This document shows positions 1-64,000 of a DNA stretch of 64,000 nucleotides, piece by piece (positions within the stretch are counted from its first letter, which is position 1; every line of letters starts with the position of its first letter). The notes below the pieces were generated by a model. The model was not told the DNA's origin. It searched no databases and saw only the letters and a program-made list of their open reading frames with translations. Made by a program: the position numbers and the translations under genes. Source of the stretch: Bacteroidia bacterium (lineage in GTDB: Bacteria > Bacteroidota > Bacteroidia > Chitinophagales > JAUHXS01); contig JAUHXS010000001.1 in NCBI GenBank assembly GCA_030426955.1, forward strand, positions 561,339 to 625,338, in the 5' to 3' direction.

Positions 1-1
1 G

Positions 2-1969
2 ATGAGAGAACTTATTATTGGAGGCTCTCCTACCGCTGATAGCTTAGTCGAGGTACTTTGGACTCCCATAAATGATCAGAATAGATTATTAAATAGATCT
101 ACTCACAACCCTACATTTAATGCTACGGTAGATACTTTTTGGTTTTTGGGAATTCCATTTTTTATTCCAATTCCAGATACGATATTTTATGAAGTTCAAG
201 AACAAAAGTGTTTTGGTTCTGACACCATGATGATTGCGGTTTTACAACAAGATCCTGAAATAAATGGCCTACGAGATAATTACTGTCCAATAAGCGATAT
301 AGATACGGCTCATCTTAGTCCTTTTGGAGGAACACTTTCTGGAATGGGCTTAATGGATAGCATATTTGATCCAGCCAGTATACCTGTTGGCGGTCCGTAT
401 TATATTGAATATGCCATAACTGATACCGCCAGCTTTGACTCCGTCTGTATCACTATTGATACATTTATAATCAACATCATAGCTCTGGATACTCCTGAGA
501 TATTGGGGCTTGATTCCGCCTACTGTGCAAATGCTCCAATAGACAACCTAACATTGAACCCTGCAGGAGGGTCATTATCTGGCCCAGGAATTAATGGCAA
601 TTCCTTTAATCCTCAAACTGCAAATATTGGACTTGATACCATTTCCTACATTTATATAAATAATTTATCTGGATGCACCTCATTCGATACCGTTCAAACC
701 ATCGTGATAGACATTCCAACAGGAAACATAGTCGTTGATTCTTTTACTTGCTCTGATAGTGCCAATATAGTATTTATAGGAGATACTGGAGCAATTGTGA
801 CCTATAATTGGAATTTCGATTTTGGTTCATCTACAATTTCAGGATCAGAAGAAGGTCCCTATTGGATAAAATGGACTCCTAGAGGTATTAGAAACATACA
901 ATTAAATGCATCCGATACTAATAATTGTAGTATATCAATATCTAAACCAATAAATGTAGTAGCACTTATTGGCAATACAATATCTGGCTTAGACTCAACA
1001 TATTGTGCTAATGGATTGGGAGACTCATTAATACTAGACCCAACTGGCGGAATAATAATAGGTGCTGGAATAGATAGTATATTCTTCAATCCAAGCCTCG
1101 CTAATATTGGAGAAAATGTCATTGTTTATCATTACACAGATAGCTCTACTAATTGTTCTTCTAGCGACACATTAAACACCTTTGTCTTCAATACTCCATC
1201 AGGTAATATCATTCTAGATTCCTTTACTTGCACAGACGAGTCTATCATCAGTTTTACAGGAGACACCAACTCCATCATTCAATACAATTGGAATTTTGAT
1301 ACGACCTCAAGCATTATCTCTGGCTCAAACCAAGGAGCATATATCATCCAATGGGGCTTGCGAGGAGAAAAGAAAATTCAACTTTTAATTACAGATTCTA
1401 ATAATTGCTCTATTTTAATATCAGATACTATTGATGTAGTAAATTTAATTGCCAATGCAACTACTATTGATTCATCTATTATTATTTCTGAGAATACGAC
1501 ACTCCATGTTTCTGCAATGCCAGAAGAAGATATTTATACTTATCAATGGGAGCCATCACAATCATTAGATTGTACAAATTGTAGTACTACAATTGCAAAT
1601 CCTACAGATAGTACAATGTATATCGTTAAAGTAACACATGATCAACATGGTTGTATTGTATATGATACTTTGCTAATTGCTGTTGACAACAGAGTCATTT
1701 TTGAAATCCCATCTGCGTTTACACCTAATGGCGACAATGAAAACGACGAATTTTTGATCATTGGACAAGGTCTAATTGATGACATTCAATTTAAGGTTTT
1801 AAATAGATGGGGTGATATTGTATTTGAAACAAATTCTTTAGAAAAAGGATGGGACGGCACTTTTCAAGGAAAGCAACAGCCCATAGGTAGTTACAACTAT
1901 ATTATCTCCGTAACTGATTATCTGGGAATGGCGTATGAAAAAGCTGGACAGTTTACCTTGATTAGGTAA
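2..1969 (+). CDS. T9SS type B cargo protein, repeat-rich, 5' truncated
   Basis: This is the C-terminal part of a large secreted protein. No signal peptide is visible and only one base precedes the first ATG, so the gene almost certainly starts outside the window. Two near-identical units of about 165 residues follow each other (roughly 165-330 and 330-485), each with a 'GLDS.YCAN' opening and a PKD-like 'YNWNFD' section, preceded by a half unit. An Ig-like or PKD-like segment follows. The last 85 residues are a T9SS type B sorting domain (FTPNGDNENDEF, NRWGDIVFE, WDG). It is expected to be exported by T9SS and attached to the surface or released. The ligand is unknown. Confidence 0.85.
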   Translation: MRELIIGGSPTADSLVEVLWTPINDQNRLLNRSTHNPTFNATVDTFWFLGIPFFIPIPDTIFYEVQEQKCFGSDTMMIAVLQQDPEINGLRDNYCPISDIDTAHLSPFGGTLSGMGLMDSIFDPASIPVGGPYYIEYAITDTASFDSVCITIDTFIINIIALDTPEILGLDSAYCANAPIDNLTLNPAGGSLSGPGINGNSFNPQTANIGLDTISYIYINNLSGCTSFDTVQTIVIDIPTGNIVVDSFTCSDSANIVFIGDTGAIVTYNWNFDFGSSTISGSEEGPYWIKWTPRGIRNIQLNASDTNNCSISISKPINVVALIGNTISGLDSTYCANGLGDSLILDPTGGIIIGAGIDSIFFNPSLANIGENVIVYHYTDSSTNCSSSDTLNTFVFNTPSGNIILDSFTCTDESIISFTGDTNSIIQYNWNFDTTSSIISGSNQGAYIIQWGLRGEKKIQLLITDSNNCSILISDTIDVVNLIANATTIDSSIIISENTTLHVSAMPEEDIYTYQWEPSQSLDCTNCSTTIANPTDSTMYIVKVTHDQHGCIVYDTLLIAVDNRVIFEIPSAFTPNGDNENDEFLIIGQGLIDDIQFKVLNRWGDIVFETNSLEKGWDGTFQGKQQPIGSYNYIISVTDYLGMAYEKAGQFTLIR

Positions 1970-2000
1970 GTCTGTACATTGAGTTTTCAACTAACTCTCC

Positions 2001-3827
2001 CTACTTGAATTTAATGATCTTTCCCATTTTCTCCTTTTCGAAGAAATCCGTTTGTACATGAATAATGTATGCCCCTGGGGGTATGCTTTCACTTTCAATC
2101 TTAATACTTTGATCAGAATAATGCTCTTTATGCAGGAATTGCTGCCCTAACAAATTATACATATAAACATCAACAACACTTGTTCCCAAAGGCAACACAA
2201 TATACAAATCACCTGTTCCAGCCATAAATTGTGAGGTATTACTTATAATAATTTTTGACCTTGTAGGCTCTGGAGGTATGGTAGTATCTGGTATATCCTT
2301 TTCACAATCTAATGTATCATAAGAATCTAATAAACCTTTAGCACAAAACTTTTGATGCAAAACCTCGCTATTTCTCCCACCGTTCAGCATACTGTCTGCT
2401 TGTATAACCAATTGTGCTGCTTCATCCATGTTTAAGTTGACAGACTGGCTATATAAATATTGAAATACAATGCTATCTGTTGTCTCTCTTCCCAAAGCGT
2501 CCCAAATGCTCATTAAGGCAGATGCCCATATTTGACCATTGAGATGTATGTTTCCTGTCAAATCATCAGGATAGTGTTGACTTGTATTGGCACTTCTTCC
2601 TGAAAAAAACTCATTGTGTCCATCCCAATTAAAAACTTTATCCCAATCATATTCGCTAATACTTCTAGAATACGAAGCAGCAAAATAATCGCACACTCCT
2701 TCGTCCATAGCTCTTCTCTCATTTCCTGAATTAGTGTTAGGCGCAGCACTAAATGATAGTGCGTGACCGAATTCATGAACAATCACATCTGCATCCTCTC
2801 CATCATCAACTCCACCCTCTCCAAATCTTAGCTGAAACGTTTGATTGCCTGTTCCTACAGGCGTAAAAGAAGATTGATCTGCTCCGCTAAATCCGTGTGG
2901 ATCAACTATTAGGTTATACTGAGAAGTGTCTATCAAGTTGCTAAATCCCAGAGAATAAACATATTTTTGATACGCTGTAATATGGTAGAATACGTTTACA
3001 TCTTCAAAGCCATCTTGCGATCTGGTATAAACAAAGTTGCCATCTAAACTTTTCACAACAGGAACTGTCGGCGCATCAAAATCTACTAATTTTAGAAAGT
3101 CATTTTCTAAGTAAAACGTATCGTCGTCAAAATATAAATCTAATGTAACATTAACTCTTTCTGCATTTAATATAGTATTGTCTGCGTCATCATTATCAAC
3201 AAAGCTTCCCCCATACTCTGTTTGAGCACTCGTAATAGGATCGGGAAAGAAAACAAAACCATTGCCAGTTGTATCATTAATAAAATATTCTCTGGATTCC
3301 TCGTGTAATATAACTCCATGCTCATTGATCAAAACATCAACATAAATATGCTTTTTATTCGACCGAATGCTAAACAATATACCTTCCTCTAATGTATTTT
3401 TTATCAGATCATTATACCAGTGCCTTTCCTGATTCGTTATATTGTTTTCAGAAATACCATAATGATCTAAAACAGTGACTAGCGCAAACCTAGCATCAAC
3501 ATCTTGACTTGTTTTAATTATCTTTAATGAGTTAACATCAATTGATTCATCTAAAAAGGACCAAACTTTGCCAGTCTTTCCCATATTTACTTTAATCAAT
3601 TTATTAAAAATGGGTATTCCCTCAAACGTTTGAATATAAGTATAGTGATATCCGCCTGGACTTTCAATTGCGTGTGTTTCAATAAGACTGACGCCATCTA
3701 GCCTTTTTTGAATAGCATTAACTGCTATAGCTCGATGTGCATCAAGAGCATTACTTGGCTTATTTGCAATTATCTGATTACAAAAAAAACTAAAAGCCAG
3801 TAAAAAACACGTCGTAATTGACTTCAT
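2001..3827 (-). CDS. Secreted zinc metalloprotease (M36/M4-like) with T9SS type A domain
   Basis: An N-terminal signal peptide is followed by an FTP-type propeptide (about residues 30-160, with 'QTFEGIPIFNKLIKV') and a catalytic domain with the zinc motif HEFGH at residues 351-355. A downstream Glu in 'AMDEGVCDYFAASYS' is the likely third ligand, as in fungalysin-type enzymes. The end carries a short T9SS type A sorting domain (YNLLGQQ, PPGAYIIHV, KIIKFK). At 608 residues it fits a prepro-metalloprotease. It probably degrades proteins outside the cell and matures by removal of the propeptide. It converges with the preceding surface-protein gene. The exact MEROPS family (M36 or a relative) is an inference. 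Confidence 0.85.
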   Translation of the reverse strand: MKSITTCFLLAFSFFCNQIIANKPSNALDAHRAIAVNAIQKRLDGVSLIETHAIESPGGYHYTYIQTFEGIPIFNKLIKVNMGKTGKVWSFLDESIDVNSLKIIKTSQDVDARFALVTVLDHYGISENNITNQERHWYNDLIKNTLEEGILFSIRSNKKHIYVDVLINEHGVILHEESREYFINDTTGNGFVFFPDPITSAQTEYGGSFVDNDDADNTILNAERVNVTLDLYFDDDTFYLENDFLKLVDFDAPTVPVVKSLDGNFVYTRSQDGFEDVNVFYHITAYQKYVYSLGFSNLIDTSQYNLIVDPHGFSGADQSSFTPVGTGNQTFQLRFGEGGVDDGEDADVIVHEFGHALSFSAAPNTNSGNERRAMDEGVCDYFAASYSRSISEYDWDKVFNWDGHNEFFSGRSANTSQHYPDDLTGNIHLNGQIWASALMSIWDALGRETTDSIVFQYLYSQSVNLNMDEAAQLVIQADSMLNGGRNSEVLHQKFCAKGLLDSYDTLDCEKDIPDTTIPPEPTRSKIIISNTSQFMAGTGDLYIVLPLGTSVVDVYMYNLLGQQFLHKEHYSDQSIKIESESIPPGAYIIHVQTDFFEKEKMGKIIKFK

Positions 3828-3860
3828 CCTATCTAATATACGAATAAAGTAAAGGTATTA

Positions 3861-4724
3861 TTATAAAATCGTCAATAGCAGTATTGATAACAGGGCCAAT
3901 GCTATTCCTAACAAATTTAGCGTCGATAAGGTTTCTTTAAAAAATAGTTTGGCACCAAGTGCAGACATTACAACGATTCCAATGTTGTTGACTGGAAAAA
4001 TAACTGAGCTATCAAACTGCTCTAGTGTTTTAATTAAGAAATAAATGGAACCATAATTCGGAATTCCGAGCATTACGCCCCATATAATGTCATCCCTCTC
4101 AATACTATATTTTTTGCTCTTAATATATTTTACAATTAAGGCCATAGCTCCAAAAAATCCTGCCACGCCAAATAATAACACCAAAAAATGATTATACGCA
4201 ATAGATGTTGATATATAATTGGCTTGAGCATATTTTATCGAGGTGTCAATGATACCACTTCCTAAAAAAACGATCATTGGCAATGAATACTCTTCAAGCT
4301 TAAGCTTTCCCGATACTTTATCTTTTTTCATAACCAACACTAAAGCTAAAAGCGCTATTACAATTCCTAACATCTTGATTAATGTAAATGCCTCTCCCCA
4401 GAATACAAATGCAATCCCTACTGGTATTATTAAAGAAAGCTTATTGGCAATGGCAGTTACAGCGACACCTGCCTTATCAGCTGACTGACTCATCACAAAG
4501 AATATTAAAATGAATAAACAGCCTAAAAAGACCGCCAACTCAAAATAATTTTGACTTACAGATTGTGTAATCCAAGCAACGTCGCCTAGTAGGCATAAAC
4601 CCAAGATAGCACAGACCAAATAATTGATTACAATGATGTTAAATCCGTTCTTTTGCGCCCCAACCTTTTTTAAAATCAATAGAATTGTGGAGGAACATAA
4701 TATGCTAAGTGCTAACCAAATCAT
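3861..4724 (-). CDS. EamA/DMT-family membrane transporter
   Basis: The protein is 287 residues, almost entirely hydrophobic, with about ten predicted membrane segments arranged as two halves, as in drug/metabolite transporters. The first half includes 'GVAVTAIANKLSLIIPVGIAFVFWGE' type features and the second ends in 'IGIVVMSALGAKLFFKETLSTLNLLGIALALLSI', both typical of EamA repeats. Its start overlaps the ribD stop by four bases (ATGA), so the two are probably co-translated. The substrate cannot be read from sequence. A role in riboflavin-related export is only a guess from the neighbourhood. Confidence 0.8.
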   Translation of the reverse strand: MIWLALSILCSSTILLILKKVGAQKNGFNIIVINYLVCAILGLCLLGDVAWITQSVSQNYFELAVFLGCLFILIFFVMSQSADKAGVAVTAIANKLSLIIPVGIAFVFWGEAFTLIKMLGIVIALLALVLVMKKDKVSGKLKLEEYSLPMIVFLGSGIIDTSIKYAQANYISTSIAYNHFLVLLFGVAGFFGAMALIVKYIKSKKYSIERDDIIWGVMLGIPNYGSIYFLIKTLEQFDSSVIFPVNNIGIVVMSALGAKLFFKETLSTLNLLGIALALLSILLLTIL

Positions 4725-5755
4725 GGTTTGGGTTTTAAGAACTGAATTATATCATCACCTACTTTAATTTCTTCAAGTAAGGAGCTATTAGATAGCTCAG
4801 GAGATTTCACCCCTTGACCAAGTTGTTTAGTACTTTTTATTATTCTGGCTTCATCCCAAAGATTTTGCTGAAGAAAAGCATTAAGCAATACAGCACCACC
4901 CTCAACAATTAAAGAGGAAATCTGCTTTTGAGCTAAATCCGATAGTATGTTACTGATAAGATTGTCATCAAATTTCAACTTACTATATTCTAAGTTTTCT
5001 TCTGACGCTTTGTCTTGTTCAGTGTAAACAATAGTCCTTACTGTATTGTCAAACAAATGAAGACTCTCAGGCAACCTTAAACTTTTATCCAAAACTACTC
5101 GTACAGGATCTTTGCCTGTCCATTCTCTTACATTAAGTCTAGGATTATCTAGAGCCGCGGTATTAGTTGCCACCATTATGGCTGATTCTTCACTTCTCCA
5201 TTTGTGACTCAGTTGGTTACTTTGATGATTGCTTATCCAAACTTTTTCTTCTTGCTTTCCAATAAATCCATCTTGAGTTTGTGCCCATTTTAAGATGACA
5301 TAAGGTCTACCTTGTTCCATAAAAGTAAAAAAGCGCCGATTTAGCCATCTTCCTTCACCTTGCAAAATGCCTTCAATAACTTCTATACCTTCATCTAATA
5401 ACTTTTGAATGCCTTTCCCCGCAACCTGCGGATTAGGGTCTCTATTGGAAATAACTACCCTTTTAATACCATTTTTGAGAATTAGATCTACGCATGGAGG
5501 TGTCTTGCCTGTGTGACAACAAGGTTCTAGGTTAACATATAAAGTTGATTCAGTAATTAACCTTTGGTTTTCTTTACCAACGCTTTCTATCGCATTGACT
5601 TCTGCATGTTTGCCACCAAATACTTCATGATAGCCCTCTCCTATGATTTGATTGTCATGAACCAAAACAGCACCAACCAATGGATTAGACTCAACCTTTC
5701 CTAGCCCAAGTGAGGCGAGCTCAAAACATCTACGCATATATAGATCATGATTCAT
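4721..5755 (-). CDS. ribD: Bifunctional riboflavin biosynthesis protein RibD
   Basis: RibD deaminates the pyrimidine intermediate made from GTP and then reduces its ribosyl group with NADPH, the second and third steps of riboflavin synthesis. The N-terminal deaminase has the zinc site HAE (H50, E52) and PCCHTGKTPPC (C79 and C88). The C-terminal reductase starts near residue 150 with 'RPYVILKWAQTQDG' and contains 'SLIVEGGAVLLNAF'. The length of 344 residues is normal. It is divergent from prmC with only 21 bases between start codons, so a TATCTTTA box at 5781-5788 (minus strand) that could serve it lies inside prmC. It overlaps the following transporter gene by four bases. Confidence 0.95.
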   Translation of the reverse strand: MNHDLYMRRCFELASLGLGKVESNPLVGAVLVHDNQIIGEGYHEVFGGKHAEVNAIESVGKENQRLITESTLYVNLEPCCHTGKTPPCVDLILKNGIKRVVISNRDPNPQVAGKGIQKLLDEGIEVIEGILQGEGRWLNRRFFTFMEQGRPYVILKWAQTQDGFIGKQEEKVWISNHQSNQLSHKWRSEESAIMVATNTAALDNPRLNVREWTGKDPVRVVLDKSLRLPESLHLFDNTVRTIVYTEQDKASEENLEYSKLKFDDNLISNILSDLAQKQISSLIVEGGAVLLNAFLQQNLWDEARIIKSTKQLGQGVKSPELSNSSLLEEIKVGDDIIQFLKPKP

Positions 5756-5776
5756 GATTCTTTGTAAATTAGAGAC

Positions 5777-6625
5777 TTGGTAAAGATAGCAGACTTACTT
5801 CACAATTATCATTCTGAACTTCAAAAGCTTTATAACCAACAGGAGGTGAAACAGATTAGCTCCATGGTTTTTGAAAAAGTGCTGGGATTCAGCAAAGTAG
5901 ACCTTGTTTTAAATACCAATGAGGTTGTAAACAATTCAAATGAAGAAAAGCTAAACGGTTTTCTAGAAAGATTAAAAAAACACGAGCCCGTTCAATATGT
6001 TTTAGAAGAAGCCTGGTTTTATGATCTACCTTTTTATGTCAATCAGCATGTTTTAATTCCACGACCTGAAACGGAAGAGCTTGTTCAGCTGATTGCAAAA
6101 GAGAGCAAAGATCAGAAAGTTTCTATTCTGGATATTGGCACAGGAAGCGGGTGCATTGCTCTGTCCTTAAAAAAGACACTACCTCAGAGCACAGTTTCAG
6201 CAATGGATGTCAGCCAAGAAGCTTTGAAAGTAGCTCAAAAAAACGCTGATAGGCTTAATATAGATATTGAATTTGCCAAAGGCGATATATTGTCAGACCA
6301 CGTCTTAGACAATATGAAATTTGACATCATCGTAAGTAATCCACCCTACATTTCAAAAAATGAAATGAATGAAATGGCCAGTAATGTGCTAGATCATGAA
6401 CCACATTTGGCACTTTTCGTGGAAGATGAGAACCCTTTATTATTTTATGAACGTATTACCGAATTTGCAACAAAAAATCTAAACCCCAATGGCAGACTTT
6501 ACTTTGAGATAAATGAAGCTTATGGTGGTAAGGTCTTAGAAGTATTACAGCAAAATGGATTTAAACATATTGAATTAGTTAAAGATATGAATGGGAAGGA
6601 GAGAATTGTAAAAGGATATCGATAA
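5777..6625 (+). CDS. prmC: Release factor glutamine N5-methyltransferase PrmC
   Basis: PrmC methylates the glutamine of the GGQ motif in peptide release factors. A helical N-terminal domain is followed by a Rossmann methyltransferase with the SAM loop DIGTGSGCIAL from residue 119 and the catalytic NPPY motif at residues 188-191. The length of 282 residues is usual. The start is a TTG: an in-frame TAA lies 12 bases upstream and no in-frame ATG occurs before residue 31, which would cut the N-terminal domain. It is divergent from ribD. Confidence 0.95.
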   Translation: MVKIADLLHNYHSELQKLYNQQEVKQISSMVFEKVLGFSKVDLVLNTNEVVNNSNEEKLNGFLERLKKHEPVQYVLEEAWFYDLPFYVNQHVLIPRPETEELVQLIAKESKDQKVSILDIGTGSGCIALSLKKTLPQSTVSAMDVSQEALKVAQKNADRLNIDIEFAKGDILSDHVLDNMKFDIIVSNPPYISKNEMNEMASNVLDHEPHLALFVEDENPLLFYERITEFATKNLNPNGRLYFEINEAYGGKVLEVLQQNGFKHIELVKDMNGKERIVKGYR

Positions 6626-6707
6626 TGCTTAATTTGCTAGTGAAGAAAAACAAATCGTAAAACTACGTTTACACGGTGAAGCGTTGGCGGTAATTAGAAA
6701 ATAACAA

Positions 6708-8207
6708 ATGCAAAACATAATTTTTGGAATTATTACAATTGTAATTTGCTCCATATTTTATTTCTTTTCATGGAAATACTATAAAAAGGATAATTACAAT
6801 ATTTCAATACTATTCATAGTTCTGTGTGGCTTAATATTCTTCCTCTTTACTGCATCAGATTTTTTTCTTCATGTTTGGGATGAACGGTATCATGCTCTTG
6901 TCGCGAAAAATCTTATTAGTCATCCTTTAACACCCACACTTTACAACAACCCAATTCTACCATATGACTTTAAAAATTGGGGCGGTAATCATATTTGGGT
7001 ACATAAACAACCTCTTTCCTTATGGCTTATAGCCGGAAGTTTGAAAATATTTGGGGTTAATGAAATTGCATTGAGGTTACCTTCAATCATAATGTCCTCA
7101 ATAGCTATATTCTTAACATTTAAAATTGGACGTTATTTTTTTAATGAAAAGGTTGGGATATTTGCTGCTTTTTTATTTTCAGTTAATGGTCTTATAATAG
7201 AATTAACAGCAGGTAGGGTCGCAACAGATCACATTGATATAACATTTATGTTTTTTATTCTATTATCAATTTTTCTGGTTACGCAATTTATTAAACGAAA
7301 ATCTATATTTTTTACAATCCTAATTGGTTTGAGTGTTGGAGCAGCTGTATTAACAAAGTGGCTAACAGGACTAATTGTTCTACCTATTTGGTTTTTTATA
7401 GTATGGGATAGCAAATCTTTCGATGCTAGAGCAATAATTGTACATTTTGCTTTGCTTTTTTTCACAATTGCACTAGTAGCTCTTCCATGGCAACTGTATA
7501 TATTTAAAGAATTTCCGGTAGAAGCGGCTTATGAATCAAACTTTAACCTACGGCATTTTACCGAAGTAATCGAAGAGAGATCGGGTTCTATCTTTTACTT
7601 CATTAATAAAATTAGAATCAATTATGGAGAGTTGGTTTACTTACCCTTATTATGGTTTATTTGGACAATCTTAAAAAGCCTTAATGATTATAAAAAACTA
7701 GCGCTTTGTGTCTGGTTTTTTATACCCTTGATTATTTTTTCAATTGCTAAGACAAAAATGCAAGGATATCTTCTCTTTACCGCACCAGCATTGTTTGTTA
7801 TTACCTCAGCATTCTTTTTTAAGTTACTAGATTATAGAACTTTAAATAAACCCAGATGGCTCTTCAGTTTAATATTATTTCTAATTATTGTCTTACCTAT
7901 TAGGTACGGTATAGAAAGAATGAAACCCTTTCAAGATAGAAACCGAAATCCAAAATGGGTATTAGAACTTAAAGAATTAAATGAAGAGAATATTAAAAAT
8001 GGAATTTTATTTAACTATGAAAATCCTATTGAAGCTATGTTTTACACAGACCTTATTGTCTATTCATCATTACCTTCTAAAGATAAAATAGCAGAATTAA
8101 TAAATGAAGGATATCAAATTATCATTAACGATAATGGTAATCTAAATGGTTTGGAAAGGTTAAACGGTATTAAAGTAATAAAATTAACTACCGCCAATAA
8201 TGGCTAA
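6708..8207 (+). CDS. GT39/ArnT-like membrane glycosyltransferase
   Basis: The 499-residue protein has a string of 10-12 hydrophobic segments and a short C-terminal soluble tail. An acidic DE pair in 'VWDERYHALVAKNL' (about residue 60) sits in the first large extracytoplasmic loop, the place of the catalytic acid in PMT/ArnT-type GT-C enzymes. 'HKQPLSLWLIAGSLKIFGVNEIALRLPS' is also typical of the family. Such enzymes move a sugar or amino-sugar from a polyprenyl phosphate donor to lipid A or protein on the outer face of the inner membrane. Donor and acceptor are unknown. Imperfect 13-base inverted repeats flank the gene (6684-6696 and 8185-8197). Confidence 0.85.
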   Translation: MQNIIFGIITIVICSIFYFFSWKYYKKDNYNISILFIVLCGLIFFLFTASDFFLHVWDERYHALVAKNLISHPLTPTLYNNPILPYDFKNWGGNHIWVHKQPLSLWLIAGSLKIFGVNEIALRLPSIIMSSIAIFLTFKIGRYFFNEKVGIFAAFLFSVNGLIIELTAGRVATDHIDITFMFFILLSIFLVTQFIKRKSIFFTILIGLSVGAAVLTKWLTGLIVLPIWFFIVWDSKSFDARAIIVHFALLFFTIALVALPWQLYIFKEFPVEAAYESNFNLRHFTEVIEERSGSIFYFINKIRINYGELVYLPLLWFIWTILKSLNDYKKLALCVWFFIPLIIFSIAKTKMQGYLLFTAPALFVITSAFFFKLLDYRTLNKPRWLFSLILFLIIVLPIRYGIERMKPFQDRNRNPKWVLELKELNEENIKNGILFNYENPIEAMFYTDLIVYSSLPSKDKIAELINEGYQIIINDNGNLNGLERLNGIKVIKLTTANNG

Positions 8208-8314
8208 AAAATCATAGTCGCCCTACGAGACAGCAACGCTTTTAACTGGAACATTGAAACACATTCGGCAAAGCCTATTTTTCTTAATCTGTGTTATCTT
8301 TTCATAATAAAGCA

Positions 8315-8344
8315 TATCTTTGATAGTATCAAATGATACTATCA
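8315..8344 (+). promoter_or_regulatory. Promoter and palindromic operator of the fic gene
   Basis: A TATCTTTG box (8315-8322) matches the Bacteroidota -7 consensus TAnnTTTG. It overlaps a perfect inverted repeat: TGATAGTATCA at 8321-8331, two bases AA, then its exact reverse complement at 8334-8344. The last base of the palindrome is the A of the fic ATG. A dimeric regulator bound here would cover the -7 box, the expected transcription start and the start codon. That the Fic protein itself binds it, through its C-terminal winged helix, is an inference. Confidence 0.7.
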
Positions 8345-9306
8345 TGAAGCCGCCATACGAAATCACGCCTATCATTTTAAACCTAATCAGCTCTATTTCC
8401 GAAAAAGTTGGAGAAATCAATGCGACACATCTTATTAAACCTCAAACAGAATTAAGAAAGAAGAATAAAATTAGAACCATTCAATCTTCTCTTGAGATAG
8501 AAGGCAACACCCTAACAGTTGAGCAAATTACAGCATTACTGAACAACAAAAGAGTGATTGCTCCAGCAAAAGACATTTTAGAAGTTGAAAATGCAATCAT
8601 AGTATATGATAACATTAGAATCCTAAAAACTAACTCGGTAAAAGACTTTAAGCAGGCGCATAAGACTTTAATGAAAGGGTTAATTGAAAATCCTGGCAAT
8701 TTTAGATCAACTGAAGTAGGTGTTGTAAAAGGATCGAAAGTTCAACACTTAGCACCTTCTGGCAGCATGGTTAATGGGTTAATGAATGATCTATTTAGCT
8801 ATCTAAAAAATACTAAAGAACTACATTTAATAAAGAGTTGTGTATTTCATTATGAACTTGAGTTCATCCATCCGTTCATTGACGGAAACGGAAGAATGGG
8901 ACGTTTATGGCAAACAGCCATCCTAATGCAATACAACCCAATCTTTGAATTTATTCCGATAGAATCTATCATAAAAGAAAGACAAGATCAATATTACCAA
9001 TCATTAGGTCATTCAGATAAAACAGGACAAGCAACACCTTTCATCGAATTCATGCTAGATGTAATCTCTGATGCATTGTCAGAAGTTCTTTTAAAACAAC
9101 GACCCAATTTAACAGCTAAAGATAGACTCGCTATCTTCAAAGACGAAATAGGCACAAATGAATTCTCTCGAAAGGAATACATGAACCATTACAAAGAAAT
9201 TTCTTCAGCTACTGCAAGTAGAGATTTATCCTTAGGGGTAAACGAAAAAACACTTTCAAAAATCGGAGATAAACGATTGACTAGATACAAATATAATGAC
9301 GCCTAA
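8344..9306 (+). CDS. Fic family protein (AMP-transferase type) with C-terminal winged helix
   Basis: Fic proteins usually transfer AMP to hydroxyl side chains of target proteins. The catalytic FIC motif HPFIDGNGRMGR starts at residue 176, with all conserved residues intact (H176, D/G/N/R). An N-terminal inhibitory helix motif of the (S/T)xxxE(G/N) type is visible in 'SSLEIEGNTL', which marks a class II, self-inhibited Fic. The last 60 residues look like a winged helix-turn-helix (FSRKEYMNHYKEISSATASRDLS), as in Fic proteins of the SoFic type. The ATG at 8344 is chosen over a TTG at 8320 because the latter would put the whole palindromic operator in the coding region. No antitoxin partner gene is adjacent. 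Confidence 0.9.
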   Translation: MKPPYEITPIILNLISSISEKVGEINATHLIKPQTELRKKNKIRTIQSSLEIEGNTLTVEQITALLNNKRVIAPAKDILEVENAIIVYDNIRILKTNSVKDFKQAHKTLMKGLIENPGNFRSTEVGVVKGSKVQHLAPSGSMVNGLMNDLFSYLKNTKELHLIKSCVFHYELEFIHPFIDGNGRMGRLWQTAILMQYNPIFEFIPIESIIKERQDQYYQSLGHSDKTGQATPFIEFMLDVISDALSEVLLKQRPNLTAKDRLAIFKDEIGTNEFSRKEYMNHYKEISSATASRDLSLGVNEKTLSKIGDKRLTRYKYNDA

Positions 9307-9356
9307 TCCTAAAAGATGGACAGTAGACTTCTCTTTGAGCCCTTCTTTGAATAAAG

Positions 9357-10628
9357 CTAATTATACCCATACTTTCCACCCCACATTCTTTGCAGATACT
9401 TCCTTATTTCTGCTTCACGAGGGTTATTTCCAGGATCGTATAGCTTGAGACCTTTTAGTTGCTCCGGTAAGTACTCCTGATCCACAAAATTGTTTTGGTA
9501 ATCATGCGCATACTTATAGCCTTTGCCATACTCCATGTCTTTCATCAATTTGGTCGGTGCATTTCTCAATGGTAAAGGAACGGGAAGATTACCAGTCTGA
9601 GCAACTTTTTTCTTTGCATCTTTTATGGCTAAATACGATGCATTACTCTTAGGTGAACTAGCCAAATACGTAACTGCCTGACTCAATATGATCTCACACT
9701 CTGGGTAACCTACTACATTTACTGCCTGAAAACAATTGTTGGCAATAACTAGTGCCGTTGGATTAGCATTACCAATGTCTTCAGATGCTAATATGACCAA
9801 TCGGCGTGCAATAAACTTTGGATCTTCGCCTCCTTCAATCATTCTGGCTAGCCAATACACGCCTGCATTCGGGTCACTACCTCTAATGGACTTGATAAAC
9901 GCTGAAATGATATCGTAGTGCTGTTCTCCATTTTTATCATACAACGCTAAGTTCTTTTGAGCCAACTCTTTTACTAAGTCATTTGTAATAGTATTTTTTT
10001 CCGCTTGGCTACCCAAAACAACTAGTTCCAAAAGGCTCAATAGCTTTCTGGCATCTCCTCCTGACAGTTTGATCAACGCTTCACTTTCTTGCAGCAAAAT
10101 CTCTCTCTTAGAAAGCTCAACATCTTCCTTTATTGCTTTACGCAATAAATCTTCCAAGTCTTTACTGCTAAGTTCTTTTAACGTGTACAACTGACATCGA
10201 GATAACAAGGCCGAGTTAACTTCAAATGAAGGATTTTCAGTTGTTGCTCCTATCAAAGTAATAACACCTTTTTCGACCGCACCTAACAAGGAATCTTGCT
10301 GTGATTTGTTAAATCGGTGAATCTCATCAATAAACAAGATTACATTTTGTTGTTTGGTCGCCAGTTCAATGACTTCCCTCACCTCCTTTACACCTGACTT
10401 AATCGCGCTCAACGCATAAAAAGGTCGATCCAGTTCATTTGCTATGATATTGGCCAAAGTTGTTTTTCCAACACCTGGTGGTCCCCAAAAGATCAAGGAT
10501 GGTATTCTTCCCGACTCAATAGACTTTCTCAAAACTTTATCCTTACCTACAAGGTGCTCTTGTCCAATAAGGTCATCCAGATTTTTAGGACGCATACGCT
10601 CTGCAAGCGGAATATTTTGACTACTCAT
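9357..10628 (-). CDS. rarA: Replication-associated recombination protein A (MgsA/WHIP-type AAA+ ATPase)
   Basis: RarA is an AAA+ ATPase related to clamp-loader subunits that acts at stalled replication forks. Walker A GPPGVGKT is at residues 49-56, Walker B in '[17 protein letters not shown]', sensor 1 in 'IGATTENPSFEVNSALLSRC'. The C-terminal part has the tetramerisation region with 'GSDPNAGVYWLARMIEGGEDP' and 'RRLVILASEDIGNANP', which are diagnostic for RarA. The length of 423 residues is normal. It converges with the fic gene. Confidence 0.95.
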   Translation of the reverse strand: MSSQNIPLAERMRPKNLDDLIGQEHLVGKDKVLRKSIESGRIPSLIFWGPPGVGKTTLANIIANELDRPFYALSAIKSGVKEVREVIELATKQQNVILFIDEIHRFNKSQQDSLLGAVEKGVITLIGATTENPSFEVNSALLSRCQLYTLKELSSKDLEDLLRKAIKEDVELSKREILLQESEALIKLSGGDARKLLSLLELVVLGSQAEKNTITNDLVKELAQKNLALYDKNGEQHYDIISAFIKSIRGSDPNAGVYWLARMIEGGEDPKFIARRLVILASEDIGNANPTALVIANNCFQAVNVVGYPECEIILSQAVTYLASSPKSNASYLAIKDAKKKVAQTGNLPVPLPLRNAPTKLMKDMEYGKGYKYAHDYQNNFVDQEYLPEQLKGLKLYDPGNNPREAEIRKYLQRMWGGKYGYN

Positions 10629-10765
10629 AGCTTATTGTAAAAATAAGTTAAGATTGATTCTTATAAAAATATTAGTAAAAATTATAATATATGATATTTT
10701 TTTCTTATATTTACTTTACTTACTATCTACGTGGGGCTGGCTAAACACTTTATAAACACACAACC

Positions 10766-11119
10766 GTGAAAAACTACAACAACATACCTAAGTCTGTCCG
10801 CGAAGAGTTAAAAGACATTCCTTCAAAAACAAAATCCAGTAATGAGACCTATAAGAAAACCTTTTTGAGCTTTTTTAACTCTAGAAAGTTAAATGTATAC
10901 GGAAAAGCTGCTCAAGTAGGATTTCAAAAAAAGCAGTCTTTTTCGTTTGATGATAAAAGACATCTTGTCAAGCTAAAGCAACAACAAAGCAATACCAAAA
11001 ATCAAGTTAAGTCAAACATTAAAATTCCAGTTAAGAGGTATTCCGCCAATAATTCACCCAACAATAGGGGCTTAATTTCTAAAACGTTTCATTCTGTTGT
11101 TTCTAAGTTTAAGAGGTAG
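10766..11119 (+). CDS. Small basic protein of unknown function
   Basis: The frame codes for 117 residues, starts with GTG and is rich in Lys, Asn and Ser, with a strongly positive net charge. No signal peptide, membrane segment or known domain is recognised. A TATATTTAC stretch at about 10714-10722 resembles a -7 box, and the sequence looks like codon-biased coding DNA. It lies between the divergent rarA gene and a repeat-filled intergenic region. The basic, low-complexity make-up would suit a nucleic-acid-associated or disordered protein, but that is a guess. Confidence 0.55.
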   Translation: MKNYNNIPKSVREELKDIPSKTKSSNETYKKTFLSFFNSRKLNVYGKAAQVGFQKKQSFSFDDKRHLVKLKQQQSNTKNQVKSNIKIPVKRYSANNSPNNRGLISKTFHSVVSKFKR

Positions 11120-11190
11120 ATTGTTTCGTAAGTATTTGTAGCATATTAATTTCTAAAGGAGGTTGTCTATACTTTTTAGGTAATCTCACA
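11120..11190. other. Start of a 639-base gene-free region
   Basis: The whole stretch from 11120 to 11758 has no convincing gene. It holds two repeat-like elements (listed separately) and ends with an inverted repeat before polA. This first part shows nothing recognisable. Confidence 0.5.
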
Positions 11191-11400
11191 CCGTCATTCT
11201 CCAAAGGAGTCCCTTAACTGATCTTCAATCTGAAATGATTTGTAACTATTGAAGAGGTAAGAGAAACCTATCTGTATGCTGTCGCTGAAGCTTTAGCATA
11301 AGTGTCCGCACAGGCAGGGAATCTCCTTATTTTTGTTAGAGATTCTTCGTTTTGTATTTTAATATCTTCGATTTTAAAATATCAAAACTCTGAATGACGA
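11191..11400. repeat. MITE-like interspersed repeat with GTCATTC ends
   Basis: About 210 bases are bounded by inverted ends GTCATTC (11193-11199) and GAATGAC (11392-11398). Inside are 'GGGAATCTCC' and 'GAGATTCTTCG', the arrangement seen in many Bacteroidota intergenic repeats whose ends read GTCATTC...GAATCTC. No coding capacity is visible. Classification as a MITE or similar non-coding repeat is from pattern memory, not from finding other copies in this window. Confidence 0.5.
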
Positions 11401-11503
11401 ATAGAACAAGCATTTCAGAATCTGGATAATTAATAACTAATAAAAGCCTAGGCAACCTCATATAATGAAATCAATATTAAATTGACATGGCACTAAAATG
11501 AAA

Positions 11504-11626
11504 CAGTCATGCTGAGGTACGAAGCATCTAAAATTAGATACCTGCCTCGCCGTCAGGCGGGTTTCTACGCCAGCCTCCGACGGCTATAGCCTCTGGCGAC
11601 GGCACGTTGGCGGATCAATATGACAG
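11504..11626. repeat. MITE-like repeat with GC-rich hairpin core
   Basis: The element has imperfect inverted ends (CAGTCATGCTG at 11504-11514, CAATATGACAG at 11616-11626) around a core far richer in GC than the surroundings. The core contains self-complementary stems, for example CGCCAG...CTGGCG and GCCT...AGGC. The 'TCATGCTGAGG.ACGAAGCATCT' type opening and the 'CCTGCC...GGCGGG' stem occur in interspersed repeats of many Bacteroidota genomes. It has no ORF of its own. Confidence 0.55.
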
Positions 11627-11719
11627 ATTATAATGATTGAGCTATAGTTAAATAACTAACAGACTTTATCATTAGTTAAATCAGCTTTTTTCCAATTTCA
11701 TTTATGTAAATGGAAAAAT

Positions 11720-11757
11720 TTACGTTGTTTTGAATAATACAATTTAAGACAACGTAA
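11720..11757. promoter_or_regulatory. Inverted repeat in the polA leader
   Basis: TTACGTTGT (11720-11728) and its exact reverse complement ACAACGTAA (11749-11757) flank a 20-base AT-rich spacer, ending one base before the polA ATG. It could be a protein-binding site or an mRNA hairpin that hides the start region. Its function is unknown. Confidence 0.4.
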
Positions 11758-11758
11758 G

Positions 11759-14539
11759 ATGGAGCAGAAAAAACTTTTTCTTTTAGATGCAATGGCACTG
11801 ATATACAGAGCCTACTATGCTTTCAACAACAGCAAAAACCCAAACAGCGGCTTAATCAATTCTAAGGGGATGAATACGTCCGCCGTTTTCGGCTTTACAC
11901 TCACTTTGGTTGACTTAATTGAGAAAGAACAACCCACACACATTGCAGTTGCCTTTGACACGTTTGCTCCTACTTCTCGCTCCGAAGAGTTTAGCGACTA
12001 TAAAGCCAACCGAGAGTCTACCCCTGAAGATATTGTCAATGCCCTACCCTACATCAAGGAATTAATTCAAGGTTTTAATATTCCTGTTCTGGAACTAGAT
12101 GGCTACGAAGCAGATGATATTATTGGCACCTTGGCAAAAAAAGCGGAGCAAGCTAATTATGAAGTATATATGGTGACCCCAGACAAAGATTACATGCAAT
12201 TGGTTTCGGAGAAAGTATTTATGTACAAACCTGCCTACCAAGGAAAGCCTGTTGAAATATATGGTATTCCAGAAGTTTTGAAGAAATGGGGCATCAAAAG
12301 GATTGATCAAGTTATTGATATGCTTGGCTTACAAGGAGATGCCGTAGACAATATTCCAGGGATACCAGGAGTAGGCCCCAAGACAGCTCAAAAACTCATT
12401 GAAGAGTACGATACGGTTGAGAATTTATTAGACCATGCTGACGAACTCAAAGGCAAACTAAAAGAAAAAGTAGAATCTAATAAGGAGCAAGCCATTATGT
12501 CTAAGAGTTTGGCCACTATTATTCTTGACGTACCCATTGAATTTAACGAGAAAGATTTAACGCGTGAGCAAGTTGACAAAGAAAAGCTGACAACCCTTTT
12601 CTCTGAGCTTGAATTCAGGACACTAGGAAAACGTGTTATCGGAGAAGAATACAGCGTCACAGCAACTGGTGGACAAATGGACCTATTTGCTTCAAACGGT
12701 GACTCGGAAGAAATGCCAAGTGAAGCCAAAAACATAGAAAACACCGACCATACTTACCACTTGGTTAATACAGAAAGTGAGATACAAGACCTAATTAAAA
12801 GACTTGAACAGCAGAGCAGTTTCTGTTTCGATACAGAAACGACTGGAATCAACCCCAATGACATCGAAATTGTTGGACTATCTGTATCCTTTAAAGAAGG
12901 GGAAGCTTATTACGTCCCTCTTTCTGATAATCAAGAAGAAGCCAAGAAAACTTTATCCTTGTTTAAAAACGTTTTTGATAATGAAAAGGTCGAGAAAATT
13001 GGTCAGAACATAAAGTACGATATTATAGTTCTAAAATGGTATGATGTAGAAGTAAAAGGCACGTTATTTGATACCATGTTGGCACACTACATCATAGAGC
13101 CCGACATGAGGCACAATATGAATATTCTCGCTGAAAACTATCTCCGTTATTCACCAGTTTCTATTGAAACACTAATTGGCAAAAAAGGCAAAAATCAAAA
13201 AAGCATGAGAGATGTGCCAGTTGAAGAAGTTGTTGAGTATGCCGGAGAAGACGCAGATATTACTTTACAAATCTCAGAAAAGTTAAGACCAGAATTAAAA
13301 GAAAAGAAGGGTGAAAAACTCTTTAATGAAATCGAAGCACCGTTACTTCCTATCCTCGCTGACATGGAATACGAAGGGGTAAAAGTGGATGTAAGTTTTT
13401 TAGAGAATTACTCCATAGAGCTAGAAAAAGACATTTTGGATACAGAAAAGTCTATTTATGAGCTAAGTGGCTCTAGTTTTAATATCGCCTCCCCTAAGCA
13501 ACTTGGAGAGATTTTGTTTGATAAAATGGGCATTGAATACAAAGGTAAAAAGACAAAGACTGGACAATACTCTACAAATGAAGAAACATTAAACAAGATA
13601 AAAGAGGATAATGAAATCGTACAGAAAATATTAGATTTCAGACAGTTGAGCAAATTAAAATCAACTTATGTAGATGCATTACCTAAAGAGGTAAACTCCA
13701 AAACAGGTAGAATCCATACCACTTTTTCTCAGGCGGTGGCAGCGACTGGAAGATTGAGTTCAGACAAACCAAACCTGCAAAACATTCCAATAAGAACAGA
13801 AAAAGGTCGTGAGATAAGAAAAGCTTTTATACCAAGAAGCGAAGAACATATGCTGCTTTCAGCAGATTATTCCCAAATTGAACTACGCCTTGTGGCGGCT
13901 ATCAGTAAAGATGAAGCAATGATGCAAGCCTTTCAAGATGGTACTGACATTCATACTGCCACTGCTGCCAGAGTTAATAAAGTTGAATTGGATGCAGTCA
14001 CACCAGAGATGCGAAGAAATGCCAAAACGGTAAATTTTGGCATCATCTATGGTATTTCAGCTTTTGGCTTAGCAGAACGAACAGGCATCAGCAGAACCGA
14101 AGCAAAAGAGTTGATCGAACAGTATTTTGCGTCCTACCCCAACATAAAAAAATATATGGATGATACCATCCAGTTTGCAAAAGATAACGGATATGTAGAA
14201 ACCCTACTAGGAAGAAGAAGATACCTTCGTGATATTAACTCTAGCAACTTTACCGTTCGTGGTTTTGCGGAACGAAATGCGATTAATGCACCTATTCAAG
14301 GCTCAGCCGCCGACATGATTAAAATAGCCATGATCAATATCTACAAAGAATTTAAGTCCCAAAACCTTAAATCTAAAATGGTATTGCAAGTTCATGACGA
14401 ATTGGTATTCGATGTTTTAAAGAATGAAGAAAATACGGTTAAGGAAATAGTAATAGAACAAATGCGCAGTGCAATTGACTTAGATGTTCCAATCGAGGTA
14501 GAGGTTGGTATAGGTAATAACTGGCTAGAAGCACACTAA
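11759..14539 (+). CDS. polA: DNA polymerase I
   Basis: Pol I fills gaps and removes RNA primers. All three domains are present: an N-terminal 5'-3' exonuclease (residues 1-300, 'PDKDYMQLV', 'GIPGVGPKTAQKLI'), a 3'-5' proofreading exonuclease with intact acidic residues (D358 and E360 in DTETTG, then 'QNIKYDIIVL' and 'YAGEDADITL'), and a polymerase domain with motif A 'ADYSQIELR' (D703), motif B 'RRNAKTVNFGIIYG' and motif C 'VHDELVF' (D880). The 926-residue length is normal. Proofreading is predicted to be active, unlike in many Gram-positive homologues. The start ATG follows a 9-base inverted repeat. Confidence 0.97.
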   Translation: MEQKKLFLLDAMALIYRAYYAFNNSKNPNSGLINSKGMNTSAVFGFTLTLVDLIEKEQPTHIAVAFDTFAPTSRSEEFSDYKANRESTPEDIVNALPYIKELIQGFNIPVLELDGYEADDIIGTLAKKAEQANYEVYMVTPDKDYMQLVSEKVFMYKPAYQGKPVEIYGIPEVLKKWGIKRIDQVIDMLGLQGDAVDNIPGIPGVGPKTAQKLIEEYDTVENLLDHADELKGKLKEKVESNKEQAIMSKSLATIILDVPIEFNEKDLTREQVDKEKLTTLFSELEFRTLGKRVIGEEYSVTATGGQMDLFASNGDSEEMPSEAKNIENTDHTYHLVNTESEIQDLIKRLEQQSSFCFDTETTGINPNDIEIVGLSVSFKEGEAYYVPLSDNQEEAKKTLSLFKNVFDNEKVEKIGQNIKYDIIVLKWYDVEVKGTLFDTMLAHYIIEPDMRHNMNILAENYLRYSPVSIETLIGKKGKNQKSMRDVPVEEVVEYAGEDADITLQISEKLRPELKEKKGEKLFNEIEAPLLPILADMEYEGVKVDVSFLENYSIELEKDILDTEKSIYELSGSSFNIASPKQLGEILFDKMGIEYKGKKTKTGQYSTNEETLNKIKEDNEIVQKILDFRQLSKLKSTYVDALPKEVNSKTGRIHTTFSQAVAATGRLSSDKPNLQNIPIRTEKGREIRKAFIPRSEEHMLLSADYSQIELRLVAAISKDEAMMQAFQDGTDIHTATAARVNKVELDAVTPEMRRNAKTVNFGIIYGISAFGLAERTGISRTEAKELIEQYFASYPNIKKYMDDTIQFAKDNGYVETLLGRRRYLRDINSSNFTVRGFAERNAINAPIQGSAADMIKIAMINIYKEFKSQNLKSKMVLQVHDELVFDVLKNEENTVKEIVIEQMRSAIDLDVPIEVEVGIGNNWLEAH

Positions 14540-14639
14540 ACTAAAATTTTTGCAAATTGACATAAATGTGTATATTTATGCGTTATGTCTTTGATTTTTG
14601 CGAAGTCATTTCAATTTATAATAACTTAAACAAACACCA

Positions 14640-15689
14640 ATGAAAAAAACTTATACTTTAATTTTATCATTATTTGCTCTATTAGGAGTAACAGCTCAAA
14701 ACGACACCGTTGATATAGGAATTTCAATGATCACAGCACCTGCAGAGGGCGCAGATGTTTCGGGAACTCTTCAACTTTCGTACGCAGTAAAAAATTACGG
14801 AGCAGGCACAATTGGAACAGCTAATTTGGATACCCTGAGAGGCGATATTTGGGATAGTGCTACAGGAACTGCTCTTGGCAGAATTGACTATCCAGTTGCT
14901 TCATTAACTGGTGGTGTATTGGCAGCAAATGACAGTATTATTCTTACCAATACATTTTTAACAACATTAACTGGTAATAGAACCATCTATGTTGCAACCA
15001 CAGAGCCCAATGATACTATTAGAAGCAATGATACAATGGCGCTACATATAAATATAGTTAACCCAGATATTGGTATCGGGTCGGTGCAAGCTCCTGCTAA
15101 TGGTTCCATTATAACAACTAGCACAACAACTTTTAGCTTTACAATAACCAATAATGGGACTACTGATTTTATTGCTTTTGCTGGCGCTCCTTTTGTAGAT
15201 ATAACTGAAAATGGAACATCTATAACTCCTGGTGGCATATTCCTACAACAAGGTCTAATTATTCCAGCGGGACAAACAACTAATCCATTATCAATTGACG
15301 TGGGCGTAACTCCAGGGAATAATACTTACTGTATAACAACTGACTTAGCTATGACAGGGGGATTTGGTCTTACCGACGCAAATGCTACAAATGATGAATC
15401 TTGCAATGAGGCAGAAGTATGGGCAGTAGGCTTAGACTATGTAAATATTGATATTAATAATATCTCGTTGATCGGAGATAGACTACAAGTGAACTATGAT
15501 AATAAAAACAATAGCAAACTTGACCTAGTCATTACCAATATACTTGGCCAAGAAGTGTACAGCGCTCCAATGAATGGAGGCAATAATATGCATACTGCTG
15601 ATTTATCTGGCATCAACAGTTCATTAATCTTGGTAAACATCTTATCTGACGATAAAGTTGTTGCTACACAGAAGTTCATGATGAACTAG
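14640..15689 (+). CDS. Secreted protein with CARDB-like domains and T9SS type A sorting domain
   Basis: A clear signal peptide (MKKTYTLILSLFALLGVTAQ) precedes two Ig-like segments of about 120 residues, each built around 'ITAPAEGADVSGTLQLSYAVKNYG' or 'VQAPANGSIITTSTTTFSFTITNNG', a pattern like CARDB/FN3 adhesion modules. The last 80 residues (VNYDNKNNSKLDLVITN, ILGQEVYS, ATQKFMMN) form a T9SS type A sorting domain. No enzymatic motif is seen. It stands alone, with an intrinsic terminator 18 bases downstream. Confidence 0.8.
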   Translation: MKKTYTLILSLFALLGVTAQNDTVDIGISMITAPAEGADVSGTLQLSYAVKNYGAGTIGTANLDTLRGDIWDSATGTALGRIDYPVASLTGGVLAANDSIILTNTFLTTLTGNRTIYVATTEPNDTIRSNDTMALHINIVNPDIGIGSVQAPANGSIITTSTTTFSFTITNNGTTDFIAFAGAPFVDITENGTSITPGGIFLQQGLIIPAGQTTNPLSIDVGVTPGNNTYCITTDLAMTGGFGLTDANATNDESCNEAEVWAVGLDYVNIDINNISLIGDRLQVNYDNKNNSKLDLVITNILGQEVYSAPMNGGNNMHTADLSGINSSLILVNILSDDKVVATQKFMMN

Positions 15690-15707
15690 TATTAAAGTAG
15701 ATATTCT

Positions 15708-15739
15708 AAAAAGCGCTTCAATTGGAGCGCTTTTTTTTT
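15708..15739 (+). terminator. Rho-independent terminator
   Basis: A stem of AAAAAGCGCT and AGCGCTTTTT around a loop of eight bases is followed by a run of nine T. It ends the transcript of the upstream secreted-protein gene. Confidence 0.85.
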
Positions 15740-15775
15740 GAATACAAATTCTAACTCCAGAAGAATTAAAGAAAT

Positions 15776-17479
15776 TTGAAATATAAATTTTATATAGCAG
15801 CACTAGCATACTTTCTTTTCTGTGATTCCTCCCTTGCTCAGTATTGCATTCCTGATACAATCTCACTAGACCCTGATTTTGGTATTACCTATGTTGGGTT
15901 AAAGAACCTAAGCAATGCCTCAAACTTAGAAGAGGGTTATATAGACTTCTCATCTACGACGGATACCCCTACTCTATTTATCGGTGAAACTTTTGAAATT
16001 GCTGTTATCGGAAGCCCAACCGTAGATCAAAAATTATATATCTGGATAGACTGGCGAAATACAGATAACAACTGGGCTCAATCCGATGAAAACGTTATTG
16101 GACCTGAAGACGTGACCGCTGGGACAGATACGTTCAAGTTTACCTTTCCGCTCTCGTGTCGAGTTGACCCCAATAAATATGTAAGAATGAGAGTAAAAAT
16201 GGGAGAAGATAATGGTACAGCAGAAGATATCTGTTTTCTGGAAAATCATGATATAGAAGACTATATCGTCAAAGTTGAATTTCTACCAAGTCAGGATACT
16301 TCATACAATACAGAGCTCTGCAATTTAATTCCGAATTATGATCTGTCTTTTGGGATTTGCAATGAAGCATCAGGCTATACCAGCTCAGACATGGACCTTC
16401 ACCTCTATCCTGGTAGTGCACCAACTATGGCTATCCCATATCATTTTGAAGGAGCTGCTACCACAAGTAATTTTTTTGGATCACAAGCACCTTTGGCAGG
16501 CACTGGCTTTATTGGGGTACAAACATATGATAAAAATCCTGTTGCAGATGTCAGACATTATATCCAACTACCTTTAATCTCGCCTTTGGAAAACGGTAAA
16601 AGCTATTGTGCAGAGTTTCATGCAAGCCGAGCAGATAATAGTCAGTATGCAACAAATGGTCTAGGAATGTTTTTTTCTACTAGTAAACTTGATACCAACA
16701 CTATTGAAACACTTCCCATCACACCACAAATCACATCCAACACAGTCATAACAGACACCTCCAATTGGACTCCTATTAATGGAGAGTTTATTGCTACAGG
16801 CCAAGAAAGGTATATTATAATTGGAGGGTTTTATGACGACTCACAACTAACATTAGATTCCAGCACTAGTCCAAGGCCAGAAGCATTTTACTATATAGAC
16901 AAAATTGGTGTTTACCCAAAAGAGGATATTGTTTTATCCTACCCAGATACTGTTTGCAAAGGAGAGGCATTCTCCGTAAATGCAAGTAATCCTTGTTCTT
17001 ACGAAATATTTGATATTCATAACACACTACTTTCTAGTAATGCACCATTGCAAATTGATAGCATAAATGGAGATACTAGCTTTATTGTGCAAAGCTCACA
17101 CGGAAGTACACTTTGTGAAGATATAGATACCATAACCATACATTTTTGCAAAGACTCCATTATCGATAGCATTCCGCCAGTTATAGCTGAGCCAATGGAC
17201 ACTTTACTATTTTATATTCCGAATGCTTTCTCTCCAAATAATAACATTGAAAACAGTAATTTCGGCATCATAATTAATCAAGTTCCAGAGCAATTTGAAA
17301 TGGTCATCTATGATAGATTCGGACAGCTTGTTTTCCACTCTGATAACCATCTTGATCATTGGGATGGCAGGCTATTCAATAACCAACTTGCAAGTACAGG
17401 AGTTTATGTATGGAAGGTTCACTTAAAATGGAAGCAATCAATATATGATTTGATTGGCAGTTGTACTCTACTTAAATAA
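15776..17479 (+). CDS. GEVED-domain surface protein, T9SS type B
   Basis: The start is a TTG, giving a signal peptide that ends at SLAQ. Residues about 20-165 form a GEVED domain ('LYIWIDWRNTDNNW', 'VRMRVKMGED', 'DIEDYIVKVEF'), common in Bacteroidota extracellular proteins. A jelly-roll-like middle part (about 175-375) follows, then an Ig-like region and a type B sorting domain (YIPNAFSPNNNIENSNF, YDRFGQLVF, WDG). It is probably an adhesin or binding protein. No catalytic motif is recognised. It lies behind a strong terminator, so it has its own promoter, which I could not fix. Confidence 0.85.
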   Translation: MKYKFYIAALAYFLFCDSSLAQYCIPDTISLDPDFGITYVGLKNLSNASNLEEGYIDFSSTTDTPTLFIGETFEIAVIGSPTVDQKLYIWIDWRNTDNNWAQSDENVIGPEDVTAGTDTFKFTFPLSCRVDPNKYVRMRVKMGEDNGTAEDICFLENHDIEDYIVKVEFLPSQDTSYNTELCNLIPNYDLSFGICNEASGYTSSDMDLHLYPGSAPTMAIPYHFEGAATTSNFFGSQAPLAGTGFIGVQTYDKNPVADVRHYIQLPLISPLENGKSYCAEFHASRADNSQYATNGLGMFFSTSKLDTNTIETLPITPQITSNTVITDTSNWTPINGEFIATGQERYIIIGGFYDDSQLTLDSSTSPRPEAFYYIDKIGVYPKEDIVLSYPDTVCKGEAFSVNASNPCSYEIFDIHNTLLSSNAPLQIDSINGDTSFIVQSSHGSTLCEDIDTITIHFCKDSIIDSIPPVIAEPMDTLLFYIPNAFSPNNNIENSNFGIIINQVPEQFEMVIYDRFGQLVFHSDNHLDHWDGRLFNNQLASTGVYVWKVHLKWKQSIYDLIGSCTLLK

Positions 17480-17518
17480 AGGTATTTCTGATTGAGCCAA
17501 GCTTAAAAACCAGTATCA

Positions 17519-19075
17519 TTGAAGTTAGCACCAGACTATTTATTTGTACTAATCAAGTCTTTAACAAAGACAGAGAAGCGGTATATTAAGATATTTGCTT
17601 CACAACATACTATTGGGAAAGAGAATAACTATATTAAGCTTTTTGATGCCATTGATGCTCAGAAAAACTATGATGAAGAAAAAATTAAAGCAAAGTTCAA
17701 ACACAGTTCTTTCATATCTAGAATTTCTTCTGAAAAAGTATATTTATACAAGCTTGTTTTAAAAGCACTTAGAGTATACCATTCTGCAAACAAAGGTAAA
17801 ATGCAGGTTATTGCAAAGTTGGAAGAAGGCGGCATTCTTTGGAAAAAGGGGCTATTGAAAGACAGTTATAAGGCCATTAAGAAAGCAGAGTCAATTGCAA
17901 ACAAGTCAGAGCTTCTACACTTGCTTCCGCCAATATATGAAGAGCTCATGGAGCATACAGCGGTAATGCTTCATAACAACAATAGCAGTGTTGATGAAAT
18001 ATATGGAGTATTTGAAAATTATAATATTGTTATAGATCAATTAAAGCGATACACGCAATATTGGATGATATTGCAAGAGCTTATTAGCTACAATATAAGA
18101 GGTGTAATGGCAAGAGATCCTGATTTTGTTAAGACCTTAGAGCAAAAATATGGATCTATTTTAGACGATGTACCTAGGGATTCTGATAGTTACAAAACAA
18201 AATGGACTTTTTATAGAGCTAGGCAATTGGCCTATCATCTCTCCTCAGACCTAAGCCAATGCATCACAACATTAGAAACAATAATCCAAATAGCAGAAGA
18301 GGGAAACTACACCAATGAGTATTCTAGGCAATTTATATACCTTCTAAATGATGTTTCAGCATTTTGCATTTTGGATAAAAATAACAAATTGGCTGACAAG
18401 TATGTAAATAAGTATCGTCAATTCTTCGAAAAAAACTATAGAAACCAAGCAAGTAAGTATAAAGGTATAACGACGTTTTACTACTCAGTCATTATTTTTT
18501 ATCAGCAATATCAGGGAGATACATCTTCTGCTTTAAAAACCATGAATGAGTTAAATGAAATCATTGGAAAACCAGAACACAATAGCTCAAAATATGAAGC
18601 TGTCACTTTATATTATATGAATGCTTATGCCAATTTCTGCGATGGCAACTTGGACGATGCGCTATCTTGGATAAACAGAATGTTTAATAATAACAATATA
18701 GCTTTTAGACGTGATATACATAGCTTAGCTAGAATATTGAATATCATTATCCACTTTGAGCTAGAAAACTATGAGATACTACCCTATCAAATACAATCTG
18801 CTTATAGATTTTTACTCAAGCTAGACAAATTGTATCCGCCTGAAAAGAGAATTCTGGATTTTATTAGAAAAAAACTTATCAAAAATCTTGACAGACGCTC
18901 TCTAACTGATGCTTTCAAGGCACTTCATGAGCAATTGAAAGAAGACTTTAAAGATTCTTATACCAAGCAAGCATTTGTTTATTTGGACTTACAGTCATGG
19001 CTAGAAAGTAAAATTCATAAAAAGGACTTCAAGACTATTTTGAAGGAAAAGTATCTAGCTAATGAATCGCTGTAA
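17519..19075 (+). CDS. Cytoplasmic alpha-helical (TPR-like) protein of unknown function
   Basis: The 518-residue protein starts at TTG and has no signal peptide. The opening 'LFVLIKSLTKTEKRYIKIFAS' resembles the N-terminus of a family I have seen in many Bacteroidota genomes annotated as hypothetical. Most of the protein is helical and repetitive in a TPR-like way (for example 'KGLLKDSYKAIKKAESIANK' and 'YYMNAYANFCDGNLDDALSWINRM'). It is the only cytoplasmic protein in a 16 kb block of secreted T9SS cargo. It converges on and overlaps the next gene by 17 bases. No function can be assigned. Confidence 0.8.
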   Translation: MKLAPDYLFVLIKSLTKTEKRYIKIFASQHTIGKENNYIKLFDAIDAQKNYDEEKIKAKFKHSSFISRISSEKVYLYKLVLKALRVYHSANKGKMQVIAKLEEGGILWKKGLLKDSYKAIKKAESIANKSELLHLLPPIYEELMEHTAVMLHNNNSSVDEIYGVFENYNIVIDQLKRYTQYWMILQELISYNIRGVMARDPDFVKTLEQKYGSILDDVPRDSDSYKTKWTFYRARQLAYHLSSDLSQCITTLETIIQIAEEGNYTNEYSRQFIYLLNDVSAFCILDKNNKLADKYVNKYRQFFEKNYRNQASKYKGITTFYYSVIIFYQQYQGDTSSALKTMNELNEIIGKPEHNSSKYEAVTLYYMNAYANFCDGNLDDALSWINRMFNNNNIAFRRDIHSLARILNIIIHFELENYEILPYQIQSAYRFLLKLDKLYPPEKRILDFIRKKLIKNLDRRSLTDAFKALHEQLKEDFKDSYTKQAFVYLDLQSWLESKIHKKDFKTILKEKYLANESL

Positions 19076-21266
19076 AGCTCGTTGTTAATATTATATTTTC
19101 ATTGTCTATAGAAACCCCTTTCACATAACATACATAGACACCAGCCTCCACCAATTCATTTTCAAAAAAACCTTCCCAAGATGGAGTAAGGCTATTATCT
19201 TCATATAGCTTCTTTCCATATCTATTGAAAATTTCCATCTTTAGCTCTAACAAATTGCTACTCAAAACTCTAAACTCATCATTTATTCCATCATTATCTG
19301 GAGTAAAAACATTAGGTATAAAGATGTACGTTTCGTCATTTTCTTGATGTTGGCAATACATTGTATCTCCTGGCAACAATACTGTAATCAGAAAGCTATC
19401 CACAACCAGGCAACCTACTGAATCTTGTGCAACGACACTATACTCAACAGAGGCTTGTGGGATAATTGTTTGTTCAAAAGCTATTGAATCGTCAATATAT
19501 AAGTACGGGCTCCAAAATGCACTTTCATAACTTTGGCCTAAAGCATAATATAGTGTATCATCAAGACAAATAATAGTATCATTTATTTCTAACAAAGTCG
19601 CAGCATGCACAGTAACCTCAATAGTATCAAACTTACTTGAAAGAGGACACATATGAGTATCTGATACTTCGACTATATAGGTAGACGATTCATTGGCTGA
19701 AATAACAATGGTATCTCCAACTGAGTCTGTCAAACTAGTAGTAGAAGACCACCATAAATACTTATTTCCTCCTGAAGCATATAGGCTTATAACTTCACCA
19801 TCACATATTAAAGTATCTCCTATTGTCTCTACAAAAAAGTCCGATGAACATAAGTACGTGTCATAATCAATATTTTTAGCCATACCTGGAATGGCAATAT
19901 TTGACTCAGCCAATGCTATATTTTGCACATCAATATTTATATCTAATGCTGTGTCAATAGGAAGATCGTCTTGATTAACAGTGAAATCGACTTCCATACA
20001 ATCATCATTGAAGGCTCCATTTCCAAAGGAATCGGTTTTAATCAAATATAAATTAGCATTTGATGAGTCAGTCGTCATTTTTGTTATGTTTGTCAACATT
20101 GCATATCCTCCGTCCGAGGATTGAGCCAAGCTAGCTCTACCATTTATACCACTTCCATTACCATAAGACTTAGCCCATTGGACATTCCCATCATTATCCG
20201 TTCCAAATAGAGTTGTCATGATGTCAGTACCTCCTGTTCCTGTAAATGTTCCACAAAAGACAATGCCATCTCCTAAAGTTTCACTTGCAACAATGCTGCC
20301 CCCTTTATTACCCATCGAATCCAATACACCGTAAACTTTATTCCATAATACGTTACCTAAACTATCTACACACAAAATAGTTGCATCGGCACTAAGAAGT
20401 GAAGTGCTATCCATTTGTTTACTTCGAACATATTCTTGTGTACTACCCGAAAGCACATAGCTTTTATTTGCCAGTTGCTTAACGTCAATAAGGTTATATA
20501 TCGATTTATAGTTAACTGGGTAAGAATAATTTTGCTCCCACTCAACATTTCCATCTTTGTCACATTTAATTAAGATTCCTGAGTATCCTGTACTATAAGT
20601 CACATATTGTGCTGTGCCAGCTATCACAAAACCACTATCTAAAGTCACATCTATCGCAGCATTACGAAAGGATGCAAATGGTGCTGGAGGCCCTTGTTCA
20701 GGGTGTCTATATTGCTTTGCCCATTGTAAATCACCACTAATATCAAGCTTAAAAACAACCACCTGCCTATCATTTGCACCACCGATAGCATCGCTTGTAA
20801 TTAAATAGCCTCCATCTAACGTCTGATGAATATCATATCCTCTATCTTGATTTCCCCCATCAAATACTTTGTACCAATCAATTTGACCACTTGCATCTAT
20901 TTTGGTAACAAAAATATCTGTTGCACCACCTGTACTATTTTTAACCGTATATCCGACAGCCACACATCCACCTTCAGAAGTTTTTTCGATACCAAATAGT
21001 CGATCAAGAGGTGCAATATCAATAATGGTACTCCACTCTATGGTACCACAACGATCTACCTTCATTAAAAAAGGGTCGGCACTTACTGAAAAATCATTGG
21101 TTCCTGCTATAAAATAGCCACCATCATCAGCATTGATTAATGCATCATAGCTAAAGCTTGGAAACTCTGTTCGCCCATTATTTCCTATCAATTTTTGAAA
21201 ACGAACCTGAGCAAATGCCTCAGTTTCAAAACAAAGTATGCACAAACCAAGCACTAAATATTTCAT
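19059..21266 (-). CDS. T9SS type B surface protein with propeller-like DGGY repeats
   Basis: The signal peptide ends at 'ETEAFAQ'. An ATG nine codons further upstream (21293) is also possible. Residues 25-400 contain about six repeats of 60-70 residues with the theme 'DGGY.I.G', 'D..G...W.K.YG' and 'I.KTD..G', which suggests a beta-propeller. Two Ig-like segments follow, with 'GNKYLWWSSTTSLTDSVGD' typical of gliding-associated proteins, then a type B sorting domain (FIPNVFTPDNDGINDEF, NRYGKKLYE). It is a tandem relative of the next gene in the same direction. The ligand is unknown. Confidence 0.85.
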   Translation of the reverse strand: MKYLVLGLCILCFETEAFAQVRFQKLIGNNGRTEFPSFSYDALINADDGGYFIAGTNDFSVSADPFLMKVDRCGTIEWSTIIDIAPLDRLFGIEKTSEGGCVAVGYTVKNSTGGATDIFVTKIDASGQIDWYKVFDGGNQDRGYDIHQTLDGGYLITSDAIGGANDRQVVVFKLDISGDLQWAKQYRHPEQGPPAPFASFRNAAIDVTLDSGFVIAGTAQYVTYSTGYSGILIKCDKDGNVEWEQNYSYPVNYKSIYNLIDVKQLANKSYVLSGSTQEYVRSKQMDSTSLLSADATILCVDSLGNVLWNKVYGVLDSMGNKGGSIVASETLGDGIVFCGTFTGTGGTDIMTTLFGTDNDGNVQWAKSYGNGSGINGRASLAQSSDGGYAMLTNITKMTTDSSNANLYLIKTDSFGNGAFNDDCMEVDFTVNQDDLPIDTALDINIDVQNIALAESNIAIPGMAKNIDYDTYLCSSDFFVETIGDTLICDGEVISLYASGGNKYLWWSSTTSLTDSVGDTIVISANESSTYIVEVSDTHMCPLSSKFDTIEVTVHAATLLEINDTIICLDDTLYYALGQSYESAFWSPYLYIDDSIAFEQTIIPQASVEYSVVAQDSVGCLVVDSFLITVLLPGDTMYCQHQENDETYIFIPNVFTPDNDGINDEFRVLSSNLLELKMEIFNRYGKKLYEDNSLTPSWEGFFENELVEAGVYVCYVKGVSIDNENIILTTSFTAIH

Positions 21267-21312
21267 TAATATGTGTTTTTCAGTTTTAAACATAGTTTTG
21301 TCAATTGCTTAC

Positions 21313-23481
21313 TCAATCTAATATAGTTACATTTCCTAATTTTGTAAACTTTGATTGACCAGCCTCTAATAGAAGCTCATACGTATATACCCCAGGCGAC
21401 TCTTTAGAAGGTGATATTTGGGGCTGCCATTTTGCATTATAGTCATCAGAGGTAAATACCTTTTTTCCTAGCCGATCATAAATGTTTAGCCGAATTTGGT
21501 CATACGCACTAGGTAATAGATCTAAAGCAATCTTATTATTTGTACTGCTATTATTTATGCTAATTACATTAGGAATAAAAATATCGTCTATTACAATAAT
21601 TTCAATACTTTTTGCAACAATACAACCATTACCATCGTCTATTAAAACTTCATATGTAGTTGTATTAAGCGGAAATGCCACGGGATAGTCACTATCTCCA
21701 GTGAGCGTCTCATAAGGGGACCATTCATACTCAACTCCACCATTAGCAAATAGCTGCACCGACTGTCCTCTTGAAATTATGTTACTTCCATCCACACCAG
21801 CATCAACATCCGTTTCCTGTACCATTACTTCTGTAGATGCCATCATTGAATCGCAGCCATCATAGTTAGTATGTAGATAGAAAGTAGTCGTCTCTTCAGG
21901 AAAAACCGTTACAGAATCATCATAGCCTAATACTTCGCCATTTTCATTTTCCCATCTGTACGTCTGGGCACCTGAGGCTACTAAGTGTAATGGGTTTCCT
22001 TCACATATCGTATCAAAAGCAGATATAATTGGACGAGTACAAATCTCTGATGAAACTACCTCAGGAGAAAGCTCATTAAAAGTTACATTTTCAACTGTAA
22101 TGGAGTTGGTAACATCAATCATCTGTGGGGTAAATGCAATGCTCTTCAGGGGATAGTCTTTTTGTATCAGAGGGGCTTTAAAAGACTCACAACCTGCATC
22201 TCCGTTTTCATCTACTGTTAGTAACCACGCATCTCTAAGATTTGTTGATCCATTAGATGTGTTATCTATTCTTATGCTTGATAGCACAAAGCCATTACTA
22301 GAAGTACTTTTACAATCTGAATCTCCCAAATTACCTATTCCTGCGCCTCCAGGACCATAGTTTTTTTGCCAAAGTAGATTTCCTTCATTGTTTAATTTTG
22401 TAATAGTTGGTCGACCACCTCCATTACCATCTACCGAAATGGTAGTTGTATTGGTACAAAAGGCATATTCATTATCTTCTGTAATTGCTATGCTCACAGG
22501 CCATGACTGCCCTGTTTTCATACTATCATGAAAGGCTATTACTTTGGACCACTCTACATCAAAATCATAATCTAGCTTGATCGCATCGGTATAATATCGC
22601 CCCTGTCCTGTAGAAACATCTTGAAAATAGTCTAAATAAGAAGCTGTTCGACCAATCACCACATAGCCGTTATCCAAGGTAGGTTTTATAGACCATATTT
22701 CTTCTCCAGAAGTAAAATTTTGATAATCCATGTTGATAAACTTAAAACGTTCTACTTCACCATTATTATCAAATTTGGCCACTATTCCGCCTTGTCTACT
22801 ATTGACCGAATCAATATTGATTTCTGCATTTCCTACACCTAAAAAGCTGCCATCTTTAGTAGGAACTATGTCTCTAAGAAGTCCAGGGCTTTGAAATGAT
22901 CCATCATCTGTACTACATACCTTTCCCCATTCTAAAGAACCACTTGCATCTGTTTTCATTAAGACAATTTGAGAGTAATCCCCACTGTAAAATGTTGAGA
23001 TTACTTTAATTATTATTGTTTCATCCTCTAATTCGATTGCTTTAACCTTTTCTGAACCTTCACTAACTGAATACGTTCTTGCCCAAAGTAGGTTTCCTGA
23101 TAAATCTACCTTACTGACAAATGCCTGATTCAAAAATCCTGCCTCTCTTCTAATGCCAGATATCAAAAAATCATTCTTTTGGGTTAATATTATGCTCGTG
23201 CCCGACATTAAAACAGAGTTATCCTCTACACCAAAATGCTTTTGCCATTCTACAGCACCACAGTTATCTATCTTTATTAGCATAGTCACATTGCCGTTAA
23301 CACCTGCACCATTGTAGGCGTAACCCATCATTAGAAAACCATCATCTGGAGTTTCAACAACTCGAACGCTTCGCTCATCCCAGCTACTTACTCCAAAAGC
23401 CTTATTTATGGATATTTCTGATCTTAGTATACTTACAGCCAGTAATAGTAAAATTGTTATTGTAGGTTTCTTGATAGTCAT
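21313..23481 (-). CDS. T9SS type B surface protein with propeller-like repeats (paralogue of its neighbour)
   Basis: The start is set at the ATG before 'TIKKPTITILLLLAVSIL', which gives a proper signal peptide. An upstream in-frame start would add 24 residues of no use. The layout matches the gene downstream: six or seven 'DGGF'/'DNGYVVIGRT' repeats, an Ig-like region ('GAQTYRWENENGEVLGYDD', 'GGVEYEWSPYETLTGD') and a type B end. The sorting domain is divergent: the usual FTPNxDGxND reads VISINNSSTNNK and WDG is replaced by WQP, so export efficiency may differ. The promoter region is shared with the divergent gene at 23693. Confidence 0.85.
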   Translation of the reverse strand: MTIKKPTITILLLLAVSILRSEISINKAFGVSSWDERSVRVVETPDDGFLMMGYAYNGAGVNGNVTMLIKIDNCGAVEWQKHFGVEDNSVLMSGTSIILTQKNDFLISGIRREAGFLNQAFVSKVDLSGNLLWARTYSVSEGSEKVKAIELEDETIIIKVISTFYSGDYSQIVLMKTDASGSLEWGKVCSTDDGSFQSPGLLRDIVPTKDGSFLGVGNAEINIDSVNSRQGGIVAKFDNNGEVERFKFINMDYQNFTSGEEIWSIKPTLDNGYVVIGRTASYLDYFQDVSTGQGRYYTDAIKLDYDFDVEWSKVIAFHDSMKTGQSWPVSIAITEDNEYAFCTNTTTISVDGNGGGRPTITKLNNEGNLLWQKNYGPGGAGIGNLGDSDCKSTSSNGFVLSSIRIDNTSNGSTNLRDAWLLTVDENGDAGCESFKAPLIQKDYPLKSIAFTPQMIDVTNSITVENVTFNELSPEVVSSEICTRPIISAFDTICEGNPLHLVASGAQTYRWENENGEVLGYDDSVTVFPEETTTFYLHTNYDGCDSMMASTEVMVQETDVDAGVDGSNIISRGQSVQLFANGGVEYEWSPYETLTGDSDYPVAFPLNTTTYEVLIDDGNGCIVAKSIEIIVIDDIFIPNVISINNSSTNNKIALDLLPSAYDQIRLNIYDRLGKKVFTSDDYNAKWQPQISPSKESPGVYTYELLLEAGQSKFTKLGNVTILD

Positions 23482-23557
23482 ATCGTTATATACATTTAAG
23501 ATTATATAGCTAATATATACATAGGAAAGCATCAATACCCTTAAAGCTTGCATTCAA

Positions 23558-23624
23558 TACTTGAAGTCTAAGCTCATTTTTTATTTAAATAACTTCCTAG
23601 CACACTCATTTTAGACTTCAAGTA
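23558..23624. promoter_or_regulatory. 14-base inverted repeat between divergent surface-protein genes
   Basis: TACTTGAAGTCTAA (23558-23571) is repeated as its exact reverse complement at 23611-23624, 39 bases apart, in the 211-base gap between the genes starting at 23481 and 23693. The inner core TTAGACTTCAAGT recurs at 25530-25542. The site may bind a shared regulator. No known regulator motif is recognised. Confidence 0.5.
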
Positions 23625-23692
23625 AGCAGGCATTATTCAACAATCAACACATAACTAATGCTATATCTTAGTTATAAATAAAAACGCTCAAT

Positions 23693-25498
23693 ATGACTAC
23701 TATAAAAATCAGCTCATTAATCTTGATGTTTACATTTATATCTAATATTACTTTGGGTCAACCTATTTGGCAAAATATCAACTCAAATACTTCGGAACAC
23801 CTCAATGCAATAAAGCATCAAAATGGTGTCTTCATTGCTACAGGAAACAATGGTCTAATTATAAGATCAATAAATGGCAATGATTGGACTATAATTAACA
23901 GCAACACCGTATCTGATATAAATAGTGTAGACTTCAAAGATAATGATACTATTTTTGCTGGAGCTAATGCAATAGGAACGAGCACTACAATTTTAAGGTC
24001 AAGCGATGGAGGATATAGTTGGGAAGATAAAAGCATTTCTCCACTTCAATTAAATATTTACGATCTACAGTTCACTAACTCAAACAGAGGTTTTTTCGTC
24101 GGAAAAGGGCAAGGAAATTGCATTTCACTACCATGCGAAATGCCCGTACACAGGACTATTAACGCAGGAGAAACACTAGTATGGAAAGGCACTTATATGC
24201 CAGATAGTGGAGGTGTAATCACATATGGAGTTGATTTCCTTACCAATAAAATAGGTTATGTCGTAGGCGACAACGCACGTATTATTAAAACAAAAAACGG
24301 TGGCAACAGTTGGACCGACATTTCAAGCAAACAAGTAGATACGAATAATACTACCTACTATGGTATCGCTTTTATAAACCAAAGCACTGGGTTCATTGTA
24401 GGCTCAGATGAAAGTTCTTCAGGAGGAACTTCAAACAAGGGTTATATTCTCAAAACAATAGATTCTGGAAACACATGGCAAGTTCATACAGTTAGTCCTA
24501 AACTCTATGCAATAAATATGCTAAACGATACCGTTGGCTATGCTGTCGGGGCAGGGCGCTCTATTTTCAAAACTAAAGATATGGGTGAAACGTGGATACT
24601 AGAATACTCCAGTCACTCTGCAGGGGCATTAAAAGATATCATTATAATTGATGAAGAGAATGCTTATGCCGTTGGCGAAAATGGTTCTGTGCTATATTAT
24701 GGGGAGACAACCTTGCCCTTAAATGCCAATTTTGAAATGAGCAATGACACTCAATGCATATCTACACCAGTTACTTTCACAAATTTCTCTACAGGAGCTG
24801 ACAGCTATAAATGGTATGTAAATGGTACATTGTATTCAACATCCAGAGATACATCTTACCAGAGCGAACAGGCAGAAACTGTTATCGTCAAATTAGTTGT
24901 TGACTCCAGTGGGGCTAAAAGGGATTCTATGGAGATGCAATTGACAACAATTAATGAACCTATTCCACTATTTGTTTTAGATAAAGATACAGCACCTATA
25001 AATGGGCCAATTGTTGTTCTTAATCAATCGCAAAGCTATGATAGTATATTATGGACACTTAACAGCCAACAATTATTTGTCACTTCAAACGAGGCTTTTT
25101 CTTTGGATCAGGTACTTGATCATGAAGGGACATATACTCTAGAGGTTATAATTAAATCAAAGTATTGCGATGGTAATTATACTTACTCAAAAGATTTTTA
25201 TATAGAAGATGAAAGTATCAACAGTTTCATATTTAGCACTTCAGAAGAACATCGTAATATTACAATCAGTCCAAACCCAAACAATGGAAATTTTGTTCTA
25301 TCAAGTAAACACCTACCTGAAGAAGGTTCAAGTTTAATAAGAATATATAATGCAAGTGGTTTATTGATTAAAGAGTTGAAGGACATAGAAAAAGCAGATA
25401 ATTATATCCAACTAGATACTCCTGATGGCATATATAACATTGTTGTCTCCTCAGAAAATCGTACATATAGCAATAAGTTTGTGAAGTTGACTGAGTAA
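23693..25498 (+). CDS. BNR/Ycf48-like repeat protein with PKD domains and T9SS type A sorting domain
   Basis: A signal peptide ends at 'NITLGQ'. Residues 25-340 carry about six 'GxxW....T' BNR-like repeats (GNDWTIINS, GGYSWEDKS, GGNSWTDIS, SGNTWQVHT, GETWILEYS), interleaved with 'IGYVVGDNARIIKTKNGG' type strands as in Ycf48/HCF136 propellers. A PKD-like stretch follows (about 345-480). The last 80 residues are a T9SS type A sorting domain (ITISPNPNNGNFVL, RIYNASGLLIKEL, YSNKFVKL). It is probably a secreted binding protein, not a photosystem factor. The gene is divergent from the propeller pair. Confidence 0.85.
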   Translation: MTTIKISSLILMFTFISNITLGQPIWQNINSNTSEHLNAIKHQNGVFIATGNNGLIIRSINGNDWTIINSNTVSDINSVDFKDNDTIFAGANAIGTSTTILRSSDGGYSWEDKSISPLQLNIYDLQFTNSNRGFFVGKGQGNCISLPCEMPVHRTINAGETLVWKGTYMPDSGGVITYGVDFLTNKIGYVVGDNARIIKTKNGGNSWTDISSKQVDTNNTTYYGIAFINQSTGFIVGSDESSSGGTSNKGYILKTIDSGNTWQVHTVSPKLYAINMLNDTVGYAVGAGRSIFKTKDMGETWILEYSSHSAGALKDIIIIDEENAYAVGENGSVLYYGETTLPLNANFEMSNDTQCISTPVTFTNFSTGADSYKWYVNGTLYSTSRDTSYQSEQAETVIVKLVVDSSGAKRDSMEMQLTTINEPIPLFVLDKDTAPINGPIVVLNQSQSYDSILWTLNSQQLFVTSNEAFSLDQVLDHEGTYTLEVIIKSKYCDGNYTYSKDFYIEDESINSFIFSTSEEHRNITISPNPNNGNFVLSSKHLPEEGSSLIRIYNASGLLIKELKDIEKADNYIQLDTPDGIYNIVVSSENRTYSNKFVKLTE

Positions 25499-25529
25499 AA
25501 GCACATAAGTTAAGCACTCTGCTTTATCA

Positions 25530-25590
25530 TTAGACTTCAAGTTTAAAATAGCTTTTGTGTAGTTTTAGTGTTTTAATTAAGTTAACTTAA
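25530..25590. promoter_or_regulatory. Third copy of TTAGACTTCAAGT plus a 14-base palindrome
   Basis: TTAGACTTCAAGT occurs at 25530-25542 and a perfect palindrome TTAAGTTAACTTAA at 25577-25590. Both lie in the 131-base gap before the FG-GAP protein gene starting at 25630. They are probable operator-like sites. The binding factors are unknown. Confidence 0.4.
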
Positions 25591-25629
25591 GGTAAACATT
25601 AAAGTTCAGCCCAAATAAATAAGCTAGCA

Positions 25630-28365
25630 ATGCGTACACTTATAGTTCTTATAATATTCAAACTGCTTCTATTAAATACCCTAGTAGCACAAGAAATATG
25701 CAACAACTGTATTGATGATGATGGAGATGGACTGATAGACTGTTATGATAGTGATTGTAAATATAAAGCGAATTGTGGATCGCCCTTTTATGGTCAAGAC
25801 TCAATACCTGAGGAATGTAAGACATTATTAACTCCTAATATTATGCTAAGTGAGCTTTGGAGAAGTGAATTTCCCGTGAATCCAATGTTTGACAACAGAT
25901 ATGCTAGTAATACACCTATAGTAGGCGACATTGATAATGATAACATTCCTGAAGTTATTGGCCTCTTAAGAGAACATGACAATACCACCCATATTGTAAT
26001 TATCTCCGGAGCCACAGGGGAGATAGAAGATTCAATTAAAATATATGTCAATAGTGACTATTGGGCTGTATTTAAAGATGGAATAACCATTGGAGATGTT
26101 GACAACGATGGTTTTGGGGAGATTTTCTGTAGATTTATTGATTACTCGGTACCATTCCCCTACAGAGGCGATATTTATTGTTTTGAGCATGACTTAACAC
26201 TTAAATGGCAAATCACAGCCTCTCCTGGTATGTTTTACACCTATTACAATGCCTTATTAAACCTTGCTGATTTTAATGCTGATGGTATTCCTGAACTTTA
26301 TGAAGGCAATAATATCTATAATGCTCAAACTGGGGCCTTACTAATAAATGGAAATGGCTCACTAGGAAGAATGACATCTCCATTGGGAAACCAAGCCAGA
26401 CCTGTTGCTGCTGATATTTTGGACTTTGATGCAACCACTTGCCCTGATTGTGATGGATTGGAACTGATAGCTGGCAACGAAGTATATGGTATTGACATAC
26501 CTAACAATACGATGACATTGCGTGCTCAAGCGCCGAGCAACTTATTAGATGGCTTTACTGCTGTAGCAGACTTTAACAAAGATGGACAAGCAGATATTAT
26601 CGTAAATCAAAAATGGCACTATTATGTATGGAACCCCATTACTGAGGACACACTAGTTCCAAGGTACACTTTTCAGGGAGATAATGGAGGTCCAAGTGGC
26701 AGTTACGCAGGTCATGGAGGACCACCTTTAGTTGGAAACTTTGACGCAGACCCTGAATTAGAAATTGTAGCTATAGGCACCGATTTTATGGTATTAATCG
26801 ATAATGACATGACAGCAAGATGGAGGCATAAAGTGACTGAAAGCGGCTCTATTGATGGAACAGGAGTGACTGCTTTTGACTTTGATTGTGATGAAGTTTT
26901 GGAAATTGTATATAGAAGTGCTACCCATCTTTACATTATAAATGGTGAAGATGGCACAACCCTAGATTCAGTAGCATGTGCTAGTGGTACTGCTACTGAA
27001 AGTCCAACAGTTGTAGATGTTAATAATGATGGACACGCGGAGATTCTTTGTAATTGCTCAACTGATTCTACAACTTATACAGTTACCTATGGAAGCCCCA
27101 CAAATGATTGGCCTGTCGCAAGAAAAGTAAGAAACCAAACTAACTTTTTTAACGTACACATTCAAGATAACTTAACAATAACCTGCAATCAACCTGACCA
27201 TACTCAGCTTGATAATATTAATCAATTTAACGCAGCTGCAAATTTAGTTGACGAGAATGGTAATCAAGTTTGTCAGCTGGGTCAATCAGATATGGTCGTT
27301 ATGATTGACAGTATTTACGGGGCATGCGGTCTGGACAGTGTTACAGCTACTATTACTTTTTGCAACAAACCATATAGATTGCCAGTAGATAGTTTTTTTG
27401 TTTCTGTATATACCGATAACCCATTAAATGGTGGCTTACTGATAAAAACAGTAAAGTTAGATAGCTTTATAAGCCATGGCAATTGTGTTTCCAAAACCTT
27501 AATTGTTCCCAATGGTCCATATAATTTATATGCTGTCGTTAATGATAATGGCATTAACCCTTCGAATGCACCTATCACTAATTTCCCGGAATGCGATGAA
27601 AACGACAACATGGACTTCCTAAGTATTCCAGAGTTCACTACCTCTGTATTCGATTTAAGCCCAACCGATACCACCCTCTGCCCCAACGATAGTGTAACCC
27701 TAAACGCCTCAGGAGGAACATCTTATTTATGGCATCCTCCTGAATTATTTGGGAAAGATACTTTATCTGAATCTGTTACAATTACACCCGATTCATCCCT
27801 GGAGGCTTCCGTTATTATCTCCGACTCAACATTAAACTGTAGCGACACTCTAAAAAGTAATATTGTATTAATACAGACAACTTTAAAAGCTTCTCCCGAT
27901 ACTCTTACCGTAAAAAATGCCCCCATAGAGTTAAATGCTGAAAGTGAAGCCTCTGTTATCTGGTCAAGTAATGGCTTTATTGAATGCCCTACTTGCCATT
28001 CCACAATAGTTTCAACTGAAGAAAGCACTTGGTTTTATGTTAATACAGAACAATGTATGCTTAAAGATTCTGTTTTTGTAAAAATCGTAGATTACTTTAT
28101 CCCCAACGTTTTTACCCCTTTAAGAAATAATGAAAACAGTACATTTTCTCCGCTATTACATTCAAAAAAGCAAATAAGCAGTTATATATTCTCCATTTAT
28201 AACAAATACGGCGAACAAGTCTTTACAACTAATGACCCTAGTATGGAGTGGGATGGATCTATATATGCAAGAGAAAAAGCTCATGTATTTACGTATTATT
28301 TGGATGTCAAGTACGAGGGAGGATTGAACTATATTAAAACAGGAAATGTAACAATGCTACTATAA
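25630..28365 (+). CDS. FG-GAP/VCBS repeat surface protein, T9SS type B
   Basis: After a signal peptide ending at 'NTLVAQ' comes 'CNNCIDDDGDGLIDCYDSDC', a calcium-loop motif frequent in Bacteroidota cargo. Residues 90-480 hold at least six FG-GAP/VCBS-type repeats with Asp-rich calcium loops (GDIDNDNIPEVIG, GDVDNDGFGEIF, ADFNADGIPELYE, ADFNKDGQADIIV, VDVNNDGHAEIL), predicting an integrin-like beta-propeller. Two Ig-like regions and a type B sorting domain (FIPNVFTPLRNNENSTF, YNKYGEQVF, WDG) end the 911-residue protein. It is probably a calcium-dependent adhesin or binding protein. The next gene starts 34 bases downstream, so the two may be co-transcribed. Confidence 0.9.
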   Translation: MRTLIVLIIFKLLLLNTLVAQEICNNCIDDDGDGLIDCYDSDCKYKANCGSPFYGQDSIPEECKTLLTPNIMLSELWRSEFPVNPMFDNRYASNTPIVGDIDNDNIPEVIGLLREHDNTTHIVIISGATGEIEDSIKIYVNSDYWAVFKDGITIGDVDNDGFGEIFCRFIDYSVPFPYRGDIYCFEHDLTLKWQITASPGMFYTYYNALLNLADFNADGIPELYEGNNIYNAQTGALLINGNGSLGRMTSPLGNQARPVAADILDFDATTCPDCDGLELIAGNEVYGIDIPNNTMTLRAQAPSNLLDGFTAVADFNKDGQADIIVNQKWHYYVWNPITEDTLVPRYTFQGDNGGPSGSYAGHGGPPLVGNFDADPELEIVAIGTDFMVLIDNDMTARWRHKVTESGSIDGTGVTAFDFDCDEVLEIVYRSATHLYIINGEDGTTLDSVACASGTATESPTVVDVNNDGHAEILCNCSTDSTTYTVTYGSPTNDWPVARKVRNQTNFFNVHIQDNLTITCNQPDHTQLDNINQFNAAANLVDENGNQVCQLGQSDMVVMIDSIYGACGLDSVTATITFCNKPYRLPVDSFFVSVYTDNPLNGGLLIKTVKLDSFISHGNCVSKTLIVPNGPYNLYAVVNDNGINPSNAPITNFPECDENDNMDFLSIPEFTTSVFDLSPTDTTLCPNDSVTLNASGGTSYLWHPPELFGKDTLSESVTITPDSSLEASVIISDSTLNCSDTLKSNIVLIQTTLKASPDTLTVKNAPIELNAESEASVIWSSNGFIECPTCHSTIVSTEESTWFYVNTEQCMLKDSVFVKIVDYFIPNVFTPLRNNENSTFSPLLHSKKQISSYIFSIYNKYGEQVFTTNDPSMEWDGSIYAREKAHVFTYYLDVKYEGGLNYIKTGNVTMLL

Positions 28366-28399
28366 TCGATTACTAATATTTATTGGAAAACAAACCTAA

Positions 28400-30361
28400 A
28401 TGAAGCTAATAACTAAAATACTATTACCAATTATCACCATTTGCATGTTTGCAACAACAATAGATTGCAACGCGCAAACGTCTAACGCCAAAAGAACTAA
28501 CCATTGGTATTTTGGAGCTAACGCTGGTATTGATTTTTCAAGCCCAGTCTCCCCCACTCCCATCAGTAATAGCTCAATGAATAACTCTTTTGAGGGAACA
28601 GCAACGATATCAGATACCAATGGTAACCTTTTACTTTATACGGATGGGATAACAGTATGGAATGCTTCCCACAGTGTGATCCAAAATGGAACAGATTTAT
28701 TTGGACATCCCTCCTCTTCTCAAGCTGCTTTGTTTATTCCACTTCCAGAAAACAATTCTATTTATTACTTATTTACTTGTGACAAAGGACCATATAGTAG
28801 CAATCCAGGAAATCCTGATTCAAGTATTACAAGAGGAATACATTATTCCATAATTGATGTTAACAAAGACTCTATTATCTCTAAAAACATTCCACTACTG
28901 GATAAAACAACAGAAAAACTTACTGCCGTCACACACTGCAACAATGAAGATATTTGGATAGTTGGTCATCAGTTTGGCAATAATCACTTTTATTCCTGGT
29001 TGATAACACCTAATGGAATTGAAGATACTGTTATATCTATGATTGGATCAGTTCATGATAGCTCACTGGCAGATTACTCTATTGGTTATATGAAAGGTTC
29101 CCCTGATGGGAAAAAATTGGCAGTTGCTGTTTCAGAAACAGATACAGTCGAGCTTTTTGACTTCAATAGCTTGACTGGCGAAATCACTAACCCACTTACC
29201 ATTACATCTGTTAAAAGCCCTTATGGTCTCTCTTTCTCCCCAGATAATACTAAGTTATATGTCAGTAGCAATTTCGAAACAAACTTTGGCTTGACAATTT
29301 TAAATGAAGTGGTTCAATTTGACCTGTTGACTGGAAATGGAAATGCAGATTCTATTACTAATTCGAAAATTACCCTTATCAAAGATGATGATATATTTAG
29401 CGCTGAATACTATTTTGGCTCATTACAACTTGCAGCTGACGGTAAAATATATGTTGCACGGGTAGGCGCTAACTTTGTTGACATTATACACGAGCCCAAC
29501 ATAAAAGGTATTGCTTGCAACTATGAAGAGGAAGGGTTTACCCTATCTCCTGGCTCTTCTTGCCAATACGGATTACCCAATTTTTATGAAGGCTTTTTTA
29601 GGGACAGTAGTACTACTGCTTTAAAATACACAGGGATTTGCATAGGAGATACTACTTATTTCACAGACATTAGTGGAGGAAATATTTCAAGTCGATCTTG
29701 GAACTTCGGAGACCCTGCCTCTCATGAAGAAGATACATCAACAAAAATTAATCCGATTCACTATTACAATGAGCCTGGCACATATTTAGTTACATTAATT
29801 ATCGAAACTAATTGCGGTCTAATTGATACACTAATTCAAGCGATCACAATCAGAGAGGGACAAGGAGATGCTGGTCCTGACCAAGTAATTTTTAAGGGAA
29901 CTGCTACCTTACTAGGGGCTACAGGAGGAGAAACATATAACTGGATGCCAAGTGACTCTGTTTCTGACAGTACTATTTTCAATCCTTCAATACAACCCGG
30001 TAATACGATGTGGTTTTATGTTGATATTGTAGATTCTTTGGGGTGCACCAATACAGACTCTGTACTTATAGAGGTTTTGACCAATCCTGTTATTAAAGCC
30101 CCTACTGCATTCACACCTAATAATGATGGCATTAATGATTTATATAAAATCATACATTTTGGAATAAGTGATATTAATCATTATACAATTTTTAATCGTT
30201 GGGGTGAAGCAGTTTTTTCATCCAATAATATATCAGACCAATGGGATGGTACCTACAAAAGTGAAAAACAAGAGAACGGAAGCTATCTTTTATCTATTAG
30301 TGCCGTAGGCATAGATAACTCTACCTTAAACTTAAATCAGTCTATTCTATTACTTGAGTAG
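28400..30361 (+). CDS. WD40/YVTN-like propeller protein with PKD domain, T9SS type B
   Basis: The signal peptide ends at 'IDCNAQ'. 'NHWYFGANAGIDFSS' and 'EGTATISDTNGNLLLYTDGITVWN' belong to a family common among gliding-associated proteins. The middle (about residues 230-400) has YVTN-type propeller strands ('GSPDGKKLAVAVSETDTVELFDFN', 'GLSFSPDNTKLYVSS'). A PKD domain lies at about 430-495 ('SRSWNFGDPASHEEDTST', 'HYYNEPGTYLVTLII'). The end is a textbook type B sorting domain (APTAFTPNNDGINDLYK, NRWGEAVFSS, WDG). It follows the FG-GAP gene closely in the same direction. Confidence 0.9.
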   Translation: MKLITKILLPIITICMFATTIDCNAQTSNAKRTNHWYFGANAGIDFSSPVSPTPISNSSMNNSFEGTATISDTNGNLLLYTDGITVWNASHSVIQNGTDLFGHPSSSQAALFIPLPENNSIYYLFTCDKGPYSSNPGNPDSSITRGIHYSIIDVNKDSIISKNIPLLDKTTEKLTAVTHCNNEDIWIVGHQFGNNHFYSWLITPNGIEDTVISMIGSVHDSSLADYSIGYMKGSPDGKKLAVAVSETDTVELFDFNSLTGEITNPLTITSVKSPYGLSFSPDNTKLYVSSNFETNFGLTILNEVVQFDLLTGNGNADSITNSKITLIKDDDIFSAEYYFGSLQLAADGKIYVARVGANFVDIIHEPNIKGIACNYEEEGFTLSPGSSCQYGLPNFYEGFFRDSSTTALKYTGICIGDTTYFTDISGGNISSRSWNFGDPASHEEDTSTKINPIHYYNEPGTYLVTLIIETNCGLIDTLIQAITIREGQGDAGPDQVIFKGTATLLGATGGETYNWMPSDSVSDSTIFNPSIQPGNTMWFYVDIVDSLGCTNTDSVLIEVLTNPVIKAPTAFTPNNDGINDLYKIIHFGISDINHYTIFNRWGEAVFSSNNISDQWDGTYKSEKQENGSYLLSISAVGIDNSTLNLNQSILLLE

Positions 30362-30364
30362 AGT

Positions 30365-31729
30365 CTAGTTTTCTGCAAAGAACTTAAAAAAATAGGGAAT
30401 GGTCTCTATTCCTTTGTAAAAGTTAAACAACCCAAAGTGCTCATTGGGAGAATGGATAGCATCTGTATCTAACCCAAATCCCATAAGGATGGATTTCAAT
30501 CCTAGCTCCTTTTCAAATAAAGCAACAATAGGAATACTTCCTCCTGCTCTTTGAGGAACAGGCACCTTGCCAAAAGTAGTCTCATACGCTTTACTGGCAG
30601 CTTTGTAAGCCGGAATATCAATAGGTGTGACAGCAGGTTCTCCACCATGATGTCTGTTTATTTCAACTGTTGCGGAATTGGGTGCTAATGATTTAAAGTG
30701 TTTCTCAAACAAATCTGCTATCTTTTCAGGATCTTGTCCCGATACCAACCTCATAGATATTTTTGCTTGAGCATAAGATGGGAGAACGGTTTTTGCACCT
30801 TCACCAATGTATCCACCCCAAATTCCATTTACATCTAATGATGGTCTTATACTAGTTCGTTCGTTCGTAGAGTACCCCTCCTCTCCTTTCACATCTTTGA
30901 TGCCAATGCTACTTTTAAACCGATCTAAATCAAAGGGAGCCTTTGCCATTTCTGCACGCTCAGCATCGCTTACTTCAATTACACTATCATAAAAGCCTGG
31001 AATAGTTATTTTTCCACTTTCATCTTGTAATTGTCCGATCATGTCGCACAGAACATTAATTGGATTAGCAACAGCTCCACCGTAAAACCCAGAATGCAAA
31101 TCACGGTTAGGCCCCGTAACTTTTACCTCTAAATAGGCCAACCCTCTTAAACCAGTAGTAATAGAAGGGACATCGTTAGCAATCATTGAAGTATCTGATA
31201 TTAAGACTATATCTGCCTTTAGCTTTTCTTTATTGTCAATGACAAACTGCTCTAAATTATCAGAGCCTACTTCTTCCTCCCCTTCAATCATAAATTTGAC
31301 GTTACATGGTAAGGAATCTGTCTTCATCATCATTTCAAAGGCCTTGATGTGCATATATGCCTGTCCTTTGTCATCACAAGCACCTCTAGCATATATTTTT
31401 TCGTCTTTTACCACAGGTTCAAAAGGTGGTGATGTCCAGAGATCATATGGGTCTGCAGGTTGTACATCATAGTGACCGTATACCAATACTGTTGGTTTGC
31501 TATCATCAATAATTTTTTCACCATATACTACAGGATAGCCTTCCGTAGAACATACTTCGACATTGTCTGCTCCTGCTTCTTCCAAACGTGCTTTAACAAA
31601 CTGTGCCGCCTCAAATACATCATCACTAAATTGAGAATCTGCACTGACAGAAGGTATCTTCAATAATTCAATTAACTCTTCTAAAAATCGTTCTTTATTT
31701 TCTTCTAAATAGTTATTCCAAATTTCCAT
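30365..31729 (-). CDS. M20 family dipeptidase (zinc peptidase)
   Basis: The enzyme hydrolyses dipeptides with a two-zinc site. Metal ligands are visible in 'VLVYGHYDVQPA' (His and Asp), 'ARGACDDKGQ' (bridging Asp) and 'MIEGEEEVGSDNL' (general base Glu plus ligand Glu). 'HSGFYGGAVANPINVL' is the dimerisation-domain His region and 'DTDAIHSPNEHFGL' gives the last His. The start is placed at the ATG at 31729, since the upstream frame extension overlaps the neighbouring gene and adds no family-like sequence. The resulting 454 residues suit the family. It lies seven bases behind the GNAT-like gene, so it is probably in the same operon. Confidence 0.92.
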   Translation of the reverse strand: MEIWNNYLEENKERFLEELIELLKIPSVSADSQFSDDVFEAAQFVKARLEEAGADNVEVCSTEGYPVVYGEKIIDDSKPTVLVYGHYDVQPADPYDLWTSPPFEPVVKDEKIYARGACDDKGQAYMHIKAFEMMMKTDSLPCNVKFMIEGEEEVGSDNLEQFVIDNKEKLKADIVLISDTSMIANDVPSITTGLRGLAYLEVKVTGPNRDLHSGFYGGAVANPINVLCDMIGQLQDESGKITIPGFYDSVIEVSDAERAEMAKAPFDLDRFKSSIGIKDVKGEEGYSTNERTSIRPSLDVNGIWGGYIGEGAKTVLPSYAQAKISMRLVSGQDPEKIADLFEKHFKSLAPNSATVEINRHHGGEPAVTPIDIPAYKAASKAYETTFGKVPVPQRAGGSIPIVALFEKELGLKSILMGFGLDTDAIHSPNEHFGLFNFYKGIETIPYFFKFFAEN

Positions 31730-31736
31730 AGTTCTT

Positions 31737-32861
31737 TTATTTAAAGTCCTTTTTAAAACAACGTTTACGCTTATGCTGAATGTGGTTGTAATTCTTCCAG
31801 TTTTGAATGGCTTTTTGGTTGGTTTCAAAAATTCCGGTAGTCTCTACATGCTTTACACCATGCTCCAACATAACCTGCTGAAGCTCTGTAATAAGAATTG
31901 CAGCCACTCCCGATCCTTGCATGTCAGGTGTTATCCCTGTTAACAAAAGATCCACTTCTTTCGGTTTTTTCAATGCTTGCATAATATGCCAAAATCCAAA
32001 AGGGAAAAGCTTGCCATTCGCCTTCTGCATCGCTCTAGATAAAGAAGGTAACCCAACGATAAAGGCTACTACATCACTGGTTTTATTTTCCACGACCTTA
32101 ACAAACTTGGGATTCAACAATTTAAAATATCGGTTTTTGTAGTAATCAATCATCTTTTTATCAAACCGAATCACACTAAAAAGCTCTGCAAAAGCATCAT
32201 TGAGCACTTCAAATATTTTCTCTCCGTAAGGCTCTAACTCTGAAGATTTAGTAAAATGTCTGACAGTCAAACCGTTTCTTTCCTGAATAATCTTGTTTAA
32301 ACGAACTGCTTTTTCAGGAATAGTTTCATCAAGCGTCAGCCTAAATTCAACCCAGTCAATCTCTTTTTCGTAACCTAGCTTTTCAAGATGCTCTTTGTAG
32401 TAATCATGATGATATTCAGATGCTATCGAAGGTAAATGGTCAAACCCTTCTATCAACATCGCTTGATGATCTAGATTCGTAAAACCTAAAGGACCCTGAA
32501 TCCCCTTCATCCCTTGTTCTTTAATCCACTCCTCTGCTTTTTGTGTTAATGCTTTTACCACATCATGATCATCAATAAATTCTAGTCTAGAAAAACGACC
32601 ATATTTCTCACCAGTTTTTTCAATGTACTTTTCATTAATGATCGCACCGATACGACCTACACATTTTCCACTCTTAAATGCTAACCAAAATTTCGCCTTA
32701 CAGAAATCAAAGGCAGGATTGCCTTCAGGTGTCAAAGCTTTTACTTCATCCGCCTTGATTGGAGGAACCCAATACTTGTTCCCTTTATAAATATCGAATT
32801 GGACTTGGACAAACTGTTTTTGATCTGCCTTGGTTAAAACTTCGCGTATTTCAATTGACAT
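31737..32861 (-). CDS. GNAT-like N-acyltransferase family protein
   Basis: The 374-residue protein begins 'IEIREVLTKADQKQFVQVQFDIYKGNKYWVPPI', the opening of a Bacteroidota family whose members carry inconsistent labels. The C-terminal half has an acetyltransferase-like acyl-CoA segment: 'LLLTGITPDMQGSGVAAILITEL', close to the Q/RxxGxG/A pyrophosphate loop. 'VETTGIFETNQKAIQNWKNYN' is a typical GNAT beta5-alpha4 ending. The substrate is unknown. It is probably cotranscribed with the dipeptidase, which suggests but does not prove a role in peptide or amino-acid metabolism. Confidence 0.75.
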   Translation of the reverse strand: MSIEIREVLTKADQKQFVQVQFDIYKGNKYWVPPIKADEVKALTPEGNPAFDFCKAKFWLAFKSGKCVGRIGAIINEKYIEKTGEKYGRFSRLEFIDDHDVVKALTQKAEEWIKEQGMKGIQGPLGFTNLDHQAMLIEGFDHLPSIASEYHHDYYKEHLEKLGYEKEIDWVEFRLTLDETIPEKAVRLNKIIQERNGLTVRHFTKSSELEPYGEKIFEVLNDAFAELFSVIRFDKKMIDYYKNRYFKLLNPKFVKVVENKTSDVVAFIVGLPSLSRAMQKANGKLFPFGFWHIMQALKKPKEVDLLLTGITPDMQGSGVAAILITELQQVMLEHGVKHVETTGIFETNQKAIQNWKNYNHIQHKRKRCFKKDFK

Positions 32862-32942
32862 TTTAAGTAATTTACTTGTTATTCAAAAATAGAAATAATA
32901 CCGTGAAAGATTTAAGGAATAGACTTCTTTAAGAAAAAGAAG

Positions 32943-33017
32943 TGGGTCATACTGGATTCGAACCAGTGACTTCTACCCTGTCAAGGTAACACTCTAAACC
33001 AACTGAGTTAATGACCC
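32943..33017 (-). tRNA. tRNA-Val (anticodon GAC)
   Basis: On the minus strand a full cloverleaf is visible: acceptor stem GGGTCAT/ATGACCC, D arm ACTC...GAGT, anticodon stem around the loop TTGACAG (anticodon GAC, reading GUC and GUU), variable loop AAGTC, and T arm ACTGG-TTCGAAT-CCAGT. The discriminator is A. CCA is not encoded. A T-rich run follows the gene. Confidence 0.95.
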
Positions 33018-33040
33018 AAGAAATACGAAAATAAGTAATT

Positions 33041-33143
33041 TATACCGAATATATTCGAGTTTACTAAAATCGTCAAGATAAAACTTCGGCATAACCGTAA
33101 GTATGGTTCATTTTCTTGCTAAAATTCAACTACTTTCGGTATA
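33041..33143. other. Spaced inverted repeat in the tRNA-Val/DUF3127 gap
   Basis: TATACCGAA (33041-33049) recurs inverted as TTCGGTATA (33135-33143), with a smaller pair AACCG..GGTT in between. The gap from 33018 to 33182 has no other feature than the promoter for the following gene. It may be a weak structured region. I see no gene. Confidence 0.25.
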
Positions 33144-33160
33144 GTTCTTATTTGTTTACG

Positions 33161-33168
33161 TATTTTTG
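33161..33168 (+). promoter_or_regulatory. -7 promoter box before the DUF3127 gene
   Basis: TATTTTTG is a full match to the Bacteroidota -7 consensus TAnnTTTG, 14 bases before the ATG at 33183. The -33 element is not obvious. If it is used, the leader is only about eight bases long. Confidence 0.5.
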
Positions 33169-33182
33169 CAAAAAACAATTTA

Positions 33183-33557
33183 ATGGCATACGAACTACAA
33201 GGAAAACTAATTGAAAAATTTAACACAATTCAGATTAGTGATAGCTTTCAAAAAAGAGAATTTGTTGTTGAAAGTTCAAAGGAACACAATGGTCGCGTTT
33301 TTTCTGATCAAATAAAATTTCAATTGGTTCAGGATAAATGTTCATTGTTAGATAACATTAATGTTAATGATGACGTTAAAGTGTTATTTAACATACGAGG
33401 TAAGCGTTACGAAAAAGACGGTAAAGTTAACTATTTCAACAACCTAGATGCTTGGAAGATTGAATCAAATAGCAGTCAAGAGTTTGAAGACTTCAACCAA
33501 GAAATGCAACAGCCCCCTGAAATGGGACAAGAAGTTCAAGACGATTTGCCTTTTTAA
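33183..33557 (+). CDS. DUF3127 domain protein
   Basis: The protein of 124 residues starts 'YELQGKLIEKFNTIQISDSFQKREFVVE' and contains 'DNINVNDDVKVLFNIRGKRYEKDGKVNYFNNLDAWKI', both characteristic of the Bacteroidota-restricted DUF3127 family, which has an OB-fold-like look. The acidic tail (EFEDFNQEMQQPPEMGQEVQDDLPF) ends in DDLPF, which is the kind of tail seen in single-stranded DNA-binding protein SSB. A ssDNA-binding role is a hypothesis only. It lies nine bases before the flippase gene, likely in the same transcript. Confidence 0.85.
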   Translation: MAYELQGKLIEKFNTIQISDSFQKREFVVESSKEHNGRVFSDQIKFQLVQDKCSLLDNINVNDDVKVLFNIRGKRYEKDGKVNYFNNLDAWKIESNSSQEFEDFNQEMQQPPEMGQEVQDDLPF

Positions 33558-33566
33558 AATATCGCA

Positions 33567-34865
33567 TTGCAGGAATTCAATGTAAGTACATATATCAAAA
33601 AAGGACTTTCCGGTGTTTTTTTAATCAAGCTTACAGCCCATGTTTTAGCATTTGCCAGTAGCTTTTTATTAGCCAGAATCTTAGGTGCTGATGGTTATGG
33701 TACGTTCAACTATGTATTCACGCTTACATCCGTTTTAGGTGTTATTTGTCACTTAGGGTTTAGTCCATTATTAACTAGGGAAGTTGCTAGTTTAAATAGT
33801 AACAAGTCTTATGCACTATTAAAAGGCATTCAACTGTGGGCATTTTCAAGGAGTTTTTTCATTAGCTTAATCCCCCTTATTTTAGGTTATTTAATAATTT
33901 TTGCATTCAATATTCCTGAAAACACGACTCTTAAAACAACATTGTTAATTGGACTACCTATTATACCTTTCGCCTCATTAAGCTTAGTTAGACAAGGAGC
34001 ACTAAGAGGCTTCCAAAGAGTATTACACAGTCAAATTCCGGATGATATTATTCGTCCCTTTGTGCTTTTAGCTTCTGTAATTATTATTTGGTATTTACAT
34101 AACTCGGTAACGCCCGAATTAGCTACTGCCACAAACTTAGTTGCAATTTCTATTTCTTTTGCAGTCGGGGCATATTGGCTTGTTAAGTCAAACTCAGAAC
34201 AAATCAAACAATCTATTCCTTCCTACCAAAGCACTTATTGGCTTAAAAGTGGGCTTGCCTTTGTTGCCATCGCGCTCATGCATACTGTGAGTACAAATGT
34301 CGATATATTGATGCTAGGAATCCTGAGACCGATGGATGATGTTGGAGTTTACAGTATCGCGATCAAACTTTCTAACCTTGTCGCCTTTCCTCTGATGGTA
34401 ACAAACATTGTTTTAGCCCCAATTTTTTCTAAATACCTTTCTGAGAACAAAAAAGAAAAGCTGCAAAAAATCGTAACCCAGATAAGTTCATTAGCATTTC
34501 TAACTGCTTTATTGATTGGTGGGGGGTTATTTATTTTCCGTTCTTTCATTCTAAAACAGTTTGGCTCGCAATTTACTTTTGGAGCTTCCTCTTTAGTATT
34601 ATTAATTTCAGGGCAACTTTTTAGTGTCTTTGCCGGATCAGTTGGCTATTTGCTTATGATGGCAGGAAAGGAGAACCTAGTTGCCATAACGATTGGCATA
34701 GGCATTATTATTAATATAATTCTAAATTACTTACTCATACCTATTTATGGAATGTACGGAGCCGCCGTAGCTACTTCTATTACCATCGTATTCTTTAATG
34801 TTTTCAATTATTATTGGCAAAGAAAACATGTGGGCATTAAAACGACTATTTTAAAATTCATTTAA
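33567..34865 (+). CDS. Polysaccharide flippase (Wzx/MOP superfamily)
   Basis: The start is TTG, with no ATG in the frame before residue 200. The 432-residue protein has about 12-14 membrane segments and typical Wzx/PST features: 'HVLAFASSFLLARILGADGYGTFNYVFTLTSVLGV' at the start and 'ILAPIFSKYLSENKKEKLQ' in the middle. Such proteins flip lipid-linked oligosaccharides across the inner membrane. Its position before a sulfotransferase gene (two bases apart) suggests export of a sulfated surface glycan unit. Substrate identity is unknown. Confidence 0.88.
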   Translation: MQEFNVSTYIKKGLSGVFLIKLTAHVLAFASSFLLARILGADGYGTFNYVFTLTSVLGVICHLGFSPLLTREVASLNSNKSYALLKGIQLWAFSRSFFISLIPLILGYLIIFAFNIPENTTLKTTLLIGLPIIPFASLSLVRQGALRGFQRVLHSQIPDDIIRPFVLLASVIIIWYLHNSVTPELATATNLVAISISFAVGAYWLVKSNSEQIKQSIPSYQSTYWLKSGLAFVAIALMHTVSTNVDILMLGILRPMDDVGVYSIAIKLSNLVAFPLMVTNIVLAPIFSKYLSENKKEKLQKIVTQISSLAFLTALLIGGGLFIFRSFILKQFGSQFTFGASSLVLLISGQLFSVFAGSVGYLLMMAGKENLVAITIGIGIIINIILNYLLIPIYGMYGAAVATSITIVFFNVFNYYWQRKHVGIKTTILKFI

Positions 34866-34867
34866 CG

Positions 34868-35767
34868 ATGAACAAACCAGATTTTTTCATAGTTGGTGCT
34901 CCCAAATCAGGTACAACAGCATTTTACGAGTACTTAAAATCTCATCCAGATGTTTTTCTACCAAGAAAAGAACTTTATTATTTCTGTAAAGACTTCCATG
35001 CTCCATATCCCAAGATGACGGAGGAGCAATATTTATCGTATTACAAAGACCAGTCTAATAGCCAACAATCAGGTGATGCATCTGTATGGTATTTATTTTC
35101 CGAGATTGCTGCTCAAGAAATAAAATCATTTAATCCTGAAGCTAAAATTTTAATCTTTTTGAGAAACCCAGTTGATATGATTCACGCACTTCATAGTCAG
35201 CATTTATTTGCTGGAAATGAGCAATATGAAGACTTTGAGCAAGCATTGTCAGTTGAGACAAAGAGAAAAACTGGAAAAGAATATACTGAAGGGTTTAAGA
35301 CACTCTATGAAGCATTGTTTTACAAGTCTGCCGGCATGTATTTCGAACAAGTGAAACGATATATCGATTCGTTCGAAAAAAGCAAAGTAAAGATTATATT
35401 ATTCGATGACTTCAAATCCAATGCTCAATCTTCTTATATTGAAGTATTAAACTTTCTAAACCTTTCCACCAAACAATTACCTGACTTTAAGATCGTTAAT
35501 CCGAATACAACTTATAGAAGTAAAGCACTGTTGGGTTTTATGAAATCACCTCCAACATTTGTAAAAAAAATCATCAATGTATTATTCCCGCACCATTCTG
35601 CTATTAGGTATAAATTGATGAATGCAGCTTGGAGTATTAATTCTAAAAAGACCTCAAGACTACCTATAGATAAATCTCTAAGAAAAAAGTTGGTCACGGA
35701 ATTCACACCTGATATATTAAAACTACAAGCCTTGATAAATAGAGACTTGGGGGACTGGTTAAATTGA
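34868..35767 (+). CDS. PAPS-dependent sulfotransferase
   Basis: The 5'-phosphosulfate loop PKSGTT is at residues 12-17 and the 3'-phosphate-binding segment 'ILIFLRNPVDMIHALHSQHL' follows near residue 95, the standard sulfotransferase layout. 'KIILFDDFKSNAQSSYIEVLNFLNLS' is the usual continuation. The 299-residue enzyme would transfer sulfate from PAPS to a carbohydrate hydroxyl. With the adjacent flippase, the target is probably an envelope polysaccharide. It is the last gene of the DUF3127-flippase run. Confidence 0.92.
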   Translation: MNKPDFFIVGAPKSGTTAFYEYLKSHPDVFLPRKELYYFCKDFHAPYPKMTEEQYLSYYKDQSNSQQSGDASVWYLFSEIAAQEIKSFNPEAKILIFLRNPVDMIHALHSQHLFAGNEQYEDFEQALSVETKRKTGKEYTEGFKTLYEALFYKSAGMYFEQVKRYIDSFEKSKVKIILFDDFKSNAQSSYIEVLNFLNLSTKQLPDFKIVNPNTTYRSKALLGFMKSPPTFVKKIINVLFPHHSAIRYKLMNAAWSINSKKTSRLPIDKSLRKKLVTEFTPDILKLQALINRDLGDWLN

Positions 35768-35815
35768 AATATTTATATTACTCCTTCTATAAATTAATTT
35801 AGTATTTTAGACTTC

Positions 35816-37132
35816 ATGGAATATTTACCACAAATAATATTTGGCATAGCTTTTATAGTAGCAATTTTACTATTTAGCAAAAGCGTTAAACAGATTATTT
35901 CAAACATCAAATTAGGAAAGCCGCTCAATAGGACGGATCAACCGATGGAAAGGATCAAGCAAATGTTATTAGTAGCATTTGGTCAAAAAAAGATGTTTAA
36001 AAGACCATTGCCAGCCATTTTACATTTTTTAGTTTATGCGGGTTTTTTGATTATAAACATTGAAATTCTTGAAATCGTCTTAGATGGTTTATTAGGCACT
36101 CACCGACTCTTTTACCCATATATATCTAACATATATGGATTTATAATTGGCACCTTTGAATATCTAGCAGTAGCCGTTTTATTGTCTTGTGTCATCTTTT
36201 TAATTAGAAGAAATGTTCTCAGGCTAAAGCGATTTTGGGGTGCGGAGATGAAGGGTTGGCCTAAAAGGGATGGCAACATTATTTTATATTTTGAAATTGT
36301 TTTGATGACAGCTTTCTTAACAATGAACACGGCGGATCTTTCGCTACAAGAAAGAGGAGAGGCTCATTACATTCAAACAGGATCTTTTTCCGTCACCAAA
36401 AACTTCACCCCAATCTTCAATTCCATGAGTACAGAAGGCATTATAAGAGTGGAAAGAACTATGTGGTGGCTTCACATTTTAGGAATATTTGCATTTCTAA
36501 ACTACCTACCTAAATCAAAACATTTACATATCATCCTAGCATTTCCAAACACTTATCATTCTAATCTAGAACCGACCAGTAAAATGCGCAATATGGATAA
36601 TATCACAAATGAAGTGAAGATGATGCTTGATCCAAGTACTGCAGAAACTCCTCCGGAAGGAGAACCAGATATGAGCTTTGGTGCAAAAGATGTAACCGAC
36701 TTATCTTGGAAAAACTTACTAGATGCTTATAGCTGTACGGAGTGTGGTAGGTGTACTTCCTCTTGCCCAGCAAACATCACTGGTAAGAAATTGTCTCCTA
36801 GAAAAATAATGATGGACACTAGGGATAGATTAGAGGAAGTGGGATTAGGAATTGCGAAAAAAGGCAAGGACTTCAATGATGGAAAGACATTACTTGGAGA
36901 CTATATCACAAAAGAAGAACTCAATGCCTGTACTTCTTGCAATGCATGTGTTGAAGAATGTCCGGTAAACATAGAGCCTCTAGCCATTATCAACGAACTA
37001 AAACGAAATTTGGTAATGGAAGCTGCTGATACTCCTCCAGAATGGAATACCATGTTTACCAGCATGGAAAACAATGGTGCTCCATGGCAGTTTTCTCCTT
37101 CCGACAGAGCAAACTGGAAAGAAAAAGCTTGA
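35816..37132 (+). CDS. Hdr-like membrane protein with two [4Fe-4S] motifs
   Basis: The first half has five hydrophobic segments (residues 1-150 and about 225-245), as in DsrM/NarI-like quinone-interacting subunits. The C-terminal half has two clusters, CTECGRCTSSCP from residue 307 and CTSCNACVEECP from residue 372, in the HdrC/GlpC arrangement. It is likely to pass electrons between a soluble partner and the quinone pool. In relatives I recall, a CCG-domain (HdrB-like) gene follows directly. Here the next gene is an unrelated convergent one. The ATG is directly preceded by 'TTTTAGACTTC', which resembles the motif near the surface-protein genes. Confidence 0.85.
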   Translation: MEYLPQIIFGIAFIVAILLFSKSVKQIISNIKLGKPLNRTDQPMERIKQMLLVAFGQKKMFKRPLPAILHFLVYAGFLIINIEILEIVLDGLLGTHRLFYPYISNIYGFIIGTFEYLAVAVLLSCVIFLIRRNVLRLKRFWGAEMKGWPKRDGNIILYFEIVLMTAFLTMNTADLSLQERGEAHYIQTGSFSVTKNFTPIFNSMSTEGIIRVERTMWWLHILGIFAFLNYLPKSKHLHIILAFPNTYHSNLEPTSKMRNMDNITNEVKMMLDPSTAETPPEGEPDMSFGAKDVTDLSWKNLLDAYSCTECGRCTSSCPANITGKKLSPRKIMMDTRDRLEEVGLGIAKKGKDFNDGKTLLGDYITKEELNACTSCNACVEECPVNIEPLAIINELKRNLVMEAADTPPEWNTMFTSMENNGAPWQFSPSDRANWKEKA

Positions 37133-37169
37133 TTTTTTTTCAAAAACTACCTACTAACTAATAGCACAC

Positions 37170-38834
37170 TTACTGCCTAACTCTAACCTCTGTTGTATTG
37201 CCCAACCACAAACCTGAGGATTTAAACGTAGCAACTTGATAAAACAAGTCTATATTGAATGCACTAGTAGGTATCGGAAATGTAAAGTCTAATACACCAT
37301 TAGCATTTGTAACCCCAAGTGATAAGGATGTCCAAGGTAGCGCAGGATCAATATCCAATAAACCAAAAGGGGTATTTGATGGGACAGTCAACTTTTTGAG
37401 TCCAACTATACAAAATATGGCAGTATTAGGTTCTGCAACAGTTCTCAATATCAACGTGGTACCTTTTAATATCTCTTTATCTGGTAATAAACCAAGTGGG
37501 TAAATTGTTCCTCCATCAGATCTATACTCATACGGCCCTACATCATTGAGATTACCGCCATCTCTCCTAGAACTATCTATATCAATTAACAATTGAGGCG
37601 CCAGTATACTGGCCATATCTTCATCAGGAGATCCAATGACAGGATGATAATCTAGGGTTGCCATGTCTGCAAACAAAGGGACTCCATTATAGTTAGCGCT
37701 AATATTAGGAAAATGTGTTGTATTTACATTGTTTAATGACATATTGTTATTATAAATAATAGTAGTTGCCCCAAGACTTCCCTGTGATTGATCTGCAATA
37801 GAAACGGTATTAGAATTGCTACTTAGCAATGGGTAAATGATATTATTAGCAACTTCAATAATTGGAGATAAGCCAACATAAACTCCTACTCCTAGAGAAT
37901 AATTGTTATTGCTAGATTGATTAGAGGGATTGTTATATATTAGGTTGTGCTGAACCTTGAATGTTCCTGTTCTTGGATTATCTATTTGAATCAAAGAATT
38001 ATAGAAATAATGGTCAGTTATCACATTATTTTCAATAACTGCATCCATATTCCCTGATACAAAGATAGCATCTCCTCCCCCTTGTTGAAAAGTACTTGGA
38101 GTATTTCTGTTAAAGGTGTTTCTTGCTATAAGTACTGGATTCCCACCATTGGGAGTTTGAAGACCATTCACATGAATAGCTCCTCCTTTGTCGGAATGGT
38201 TATTAAGAAAGGTATTACCTGCAATTTCTAGCTCTACCCCTGCATTTAAAAGAGCCAAAATGGCTCCTCCACCATATTGTCCCCCTCCAAAATTAGGATT
38301 CCCATTATTTTCGAAGTAGTTGTTATAAATTTTAGTTTTGGCTACAATAGGAGCAGCAGTTCCCACTATAGAAATAGCCCCTCCCGTAATGACACTTAAA
38401 TTTCTAAAAATATTATTTTGAATCAAAACATCAACATCTGAGACTACTGATATTGCTCTCATTGTAACACTAGATGTTTTATTAAATTCAATGTTTTCAA
38501 TAGTTACCTGTCCAGCAACAAAAGGAGAAGGATTTACTATTCTAAATATATGAGGACCATTTTGAACTTGAGGATCAAATACAATATTTCCTGTATTGAC
38601 ATTATCTTTTAGCCCTCTAATCGTAACTAGCTTATCTATGACAACAGCAATATTCCCCGATCCAGAGTATGTTCCTGGCAATACTCCTATAGTGTCTCCA
38701 TTGAAAGCAGCACTCAACGCTACTTGGATCGTTGCATACTGGGTTGGCACAATTAAAGTTGTTGCCTCCAACTCAGTAAAAGCAGATATAATAGTTGCTA
38801 AGGCTATGAGTGATATCTTTTTAATTAATTGCAT
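37170..38834 (-). CDS. Secreted right-handed beta-helix repeat protein
   Basis: A signal peptide ending near 'FTELEA' is followed by 'IVPTQYATIQVALSAAFNGDTIGVLPGTY', the standard opening of NosD/pectate-lyase-like helices. Residues 80-390 have beta-helix rungs rich in 'NNIF', 'NNYFENN', 'GNTFLNNHSDKGGAIHV' and 'NNVITD', typical of polygalacturonase-like or passenger proteins. No catalytic triad is obvious. No T9SS end of the usual type is seen. The last 70 residues have an Ig-like look. It shares its direction with the small T9SS protein gene upstream (69 bases apart), so they are probably one operon. Confidence 0.8.
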   Translation of the reverse strand: MQLIKKISLIALATIISAFTELEATTLIVPTQYATIQVALSAAFNGDTIGVLPGTYSGSGNIAVVIDKLVTIRGLKDNVNTGNIVFDPQVQNGPHIFRIVNPSPFVAGQVTIENIEFNKTSSVTMRAISVVSDVDVLIQNNIFRNLSVITGGAISIVGTAAPIVAKTKIYNNYFENNGNPNFGGGQYGGGAILALLNAGVELEIAGNTFLNNHSDKGGAIHVNGLQTPNGGNPVLIARNTFNRNTPSTFQQGGGDAIFVSGNMDAVIENNVITDHYFYNSLIQIDNPRTGTFKVQHNLIYNNPSNQSSNNNYSLGVGVYVGLSPIIEVANNIIYPLLSSNSNTVSIADQSQGSLGATTIIYNNNMSLNNVNTTHFPNISANYNGVPLFADMATLDYHPVIGSPDEDMASILAPQLLIDIDSSRRDGGNLNDVGPYEYRSDGGTIYPLGLLPDKEILKGTTLILRTVAEPNTAIFCIVGLKKLTVPSNTPFGLLDIDPALPWTSLSLGVTNANGVLDFTFPIPTSAFNIDLFYQVATFKSSGLWLGNTTEVRVRQ

Positions 38835-38903
38835 TGTTTAATTTTTAATATTTTGTTTAAAACAAATCCGACGAAATGAGTACTACTACAAATACCGTTT
38901 GAG

Positions 38904-39473
38904 CTAGTTGATAACAGTAATTTTTCTTGTAGAGATAACTCCATCCACATTAAATGTGATAAAGTATACTCCAGAAGAGACATTCAAAGTAAAGTACTCC
39001 ATATAAACACCTTCTCCTAGTCCATTCCCTTCTGACAACAATTGCAACTCATTACCTAGCAAGTCTGTAAGCACAATTTTTACATTTGAGATACTTTGGG
39101 GCAACTGATAACTTATCAGAAGTTGATCTATCACTGGATTTGGATAAATATAAAATTCACTAGCAATAGGCTCTATGTTGGACACTGATGTTTTTTTATT
39201 ATCAACTCCCATAAAGTCCACATTACCGTTAGCAAGCAAAGGCAAATTCAATTTATCTGCAAGGAAAACATCCTTACTTAACTCACCTTTTTGTTTCAAT
39301 AACTCCTTGTTATCATCAGGAGACATGGTAAGAATATTAATTATCTGCTGTAGGTCAACCTTTGAGTAATCCTGTTCTGAAATGTCTTGAGCATTTGCAG
39401 CTAGAACACAGCATAAAAAATAGAGTGTAGTAATTGTAACTTTCTTTGCTAAAGCAACCATGATATTTTGCAT
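38904..39473 (-). CDS. Small T9SS type A sorting-domain protein
   Basis: The 189-residue protein has a signal peptide ending at 'LAANAQ', a short helical middle ('QQIINILTMSPDDNKELLKQKGEL') and a type A sorting domain of about 85 residues ('YIYPNPVIDQLLISY', 'LTDLLGNELQ', 'GVYFITFNVDGVISTRKITVIN'). The portion between signal and sorting domain is only about 70 residues, unusually small for a T9SS cargo. Its job is unknown. It precedes the beta-helix gene and is likely its co-transcribed partner. Confidence 0.75.
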   Translation of the reverse strand: MQNIMVALAKKVTITTLYFLCCVLAANAQDISEQDYSKVDLQQIINILTMSPDDNKELLKQKGELSKDVFLADKLNLPLLANGNVDFMGVDNKKTSVSNIEPIASEFYIYPNPVIDQLLISYQLPQSISNVKIVLTDLLGNELQLLSEGNGLGEGVYMEYFTLNVSSGVYFITFNVDGVISTRKITVIN

Positions 39474-39817
39474 TTTCTTGATTATAATTCTTGATAGTGA
39501 ATAAGATCAGCAACTTAAGTCATTACTAATCCAAACATGTTCAAAATTGTGACGCGAATTTGATGTTTATGAAAAACAAAAACAATTCTTTTTTACCTAT
39601 TCTTAATATTTTGAATCTAACCTTGTATAAGGGTAAAGTCCTCTAAAAACTGAGGCGGTTTTAACAAGATAACTTCTCTTACTTAAGCCAACTGTAAAGG
39701 TTTATTAAGGTTTTACTTTCCCATTTATATTCTTGCATTTTCACATTAAAGACATTTTGTTTGAAAAATATTAATCATTGTCAATAAGTAATTTCTTCAA
39801 AATAGTCATCAAAATAA
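39474..39817. other. Gene-free stretch before hppA
   Basis: No ORF of note is seen. It is AT-rich and contains a few weak stems (CCTC...GAGG and AAAAC...GTTTT near 39640-39665), which I do not think are real elements. The hppA promoter starts at its end. Confidence 0.4.
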
Positions 39818-39848
39818 TTGTGCATATAAGTATGTTATACTATTTTTG
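39818..39848 (+). promoter_or_regulatory. Promoter of hppA
   Basis: TTG (39818-39820), 20 bases, then TATTTTTG (39841-39848) match the Bacteroidota -33/-7 promoter. The ATG at 39887 would leave a leader of roughly 30 bases. Confidence 0.7.
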
Positions 39849-39886
39849 CCCGCATTAAGATATTTTAAATAAAATTTACATAATCA

Positions 39887-42094
39887 ATGACTAATCAAAT
39901 CATCTACATCATTCCAGTTTTCGGAGTAATTGCACTACTTTATACGTTTTGGAAATCAGCTTGGGTAAGCAAACAAGATCCAGGAACGGAAAAAATGTCT
40001 AAGATTGCGGATAATATTTCTGATGGCGCAATGGCTTTTTTAAGAGCCGAATATAAAATTTTAGCCATTTTTGTTATTTGCGTTGCAGTATTATTAGGGA
40101 TAGGTGGCATGACCAATGAAACATCACACCCTATGGTTGCTTTATCATTTATAGTTGGTGCATTTTGCTCTGCTTTTGCTGGGTTCATTGGCATGAAGGT
40201 AGCAACCAAAGCAAATGTAAGAACAACTAACGCTGCGAGAGAGAGCTTAGGCAAGGCTTTAGAAATCGCTTTTGCAGGAGGTTCCGTAATGGGTTTAGGT
40301 GTAGTTGGTTTAGGTGTTCTAGGACTCGGAGGTTTATTTGCATTATTCAGCATGATGTATGGTACTGATGTAGCTAGCCTTGGTAAAGTTATTACGATTA
40401 TCACTGGATTTTCTTTTGGTGCGTCATCTATTGCACTATTCGCTAGAGTTGGAGGTGGTATTTATACAAAAGCTGCCGACGTTGGAGCTGACCTTGTAGG
40501 AAAAGTTGAAGCAGGAATTCCTGAAGATCATCCTTTAAACCCTGCAACGATTGCAGATAATGTTGGTGATAATGTTGGTGATGTTGCTGGTATGGGAGCA
40601 GACTTATTTGAGTCCTATGTTGGTTCTATTATTGGAACAATGGTTCTTGGCGCAGCATTCATGGTTGCTCCTGATTTTAGTGATAACTTCAATGGTCTTT
40701 CTGCAGTATTATTGCCTTTAGTTTTAGCTGGAGTTGGAATCATTACTTCTATTGCTGGTACATTTTTTGTAAAGGTAAAAGAAGGAGGGGATCCACATAA
40801 GGCTTTGAATACAGGTGAGTTTGGATCAGCTATTGTAATGTTGGTTTTAACATTCTTTATTATCAGATGGATGTTACCAGAATCTTGGAATGATGGCATG
40901 TATACTAGCATGGGTGTATTTTGGTCTATCTTATTTGGACTTATTGCAGGGCTAGGAATTGGAAAGATTACCGAGTATTATACAGGAACTGGAACTAAAC
41001 CGGTTATTAGCATCGTAAAGCAATCAGTTACAGGTTCTGCGACCAATATTATAGCAGGTCTAGGTGTGGGTATGCTATCTACTGCTATTCCAATACTTAT
41101 TATAGCTGCTGCGATTATTGGAGCTTATTCTTTTGCAGGATTATATGGTATTGCAATTGCAGCTGTAGGTATGTTATCAAATACTGGAATTCAATTAGCC
41201 GTTGACGCTTATGGTCCTATCTCTGATAATGCTGGTGGTATTGCAGAGATGAGTGAACTACCAAGCGAAGTAAGACAGAGAACAGATAAACTAGATGCGG
41301 TAGGTAATACAACTGCTGCTATCGGAAAGGGTTTTGCGATTGGTTCGGCAGCTTTGACAGCTCTTGCTTTATTTGCAGCCTTCTTAACATCTTACAATTT
41401 AACTCACCCTGAATCTATGATTACAGGTATTGACTTAACAAACCCATATGTTATGGCATCTCTTTTCGTGGGTGGCATGTTACCATTCTTATTCTCAGCA
41501 ATGTCCATGCAGGCCGTGGGTAGAGCAGCAATGGCGATGATTGAGGAAGTTAGAAGACAGTTTAGAACTATACCAGAATTAAAGATAGCATTAGATGCTA
41601 TGAATAAAAATGAAGGAAAAGATTTCGAAACTTGGAGTGATGCAGACAAAAAAGCTTTCGAAGCAGCTGACGGAAAAGCTGAATATGGTAAATGCGTTGA
41701 GATTTCAACTACAGCTTCAATCAAAGAAATGGTTATGCCAGGACTAGTTGCAGTAATTGTACCTGTAGCTTTTGGATTTCTTCCCAAACTATTCTTAGAT
41801 GGAAATACAAATGCATTAATGCTTGGAGGTCTTTTAGCTGGAGTAACGGTATCTGGTGTTTTGATGGCATTGTTTCAATCTAATGCAGGCGGTGCTTGGG
41901 ACAACGCAAAGAAAATGATTGAAGAAGGGTTTGACAACAATGGAGAAAAACTATCTAAAGGAACTGAAGCTCATAAAGCAGCTGTAGTTGGAGATACTGT
42001 TGGCGATCCTTTTAAAGATACATCAGGTCCATCATTAAATATCTTACTAAAATTAATGTCAGTTGTAGCATTGGTTATCGCTACTTTGATTTAA
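39887..42094 (+). CDS. hppA: Membrane-bound ion-pumping pyrophosphatase
   Basis: HppA pumps protons or sodium ions using pyrophosphate hydrolysis. The 735-residue protein is rich in membrane segments (about 16). The substrate-binding region '[18 protein letters not shown]' and the acidic motif '[21 protein letters not shown]' are present, as is '[10 protein letters not shown]'. Residue 477 in GNTTAA is Ala, the signature of the K+-dependent subfamily (K+-independent enzymes have Lys). K+-dependent members include both H+ and Na+ pumps, so the ion is not certain. The gene stands alone, with its own promoter and terminator. Confidence 0.95.
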
Positions 42095-42113
42095 TTTAAA
42101 CAATTAGAATTTG

Positions 42114-42148
42114 AAGCCCATCCCGATATATCGAGATGGGCTTTTTTT
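42114..42148 (+). terminator. Rho-independent terminator of hppA
   Basis: AAGCCCATC (42114-42122) pairs with GATGGGCTT (42135-42143), and the interior CGATATATCG is itself self-complementary, giving a long stem with one mismatch. A run of seven T follows the G/C part. Confidence 0.9.
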
Positions 42149-42263
42149 ATAGTGGTCAAATTAGCTATTATTAGCAATTAAACAGATGGCTAAAACCTAA
42201 CAAAAACAATATTTTTCGCTACTACTATTTCATATTTTTTTGATCTTGTAACAAACGAAAGAT

Positions 42264-43823
42264 ATGAAGTACATTGCTATAGCACTCTCACTACTAATAC
42301 AGTCTCATCTTACTTTTTCACACTCTTTTGTTGTAAAACTAAAAAAGGAATACTCTAGTTACCAAGAGATACCCCCTAATACCTACAAAGGCCATGAGTA
42401 TTATAATCAGTTATTTGGTATTCTACACGAATACGAAGTAACAGAGGCATATAGACCACTAAAGAGCAAAAAGTTCGAGAATATATATATATTAAAAATT
42501 GAAGACAATAGACCTTTTGACTCATTAAAAAGCCTGCTTAGCTCTCTCGACATCTTTGAAAAAATAGAACCATATTCCTATTATCGCTATGATAATATAT
42601 CAGAAATTCCCAACGATACTTTCTACAGTATACATCAATGGTATCTTCCACATATAGGAGCAGAGGAAGTTTGGAATGCTAACATTAGTGCAAAAAATGA
42701 AATTAAAATAGCAATAATAGATCAGTCTTTTGATATTAACCATGTTGACTTAGTCGAGAATATCTATACCAATGAGCAAGAAACAATCAATGGCATGGAT
42801 GATGATGAAAACGGCTATATAGATGACATCAACGGCTGGGATGCTGCTGACTCTGACAATGATGTGTTTTTTTCCAATAGCCATTTCCATGGAACATTTG
42901 TTGCTGGCTTTGCTGGAGCGATAAATAATAACGGTATTGGCATAAGTGCTTTATCTCAAGGTGTTGAAATCATTCCTATTAAGGTTAGCCCAAATAGCAA
43001 TCAAGATTCTATAGGAATTGAAAACATGATGAAAGCACTCGAATACGCAATGATAATGAATGTAGATGTTATTAGTATGTCCTTCTCCACTAATAATAGG
43101 AATGAAATACTTCATGATTTAATTAAGGAAATATACTCCGAAGGCATTACTATGGTCGCATCTTCAAGTAATCAACCAACAACAAAGAAAAGATACCCAG
43201 CTGCCTGGGATGAAGTGATTGCGGTAACAGCATCTGATGAAAATGATCTCAAAACTTCCTTTGCTGGCTACGGTAATTACATTGACATTGTTGCACCTGG
43301 AATTGATATGTTTAGCCTTGTTCCAGGCAATGCATACGGAACGGCCGATGGCACTTCCTTTTCGACTCCTTTAGTTGCTTCTATTTGCGCTCAGATAAAG
43401 TCAGTCAACCCATCCCTTTCTCCTGAAGACATTATAGAAATCATTACCTCAACTGCCATTCCTATGAATGACGATTCATTATTTTTAAATGGTCAGCTTG
43501 GAGCAGGAAGAATTGATGCCTTCAAAGCCATAGAAATGACTTCCATCTACACCTCCAGTCCTCTTATTGAGCAAAAACAACCCTCACTAATATCTCTCAA
43601 TTTCATTGAAAGCAATGTTGTAATATCAACTCCAAAGAGCTTATCGAGGGCAGTTATCCTAATCACTAACGTAAATGGTCAAATAATACAAAAAGTAGAA
43701 CTTGATAGTGTCAAACAAGGAACGACTATAGTTGGGATAAATCAGCACAAACTTAAAAATCAAATGATACTCGTAACACTTATAAGTGATAGCAATATTC
43801 CTGTAACAAGAAAATTTTTCTAG
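42264..43823 (+). CDS. Subtilisin-like serine protease (S8) with T9SS-type C-terminus
   Basis: A signal peptide (to about residue 19) is followed by an N-terminal prodomain-like region and the S8 catalytic domain with Asp153 (AIIDQSFD), His209 (FHGTFVAG) and Ser365 (GTSFSTPL), all in standard context. The Asp region reads DQS in place of the usual DTG. The last 80 residues ('VVISTPKSLSRAVILITNVNGQIIQ', 'VTRKFF') look like a type A sorting domain. The 519-residue enzyme is a likely extracellular protease. It has its own gene, with no close partner. Confidence 0.9.
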   Translation: MKYIAIALSLLIQSHLTFSHSFVVKLKKEYSSYQEIPPNTYKGHEYYNQLFGILHEYEVTEAYRPLKSKKFENIYILKIEDNRPFDSLKSLLSSLDIFEKIEPYSYYRYDNISEIPNDTFYSIHQWYLPHIGAEEVWNANISAKNEIKIAIIDQSFDINHVDLVENIYTNEQETINGMDDDENGYIDDINGWDAADSDNDVFFSNSHFHGTFVAGFAGAINNNGIGISALSQGVEIIPIKVSPNSNQDSIGIENMMKALEYAMIMNVDVISMSFSTNNRNEILHDLIKEIYSEGITMVASSSNQPTTKKRYPAAWDEVIAVTASDENDLKTSFAGYGNYIDIVAPGIDMFSLVPGNAYGTADGTSFSTPLVASICAQIKSVNPSLSPEDIIEIITSTAIPMNDDSLFLNGQLGAGRIDAFKAIEMTSIYTSSPLIEQKQPSLISLNFIESNVVISTPKSLSRAVILITNVNGQIIQKVELDSVKQGTTIVGINQHKLKNQMILVTLISDSNIPVTRKFF

Positions 43824-44088
43824 ACAGTTTATCACTTTATGTAGAGTCAAGATGCCTAACTTAGATTATTATCATACCAGTCTTGCCTAACACAGCTAGG
43901 TTTGTATTGTGCATTATGCACTTAGTTACACAACTCTCTATCTTATTTGCAAATGTTTAACTTTTAAACCCTTATTCAGTATTAGAAAACGGAATTAATT
44001 AATCATTATAAAACTTCAAATCAGTATCGCCCTATTGGAGAAAGTCTCTAACGACCAATGGATTTATAACAATCCATATTGGAAGCCA
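43824..44088. other. Gene-free stretch after the subtilase
   Basis: No gene, no clear hairpin and no motif are recognised in this 265-base AT-rich region. A small imperfect stem at about 44032-44060 is not a convincing terminator. Confidence 0.4.
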
Positions 44089-44155
44089 TAAAACGAGAAA
44101 GGGGCTCAATGAAATTCATTGAGCCCCTTTCTCGTAGATAAAGTACTTTATCTAC
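44089..44155 (-). terminator. Tandem long hairpins at the end of the YD-repeat gene
   Basis: Read on the minus strand, a perfect 22-base palindrome (44134-44155) contains the stop codon. It is followed by a near-perfect hairpin with an arm of about 20 bases (44093-44113 against 44115-44135) and then TTTTAT. The second is a strong intrinsic terminator. The first is extra. See findings. Confidence 0.75.
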
Positions 44156-45078
44156 AATCTTCTCTCATTTCTATCTAAGTAGACAATCTTTTTTAACTCT
44201 CCGTCCGCTCCGTAGTTGAAACGAATCATAGCATAAGAAAATCCACTATACTTTACTCTTTCTCTTGGAGTCTCATCTATACCGTAATATCTCTCCATGG
44301 TAATTCTTCCTTGATCATCAAACTCTCTATCAACCATAGCAACTCCTGCAATACTATGTAATTTCAACTCACCATCTACACCATGAAATGTTTCATGAAC
44401 AATATTTCCTTTTTCATCATATTCTCTTTTTATCATAGCAAAGAAAAGCTCATCTTCCATTAACTTTCCATCTTTACCATAGTTCATCTGCTCCACTACA
44501 TTTCCGTTGTCATCATACTTTGATACTAACTCGTAAAAACCCTCTTTGTCTGTAACTCTATTTCCGCTAACATCAAATCTAATAGAAGAAGCTCTCCTAC
44601 CTTGATCATCAAGATAACATAAGTAGTGTGCTACACCATACTTATCTTTTACCAAGTTCCCTGTCTTATTGTAGTTAAATAAAGAGATCGTGTTGTTTTC
44701 CTCATCTCTTTTAATTCTAACAGAATACGCACCACTTACAACATCTCTAGTAGGCTTTCCTCGGTAGTTGAAGTAAGACCTCTTCTCCCAACCATTATCA
44801 CTATATTCAATTTTAATCTGACCTGCTCCGAAGTACAAATCATTTTCTTTCATTAATCCATTGATCAAGTATTCTACTTTATCTAGACCATTATCTCCAT
44901 AGGTAAATCTATAAGAAGCACCTTGTTTTCCCTCACTTTCAGACACTGGATATCGTCCAACTAAGTTAAATCCTCCATCAATAGAGATTTGTCTATAGAA
45001 TTCTGTTTTACCTGCTGCAAAAGCATTGATGATTAAAACCAATGATAAAACTGAAGATAGTAAAAGAGATTTTTTCAT
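44152..45078 (-). CDS. Secreted YD-repeat protein of unknown function
   Basis: A signal peptide ends at 'NAFA'. The mature 285 residues consist of about six repeats of 40-45 residues. The theme is 'YDDNGNVVEQMNYGKDGKLMEDE.FFAMIKREYDEKGN', which resembles Rhs/YD-type repeats and the repeats of YwqK-like proteins. No enzyme motif or sorting domain is seen, so it may stay in the periplasm. It is unlinked to other genes. The unusual double hairpin lies at its end. Homologues are likely to be labelled hypothetical. Confidence 0.75.
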   Translation of the reverse strand: MKKSLLLSSVLSLVLIINAFAAGKTEFYRQISIDGGFNLVGRYPVSESEGKQGASYRFTYGDNGLDKVEYLINGLMKENDLYFGAGQIKIEYSDNGWEKRSYFNYRGKPTRDVVSGAYSVRIKRDEENNTISLFNYNKTGNLVKDKYGVAHYLCYLDDQGRRASSIRFDVSGNRVTDKEGFYELVSKYDDNGNVVEQMNYGKDGKLMEDELFFAMIKREYDEKGNIVHETFHGVDGELKLHSIAGVAMVDREFDDQGRITMERYYGIDETPRERVKYSGFSYAMIRFNYGADGELKKIVYLDRNERRL

Positions 45079-45224
45079 AGCATTTGTTTTGTTTGTTCCT
45101 TTATACTCTAATAAAGCGTATAATGTTTCAAAAAACGTTAAAAATTTATTACAGCTAAATATAGGAATAATATTTTAATTTGCAATATTTATATCTTGTA
45201 ACAACATTGGGGAAACTTGTGTAA

Positions 45225-45677
45225 ATGAAAGTAGAGATATATACTGATGGAGCATCGAGGGGCAATCCTGGTCCTGGTGGGTATGGTGTAATTTTAATAG
45301 CAGGACAGCACAAAAAAGAACTATCTCAAGGCTACAGGGAAACAACCAACAATCGCATGGAGCTCATGGCTGTAATTGCAGGGCTCGAAGCGCTTAAGCA
45401 AGATAACCTTAACGTAAAAATAACTTCTGACTCAAAGTATGTTGTTGATGCTGTCGAAAAAGGCTGGGTTTTTGGTTGGGCAAAAAAGAACTTTGCAAAA
45501 AAGAAAAATGAGGATTTGTGGAAAAGGTTTTTAGCTCTCTACCCAAAAAACAATATTAAGTTTTACTGGATCAAAGGACATAATGACCATCCCTATAATG
45601 AAAGGTGCGATCAACTAGCTGTGGAGGCCGCACAATCGAACAACCTTATACCAGACAAAGGCTATACAGGAAATTAA
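45225..45677 (+). CDS. rnhA: Ribonuclease HI
   Basis: RNase HI removes RNA from RNA-DNA hybrids. The four metal-binding acids are visible: Asp in 'IYTDGASRGNPGPGG', Glu in 'NNRMELMAVIAGLEAL', Asp in 'ITSDSKYVVD' and Asp in 'NERCDQLAVEAA'. The basic handle region 'VFGWAKKNFAKKKNEDLWKRF' suits the HI type. At 150 residues it is a normal length. It converges with queG, whose stop is four bases away. Confidence 0.96.
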   Translation: MKVEIYTDGASRGNPGPGGYGVILIAGQHKKELSQGYRETTNNRMELMAVIAGLEALKQDNLNVKITSDSKYVVDAVEKGWVFGWAKKNFAKKKNEDLWKRFLALYPKNNIKFYWIKGHNDHPYNERCDQLAVEAAQSNNLIPDKGYTGN

Positions 45678-45680
45678 ACA

Positions 45681-46607
45681 TCATGGTATTAATTCTAAAA
45701 ACTTAAGATTTCTTTTAATCCCTTTATACTTAGTCCTTTTGAGTGGTGTTTTCTTAAACAATTTCTGAAAAACATCTTCAGTTATTTCATGCCACTCCTT
45801 CTTTGTCATTTTAAGCATCTCTTCTTTGGGCTCAAATGCTTCCTCGTGATGTGGTTTTGAAAAGCGATTCCAAGGACAAACATCTTGGCAAATGTCACAT
45901 CCAAATGCCCAGTTTTCAAATTTTCCTTTCACGTTTTCAGGGATGGCATATTTCTCTTTTAGTTCAATCGTAAAATAAGAGATGCACTTACTTCCATCTA
46001 CAGTATAAGGTTTTGGAATCGCATCTGTGGGGCAGGCATCCATACACTTTGTGCATGAACCACAATGGTCTGTAACCGGTTGGTCATATTCTAATGGCAA
46101 GTCAATTATGAGTTCTGCTAAAAAAAAGAAAGAGCCCATTTGCTTATTTAGCAGTAATGAATTTTTGCCCACCCACCCGAGTCCGCTTTTAGCAGCCCAA
46201 GCTCTCTCCATAACAGGTGCAGAATCAACAAACGCTCTTCCATCAACAGCTCCAATTGTCTCTTGAATATACAGAAGAAGTTCTTTAACCTTTCTTCTTA
46301 CTACAAAATGATAGTCTTCTCCATAGGCATACTTAGCAATTTTAGGAGCATCTTTATTTTCTTGTACTTGCTTCGGAAAATAGTTGTAGGCAAGTGAGAT
46401 GACGGACTTAGCTCCTTCGACTAACTTTGTTGGATCTAAGCGTTTATCAAAATGGTTTTCCATATAATACATTTGACCATGCATATTGTTTTTCAACCAC
46501 CTCTCTACTCTTGGCGCTTCTGTTTCTAAAAATTCAGCTTTGGATATTCCACAATGAGCAAAACCTAAACGAGTAGCTTCTTCTTTGATCAACGTAGAAC
46601 TTCTCAA
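45681..46607 (-). CDS. queG: Epoxyqueuosine reductase QueG
   Basis: QueG makes the final step of queuosine synthesis on tRNA, reducing epoxyqueuosine with a cobalamin and two [4Fe-4S] clusters. '[16 protein letters not shown]' and '[11 protein letters not shown]' supply the cluster cysteines. The N-terminal '[12 protein letters not shown]' and '[11 protein letters not shown]' match the family, and '[14 protein letters not shown]' with '[23 protein letters not shown]' is diagnostic. The 308-residue length is usual. It is followed by an M28 peptidase gene upstream in the same direction, 12 bases away. Confidence 0.95.
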
Positions 46608-46619
46608 TGTACGTACTAT

Positions 46620-48368
46620 TTAGTATAATAGAACTTTACGCGTACTTACAATCTTATTGTCTATATGGAGATTGCAAAAATAGACTCCTGAATTTTGTTC
46701 ATCAAAACTATATTGATAGATTGATTCAAATGAATCATTATAAATAGGTATTCGCTCGATTTCTTCCCCTGCAATGTTTGTAATGGTCAACCAAGTTTTT
46801 TTAAATCGTGTGTTAGAGACTACTTTAATACTAATTTGCTTATTTGTTGGATTGGGATATATTAAATCAATAAATGTATGTTTATCATTCTTTAATAAGT
46901 CTTTAATACTAGTCACTACTGGTCCATCTCCAGCAGCAGTAACTCTTTCTTCGTCTGCAAATAAGCTTTCACAACCGTTAGCATCAATAGCTGCAATAGT
47001 TATGTAATAGGTACTATCCTTTTTTGTGTTCGGCACTATAAACTCAGTGGTATTGTAAAAGTTATACACAGCGTCATAATCTGTCGTATTAGAGCTGACT
47101 ATTACTTTATATCCAGAGTTTACTTCAGAACTGATTGCCTCTATCTCAATCCCTGTACTTTTATTTTGCAGTTCAAAGTCAGGAGCTTTAGGCCCCGAAG
47201 CAAGTATAATAGCAGATACCCCATTGATCAAAGCATTCCTTCTTAGATAGTTAAAATCAACAAACATACTATCCAACTCCATGTCATTATCTGTATCATA
47301 GCCTATCACATCATTAGATGTGTGTTGATGATCAGTATAACCGACCCCAGGAGCACCATGGCCATGCTCATGCTCTGAGGTAAATCGTAGTGACGTAAAT
47401 CCATTTTCCCGGAATGGGATGTGATCTCCTCCTCTTCCTGTTCGATCTTCTTGGTTCATAATATTTATTTCCATTGGAACATCAATCAGTGAAGCTAGCT
47501 CTTCCTCATACTCTAACTTTATAAATTTGGCAAAATTTCTATGTTGATTATAAAAAGAAGAATAAAAAGAAAACAAACGAATACTGGTGCTATCAATTTG
47601 CCCCTCATCATTGCATGCAGTTGGTGGTGAAGCGGTCTCACCGCATATGATTCCACCAATTACATCATTATTTTGTACCGCTTTAATGGGCAAGCTGTTA
47701 TCACTTGCATAATCCGCTAATGCTCTACCCCCATACAAACCTTGCTCTTCCCCTGTTGTAAGCATAAAAACAAAGGTATGATTAAAGGCATATTGACTTA
47801 ATAATCTTGCCAATTCCATTACTAAAACTGTTCCACTACCATTATCATCAGCCCCATGAGCGACACAAGCAACATCACAACCATTATCACAGCGTGAATC
47901 CATATGTGCTTCTAAAACGACAATTTGATGATTGTTTGTATCTACTCCAGGCAAAACGCCTAAAACGTTTTTATGGCTATTCATACCACAAATATTTTCG
48001 TCAAACTTTAGATACGACACAATCAGTCTATTATTATGCCTAGCACTATATGATTGCAACTTACTATAAATCCAACTTCTGGCAGCTCCAATTCCTGTGT
48101 CGGCAGATAGTGTATCCGACCCAGTATTTCTATTGTGAAAGCTTACCAGTTTTGTCAACAATACTTCTAACGAATCAGATGAGGCATCCTCAGCCAATAC
48201 ACTTATTATCTCTGATGGTGTAGTAAATGTAGCACCTACGCTATATAATTGAGGATCATAGTTTCCTTTCAATATATTATCTGCTTCATTATTGCTTACA
48301 ACCATGTTTGTTTGAGCGAAAATATACGCAGTCAATAAAACAAAAATCAGTGTGGAGAATATTCTCAT
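46620..48368 (-). CDS. Secreted M28 zinc aminopeptidase with T9SS type A domain
   Basis: A signal peptide ends at 'YIFAQ'. The M28 catalytic domain has the zinc ligands in 'VVLEAHMDSR' (His, Asp), 'HGADDNGSGT' (bridging Asp) and 'LTTGEEQGLYGG' (general-base Glu and ligand Glu), then 'DRTGRGGDHIPFRENGFTSLRF' and a His in 'YTDHQHTSND'. A fibronectin-like section and a type A sorting domain (FIDLIYPNPTNKQISIKV, STRKVLLY) follow. The length is 582 residues. It most likely acts as an extracellular aminopeptidase. It shares its direction with queG downstream, but a functional link is unlikely. Confidence 0.92.
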   Translation of the reverse strand: MRIFSTLIFVLLTAYIFAQTNMVVSNNEADNILKGNYDPQLYSVGATFTTPSEIISVLAEDASSDSLEVLLTKLVSFHNRNTGSDTLSADTGIGAARSWIYSKLQSYSARHNNRLIVSYLKFDENICGMNSHKNVLGVLPGVDTNNHQIVVLEAHMDSRCDNGCDVACVAHGADDNGSGTVLVMELARLLSQYAFNHTFVFMLTTGEEQGLYGGRALADYASDNSLPIKAVQNNDVIGGIICGETASPPTACNDEGQIDSTSIRLFSFYSSFYNQHRNFAKFIKLEYEEELASLIDVPMEINIMNQEDRTGRGGDHIPFRENGFTSLRFTSEHEHGHGAPGVGYTDHQHTSNDVIGYDTDNDMELDSMFVDFNYLRRNALINGVSAIILASGPKAPDFELQNKSTGIEIEAISSEVNSGYKVIVSSNTTDYDAVYNFYNTTEFIVPNTKKDSTYYITIAAIDANGCESLFADEERVTAAGDGPVVTSIKDLLKNDKHTFIDLIYPNPTNKQISIKVVSNTRFKKTWLTITNIAGEEIERIPIYNDSFESIYQYSFDEQNSGVYFCNLHIDNKIVSTRKVLLY

Positions 48369-48383
48369 ATAAAGTTTATAGTT

Positions 48384-51062
48384 TTATCTAACAAGTGTTA
48401 CTGTGCCTTCTAACAATACCTCTGAACCATCATTTTTTGTTGCCTTCAAATAATACCTATACGCTCCCACCTCTTGCTCAACTCCATTCCAGCTTCCATC
48501 CCAACCTTCATTCACATCTTGTGAAACAAATATACAATTTCCCCATCTATCATAAACTTTAAACTCAACCTCACCTATAAAGTAGTTAACAATTGGAAAG
48601 AATGTACCGTTACCATTTTCATTATTGCCAGGAGTAAATGCAGTTGGCAAGACTGGAAATTCGTTAAGCATCTCTATTCTTACAGAGTCTGACTTAAAAC
48701 ACACCCCTTCTTTGGAAGCTGTTACGATATAAGTAATATTCTCTGTTGGTGTTGCTATCGGATCAGAACAATTATCACAGGATAAAAATTTATTAGGCAA
48801 CCAAGTGTAGTTGTGACCACCTGATGCAGCTAACCTGACCTCGCCTCCCGACCTAACTAAAGCGTAAGTCGGATTTATGGATATCCTAACGCTATCAAGA
48901 ATTTTCACCGATGCTGTATCTGTGCCAATACAACCAAAACTATCCACCTTGGTAATGACATAGTCCTCTTCAAAGACATCTTGACCTCCTGTATAATAAA
49001 CCAATGTACTAGGAGTATTAACACTCTGTAACCAGTCCATTGGTGACCATGTATATTGCGCCCCTGACTCAGATGAGTTACTTCCTATCAAAACCTTATT
49101 AGTATCATCACGGCAAATCACTTGATCAACTCCTGCAAAAACCTCAACCTCAGGGCGGATCATCACAACTTGGCTGTCTTCAAATTGACACCCATTGGTA
49201 GGATCAAATACTGTAACAAAATACTCCACTATTGAATCAGAAACATTACTCAAAAACCTTGGACGATTATTCGTTATACTGTCCAATAACAGATTGGGTT
49301 GCCAAAAGACATCTAGCGAGTCAGAGTATTCATCAAGAATAGCAGGCCCTAGAAAAGTATCCACCCCTGCACAAATTTCTAATGTGTCTAATAACTCTAA
49401 TACATCAATATTTGGCAATACATTTATAATCAAACTATCCATTATAATGCAACCAGTACTAGTATCTGTAACTTCAACCATTAGCTTAAGTATTGTATCA
49501 GAAAAATCATTGATAAATAATGGAGAGTTTAAAGTAGCTTGATCTACCAAGTTGCTAGGCACCCAGTTGTAATAAAAAGAGTCTTGAGACAACAACTCTA
49601 TTACAGGACCGACCAAAGAGTCTACCTTCGGACAAAGCATTAAGCTGTCTATCATTTCAATGGTATTGATCAATGGTCGAATATTGACCTGAATACTATC
49701 CTCAACCCTACAGCCTGTGATAGTGTCTTCCATTACTACTTTATACGAAAATGAAGTATCAGAAAAGGTGTTTATGAAATTGGGGGCATTAACACTATCA
49801 TTAGACAGGTGATTTGAAGGACTCCATAGATAAGTGAATGAGTCAATGAACTGGTCTTGAACTAAAGGACCTAATAATGAATCCACGAAAGGGCATAAAA
49901 TAATAGAATCTTTAAGGTTAAGCTCTTCAAAAATAAAAAGATCATAGAGCGTTACAAAACCTAGGCAGTTCCCGTAAATCGTAGATATAGTGATATTTTC
50001 ACCATTTTCCATTATAGTGTCTGCAATTGTTTTAATATTAAGGTCAACAAAAGAATCGCCTGGAAGAAAATAAATGCTATCTGGAAATGAAAGATAATCA
50101 TCCCCTTCTATTGCTTGGCCACTTTTGGTATAGGAAACAAGCAAACTATCATTAAGATCATTGAATCTTTTAAATCTGACAATACCATCTAAGCAACCTT
50201 CAATAGGATGTTGGATAATCTCAACAAAATTTGTTCCGCCTTTTGGAGCCAAACTATTTGCCTCAATTAAAACACCAGAATCCAAAGCCCAATCTCCTAC
50301 GTCGGCAATAACCAATTTCAAGTGATACGTGGCACATGCTACGACATCTATTGCAGCAGTAAAAATTGAAGTAAACCCATCATACTCCATAAAGGTACTA
50401 TCATTAGAATCAGGACAATGGCCGTTATAATATTGAGAATTCACATTATCATTAATGTTATCTATATGAACCAATTGCTCTGTATTCGGCACCCAAGCTA
50501 GATTAACGGTATCTAAGTTCCCTAATGAGTCTTCAATTCCAGGACCATTAATAAAAAAGCCAAATACATCAAAAACACCTAAGTTTACATATTCGAGGTA
50601 CTCCTCCGAAGCAAATACATAATTAAATTCTATTCCATTGGAACTGGAAATAATATCGAATTCGATCGAACAGGCATCATTAGTTATTACATTTTCTCCC
50701 TCAACCTCAAGAAATAAATTTTCCAAGTGTGAATCACCAGGAAGGCCTCTAAAATCAGAATAAAGCCATCCACCAAAAGCATCACACCCACTATTTCTTC
50801 CACTATCCGCTCCTATTGCATTTAGTGCATACCCTGTAGACAGAATAAGTCCAGAATCTATTCCCAAATCTGTTCCAACTGCATTAAATGAACCCATACC
50901 ACTATCCGCACAACTTGATGTAATATTAGAAATCACTACACCATTTGATGCAAGGCTTTGCGCAAGCACAGTATCTGAAAGTGTTACATCGACAGTAAGC
51001 TGTGCATACAAGCAGTTGACAACTACTAGTGTGAAACATATGATTTTTAATAAATGGTACAT
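48384..51062 (-). CDS. Choice-of-anchor L repeat surface protein, T9SS type B
   Basis: The start is set at the ATG at 51062, which gives a signal peptide (YHLLKIICFTLVVVNCLYAQ). A TTG at 51080 would add six residues. The N-terminal 230 residues match choice-of-anchor L domains ('LASNGVVISNITSSC', 'GFNAVG', 'VFASEEYLEY', 'FGFFINGPG'). A Calx-beta-like segment and three tandem repeats of about 80 residues follow ('LCPFVDSLLGPLV', 'LCPKVDSLVGPVI', 'ICAGVDTFLGPAI', each with '...FINxFSDT'). The end is a type B sorting domain (PTAFTPGNNENGNGTFF, YDRWGNCIF, WDG). It is likely a large adhesin or matrix component. Confidence 0.9.
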   Translation of the reverse strand: MYHLLKIICFTLVVVNCLYAQLTVDVTLSDTVLAQSLASNGVVISNITSSCADSGMGSFNAVGTDLGIDSGLILSTGYALNAIGADSGRNSGCDAFGGWLYSDFRGLPGDSHLENLFLEVEGENVITNDACSIEFDIISSSNGIEFNYVFASEEYLEYVNLGVFDVFGFFINGPGIEDSLGNLDTVNLAWVPNTEQLVHIDNINDNVNSQYYNGHCPDSNDSTFMEYDGFTSIFTAAIDVVACATYHLKLVIADVGDWALDSGVLIEANSLAPKGGTNFVEIIQHPIEGCLDGIVRFKRFNDLNDSLLVSYTKSGQAIEGDDYLSFPDSIYFLPGDSFVDLNIKTIADTIMENGENITISTIYGNCLGFVTLYDLFIFEELNLKDSIILCPFVDSLLGPLVQDQFIDSFTYLWSPSNHLSNDSVNAPNFINTFSDTSFSYKVVMEDTITGCRVEDSIQVNIRPLINTIEMIDSLMLCPKVDSLVGPVIELLSQDSFYYNWVPSNLVDQATLNSPLFINDFSDTILKLMVEVTDTSTGCIIMDSLIINVLPNIDVLELLDTLEICAGVDTFLGPAILDEYSDSLDVFWQPNLLLDSITNNRPRFLSNVSDSIVEYFVTVFDPTNGCQFEDSQVVMIRPEVEVFAGVDQVICRDDTNKVLIGSNSSESGAQYTWSPMDWLQSVNTPSTLVYYTGGQDVFEEDYVITKVDSFGCIGTDTASVKILDSVRISINPTYALVRSGGEVRLAASGGHNYTWLPNKFLSCDNCSDPIATPTENITYIVTASKEGVCFKSDSVRIEMLNEFPVLPTAFTPGNNENGNGTFFPIVNYFIGEVEFKVYDRWGNCIFVSQDVNEGWDGSWNGVEQEVGAYRYYLKATKNDGSEVLLEGTVTLVR

Positions 51063-51131
51063 ACCATAATAAATATACAATTAAAAAACCATCTAAATAA
51101 TTTATACACGCCTCTTTATCAAGTACAAATC

Positions 51132-51202
51132 AGACAAAATGTCTCAAAAAAAGAAAAACAAAGCCATTTTGACACCTACATTACTCTTGGCAGGATATTT
51201 GT
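51132..51202 (+). promoter_or_regulatory. Inverted-repeat operators and sigma-54-like promoter before clpB
   Basis: Two related sites lie upstream of clpB: AGACA-AAA-TGTCT (51132-51144) and GCCATTTTGACA (51163-51174), which share the pattern GxCATTTTGxC in opposite or same orientation. TTGGCA-6 bases-TTGT at 51187-51202 resembles a -24/-12 sigma-54 promoter with a T for C at -12. A weak -7 box GATATTTG at 51194-51201 is an alternative. The set suggests heat-shock control, but the regulator is not identified. Confidence 0.4.
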
Positions 51203-51232
51203 TGAACTAATTAACATATAAATTGTTGAATT

Positions 51233-53857
51233 ATGGATTTAAATAAGTTTACAATAAAGTCGCAAGAAGCGATCCAAAAAGCTCAGGAAATTGCACTTAG
51301 CCTACACCATCAGACCATTGAGACGGCCCACTTACTAAAGGGCATTCTAATGATAGATGAAGATGTAACAAATTTTCTATTCAAGAAGATCGGAGTAAAT
51401 GTAGATACACTAAAACATAATACAGATAGTTTAGTCAATAGCTTTCCTAAAGTGTCTGGTCAAAATCAATATCTATCAAAAACTTCAAATAGTGTTTTAA
51501 TCAAGGTCCAAAATTATTTAAAAGAATTTGGAGATGAATTTGTCACAATAGAGCATATTTTATTGGGTCTACTCAATGAGGGTGATAATACATCTAAGCT
51601 ATTAAGAGAACTAGGTGTTTCTGAAAAAGATCTAAAAGCCGCCATTAAAGATCTCAGAAAAGGCAACACAGTAAAAGACCAAAATGCAGAAGCTAATTAC
51701 AATTCGTTAGATAAATACGCTAATAATTTAAACGAGATGGCAAGTTCTGGGAAACTAGATCCAGTTATTGGTCGAGATGAAGAAATTAGAAGGGTATTAC
51801 ATATCTTATCAAGAAGAACAAAGAACAATCCGGTATTAGTTGGCGAACCTGGTGTTGGCAAAACTGCCATTGCAGAAGGCATTGCCCATAGAATTATAAG
51901 TGGTGATGTACCAGAAAACCTCAAAACAAAGATCATCTACGCCCTTGATATGGGTGCACTGATTGCAGGCGCAAAATATAAAGGTGAGTTTGAGGAAAGA
52001 TTAAAAGCTGTTATTAATGAAGTAAAGCAATCAGATGGACAGATCATTCTTTTTATCGATGAGATTCACACCCTTGTCGGAGCGGGAAAATCGGAAGGAG
52101 CCATGGATGCGGCTAATATACTTAAACCAGCCTTGGCCAGAGGCGAGCTTCATACAGTTGGCGCAACTACCTTAAATGAATTTCAAAAATACTTCGAAAA
52201 AGACAAAGCGCTGGAAAGACGATTTCAGAAAGTGATGGTGGATGAACCCACTACTGAAGATGCTATATCTATCTTAAGAGGTCTTAAAGAGCGATATGAA
52301 ACACACCATAAAGTAAGAATCAAAGATGAGGCTATCATTTCATCCGTAGAGCTCTCACAGCGATATATAACGGATCGTTTTCTTCCAGACAAAGCAATTG
52401 ACCTAATCGATGAAGCTGCAGCAAAGTTACGACTGGAGATGGATTCTCTACCCGAAGAGCTAGATGAGCTAGAGAGGAAAATCAGGCAGCTAGAGATTGA
52501 AAAGGAAGCAATTAAAAGAGAAAAAGACAAGGAGAAACTGAAATCTCTAAGTGAACAAATTGCCAATCTTTCAGAACAGCGAAATGAGCTAAAAGCGAAA
52601 TGGCAAGCTGAAAAAGAGGTGGTTGATAATATTCAAAAGCAAAAAGAGGCTATAGAAAATTTCAAATTAGAAGCAGAGCAGGCGGAACGTTCTGGAGATT
52701 ATGGCAAGGTAGCAGAACTACGCTATGGGAAAATCAAGGAGGCAGAAAATGCTTTAAAAGCAGCCGAACAACAATTAAAAAAGTTCAAGAATGAAAGCAG
52801 AATGATGAAAGAGGAAGTTGATGCCGAAGATATAGCTGCTATTGTTTCAAAATGGACTAATATTCCAATCAGCAAAATGCTTCAAAGTGAGAGAGAAAAG
52901 CTACTGCACTTAGAAAATGAGCTACACAAACGAGTTATTGGACAAGAAGAGGCCATTGAAGCTGTTTCAGATGCCATCAGGAGAAGCAGAGCAGGCCTAC
53001 AAGATCCTAATAAACCTATTGGTTCTTTTATCTTTCTTGGAACAACTGGTGTCGGAAAAACTGAATTGGCAAAAGCTCTAGCTGAATACCTCTTCAATAA
53101 TGATCAAGCAATGACTCGGATTGATATGTCTGAATATCAGGAAAGACACGCAGTATCAAGATTAGTTGGTGCACCTCCAGGATATGTAGGCTATGATGAA
53201 GGCGGACAATTAACAGAAGCTGTTAGAAGAAAACCTTATTCTGTAGTCTTGCTAGACGAAATTGAAAAGGCACATCCTGATGTGTTTAATATTCTACTTC
53301 AAGTCCTAGATGATGGTAGATTGACGGATAATAAAGGACGAGTCGTTAACTTTAAGAATACTATCATCATAATGACTTCAAATATTGGCTCTCACATCAT
53401 TCAAGAGAAGTTTGAAGATATAGATGAAAAAAGTATGTTTGGCGTAGTCGAAAGTACGAAGATGGAAGTTTTTGAGCTACTTAAAAAATCCATCAGACCA
53501 GAGTTTTTAAATAGAATAGACGAAACCATCATGTTCCAACCACTTTTAAAAGGTCAGACGGAAGCTATCGTCAAGCTTCAACTCAATCATGTGAAAGCAT
53601 TATTGCAGAATGAATCTATAGAGATAGAATTTTCAGATAATACCATTAAGTGGTTGGCAGATATTGGCTATGATCCGACTTTCGGTGCAAGACCGATTAA
53701 AAGAATCATACAGAAAGAAGTTGTTAACCAACTATCAAAATCAATCCTAGCAGGAGAGCTAAAACCACATGGAAAAGTAAATGTAGATATGGAAGGAGAA
53801 AAGTTGAAATTCATTAACAAAAACAAGGTAGAATCAGAGTCAATACCATCGGAATAA
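51233..53857 (+). CDS. clpB: ATP-dependent chaperone ClpB
   Basis: ClpB is a hexameric disaggregase that acts with DnaK. It has an N-terminal Clp repeat domain, two AAA+ modules (Walker A GEPGVGKT at residue 204 and GTTGVGKT at residue 603) and the long coiled-coil middle domain (about residues 410-530, '[24 protein letters not shown]'), which separates it from ClpA and ClpC. Both Walker B motifs are intact ([17 protein letters not shown]). The 874-residue length is normal. The promoter region has palindromic sites, suggesting stress regulation. The next gene is lon. Confidence 0.97.
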
Positions 53858-53931
53858 ACGAGAGCATTGACAAATAATTATACTTGCAATAGAGAAAAAT
53901 ACGTTATAATTTTACCGCCCTAAATTAAGAT

Positions 53932-56340
53932 ATGAAGGAAGAAGATTTTTTTGCAGACATGCCAACAGATGATATTGAGTTTCTACCTCTTATTTCTGTT
54001 GACGATGAAGAAGGAGATAGTAATAAAAGAAAAATTGATACCACTTCAATTAATATCTTGCCTCTAAAGAATACTGTATTATTCCCAGGAGTAGTTATCC
54101 CAATTACCGTTGGAAGAAAGCGATCCATCAAAGCAGTACAAAGTGCCTACAGGGGGAATCGCACAATAGGTGTGATTTCTCAAAAAGATATTAAAATAGA
54201 AGATCCTAAAGCGAAAGACCTTAATTCTATTGGAACTGTTGCTAGAATAATAAAACAGCTAAAGATGCCCAATGGCAATACAACTGTCATTATTCAGGGT
54301 AAGAAAAGATTTAAAATAAAAGAATTCATATCGGAGTCACCTTTCATTAAGGCCTCTATCGATATGCTGGATGAGACAATTCCAAGTGACAAAGACAAGG
54401 AATTTGTTGCTACAATGGCTTCCATCAAAGAGTTAGCAGCCAAGATCATAACACTATCTCCGAATATTCCTTCAGAAGCTTCTGTTATACTTAAAAATGT
54501 AGAAAGTGCTAGTTTTTTAGTCAGTTTCATTGCCTCAAATCTAAACATAGAACTAAAGGAAAAACAGTCTATAATTGAAACTCAAGATCTTAAAGAGCGA
54601 GCACAAAAAGTATTGCAACACATGCACAATGAGCTTCAAATGCTGGAGTTGAAAAATAAAATACAAGATAAGGTTCAAACTGATTTAGAAGAACAACAAA
54701 AGGAATACTTCTTGCATCAACAACTGAAAACGATACAAGAAGAGCTTGGTGGAGATTCTGTCAATCAAGAAATTAAAAATTTAGAAAAGAAAGCCAAAAC
54801 CAAGAAATGGGGTAAGGAAGCCAAAGAGATGTTTGAACGCGAGCTGGGCAAACTTCAACGAATCAACCCAGCTGCAGCAGAGTACTCTGTTGTCCATAAC
54901 TATCTTGAACTACTTTTAGACCTTCCTTGGGGAGAATACACCAAGGACAAGTTTGATCTAAAGAACGCTCAAAAAGTATTAGATAAAGATCACTTCGGAC
55001 TAGAAAAAATCAAAGAAAGAATCTTAGAATATTTAGCCGTATTAAAGTTAAAAGGAGATATGAAATCTCCAATTTTGTGCCTCGTAGGTCCTCCAGGTGT
55101 AGGTAAAACATCGCTCGGTAAATCTATTGCCAATGCATTGAAAAGAAAGTATGTACGCATGGCATTAGGCGGACTACATGATGAAGCTGAAATAAGGGGA
55201 CATAGAAAAACATACATTGGTGCCATGCCTGGAAGAGTGGTACAGTCACTAAAAAAAGCAAAGTCTTCTAATCCAGTATTTATCTTAGATGAAATAGATA
55301 AAGTTGGAGCCGACCATAGAGGAGACCCATCCTCTGCACTCCTCGAAGTATTAGACCCAGAGCAGAATCAAGCTTTTTATGATAATTATTTAGAGTTAGA
55401 ATACGACTTATCTAAGGTTATGTTTATTGCCACGGCAAACTCCCTAAACAGCATTCAACCTGCGTTGAGAGACAGAATGGAGATTATTCATGTAAGTGGA
55501 TATTCTTTAGAAGAAAAGATTGAGATTGCTAACAAACATCTAATCTCTAAGCAAAGAACAACTCATGGTCTCAAAGCAACAGATATTAAGGTTAATAAAA
55601 CAATTATTAAAAAGGTAATAGAAGATTACACTCGAGAGTCTGGTGTTCGTGAGCTTGATAGACAAATAGCTTCTATTATGCGATCAGTTGCCAAACGAGT
55701 CGCCATGGAAGAGAAGTACAATAAAACAATCCAACAGGATGATCTTTATACTTACTTGGGGCCGACCAAATACGAAAAAGACATTTTCAAGAAGCAAAAT
55801 CAGCCAGGAATAGCAGTAGGTTTGGCATGGACTGCTGTTGGTGGAGATATCCTTTACATAGAATCTATATTGAGTGAAGGCAAAGGGAAGTTAACACTAA
55901 CAGGAAGCTTAGGTGATGTAATGAAAGAATCTGCCGCCACTGCATTGAGTTTAGTGAAAGCTAATGCTAAGAAACTAGATATAAACATTGAAGACTTCCA
56001 AAAGAAAGATATTCATATTCATGTTCCAGATGGAGCAACACCAAAAGATGGACCTTCAGCTGGTATAACTATGTTAACGGCCATTGCTTCGGTCTACTCA
56101 GGTAAAAAAGTAAAGCCATTTCTTGGAATGACTGGAGAGATTTCTCTAAGAGGTGAAGTACTACCCGTAGGCGGAATAAAAGAGAAAATATTAGCTGCCA
56201 AAAGAGCTGGTCTAAAAGAGCTAATCATGTGCAAGGCCAATGAAAAAGATGTACTAGAGGTTAAAGAAGATTACATAAAAGGGTTAAAGTTTCATTATGT
56301 TAAACACATGAATGAGGTACTTGATATTGCACTAGGATAA
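53932..56340 (+). CDS. lon: ATP-dependent Lon protease
   Basis: Lon degrades damaged and regulatory proteins in the cytoplasm. The N-terminal substrate domain starts 'INILPLKNTVLFPGVVIPITVGR', typical of LonA. The AAA+ domain has Walker A GPPGVGKTS at residue 386 and 'VFILDEIDKVGADHRGDPSSALLEVLDPEQN'. The C-terminal peptidase has the catalytic dyad Ser709 (PKDGPSAG) and Lys752 (GGIKEKI). The 802-residue length is normal. It lies 74 bases behind clpB in the same direction, so a shared stress regulon is plausible. TTGACA near 53868 and TATACTTG near 53880 suggest its own promoter. Confidence 0.97.
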   Translation: MKEEDFFADMPTDDIEFLPLISVDDEEGDSNKRKIDTTSINILPLKNTVLFPGVVIPITVGRKRSIKAVQSAYRGNRTIGVISQKDIKIEDPKAKDLNSIGTVARIIKQLKMPNGNTTVIIQGKKRFKIKEFISESPFIKASIDMLDETIPSDKDKEFVATMASIKELAAKIITLSPNIPSEASVILKNVESASFLVSFIASNLNIELKEKQSIIETQDLKERAQKVLQHMHNELQMLELKNKIQDKVQTDLEEQQKEYFLHQQLKTIQEELGGDSVNQEIKNLEKKAKTKKWGKEAKEMFERELGKLQRINPAAAEYSVVHNYLELLLDLPWGEYTKDKFDLKNAQKVLDKDHFGLEKIKERILEYLAVLKLKGDMKSPILCLVGPPGVGKTSLGKSIANALKRKYVRMALGGLHDEAEIRGHRKTYIGAMPGRVVQSLKKAKSSNPVFILDEIDKVGADHRGDPSSALLEVLDPEQNQAFYDNYLELEYDLSKVMFIATANSLNSIQPALRDRMEIIHVSGYSLEEKIEIANKHLISKQRTTHGLKATDIKVNKTIIKKVIEDYTRESGVRELDRQIASIMRSVAKRVAMEEKYNKTIQQDDLYTYLGPTKYEKDIFKKQNQPGIAVGLAWTAVGGDILYIESILSEGKGKLTLTGSLGDVMKESAATALSLVKANAKKLDINIEDFQKKDIHIHVPDGATPKDGPSAGITMLTAIASVYSGKKVKPFLGMTGEISLRGEVLPVGGIKEKILAAKRAGLKELIMCKANEKDVLEVKEDYIKGLKFHYVKHMNEVLDIALG

Positions 56341-56430
56341 AGATTAATCTTATCTTAACGCATATTGTAGCGAAACTTGCTATATTCATTCCAAACTAAG
56401 TTAAATCATTTCAACTTTTAGTCTGTAAAG

Positions 56431-57039
56431 ATGGCTTTTACTGAAGGTATACTGGTTGGTCTTTCAATGATCATATTCATTGGTCCTGTATTCTTCACAC
56501 TATTAAAGAGCACCTTAGAGCATGGTAAATTTGCTGGATTCGCTGTAGCTTCAGGGATTATAATAAGTGATGTAACATGCATAGCGGTTTGCCTTCTTGG
56601 AGCGATTCCTTTCTTCGACAATGACATTAATCAGTTTTGGATTGGATTAACAGGAAGCATTATACTATTAGCATTGGGGCTTAAATACCTTATTAAACCC
56701 AATGCCGAACATAACTCTAGACAACTCAGAGTCAAAAATGTATTAATTGTAAGTTTCTTTACAAAAGGATTCTTGGTCAATTTCATCAACCCTTTTGTTT
56801 TCCTTGTTTGGATTGGTCTTATCACCTATGCTAAAAGTGAGTTTATTCACTATGAAAGCTTATTTATATTCTTGGGGGGAGCCTTGCTAGGAATATTTTC
56901 AACAGACCTTTTAAAAGTGATTTTAGCGGATAAAATCAAAAGATTAATTCAACCCAAAGTTCTTAGAGTCACTTATAGAATTATCGGCATTATACTCATA
57001 GGTTTTGCTATTAGAATCTTTTTATATGTAATGTTATAA
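56431..57039 (+). CDS. LysE/RhtB-family exporter
   Basis: The 202-residue protein has about six membrane segments. 'FTEGILVGLSMIIFIGPVFFTLLKSTLEHGKFAGFAVASGIIISD' is the family opening, with the conserved GP pair in the first segment, and 'FTKGFLVNFINPFVFLVWIGLI' is the usual central part. Members export amino acids or similar small solutes. The substrate cannot be predicted. It is followed by a DUF1761 gene 49 bases away on the same strand. Confidence 0.88.
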   Translation: MAFTEGILVGLSMIIFIGPVFFTLLKSTLEHGKFAGFAVASGIIISDVTCIAVCLLGAIPFFDNDINQFWIGLTGSIILLALGLKYLIKPNAEHNSRQLRVKNVLIVSFFTKGFLVNFINPFVFLVWIGLITYAKSEFIHYESLFIFLGGALLGIFSTDLLKVILADKIKRLIQPKVLRVTYRIIGIILIGFAIRIFLYVML

Positions 57040-57088
57040 TAATTTATTTTAATGTCTATATTTGGTTAAACTAAACTTATAATAAATT

Positions 57089-57601
57089 ATGGAGCACAAT
57101 ACAGTATTTAATCCCATGGTGTTAGCTGGAGCAGCTTTAATACCTATGATTTTAGGCTTTATATGGTATCATCCCAAAGTAATGGGCACCATGTGGATGG
57201 ACGCCTGCGGTTTTAAAGCCGAAGACTTAAAAGGTGGAAACATGGGACTTATTTTTGGCCTAAGCTATGTTTTTAGCTTTATGCTTGCTATTGCTATTAA
57301 CTTTGTTGTTATTCACCAAAACCACCTATTTTCAGCTTTAATGAGTGAACCTGGATTCCAGAAAAAAACGGGAGATGCATGGATATTGGTTCAGGAGTTC
57401 ATGACCAAGTATGGTTCAAACTTTAGAACTTTTAAACACGGAGCATTTCATGGTTTGATTGACGGTATATTATTTGCACTGCCTATTTTAGCAACGAATG
57501 CCATGTTTGAGAGAAAAGGCTTCAAATATATTTTTGTAAACTCAGCTTATTGGATAATTTGTATCTCTTTAATGGGAGGTGTTATTTGTCAATTTTCTTA
57601 A
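57089..57601 (+). CDS. DUF1761 family membrane protein
   Basis: The 170-residue protein has four hydrophobic segments and the family features 'MILGFIWYHPKVMGTMWMDACGFK' near the N-terminus and 'HGAFHGLIDGILFALPILATNAMFERKGFKYIFVNSAYWIICI' near the end. The function of the family is not established. It is the last gene before a strong terminator, so it is likely cotranscribed with the LysE-type gene. Confidence 0.85.
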   Translation: MEHNTVFNPMVLAGAALIPMILGFIWYHPKVMGTMWMDACGFKAEDLKGGNMGLIFGLSYVFSFMLAIAINFVVIHQNHLFSALMSEPGFQKKTGDAWILVQEFMTKYGSNFRTFKHGAFHGLIDGILFALPILATNAMFERKGFKYIFVNSAYWIICISLMGGVICQFS

Positions 57602-57623
57602 GTAAACATATTACGTCTATTTG

Positions 57624-57655
57624 AAAAGGTTTGAGCATAAGCTCAAACCTTTTTT
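57624..57655 (+). terminator. Rho-independent terminator after the DUF1761 gene
   Basis: AAAAGGTTTGAGC (57624-57636), loop ATAA, and GCTCAAACCTTTT (57641-57653) form a perfect 13-base-pair stem followed by more T. Confidence 0.95.
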
Positions 57656-57811
57656 ATTTATAAATCCAAATTAAGCATTAAAAATGCTTAATCGATTAAA
57701 AGTTTGTAAGTCAATACACTCAGAGTACTTTCTAACAAACTTTAAATCGGGATTACCCCAACTAACACAATAGTTTAAACACTTCGTGTCTTTCTATTGC
57801 GTAAATTGGGA

Positions 57812-57819
57812 TAAATTTG
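57812..57819 (+). promoter_or_regulatory. -7 promoter box four bases before trmD
   Basis: TAAATTTG is a full match to TAnnTTTG and ends four bases before the trmD ATG (57824). Transcription would start at or about the ATG, so a leaderless mRNA is likely if this box is used. A matching -33 element is not clear. Confidence 0.45.
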
Positions 57820-57823
57820 TACT

Positions 57824-58495
57824 ATGCAGATTGATATTATTTCTTTACTCCCTTCATTATTGGAAAGTCCTTTAAATCACTCTATTTTAAAAAGAGCCCA
57901 AAACAAAGGGCTTGTAAATATTAACATTCATAACTTAAGAGACTACTCTACTCACAAACAAAAACAAGTTGATGACTACCAATATGGTGGCGGGGCAGGA
58001 ATGGTATTAATGATTGAGCCTATTGTAAATTGTATTGAATATTTAAAAGCAGCAACTAAATATGATGATATCATTTATATGTCTCCTGATGGAGAACTGC
58101 TGAACCAAAATATTTCCAACGAAATATCACTTAAAAAGAACATTCTAATTTTATGTGGACACTATAAAGGCATAGATGAAAGGGTCCGTGAACACTTTAT
58201 CACAAGAGAAGTTTCTATAGGGGACTATGTTCTCACGGGTGGAGAACTAGCCGCCAACGTGCTAATAGATTCAGTAGCCAGATTACTTCCTGGAGTTCTT
58301 AATAATGAAACATCTGCACTAGAAGATTCCTTTCAAGATAATATGATTTCGCCTCCTGTATACACCCGCCCATCAGAATTTAGGGGCATGAAAGTCCCAG
58401 AAATTTTACTCTCTGGAAATGAGAAATTAATTCAAAATTGGCGAACAGAACAATCAATAGAGCGAACAAAGAAAAGAAGACCAGATTTACTTTAA
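57824..58495 (+). CDS. trmD: tRNA (guanine(37)-N1)-methyltransferase TrmD
   Basis: TrmD methylates G37 next to the anticodon of tRNAs reading CNN codons and prevents frameshifts. The SPOUT trefoil-knot sequence is intact: '[14 protein letters not shown]', '[50 protein letters not shown]', with the usual '[39 protein letters not shown]' tail. Length 223 is normal. It converges with the next gene and overlaps its stop by four bases. Confidence 0.97.
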
Positions 58496-59511
58496 AGCTT
58501 TCTATGCTCATATATTCGCTCAATCATCTCAACAACCTTAAGTCCTTCTAACGCATTAGTTGTGATATTTGATTCTCCAGAAAGGGTATCAACTACGTTT
58601 TGTATCACGTAATGATGATTTGCTGCGCTCCCTTTATACTCTCCATAATCATTTGGTGGATTACTTGGAGGCAGCTCTGGCATAGTATACCCATCAATAT
58701 TACAATGCACAACCTCATCCATATATTGCCCGCTTACTTTCACACTACCCTTCTCACCTATTACGGCAATGCTACTTTCCATATTTTGATTCCAAACCGA
58801 GGTAGAATAATTAATTGATCCTATACCCCCATTAATAAACTCAAAGTTGACAATGCCTGAATCTTCAAACTCAATAGAATTGGGGTGATTAAAGTTATCA
58901 AATCGTGCATCAACATTCTTTATATCTCCAAACAACCAATACATGATGTCTATAAAATGGCTAAACTGTGTAAAGAGCGTTCCGCCATCTTGCTTCAAAA
59001 CACCTTTCCATCCGCCCTTTTTATAATATCGCTCATCTCTATTCCAGTAGCAATTAAGCTGTACCATGTAAATATCTCCAAGCAATTCCTGATCCATAAT
59101 TGACTTAAGCCATTCTGACGGCGGGCTATATCTATTTTGCATCACACAAAAAACCTGCCTTGAAACATTTAATGATTTATAAATTACTTTCTCACAAGCT
59201 TCTTTAGAGAGTCCCATAGGCTTCTCGCAAACAACATGCCATTTATTTTCTAAAGCCAATATAGACTGGTCTGCATGTAAATCATTGGGAGTACAAATGC
59301 AAACAACATCTATGTCATGGCCTCCCTGCACCAACTCTTCCATGGAGCTGTAAAAATTAATACCATATGCCTTTTCAATGTCAATTTTAATTGAGGTATC
59401 AATATCAGCCGCCGCAACTATTTCGGTTTGAGGATGCCTATGGATAATTTCGGCATGCCTTCTTCCTATTCTACCACAGCCAACAACTGCAAATTTTATT
59501 TTTTCACTCAT
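58492..59511 (-). CDS. Gfo/Idh/MocA-family NAD(P)-dependent oxidoreductase (WlbA/WbpB-like)
   Basis: The 339-residue protein has a Rossmann start '[21 protein letters not shown]' and the conserved '[16 protein letters not shown]' (EKP) motif. The second half has '[32 protein letters not shown]', with the catalytic-type His and Asp pair and a GGTL motif, similar to UDP-sugar dehydrogenases such as WlbA/WbpB. Adjacent to a lipid-linked sugar transferase gene (four bases apart), it probably makes a modified sugar nucleotide. The exact substrate is not provable from sequence. Confidence 0.85.
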
Positions 59512-59515
59512 ATGT

Positions 59516-60916
59516 TTAAAACGCGTTTTCGTCTCCTTTTAATAACATTCGGATGGTATAGTAAATAATCTTCAAATCTAGCAAAAATGACCAATTTTCA
59601 ATGTACCAAACATCAACCTTAACTCTTTTTTGCATCATATTAGGATCGGTTGTCTCGCCTCTATACCCCCTTACTTGAGCCATTCCTGTTATGCCTGGCT
59701 TTACAAAATGCCTGACCATAAACTGATCGATAATCCTTGCATATTCTTCCGTATGTTTTAACATATGGGGTCTTGGACCGACAACGGACATATTCCCTAT
59801 CAGCACATTAAAAAACTGAGGAAGCTCATCTAAACTTGTGCTTCTCAAAAATTTTCCAATAGGTGTAATTCTTTTATCCCCTTTTGTCGCTTGCTTAGTG
59901 TCAGCATTGTCATTCACATACATCGTTCGAAACTTGTAGCACCAAAAATCTGTATTAACTTTCCCTGAACGTTTTTGTTTAAAAATAACAGGGCCTTTAG
60001 ATGTTAGCTTAATAATTATTGCAAAAATGGGCGCTAACCATGAAAGCACAAATATGATGACAAACAAAGAGAAAACTATGTCGAAGAGTCTTTTTAATAA
60101 TAGATTAAAAGGATTCTCAAGTGGCTCTGCTCTAATCAACATAATTGGAACATCACCATAAAACTCTAAGTTTACTTGCCTGTTATGAAATCCCCTAAAG
60201 TCTGGGGCAACCTTGAATCTGATAACATGATCATCAGCAAATTTTTTTAATTTCCTAATTAAGTCAACATTTGACAAAGGAATAGCACAAAACATTTCCT
60301 CCACTTTGTGATCTTGCACATATCGTTCCAGTCCCTTGAGCGCTCCTAAGTGCAGATTGTCAAATTCTTCCTCTCCTGACTTTTCATCACCAAAAAAACC
60401 TAAAAAGTTAAACCCATACTCTGGATGTGCATTAATATGATTATAGATATTGATACCAACTTCATTTAATCCTACGATGACTGCCGTTCTTGTATTAAAC
60501 CCCCTTGATCTTAATTTTCTGGTTAAGAGCAGAAAAAAAGCTCTAAATACAATGATCAAAACACCAAAGTAGACGTAAACAAAAATCAGAAACTTTCTAG
60601 AGAAAAAGTACCCCTTTGAAGAGACTATAAAAATCGCAATAAGCAAAGAATGTAATAATACTGCCTTTACAAGATTTTTCAAGACATTTTCGAGGCTCAT
60701 TACCCTATAGAAATCATATATATTCAATAAGAGCGTTGTTAAAACCCACACAATATTAAAAATGATGACTAATGGCGTGTATTTGTCTACTAAATAATGA
60801 TCAAATAAAATTGCACTAAATCTAATCTGATATGCTAACAAAAAAGCAATATTCAATAGTAATAAATCACCAATGAAATGAATTGCTTTAAATAATTTAG
60901 AATATCTAATAAACAC
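59516..60916 (-). CDS. Polyprenyl-phosphate sugar phosphotransferase (WcaJ-like)
   Basis: The 466-residue protein has four or five N-terminal membrane segments, a Rossmann-like CoA-binding middle ('TAVIVGLNEVGINIYNHINAHPEYGFNFLGFFGD') and a C-terminal bacterial sugar transferase domain: 'KRLFDIVFSLFVIIFVL', 'FKQKRSGKVNTDFWCYKFRTMY', 'FLRSTSLDELPQFFNVLIGNMSVVGPRPH'. It transfers the first sugar phosphate to undecaprenyl phosphate and starts an exopolysaccharide or O-antigen unit. The conserved DELPQ acid and PRP are present. It has its own -7 box upstream and forms an operon with the oxidoreductase gene. Confidence 0.93.
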   Translation of the reverse strand: MFIRYSKLFKAIHFIGDLLLLNIAFLLAYQIRFSAILFDHYLVDKYTPLVIIFNIVWVLTTLLLNIYDFYRVMSLENVLKNLVKAVLLHSLLIAIFIVSSKGYFFSRKFLIFVYVYFGVLIIVFRAFFLLLTRKLRSRGFNTRTAVIVGLNEVGINIYNHINAHPEYGFNFLGFFGDEKSGEEEFDNLHLGALKGLERYVQDHKVEEMFCAIPLSNVDLIRKLKKFADDHVIRFKVAPDFRGFHNRQVNLEFYGDVPIMLIRAEPLENPFNLLLKRLFDIVFSLFVIIFVLSWLAPIFAIIIKLTSKGPVIFKQKRSGKVNTDFWCYKFRTMYVNDNADTKQATKGDKRITPIGKFLRSTSLDELPQFFNVLIGNMSVVGPRPHMLKHTEEYARIIDQFMVRHFVKPGITGMAQVRGYRGETTDPNMMQKRVKVDVWYIENWSFLLDLKIIYYTIRMLLKGDENAF

Positions 60917-60938
60917 TTTTAGAGAAAGTTATTTCCGC

Positions 60939-60970
60939 AAATATAAGATTTCAAAATTGACTTAAGTCAT
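60939..60970 (-). promoter_or_regulatory. Promoter of the sugar transferase gene with an adjacent palindrome
   Basis: On the minus strand TATATTTG (60946 down to 60939) is a full -7 box, 22 bases before the ATG at 60916. The palindrome TGACTTAAGTCA (60959-60970) sits just upstream, at the expected operator place. No -33 TTG is clear. This suggests transcription independent of the metX riboswitch. Confidence 0.55.
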
Positions 60971-60981
60971 TTTAAATCAAA

Positions 60982-62181
60982 TTAGTTCAGTACTCTCGCG
61001 GGAACTTCCGTTTGGGCGATAAAGCAATTTGGGTTAGACAAAATTGTTTGATTGACCAATGAGCTTAGCTTTATCTTCCCTACCAAGTACTTAAATGTGC
61101 TGCTCTCATAAACTTGATCAACTGACTCAAACTTCAAGTCACTTATGTCTTCTTTATTCTCATATCTGATATACACCTCTATAATAAAGTCATTAGTTCG
61201 CTCTGGTCTATTAGGTCGTTGAAGCTTTTTATATTCGTATCTATAATTATATGCTAAAGCAGAAATATCTGAAGCAACTGCAGAACCCGTAGCATGACTT
61301 CCTGCGCCCTTTCCTATTAATTGTTGTGCATCTGAAAACGCACCTTCTAAAACAACCCCATTATATTCATTTTCAACATTGTAAAGTTTAAATCGATCAT
61401 CACAAAATTGTGGCATAACCCAAGTAGCTAATTTGCCATTAATAATTTGACTACTAGCAAATAGTTTTATTTTCAGCCTCTTTTCCATAGCAAATTTTAA
61501 ATCATGATCATTAATGGTTTGGATGCCATAGGTGAAAATTTCTTCTGGATCAACATAAACACCAAACGCATGCGCTGTCAATATACATAGCTTGTACTTA
61601 GCATCATGTCCCCCCACATCTAGTGTTGGATCTGACTCAGCATAACCTATTTCTTGAGCTTGCTTTAATACCTCATCGTACCCTTTTCCTTCATTCACCA
61701 TTTTGCTCAAAATATAATTAGACGATCCATTAAAAATCCCTTCAAAAGCGGTTAACATATCATTATCATAATATTCTTCTAGATTTCTGATTACAGGAAT
61801 ACTGGCACAAGAAGAGGCTTCATAAAGAAGCGAAACATTGTGTTTAAGCTGTAAATCCACCAACTCCTTAAAGTTTTCGGCGACCATCTTTTTATTTGCT
61901 GTTACCACTGATTTTCCACCTTCCATCGCTGTCTTAACAATTTCAAATGCTTCATCTGCTGTATCAATTACTTCTACTATGGTATTGACCTCCGGATCAT
62001 TCAAGAGGTCTTCTTTTTCAAATGTAAAATAGTCCATGGGCAATGAACGTTTCTTTGCTTTATCCTTCACACAAATCTTTACAATTTCAGCATTGATACT
62101 ATCTGTTTTGGTAAAAATATCATGTAATCCCTGTCCGACACACCCGAATCCAAATAATCCTATTTTTAATTTTCGCTCCAT
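60982..62181 (-). CDS. hom: Homoserine dehydrogenase
   Basis: The enzyme reduces aspartate semialdehyde to homoserine. The NAD(P) motif GFGCVG is at residues 11-16, and 'VTANKKMVAENFKELVDLQLKHNVSLLYEASSCASIPVIRNLEEY' with 'FEGIFNGSSNYILSKMVNEG' and 'GYAESDPTLDVGGHDAKYKLCILTAHAFG' is characteristic. 'GKGAGSHATGSAVASDI' is a conserved C-terminal piece. At 399 residues it is the monofunctional type, with no aspartokinase fusion. It starts one base after the metX stop, so it is cotranscribed and shares the SAM riboswitch. Confidence 0.95.
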   Translation of the reverse strand: MERKLKIGLFGFGCVGQGLHDIFTKTDSINAEIVKICVKDKAKKRSLPMDYFTFEKEDLLNDPEVNTIVEVIDTADEAFEIVKTAMEGGKSVVTANKKMVAENFKELVDLQLKHNVSLLYEASSCASIPVIRNLEEYYDNDMLTAFEGIFNGSSNYILSKMVNEGKGYDEVLKQAQEIGYAESDPTLDVGGHDAKYKLCILTAHAFGVYVDPEEIFTYGIQTINDHDLKFAMEKRLKIKLFASSQIINGKLATWVMPQFCDDRFKLYNVENEYNGVVLEGAFSDAQQLIGKGAGSHATGSAVASDISALAYNYRYEYKKLQRPNRPERTNDFIIEVYIRYENKEDISDLKFESVDQVYESSTFKYLVGKIKLSSLVNQTILSNPNCFIAQTEVPARVLN

Positions 62182-62182
62182 T

Positions 62183-63184
62183 TTACAAGTGTTTTTTTAA
62201 TACATTCTCAATCTTTTCATATTCAATCAAAAAGCCATCATGACCATAAATTGAATCTATTTCTTCATAAATAGCATCTTTGATATGTTGCGCCATAAAC
62301 TTTTGTTCTTTTATTGGACATAAACCATCACTTGACACCCCAATAGTTAAAGTATCAGTATTGATTTTCTTTAATACCTCTTTCAAGGTTCCTCTTCCTC
62401 TTGAAATATCATGCGTATCCATTGCCATCGATAGAGTCCAATAAGTAAATGGATCAAATCTTTGTTGAAGCTTGTTCCCTTGATGGTCAATGTAGGAACT
62501 AATCTTAAAATCGCTTGTGACCTCTTCGTCTTGTTGCAATAGTTCATATGCATCGTAGTGACGGTAGTGTAACATGCCAATTCCTCTTGCTATCTTTAAT
62601 CCTTCTGAAGCAATTGTTAAATCTTCTTTTTTCCAAGCGTCATCATTCTCAATCGCCATTCGTTGAACGGTGTGAATACCTTTTCCCCAGGCAGATTGCT
62701 TGGCATTTGAAGCCAACATCACTAGCTGATTACAAACGTCAGGATGCTCCACTACCCATTCGATAGCTTGGTACCCACCCATAGACCCTCCAATCAGTAT
62801 GTTGATTTTCTTAATTCCCAAATATTCTCTCAAAAGCTCATGACACTGCACCATATCTCTTATGGTAATGGAAGGAAAGTTTTTAAGAAAAGGAGCTTTA
62901 GAAGTTTTATCATTACTAATCGGACCAGTCGTTCCATAACAGGAACCTAGAATATTTGCACATACTATAAAGTATTTATCTGGATCAAAGTACTTACCGT
63001 TACCAACCAATCCATCCCACCAATCTTTAACATTAGAATTTGCAGTCAAAGCATGACAAACCCAAACTACGTTATCACGTTGATCGCTAAGTTTTCCTAA
63101 AGTAGTATATGCAATATCAATACTAGGCAAAACCTCTCCTAACTCAAGGTTTAATTCTTTATTATAATGATATGTCTTTAACAT
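62183..63184 (-). CDS. metX: Homoserine O-acetyltransferase MetX
   Basis: MetX uses acetyl-CoA to make O-acetylhomoserine for direct sulfhydrylation to methionine. The alpha/beta-hydrolase triad is Ser134 (GGSMGG), Asp286 (SSDGLCPI) and His315 (YGHDGFL). 'VCHALTANSNVKDWWDGLVGNGK' and 'CANILGSCYGTTGP' are diagnostic. Substrate choice between acetyl- and succinyl-CoA cannot be decided by eye, though acetyl-CoA is the rule for this clade. Length 333 is slightly short but complete. The gene begins ten bases after a SAM-I aptamer, in an operon with hom. Confidence 0.95.
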   Translation of the reverse strand: MLKTYHYNKELNLELGEVLPSIDIAYTTLGKLSDQRDNVVWVCHALTANSNVKDWWDGLVGNGKYFDPDKYFIVCANILGSCYGTTGPISNDKTSKAPFLKNFPSITIRDMVQCHELLREYLGIKKINILIGGSMGGYQAIEWVVEHPDVCNQLVMLASNAKQSAWGKGIHTVQRMAIENDDAWKKEDLTIASEGLKIARGIGMLHYRHYDAYELLQQDEEVTSDFKISSYIDHQGNKLQQRFDPFTYWTLSMAMDTHDISRGRGTLKEVLKKINTDTLTIGVSSDGLCPIKEQKFMAQHIKDAIYEEIDSIYGHDGFLIEYEKIENVLKKHL

Positions 63185-63194
63185 TTCGTTTTCA

Positions 63195-63310
63195 TTTATA
63201 TTTATCAGTCAACTGACTGACCAGGAATTAGCACCTTCGGATTAACACGAACTTAATCGGGTTGCTAGAGGTTCATCGAGCCTGTCTCTCCCCTCTTCTT
63301 TATAAATAAA
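63195..63310 (-). ncRNA. SAM-I (S-box) riboswitch of the metX-hom operon
   Basis: Read on the minus strand, the core AGAGGGGAGAGACAGGCTCG, then ATGAACCTCTAGCAACC, and later AAGGTGCTAATTCCTG match the S-box consensus. P3 is GATTAA/TTAATC, P4 is TCAGTCA/TGACTGA (63205-63220). P1 can form between TTTATTTAT (63310-63302) and ATAAATATAAA (63205-63195). No terminator hairpin with a T-run follows; the 3' strand of P1 ends ten bases before the metX ATG, so control is probably at translation start. SAM binding is expected to repress. Confidence 0.92.
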
Positions 63311-63338
63311 ACCAGTATAGAGTGGTTAATTTACAATG

Positions 63339-63371
63339 CAAAGATAACATAGAAAATAACAAAATTCAAAA
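63339..63371 (-). promoter_or_regulatory. Promoter of the metX-hom operon
   Basis: On the minus strand TTTTG (63371-63367), 20 bases, then TATCTTTG (63346-63339) match the Bacteroidota -33/-7 pattern exactly. The start is about 63332, just upstream of the riboswitch. Confidence 0.75.
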
Positions 63372-63534
63372 CCTTTGAAGTGGAATATCGACCAAAAATG
63401 GGTATAAACCCTTGATAATTGGTATCTTTAAATGTCATTTTATTGTTAAAATTGTTATTTTTCTTGAAATTCTGACCATATCTTTATAATATTACAGGTA
63501 ACTATTCTGTTATTTAATCATAAAAAGGCAGATT

Positions 63535-63705
63535 ATGGGATTTGATAATAATAAGCTAAACTACGATAGTAATAAGAACGAGATGATATCGAATACTAAA
63601 GTAGGTTCAAAAATCAGCAACACTCTTAAAGGAATTTTTGTTAAAAGATTAACGAAAAAAGATATTGAAGAAATCAGAATAGATAGCTATACATATACAT
63701 ACTAG
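63535..63705 (+). CDS. Small 56-residue protein of unknown function
   Basis: The frame from ATG 63535 codes for 56 residues (MGFDNNKLNYDSNK...) and ends 23 bases before a strong terminator, which supports a real short transcript unit. TATCTTTATAAT at about 63479-63490 could be its -7 region. The middle 'SKISNTLKGIFVKRLTKKDI' is basic and helical in character, the end is acidic and aromatic (SYTYTY). No domain is recognised. It is divergent from metX. Confidence 0.5.
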   Translation: MGFDNNKLNYDSNKNEMISNTKVGSKISNTLKGIFVKRLTKKDIEEIRIDSYTYTY

Positions 63706-63727
63706 GAAAAAGCAAAAGTTGTACCGA

Positions 63728-63763
63728 CCGCCAAGCATACTTAAAATTCTTGGCGGTTTTTTT
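63728..63763 (+). terminator. Rho-independent terminator after the small ORF
   Basis: CCGCCAAG (63728-63735) pairs with CTTGGCGG (63749-63756) around a 13-base loop and is followed by seven T. It separates the 56-residue ORF from the next gene. Confidence 0.92.
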
Positions 63764-64000
63764 ATGTTTGATTCAAAATACTCATATAATTTAGGAGCTC
63801 CTTTAAAGAAAACTTCATCGCCCTACGAGGGTGAGAGCAAGTCTGTTATATACAAGGTAAAGACAACTAAAAGAATACCCTACTTTATTAAAGTGAATTA
63901 TTATGAAAATGATGTTCACTTCATAAAGTTTTATCATAAAAAGTTTGAGCAGTCTCCTAATAAATATAAAATGAGAATTGGCAATGTAAACGAGATGACC
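63764..64000 (+). CDS. Protein of unknown function, 3' truncated by the window end
   Basis: An open frame of 79 codons starts at ATG 63764, directly at the end of the T-run of the terminator, and runs off the window. The sequence (MFDSKYSYNLGAPLKKTSSP..., then 'RIPYFIKVNYYENDVHFIKFYHKKF') is mixed alpha/beta in appearance and hydrophilic, with no signal peptide. No family is recognised. An ATG so close to the terminator implies that the gene has a promoter inside or that the start is further downstream. Confidence 0.5.
   Translation, partial: MFDSKYSYNLGAPLKKTSSPYEGESKSVIYKVKTTKRIPYFIKVNYYENDVHFIKFYHKKFEQSPNKYKMRIGNVNEMT

What the first reader, a model, noticed from the sequence alone, without database searches (positions are those of the whole stretch)
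8315..8344. Perfect operator palindrome fused with the promoter and start codon of fic
An 11-base inverted repeat with a 2-base spacer covers the TTTG of a full -7 box, the probable transcription start and the A of the ATG. The encoded Fic protein ends in a winged helix-turn-helix, is class II self-inhibited and has no antitoxin gene. This fits an autoregulatory loop in which Fic senses its own state and represses its gene. The sequence facts are direct; the loop is inferred.
Basis: partly seen in the sequence, partly recalled or inferred. Interest (0 to 1): 0.6.

Follow-up and report, generated by a model that had tools for sequence, protein, structure and literature searches.

The report
Fic enzyme gene with self-binding operator
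The palindrome at the start of this gene for a protein-modifying (Fic) enzyme is a DNA binding site kept almost unchanged across several bacterial phyla, only next to Fic enzymes with the same DNA-binding tail, so the enzyme very probably switches down its own gene, as one Yersinia relative is known to do.

Summary
The palindrome is real: TGATAGTATCA-AA-TGATACTATCA, 8321-8344. Its second arm ends on the A of the fic ATG, and its first T and G complete a TAnnTTTG -7 box (8315-8322). Each arm is itself a palindrome (TGATA-N-TATCA), so it is two 11-bp sites in tandem.

Of related Fic genes found by protein search, all 33 with this C-terminal winged helix carry the operator (at least 16/20 fixed bases; the best of 2000 random regions reached 15). 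None of 21 relatives with a different C-terminus do. The operator also precedes fic in Bdellovibrionota, Pseudomonadota, Calditrichota and others, and no other gene travels with it.

A second, distant Fic family strengthens the case. It has different repeated operators in the same promoter position, and their central bases change with the recognition-helix residues. That is expected only if Fic itself reads the site.

Best explanation: Fic binds and represses its own promoter. CccR of Yersinia pseudotuberculosis is an experimental precedent (PMC9755527). The claim that Fic 'senses its own state' was not tested. This is a new variant of a known kind; what is new is the breadth and the operator-helix covariation.

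The parts
8315..8322 (+). Bacteroidota-type -7 promoter element TATCTTTG (TAnnTTTG) whose last two bases belong to the operator
   Evidence: Sequence; TAnnTTTG overlaps the operator in 60 of 80 homologous promoters. Consensus recalled from general knowledge of Bacteroidota promoters; not tested experimentally.
8321..8331 (.). Operator box 1, palindrome TGATA-G-TATCA (extends to TTTGATAGTATCAAA)
   Evidence: near-invariant in 80 homologous promoters
8334..8344 (.). Operator box 2, palindrome TGATA-C-TATCA, last base = A of the fic ATG
   Evidence: near-invariant in 80 homologous promoters
8344..9306 (+). fic: class II Fic protein of 320 aa, ATG start (the 328-aa TTG-start ORF would begin inside the operator)
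   Evidence: Pfam Fic 3e-18; motif HPFIDGNGRMGR and inhibitory SLEIEG; homologues start at the equivalent MKPPY
9115..9303 (+). C-terminal winged helix-turn-helix, residues about 258-320; recognition helix 288-300 with SSATASRDL
   Evidence: AlphaFold2 model, mean pLDDT 92; separate model of the domain matches wHTH DNA-binding proteins by Foldseek, E about 0.003-0.05; A291 R293 D294 invariant in 58 homologues, T290 at least 90%

Best explanation
The 24-bp element is the operator of the fic gene. The Fic protein binds it through its C-terminal winged helix, probably as a dimer with one winged helix per 11-bp box, and so covers the -7 box, the transcription start and the start codon, shutting off its own transcription when enough Fic is present. 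Shown: site, position, conservation, exclusive linkage to this winged helix, and covariation of operator and recognition helix in a second Fic family. Inferred: binding by this protein, dimer stoichiometry, and repression rather than activation.
For: (1) Protein-based samples: 33/33 intact Fic genes with this winged helix carry the operator, 0/21 relatives with another C-terminus do. (2) Unbiased DNA scan: 32 exact double sites in 395 class genomes against 0 for the reversed pattern, which is equally palindromic; 22 precede an intact Fic and 4 a Fic remnant. A scan of 85,000-species genomes found most of 80 listed sites 0-15 nt before fic, in several phyla. (3) The operator is the only conserved feature: no neighbouring gene recurs in more than 3 of 75 loci. 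(4) TAnnTTTG overlaps it in 60/80. (5) A second Fic family (about 370 aa) has other repeated operators that change with the recognition helix: KATATRD with TGAGCCGATTA, K/R-DTA-I/V with TGCAACGAATA, Q/P/A-DTALRD with TGCGGAGAATA, S/T-DTALRD with TGCGGTGAATA, MTATRD with TGTTACGATTA. (6) CccR, a class II Fic with C-terminal HTH, represses itself through palindromes at -35/-10 (PMC9755527).
Against: The contrast between Fic proteins with and without this winged helix is one split in the tree, so it counts as one event. Within the window's own subfamily the operator hardly varies, so helix-operator covariation there is not testable. Six of 32 class sites are not next to fic or a visible remnant. 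Covariation has exceptions (L292, L324, L285) and ties between CGGA and CGGT. No binding or expression data.
Confidence: 0.83

Rival explanations
1. The operator belongs to a separate, unlinked regulator that controls fic in all these bacteria.
For: Orphan sites exist in genomes without this Fic; two lie on start codons of other genes (L089 sigma factor, L139 DsbD-like).
Against: The site tracks one domain of Fic itself, crosses phyla with fic alone, and in another Fic family operator bases change with Fic's own recognition helix. An unlinked regulator would not do this.
Confidence: 0.07
2. The inverted repeat works as an RNA hairpin in the fic mRNA that hides the start codon.
For: The RNA 8322-8400 folds into a 9-pair stem, z -3.15.
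Against: Centre bases of the arms are complementary in only 29 of 72 G/C pairs. The predicted transcription start lies inside arm 1, so most of it would not be transcribed. Distance from site to ATG ranges from -1 to 196 nt. Each arm is kept palindromic, which a hairpin does not need.
Confidence: 0.04
3. Fic binds the site but activates, or uses the DNA mainly as an allosteric switch of its enzyme activity, rather than to repress.
For: CbFic2 changes from AMPylation to deAMPylation when DNA binds its C-terminal HTH (PMC10628234).
Against: The site covers the -7 box, start site and start codon, the classical position for repression; CccR is a repressor. A fixed site at each promoter is not needed for a general DNA switch.
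Confidence: 0.06

Closest known systems
CccR of Yersinia pseudotuberculosis (PMC9755527)
   Same: Class II Fic, C-terminal HTH, represses its own gene by binding palindromic boxes over the promoter; dimer required; the DNA-binding half alone (201-380) binds.
   Different: CccR boxes are AGATAATCAT-N26-ATGATAATCT near -35 and -10; here two contiguous TGATANTATCA boxes over -7 and the start codon. CccR is a T6SS effector; no such link was looked for or seen here. Any sequence similarity is distant: no close relative of that kind appears among the phmmer hits.
CbFic2 of Coxiella burnetii (PMC10628234)
   Same: Class II Fic with C-terminal wHTH that binds DNA with nanomolar affinity.
   Different: Only random DNA was tested there; no operator known; 378 aa with DUF4172.
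Dde_2494 Fic of Desulfovibrio (PDB 4rgl)
   Same: Closest solved structure over the Fic part (phmmer 1.6e-75 over residues 2-281; Foldseek 6e-26).
   Different: Sequence similarity stops at residue 281, in the C-terminal domain; relatives with such other C-termini lack the operator.
SoFic of Shewanella (PDB 3eqx/3zcn)
   Same: Fic plus C-terminal wHTH; the second, covarying family studied here is of similar size.
   Different: NCBIfam SoFic score 53 against a cut-off of 550; DNA binding by SoFic is not demonstrated (stated in PMC10628234).

Membership tests
Class II Fic protein | HxFx(D/E)GNGRxxR catalytic motif | tested here: met
   H176-PFIDGNGRMG-R187; G181 N182 G183 R184 R187 invariant and H176 at least 90% conserved in 58 homologues
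Class II Fic protein | N-terminal inhibitory helix (S/T)xxxE(G/N) | tested here: met
   S49-LEI-E53-G54; E53 invariant
CccR-type autorepressing Fic | C-terminal winged HTH | tested here: met
   AF2 models and Foldseek
CccR-type autorepressing Fic | Palindromic boxes over its own promoter | tested here: met
CccR-type autorepressing Fic | Same operator sequence and 26-bp spacing as CccR | tested here: not met
   TGATANTATCA boxes with a 2-bp spacer against AGATAATCAT-N26
CccR-type autorepressing Fic | Protein binds the operator and represses | not testable with these tools
   Needs gel shift and promoter fusion
SoFic equivalog NF046030 | Score above curated cut-off | tested here: not met
   53.2 bits against a cut-off of 550
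Class I Fic toxin-antitoxin module | Adjacent antitoxin gene carrying the inhibitory helix | tested here: not met
   Helix is in Fic itself; no conserved neighbour in 75 loci

The most novel reading that the evidence does not exclude
Winged-helix Fic enzymes form a broad class of antitoxin-free toxins or regulators in which the gene's own operator takes the antitoxin's place. Operator-bound Fic would be the dimeric, safe or deAMPylating form and free Fic the active one, so operator occupancy reports and sets enzyme state, with a readable helix-to-operator code across families.
Probability: 0.17. Interest if true: 0.8.

Novelty: new variant of a known kind. Interest (0 to 1): 0.58.

Why it matters
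Many bacterial Fic enzymes have unknown function. If those with a winged helix are autorepressors with a predictable operator, their promoters can be read from sequence, their expression followed, and orphan sites used to look for regulons. The covarying families give a set of paired helices and operators for testing protein-DNA recognition, and make the link between AMPylation state and DNA binding testable in harmless environmental bacteria.

Tried and rejected
RNA hairpin: rejected on centre-base counts and variable spacing. Regulon in the own genome: the 13 other TGATANTATCA sites examined lie inside ORFs and the double site is unique. Virus-borne copies: none in viral contigs; the one phage-record relative (L218) has another C-terminus and no such operator. 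Solved-structure relatives of the winged helix by sequence: none convincing. Type-A specific covariation (S292T in L044, L049 and L152 with A-to-G changes in the boxes) is one clade only, too few to count. Conserved operon partner: none.

Full report
WHAT IS THERE. The sequence at 8310-8349 reads aagcaTATCTTTGATAGTATCAAATGATACTATCATGAAG. A TAnnTTTG -7 element (8315-8322) runs into TGATAGTATCA (8321-8331), a 2-base spacer, and TGATACTATCA (8334-8344), whose last base is the A of the ATG. It can be sharpened: each arm is itself a palindrome around one base. By itself a perfect 11-base inverted repeat with a short spacer is expected 0.17 times per 64-kb window, so the repeat alone is only moderately unusual.

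THE PROTEIN. The gene encodes a 320-aa Fic protein (Pfam Fic 3e-18) with HPFIDGNGRMGR and the class II inhibitory motif SLEIEG. E53 of that motif is invariant in 58 homologues, as are A291, R293 and D294 in the C-terminal domain, with T290 at 90% or more. AlphaFold2 gives mean pLDDT 92 and a winged helix-turn-helix at about 258-317 with recognition helix 288-300. The domain alone resembles wHTH DNA-binding proteins in the PDB, including AdcR, AspA, BlaI and ArsR-type repressors, with modest Foldseek E-values of about 0.003-0.05.

THE REFUTATION TEST. Genomes were searched by protein, blind to the promoter, and plasmid and phage records were added. All 33 intact genes whose C-terminus matches this winged helix have the double site upstream, with at least 16 of 20 fixed bases; the best of 2000 random regions reached 15. 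None of 21 relatives that share the Fic domain but not this C-terminus scores above 13. Two further broken fic genes (L215, L241) keep the operator. The two groups are one split in the Fic-domain tree, so this contrast is one evolutionary event. The independent evidence is that the site has been kept through the whole of its side of the tree, over Bacteroidota, Bdellovibrionota, Pseudomonadota, Calditrichota and Chlorobiota. The DNA-scan part of that tree was chosen by the site itself; the protein-sampled part is within Bacteroidota.

SEARCHING FROM THE SITE. The exact double pattern occurs in 32 of 395 class genomes and the reversed pattern, also palindromic, in none. Of the 32, 22 precede an intact Fic, 4 precede remnants of fic (L081, L082, L084, L086) and 6 have no fic beside them. 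Orphan sites lie mostly between convergent genes; this is unexplained.

HOW THE SITE EVOLVES. In 80 promoters nearly every base of both boxes is fixed except the centres, which are G or C. The two centres are complementary in 29 and not in 43 cases, so the 11-bp palindrome is the conserved unit, not the long hairpin. The spacer is AA, TA or TT. TAnnTTTG overlaps in 60 of 80. The distance to ATG runs from -1 to 196 (in L024 the operator lies some 200 bp upstream), so the operator is tied to the promoter and not to the start codon. No neighbouring gene recurs in more than 3 of 75 loci, so Fic is the only protein that travels with the site.

A SECOND FAMILY SHOWS WHO READS THE SITE. A search for the winged helix in genomes with orphan sites led to another Fic family of about 370 aa. 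Its promoters carry different 11-bp boxes, usually 3-6 copies against mostly 2 in shuffles, again over a TATATTTG-like -7 box. The boxes share the frame TG-NNNN-GA(A/T)TA, and the NNNN follows the recognition helix: KATATRD with AGCC (9 of 9), K/R-DTA-I/V with CAAC (7 of 7), Q/P/A/G/E-DTA with CGGA (34, plus 9 ties, 2 CGGT, 2 none), S/T-DTA with CGGT (16; 1 CGGA, 1 CAAC, 1 none), MTATRD with TTAC (2 of 2). Mutual information between the variable helix residue and the fourth N is 1.06 bits against at most 0.33 in 300 shuffles. On the tree the S/T-CGGT state appears in separate places inside Q/P/A-CGGA groups (L260, L308, L336+L337), with exceptions in the other direction (L292, L324). Relatedness inflates simple p-values, but the pattern is what direct recognition predicts and what an unlinked regulator would not give.

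MECHANISM. Fic binds its own operator with the winged helix, covers the -7 box, start site and start codon, and lowers its own synthesis. By analogy with CccR, where each 10-bp box is one half of a dimer site, each 11-bp box here probably takes one winged helix, so one dimer covers both; two dimers are not excluded. CccR shows binding, footprint, loss of repression on mutation of the palindromes, dimer requirement, and repression independent of catalysis (PMC9755527).

NOVELTY. Autorepression by a Fic-HTH protein is known from one case that I found. In the open library searched I found no report of this operator, of its spread across phyla, or of operator-helix covariation among Fic families; subscription papers are not covered. 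I file it as a new variant of a known kind.

Noticed in passing
L217, L220, L221, L222, L224, L226: Relatives with the other C-terminus, mostly on proteobacterial plasmids, lie directly after a restriction specificity subunit (hsdS) gene, in several cases with a type I restriction endonuclease R subunit just downstream, suggesting a defence-linked role.
   Followed up: partly
L085, L087, L095, L112, L137, L142, L158: Orphan copies of the double operator between convergent genes with no fic of this type nearby; more than the palindromic control predicts and not explained.
   Followed up: partly
L089:3348-3371; L139:6991-7014: The double operator overlaps the start codon of other genes: a sigma-factor-like protein and a DsbD-like protein (names by eye from the sequence).
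   Followed up: no
L081, L125, L169: Decayed fic genes in which essentially only the winged helix remains readable beside an intact operator.
   Followed up: partly
L004:1027-2094: Another Fic gene of the same genome has its own repeats upstream (TCTATACATAT-N8-AAATGTATAGA plus a third copy), possibly a further operator class.
   Followed up: no
L142:5277-6332: A Fic protein whose winged helix, weakly related to this one, sits at the N-terminus instead of the C-terminus.
   Followed up: no
window 44101-44155 and 57625-57655: Other perfect inverted repeats of 11 or more bases in the window, not related to this operator.
   Followed up: no
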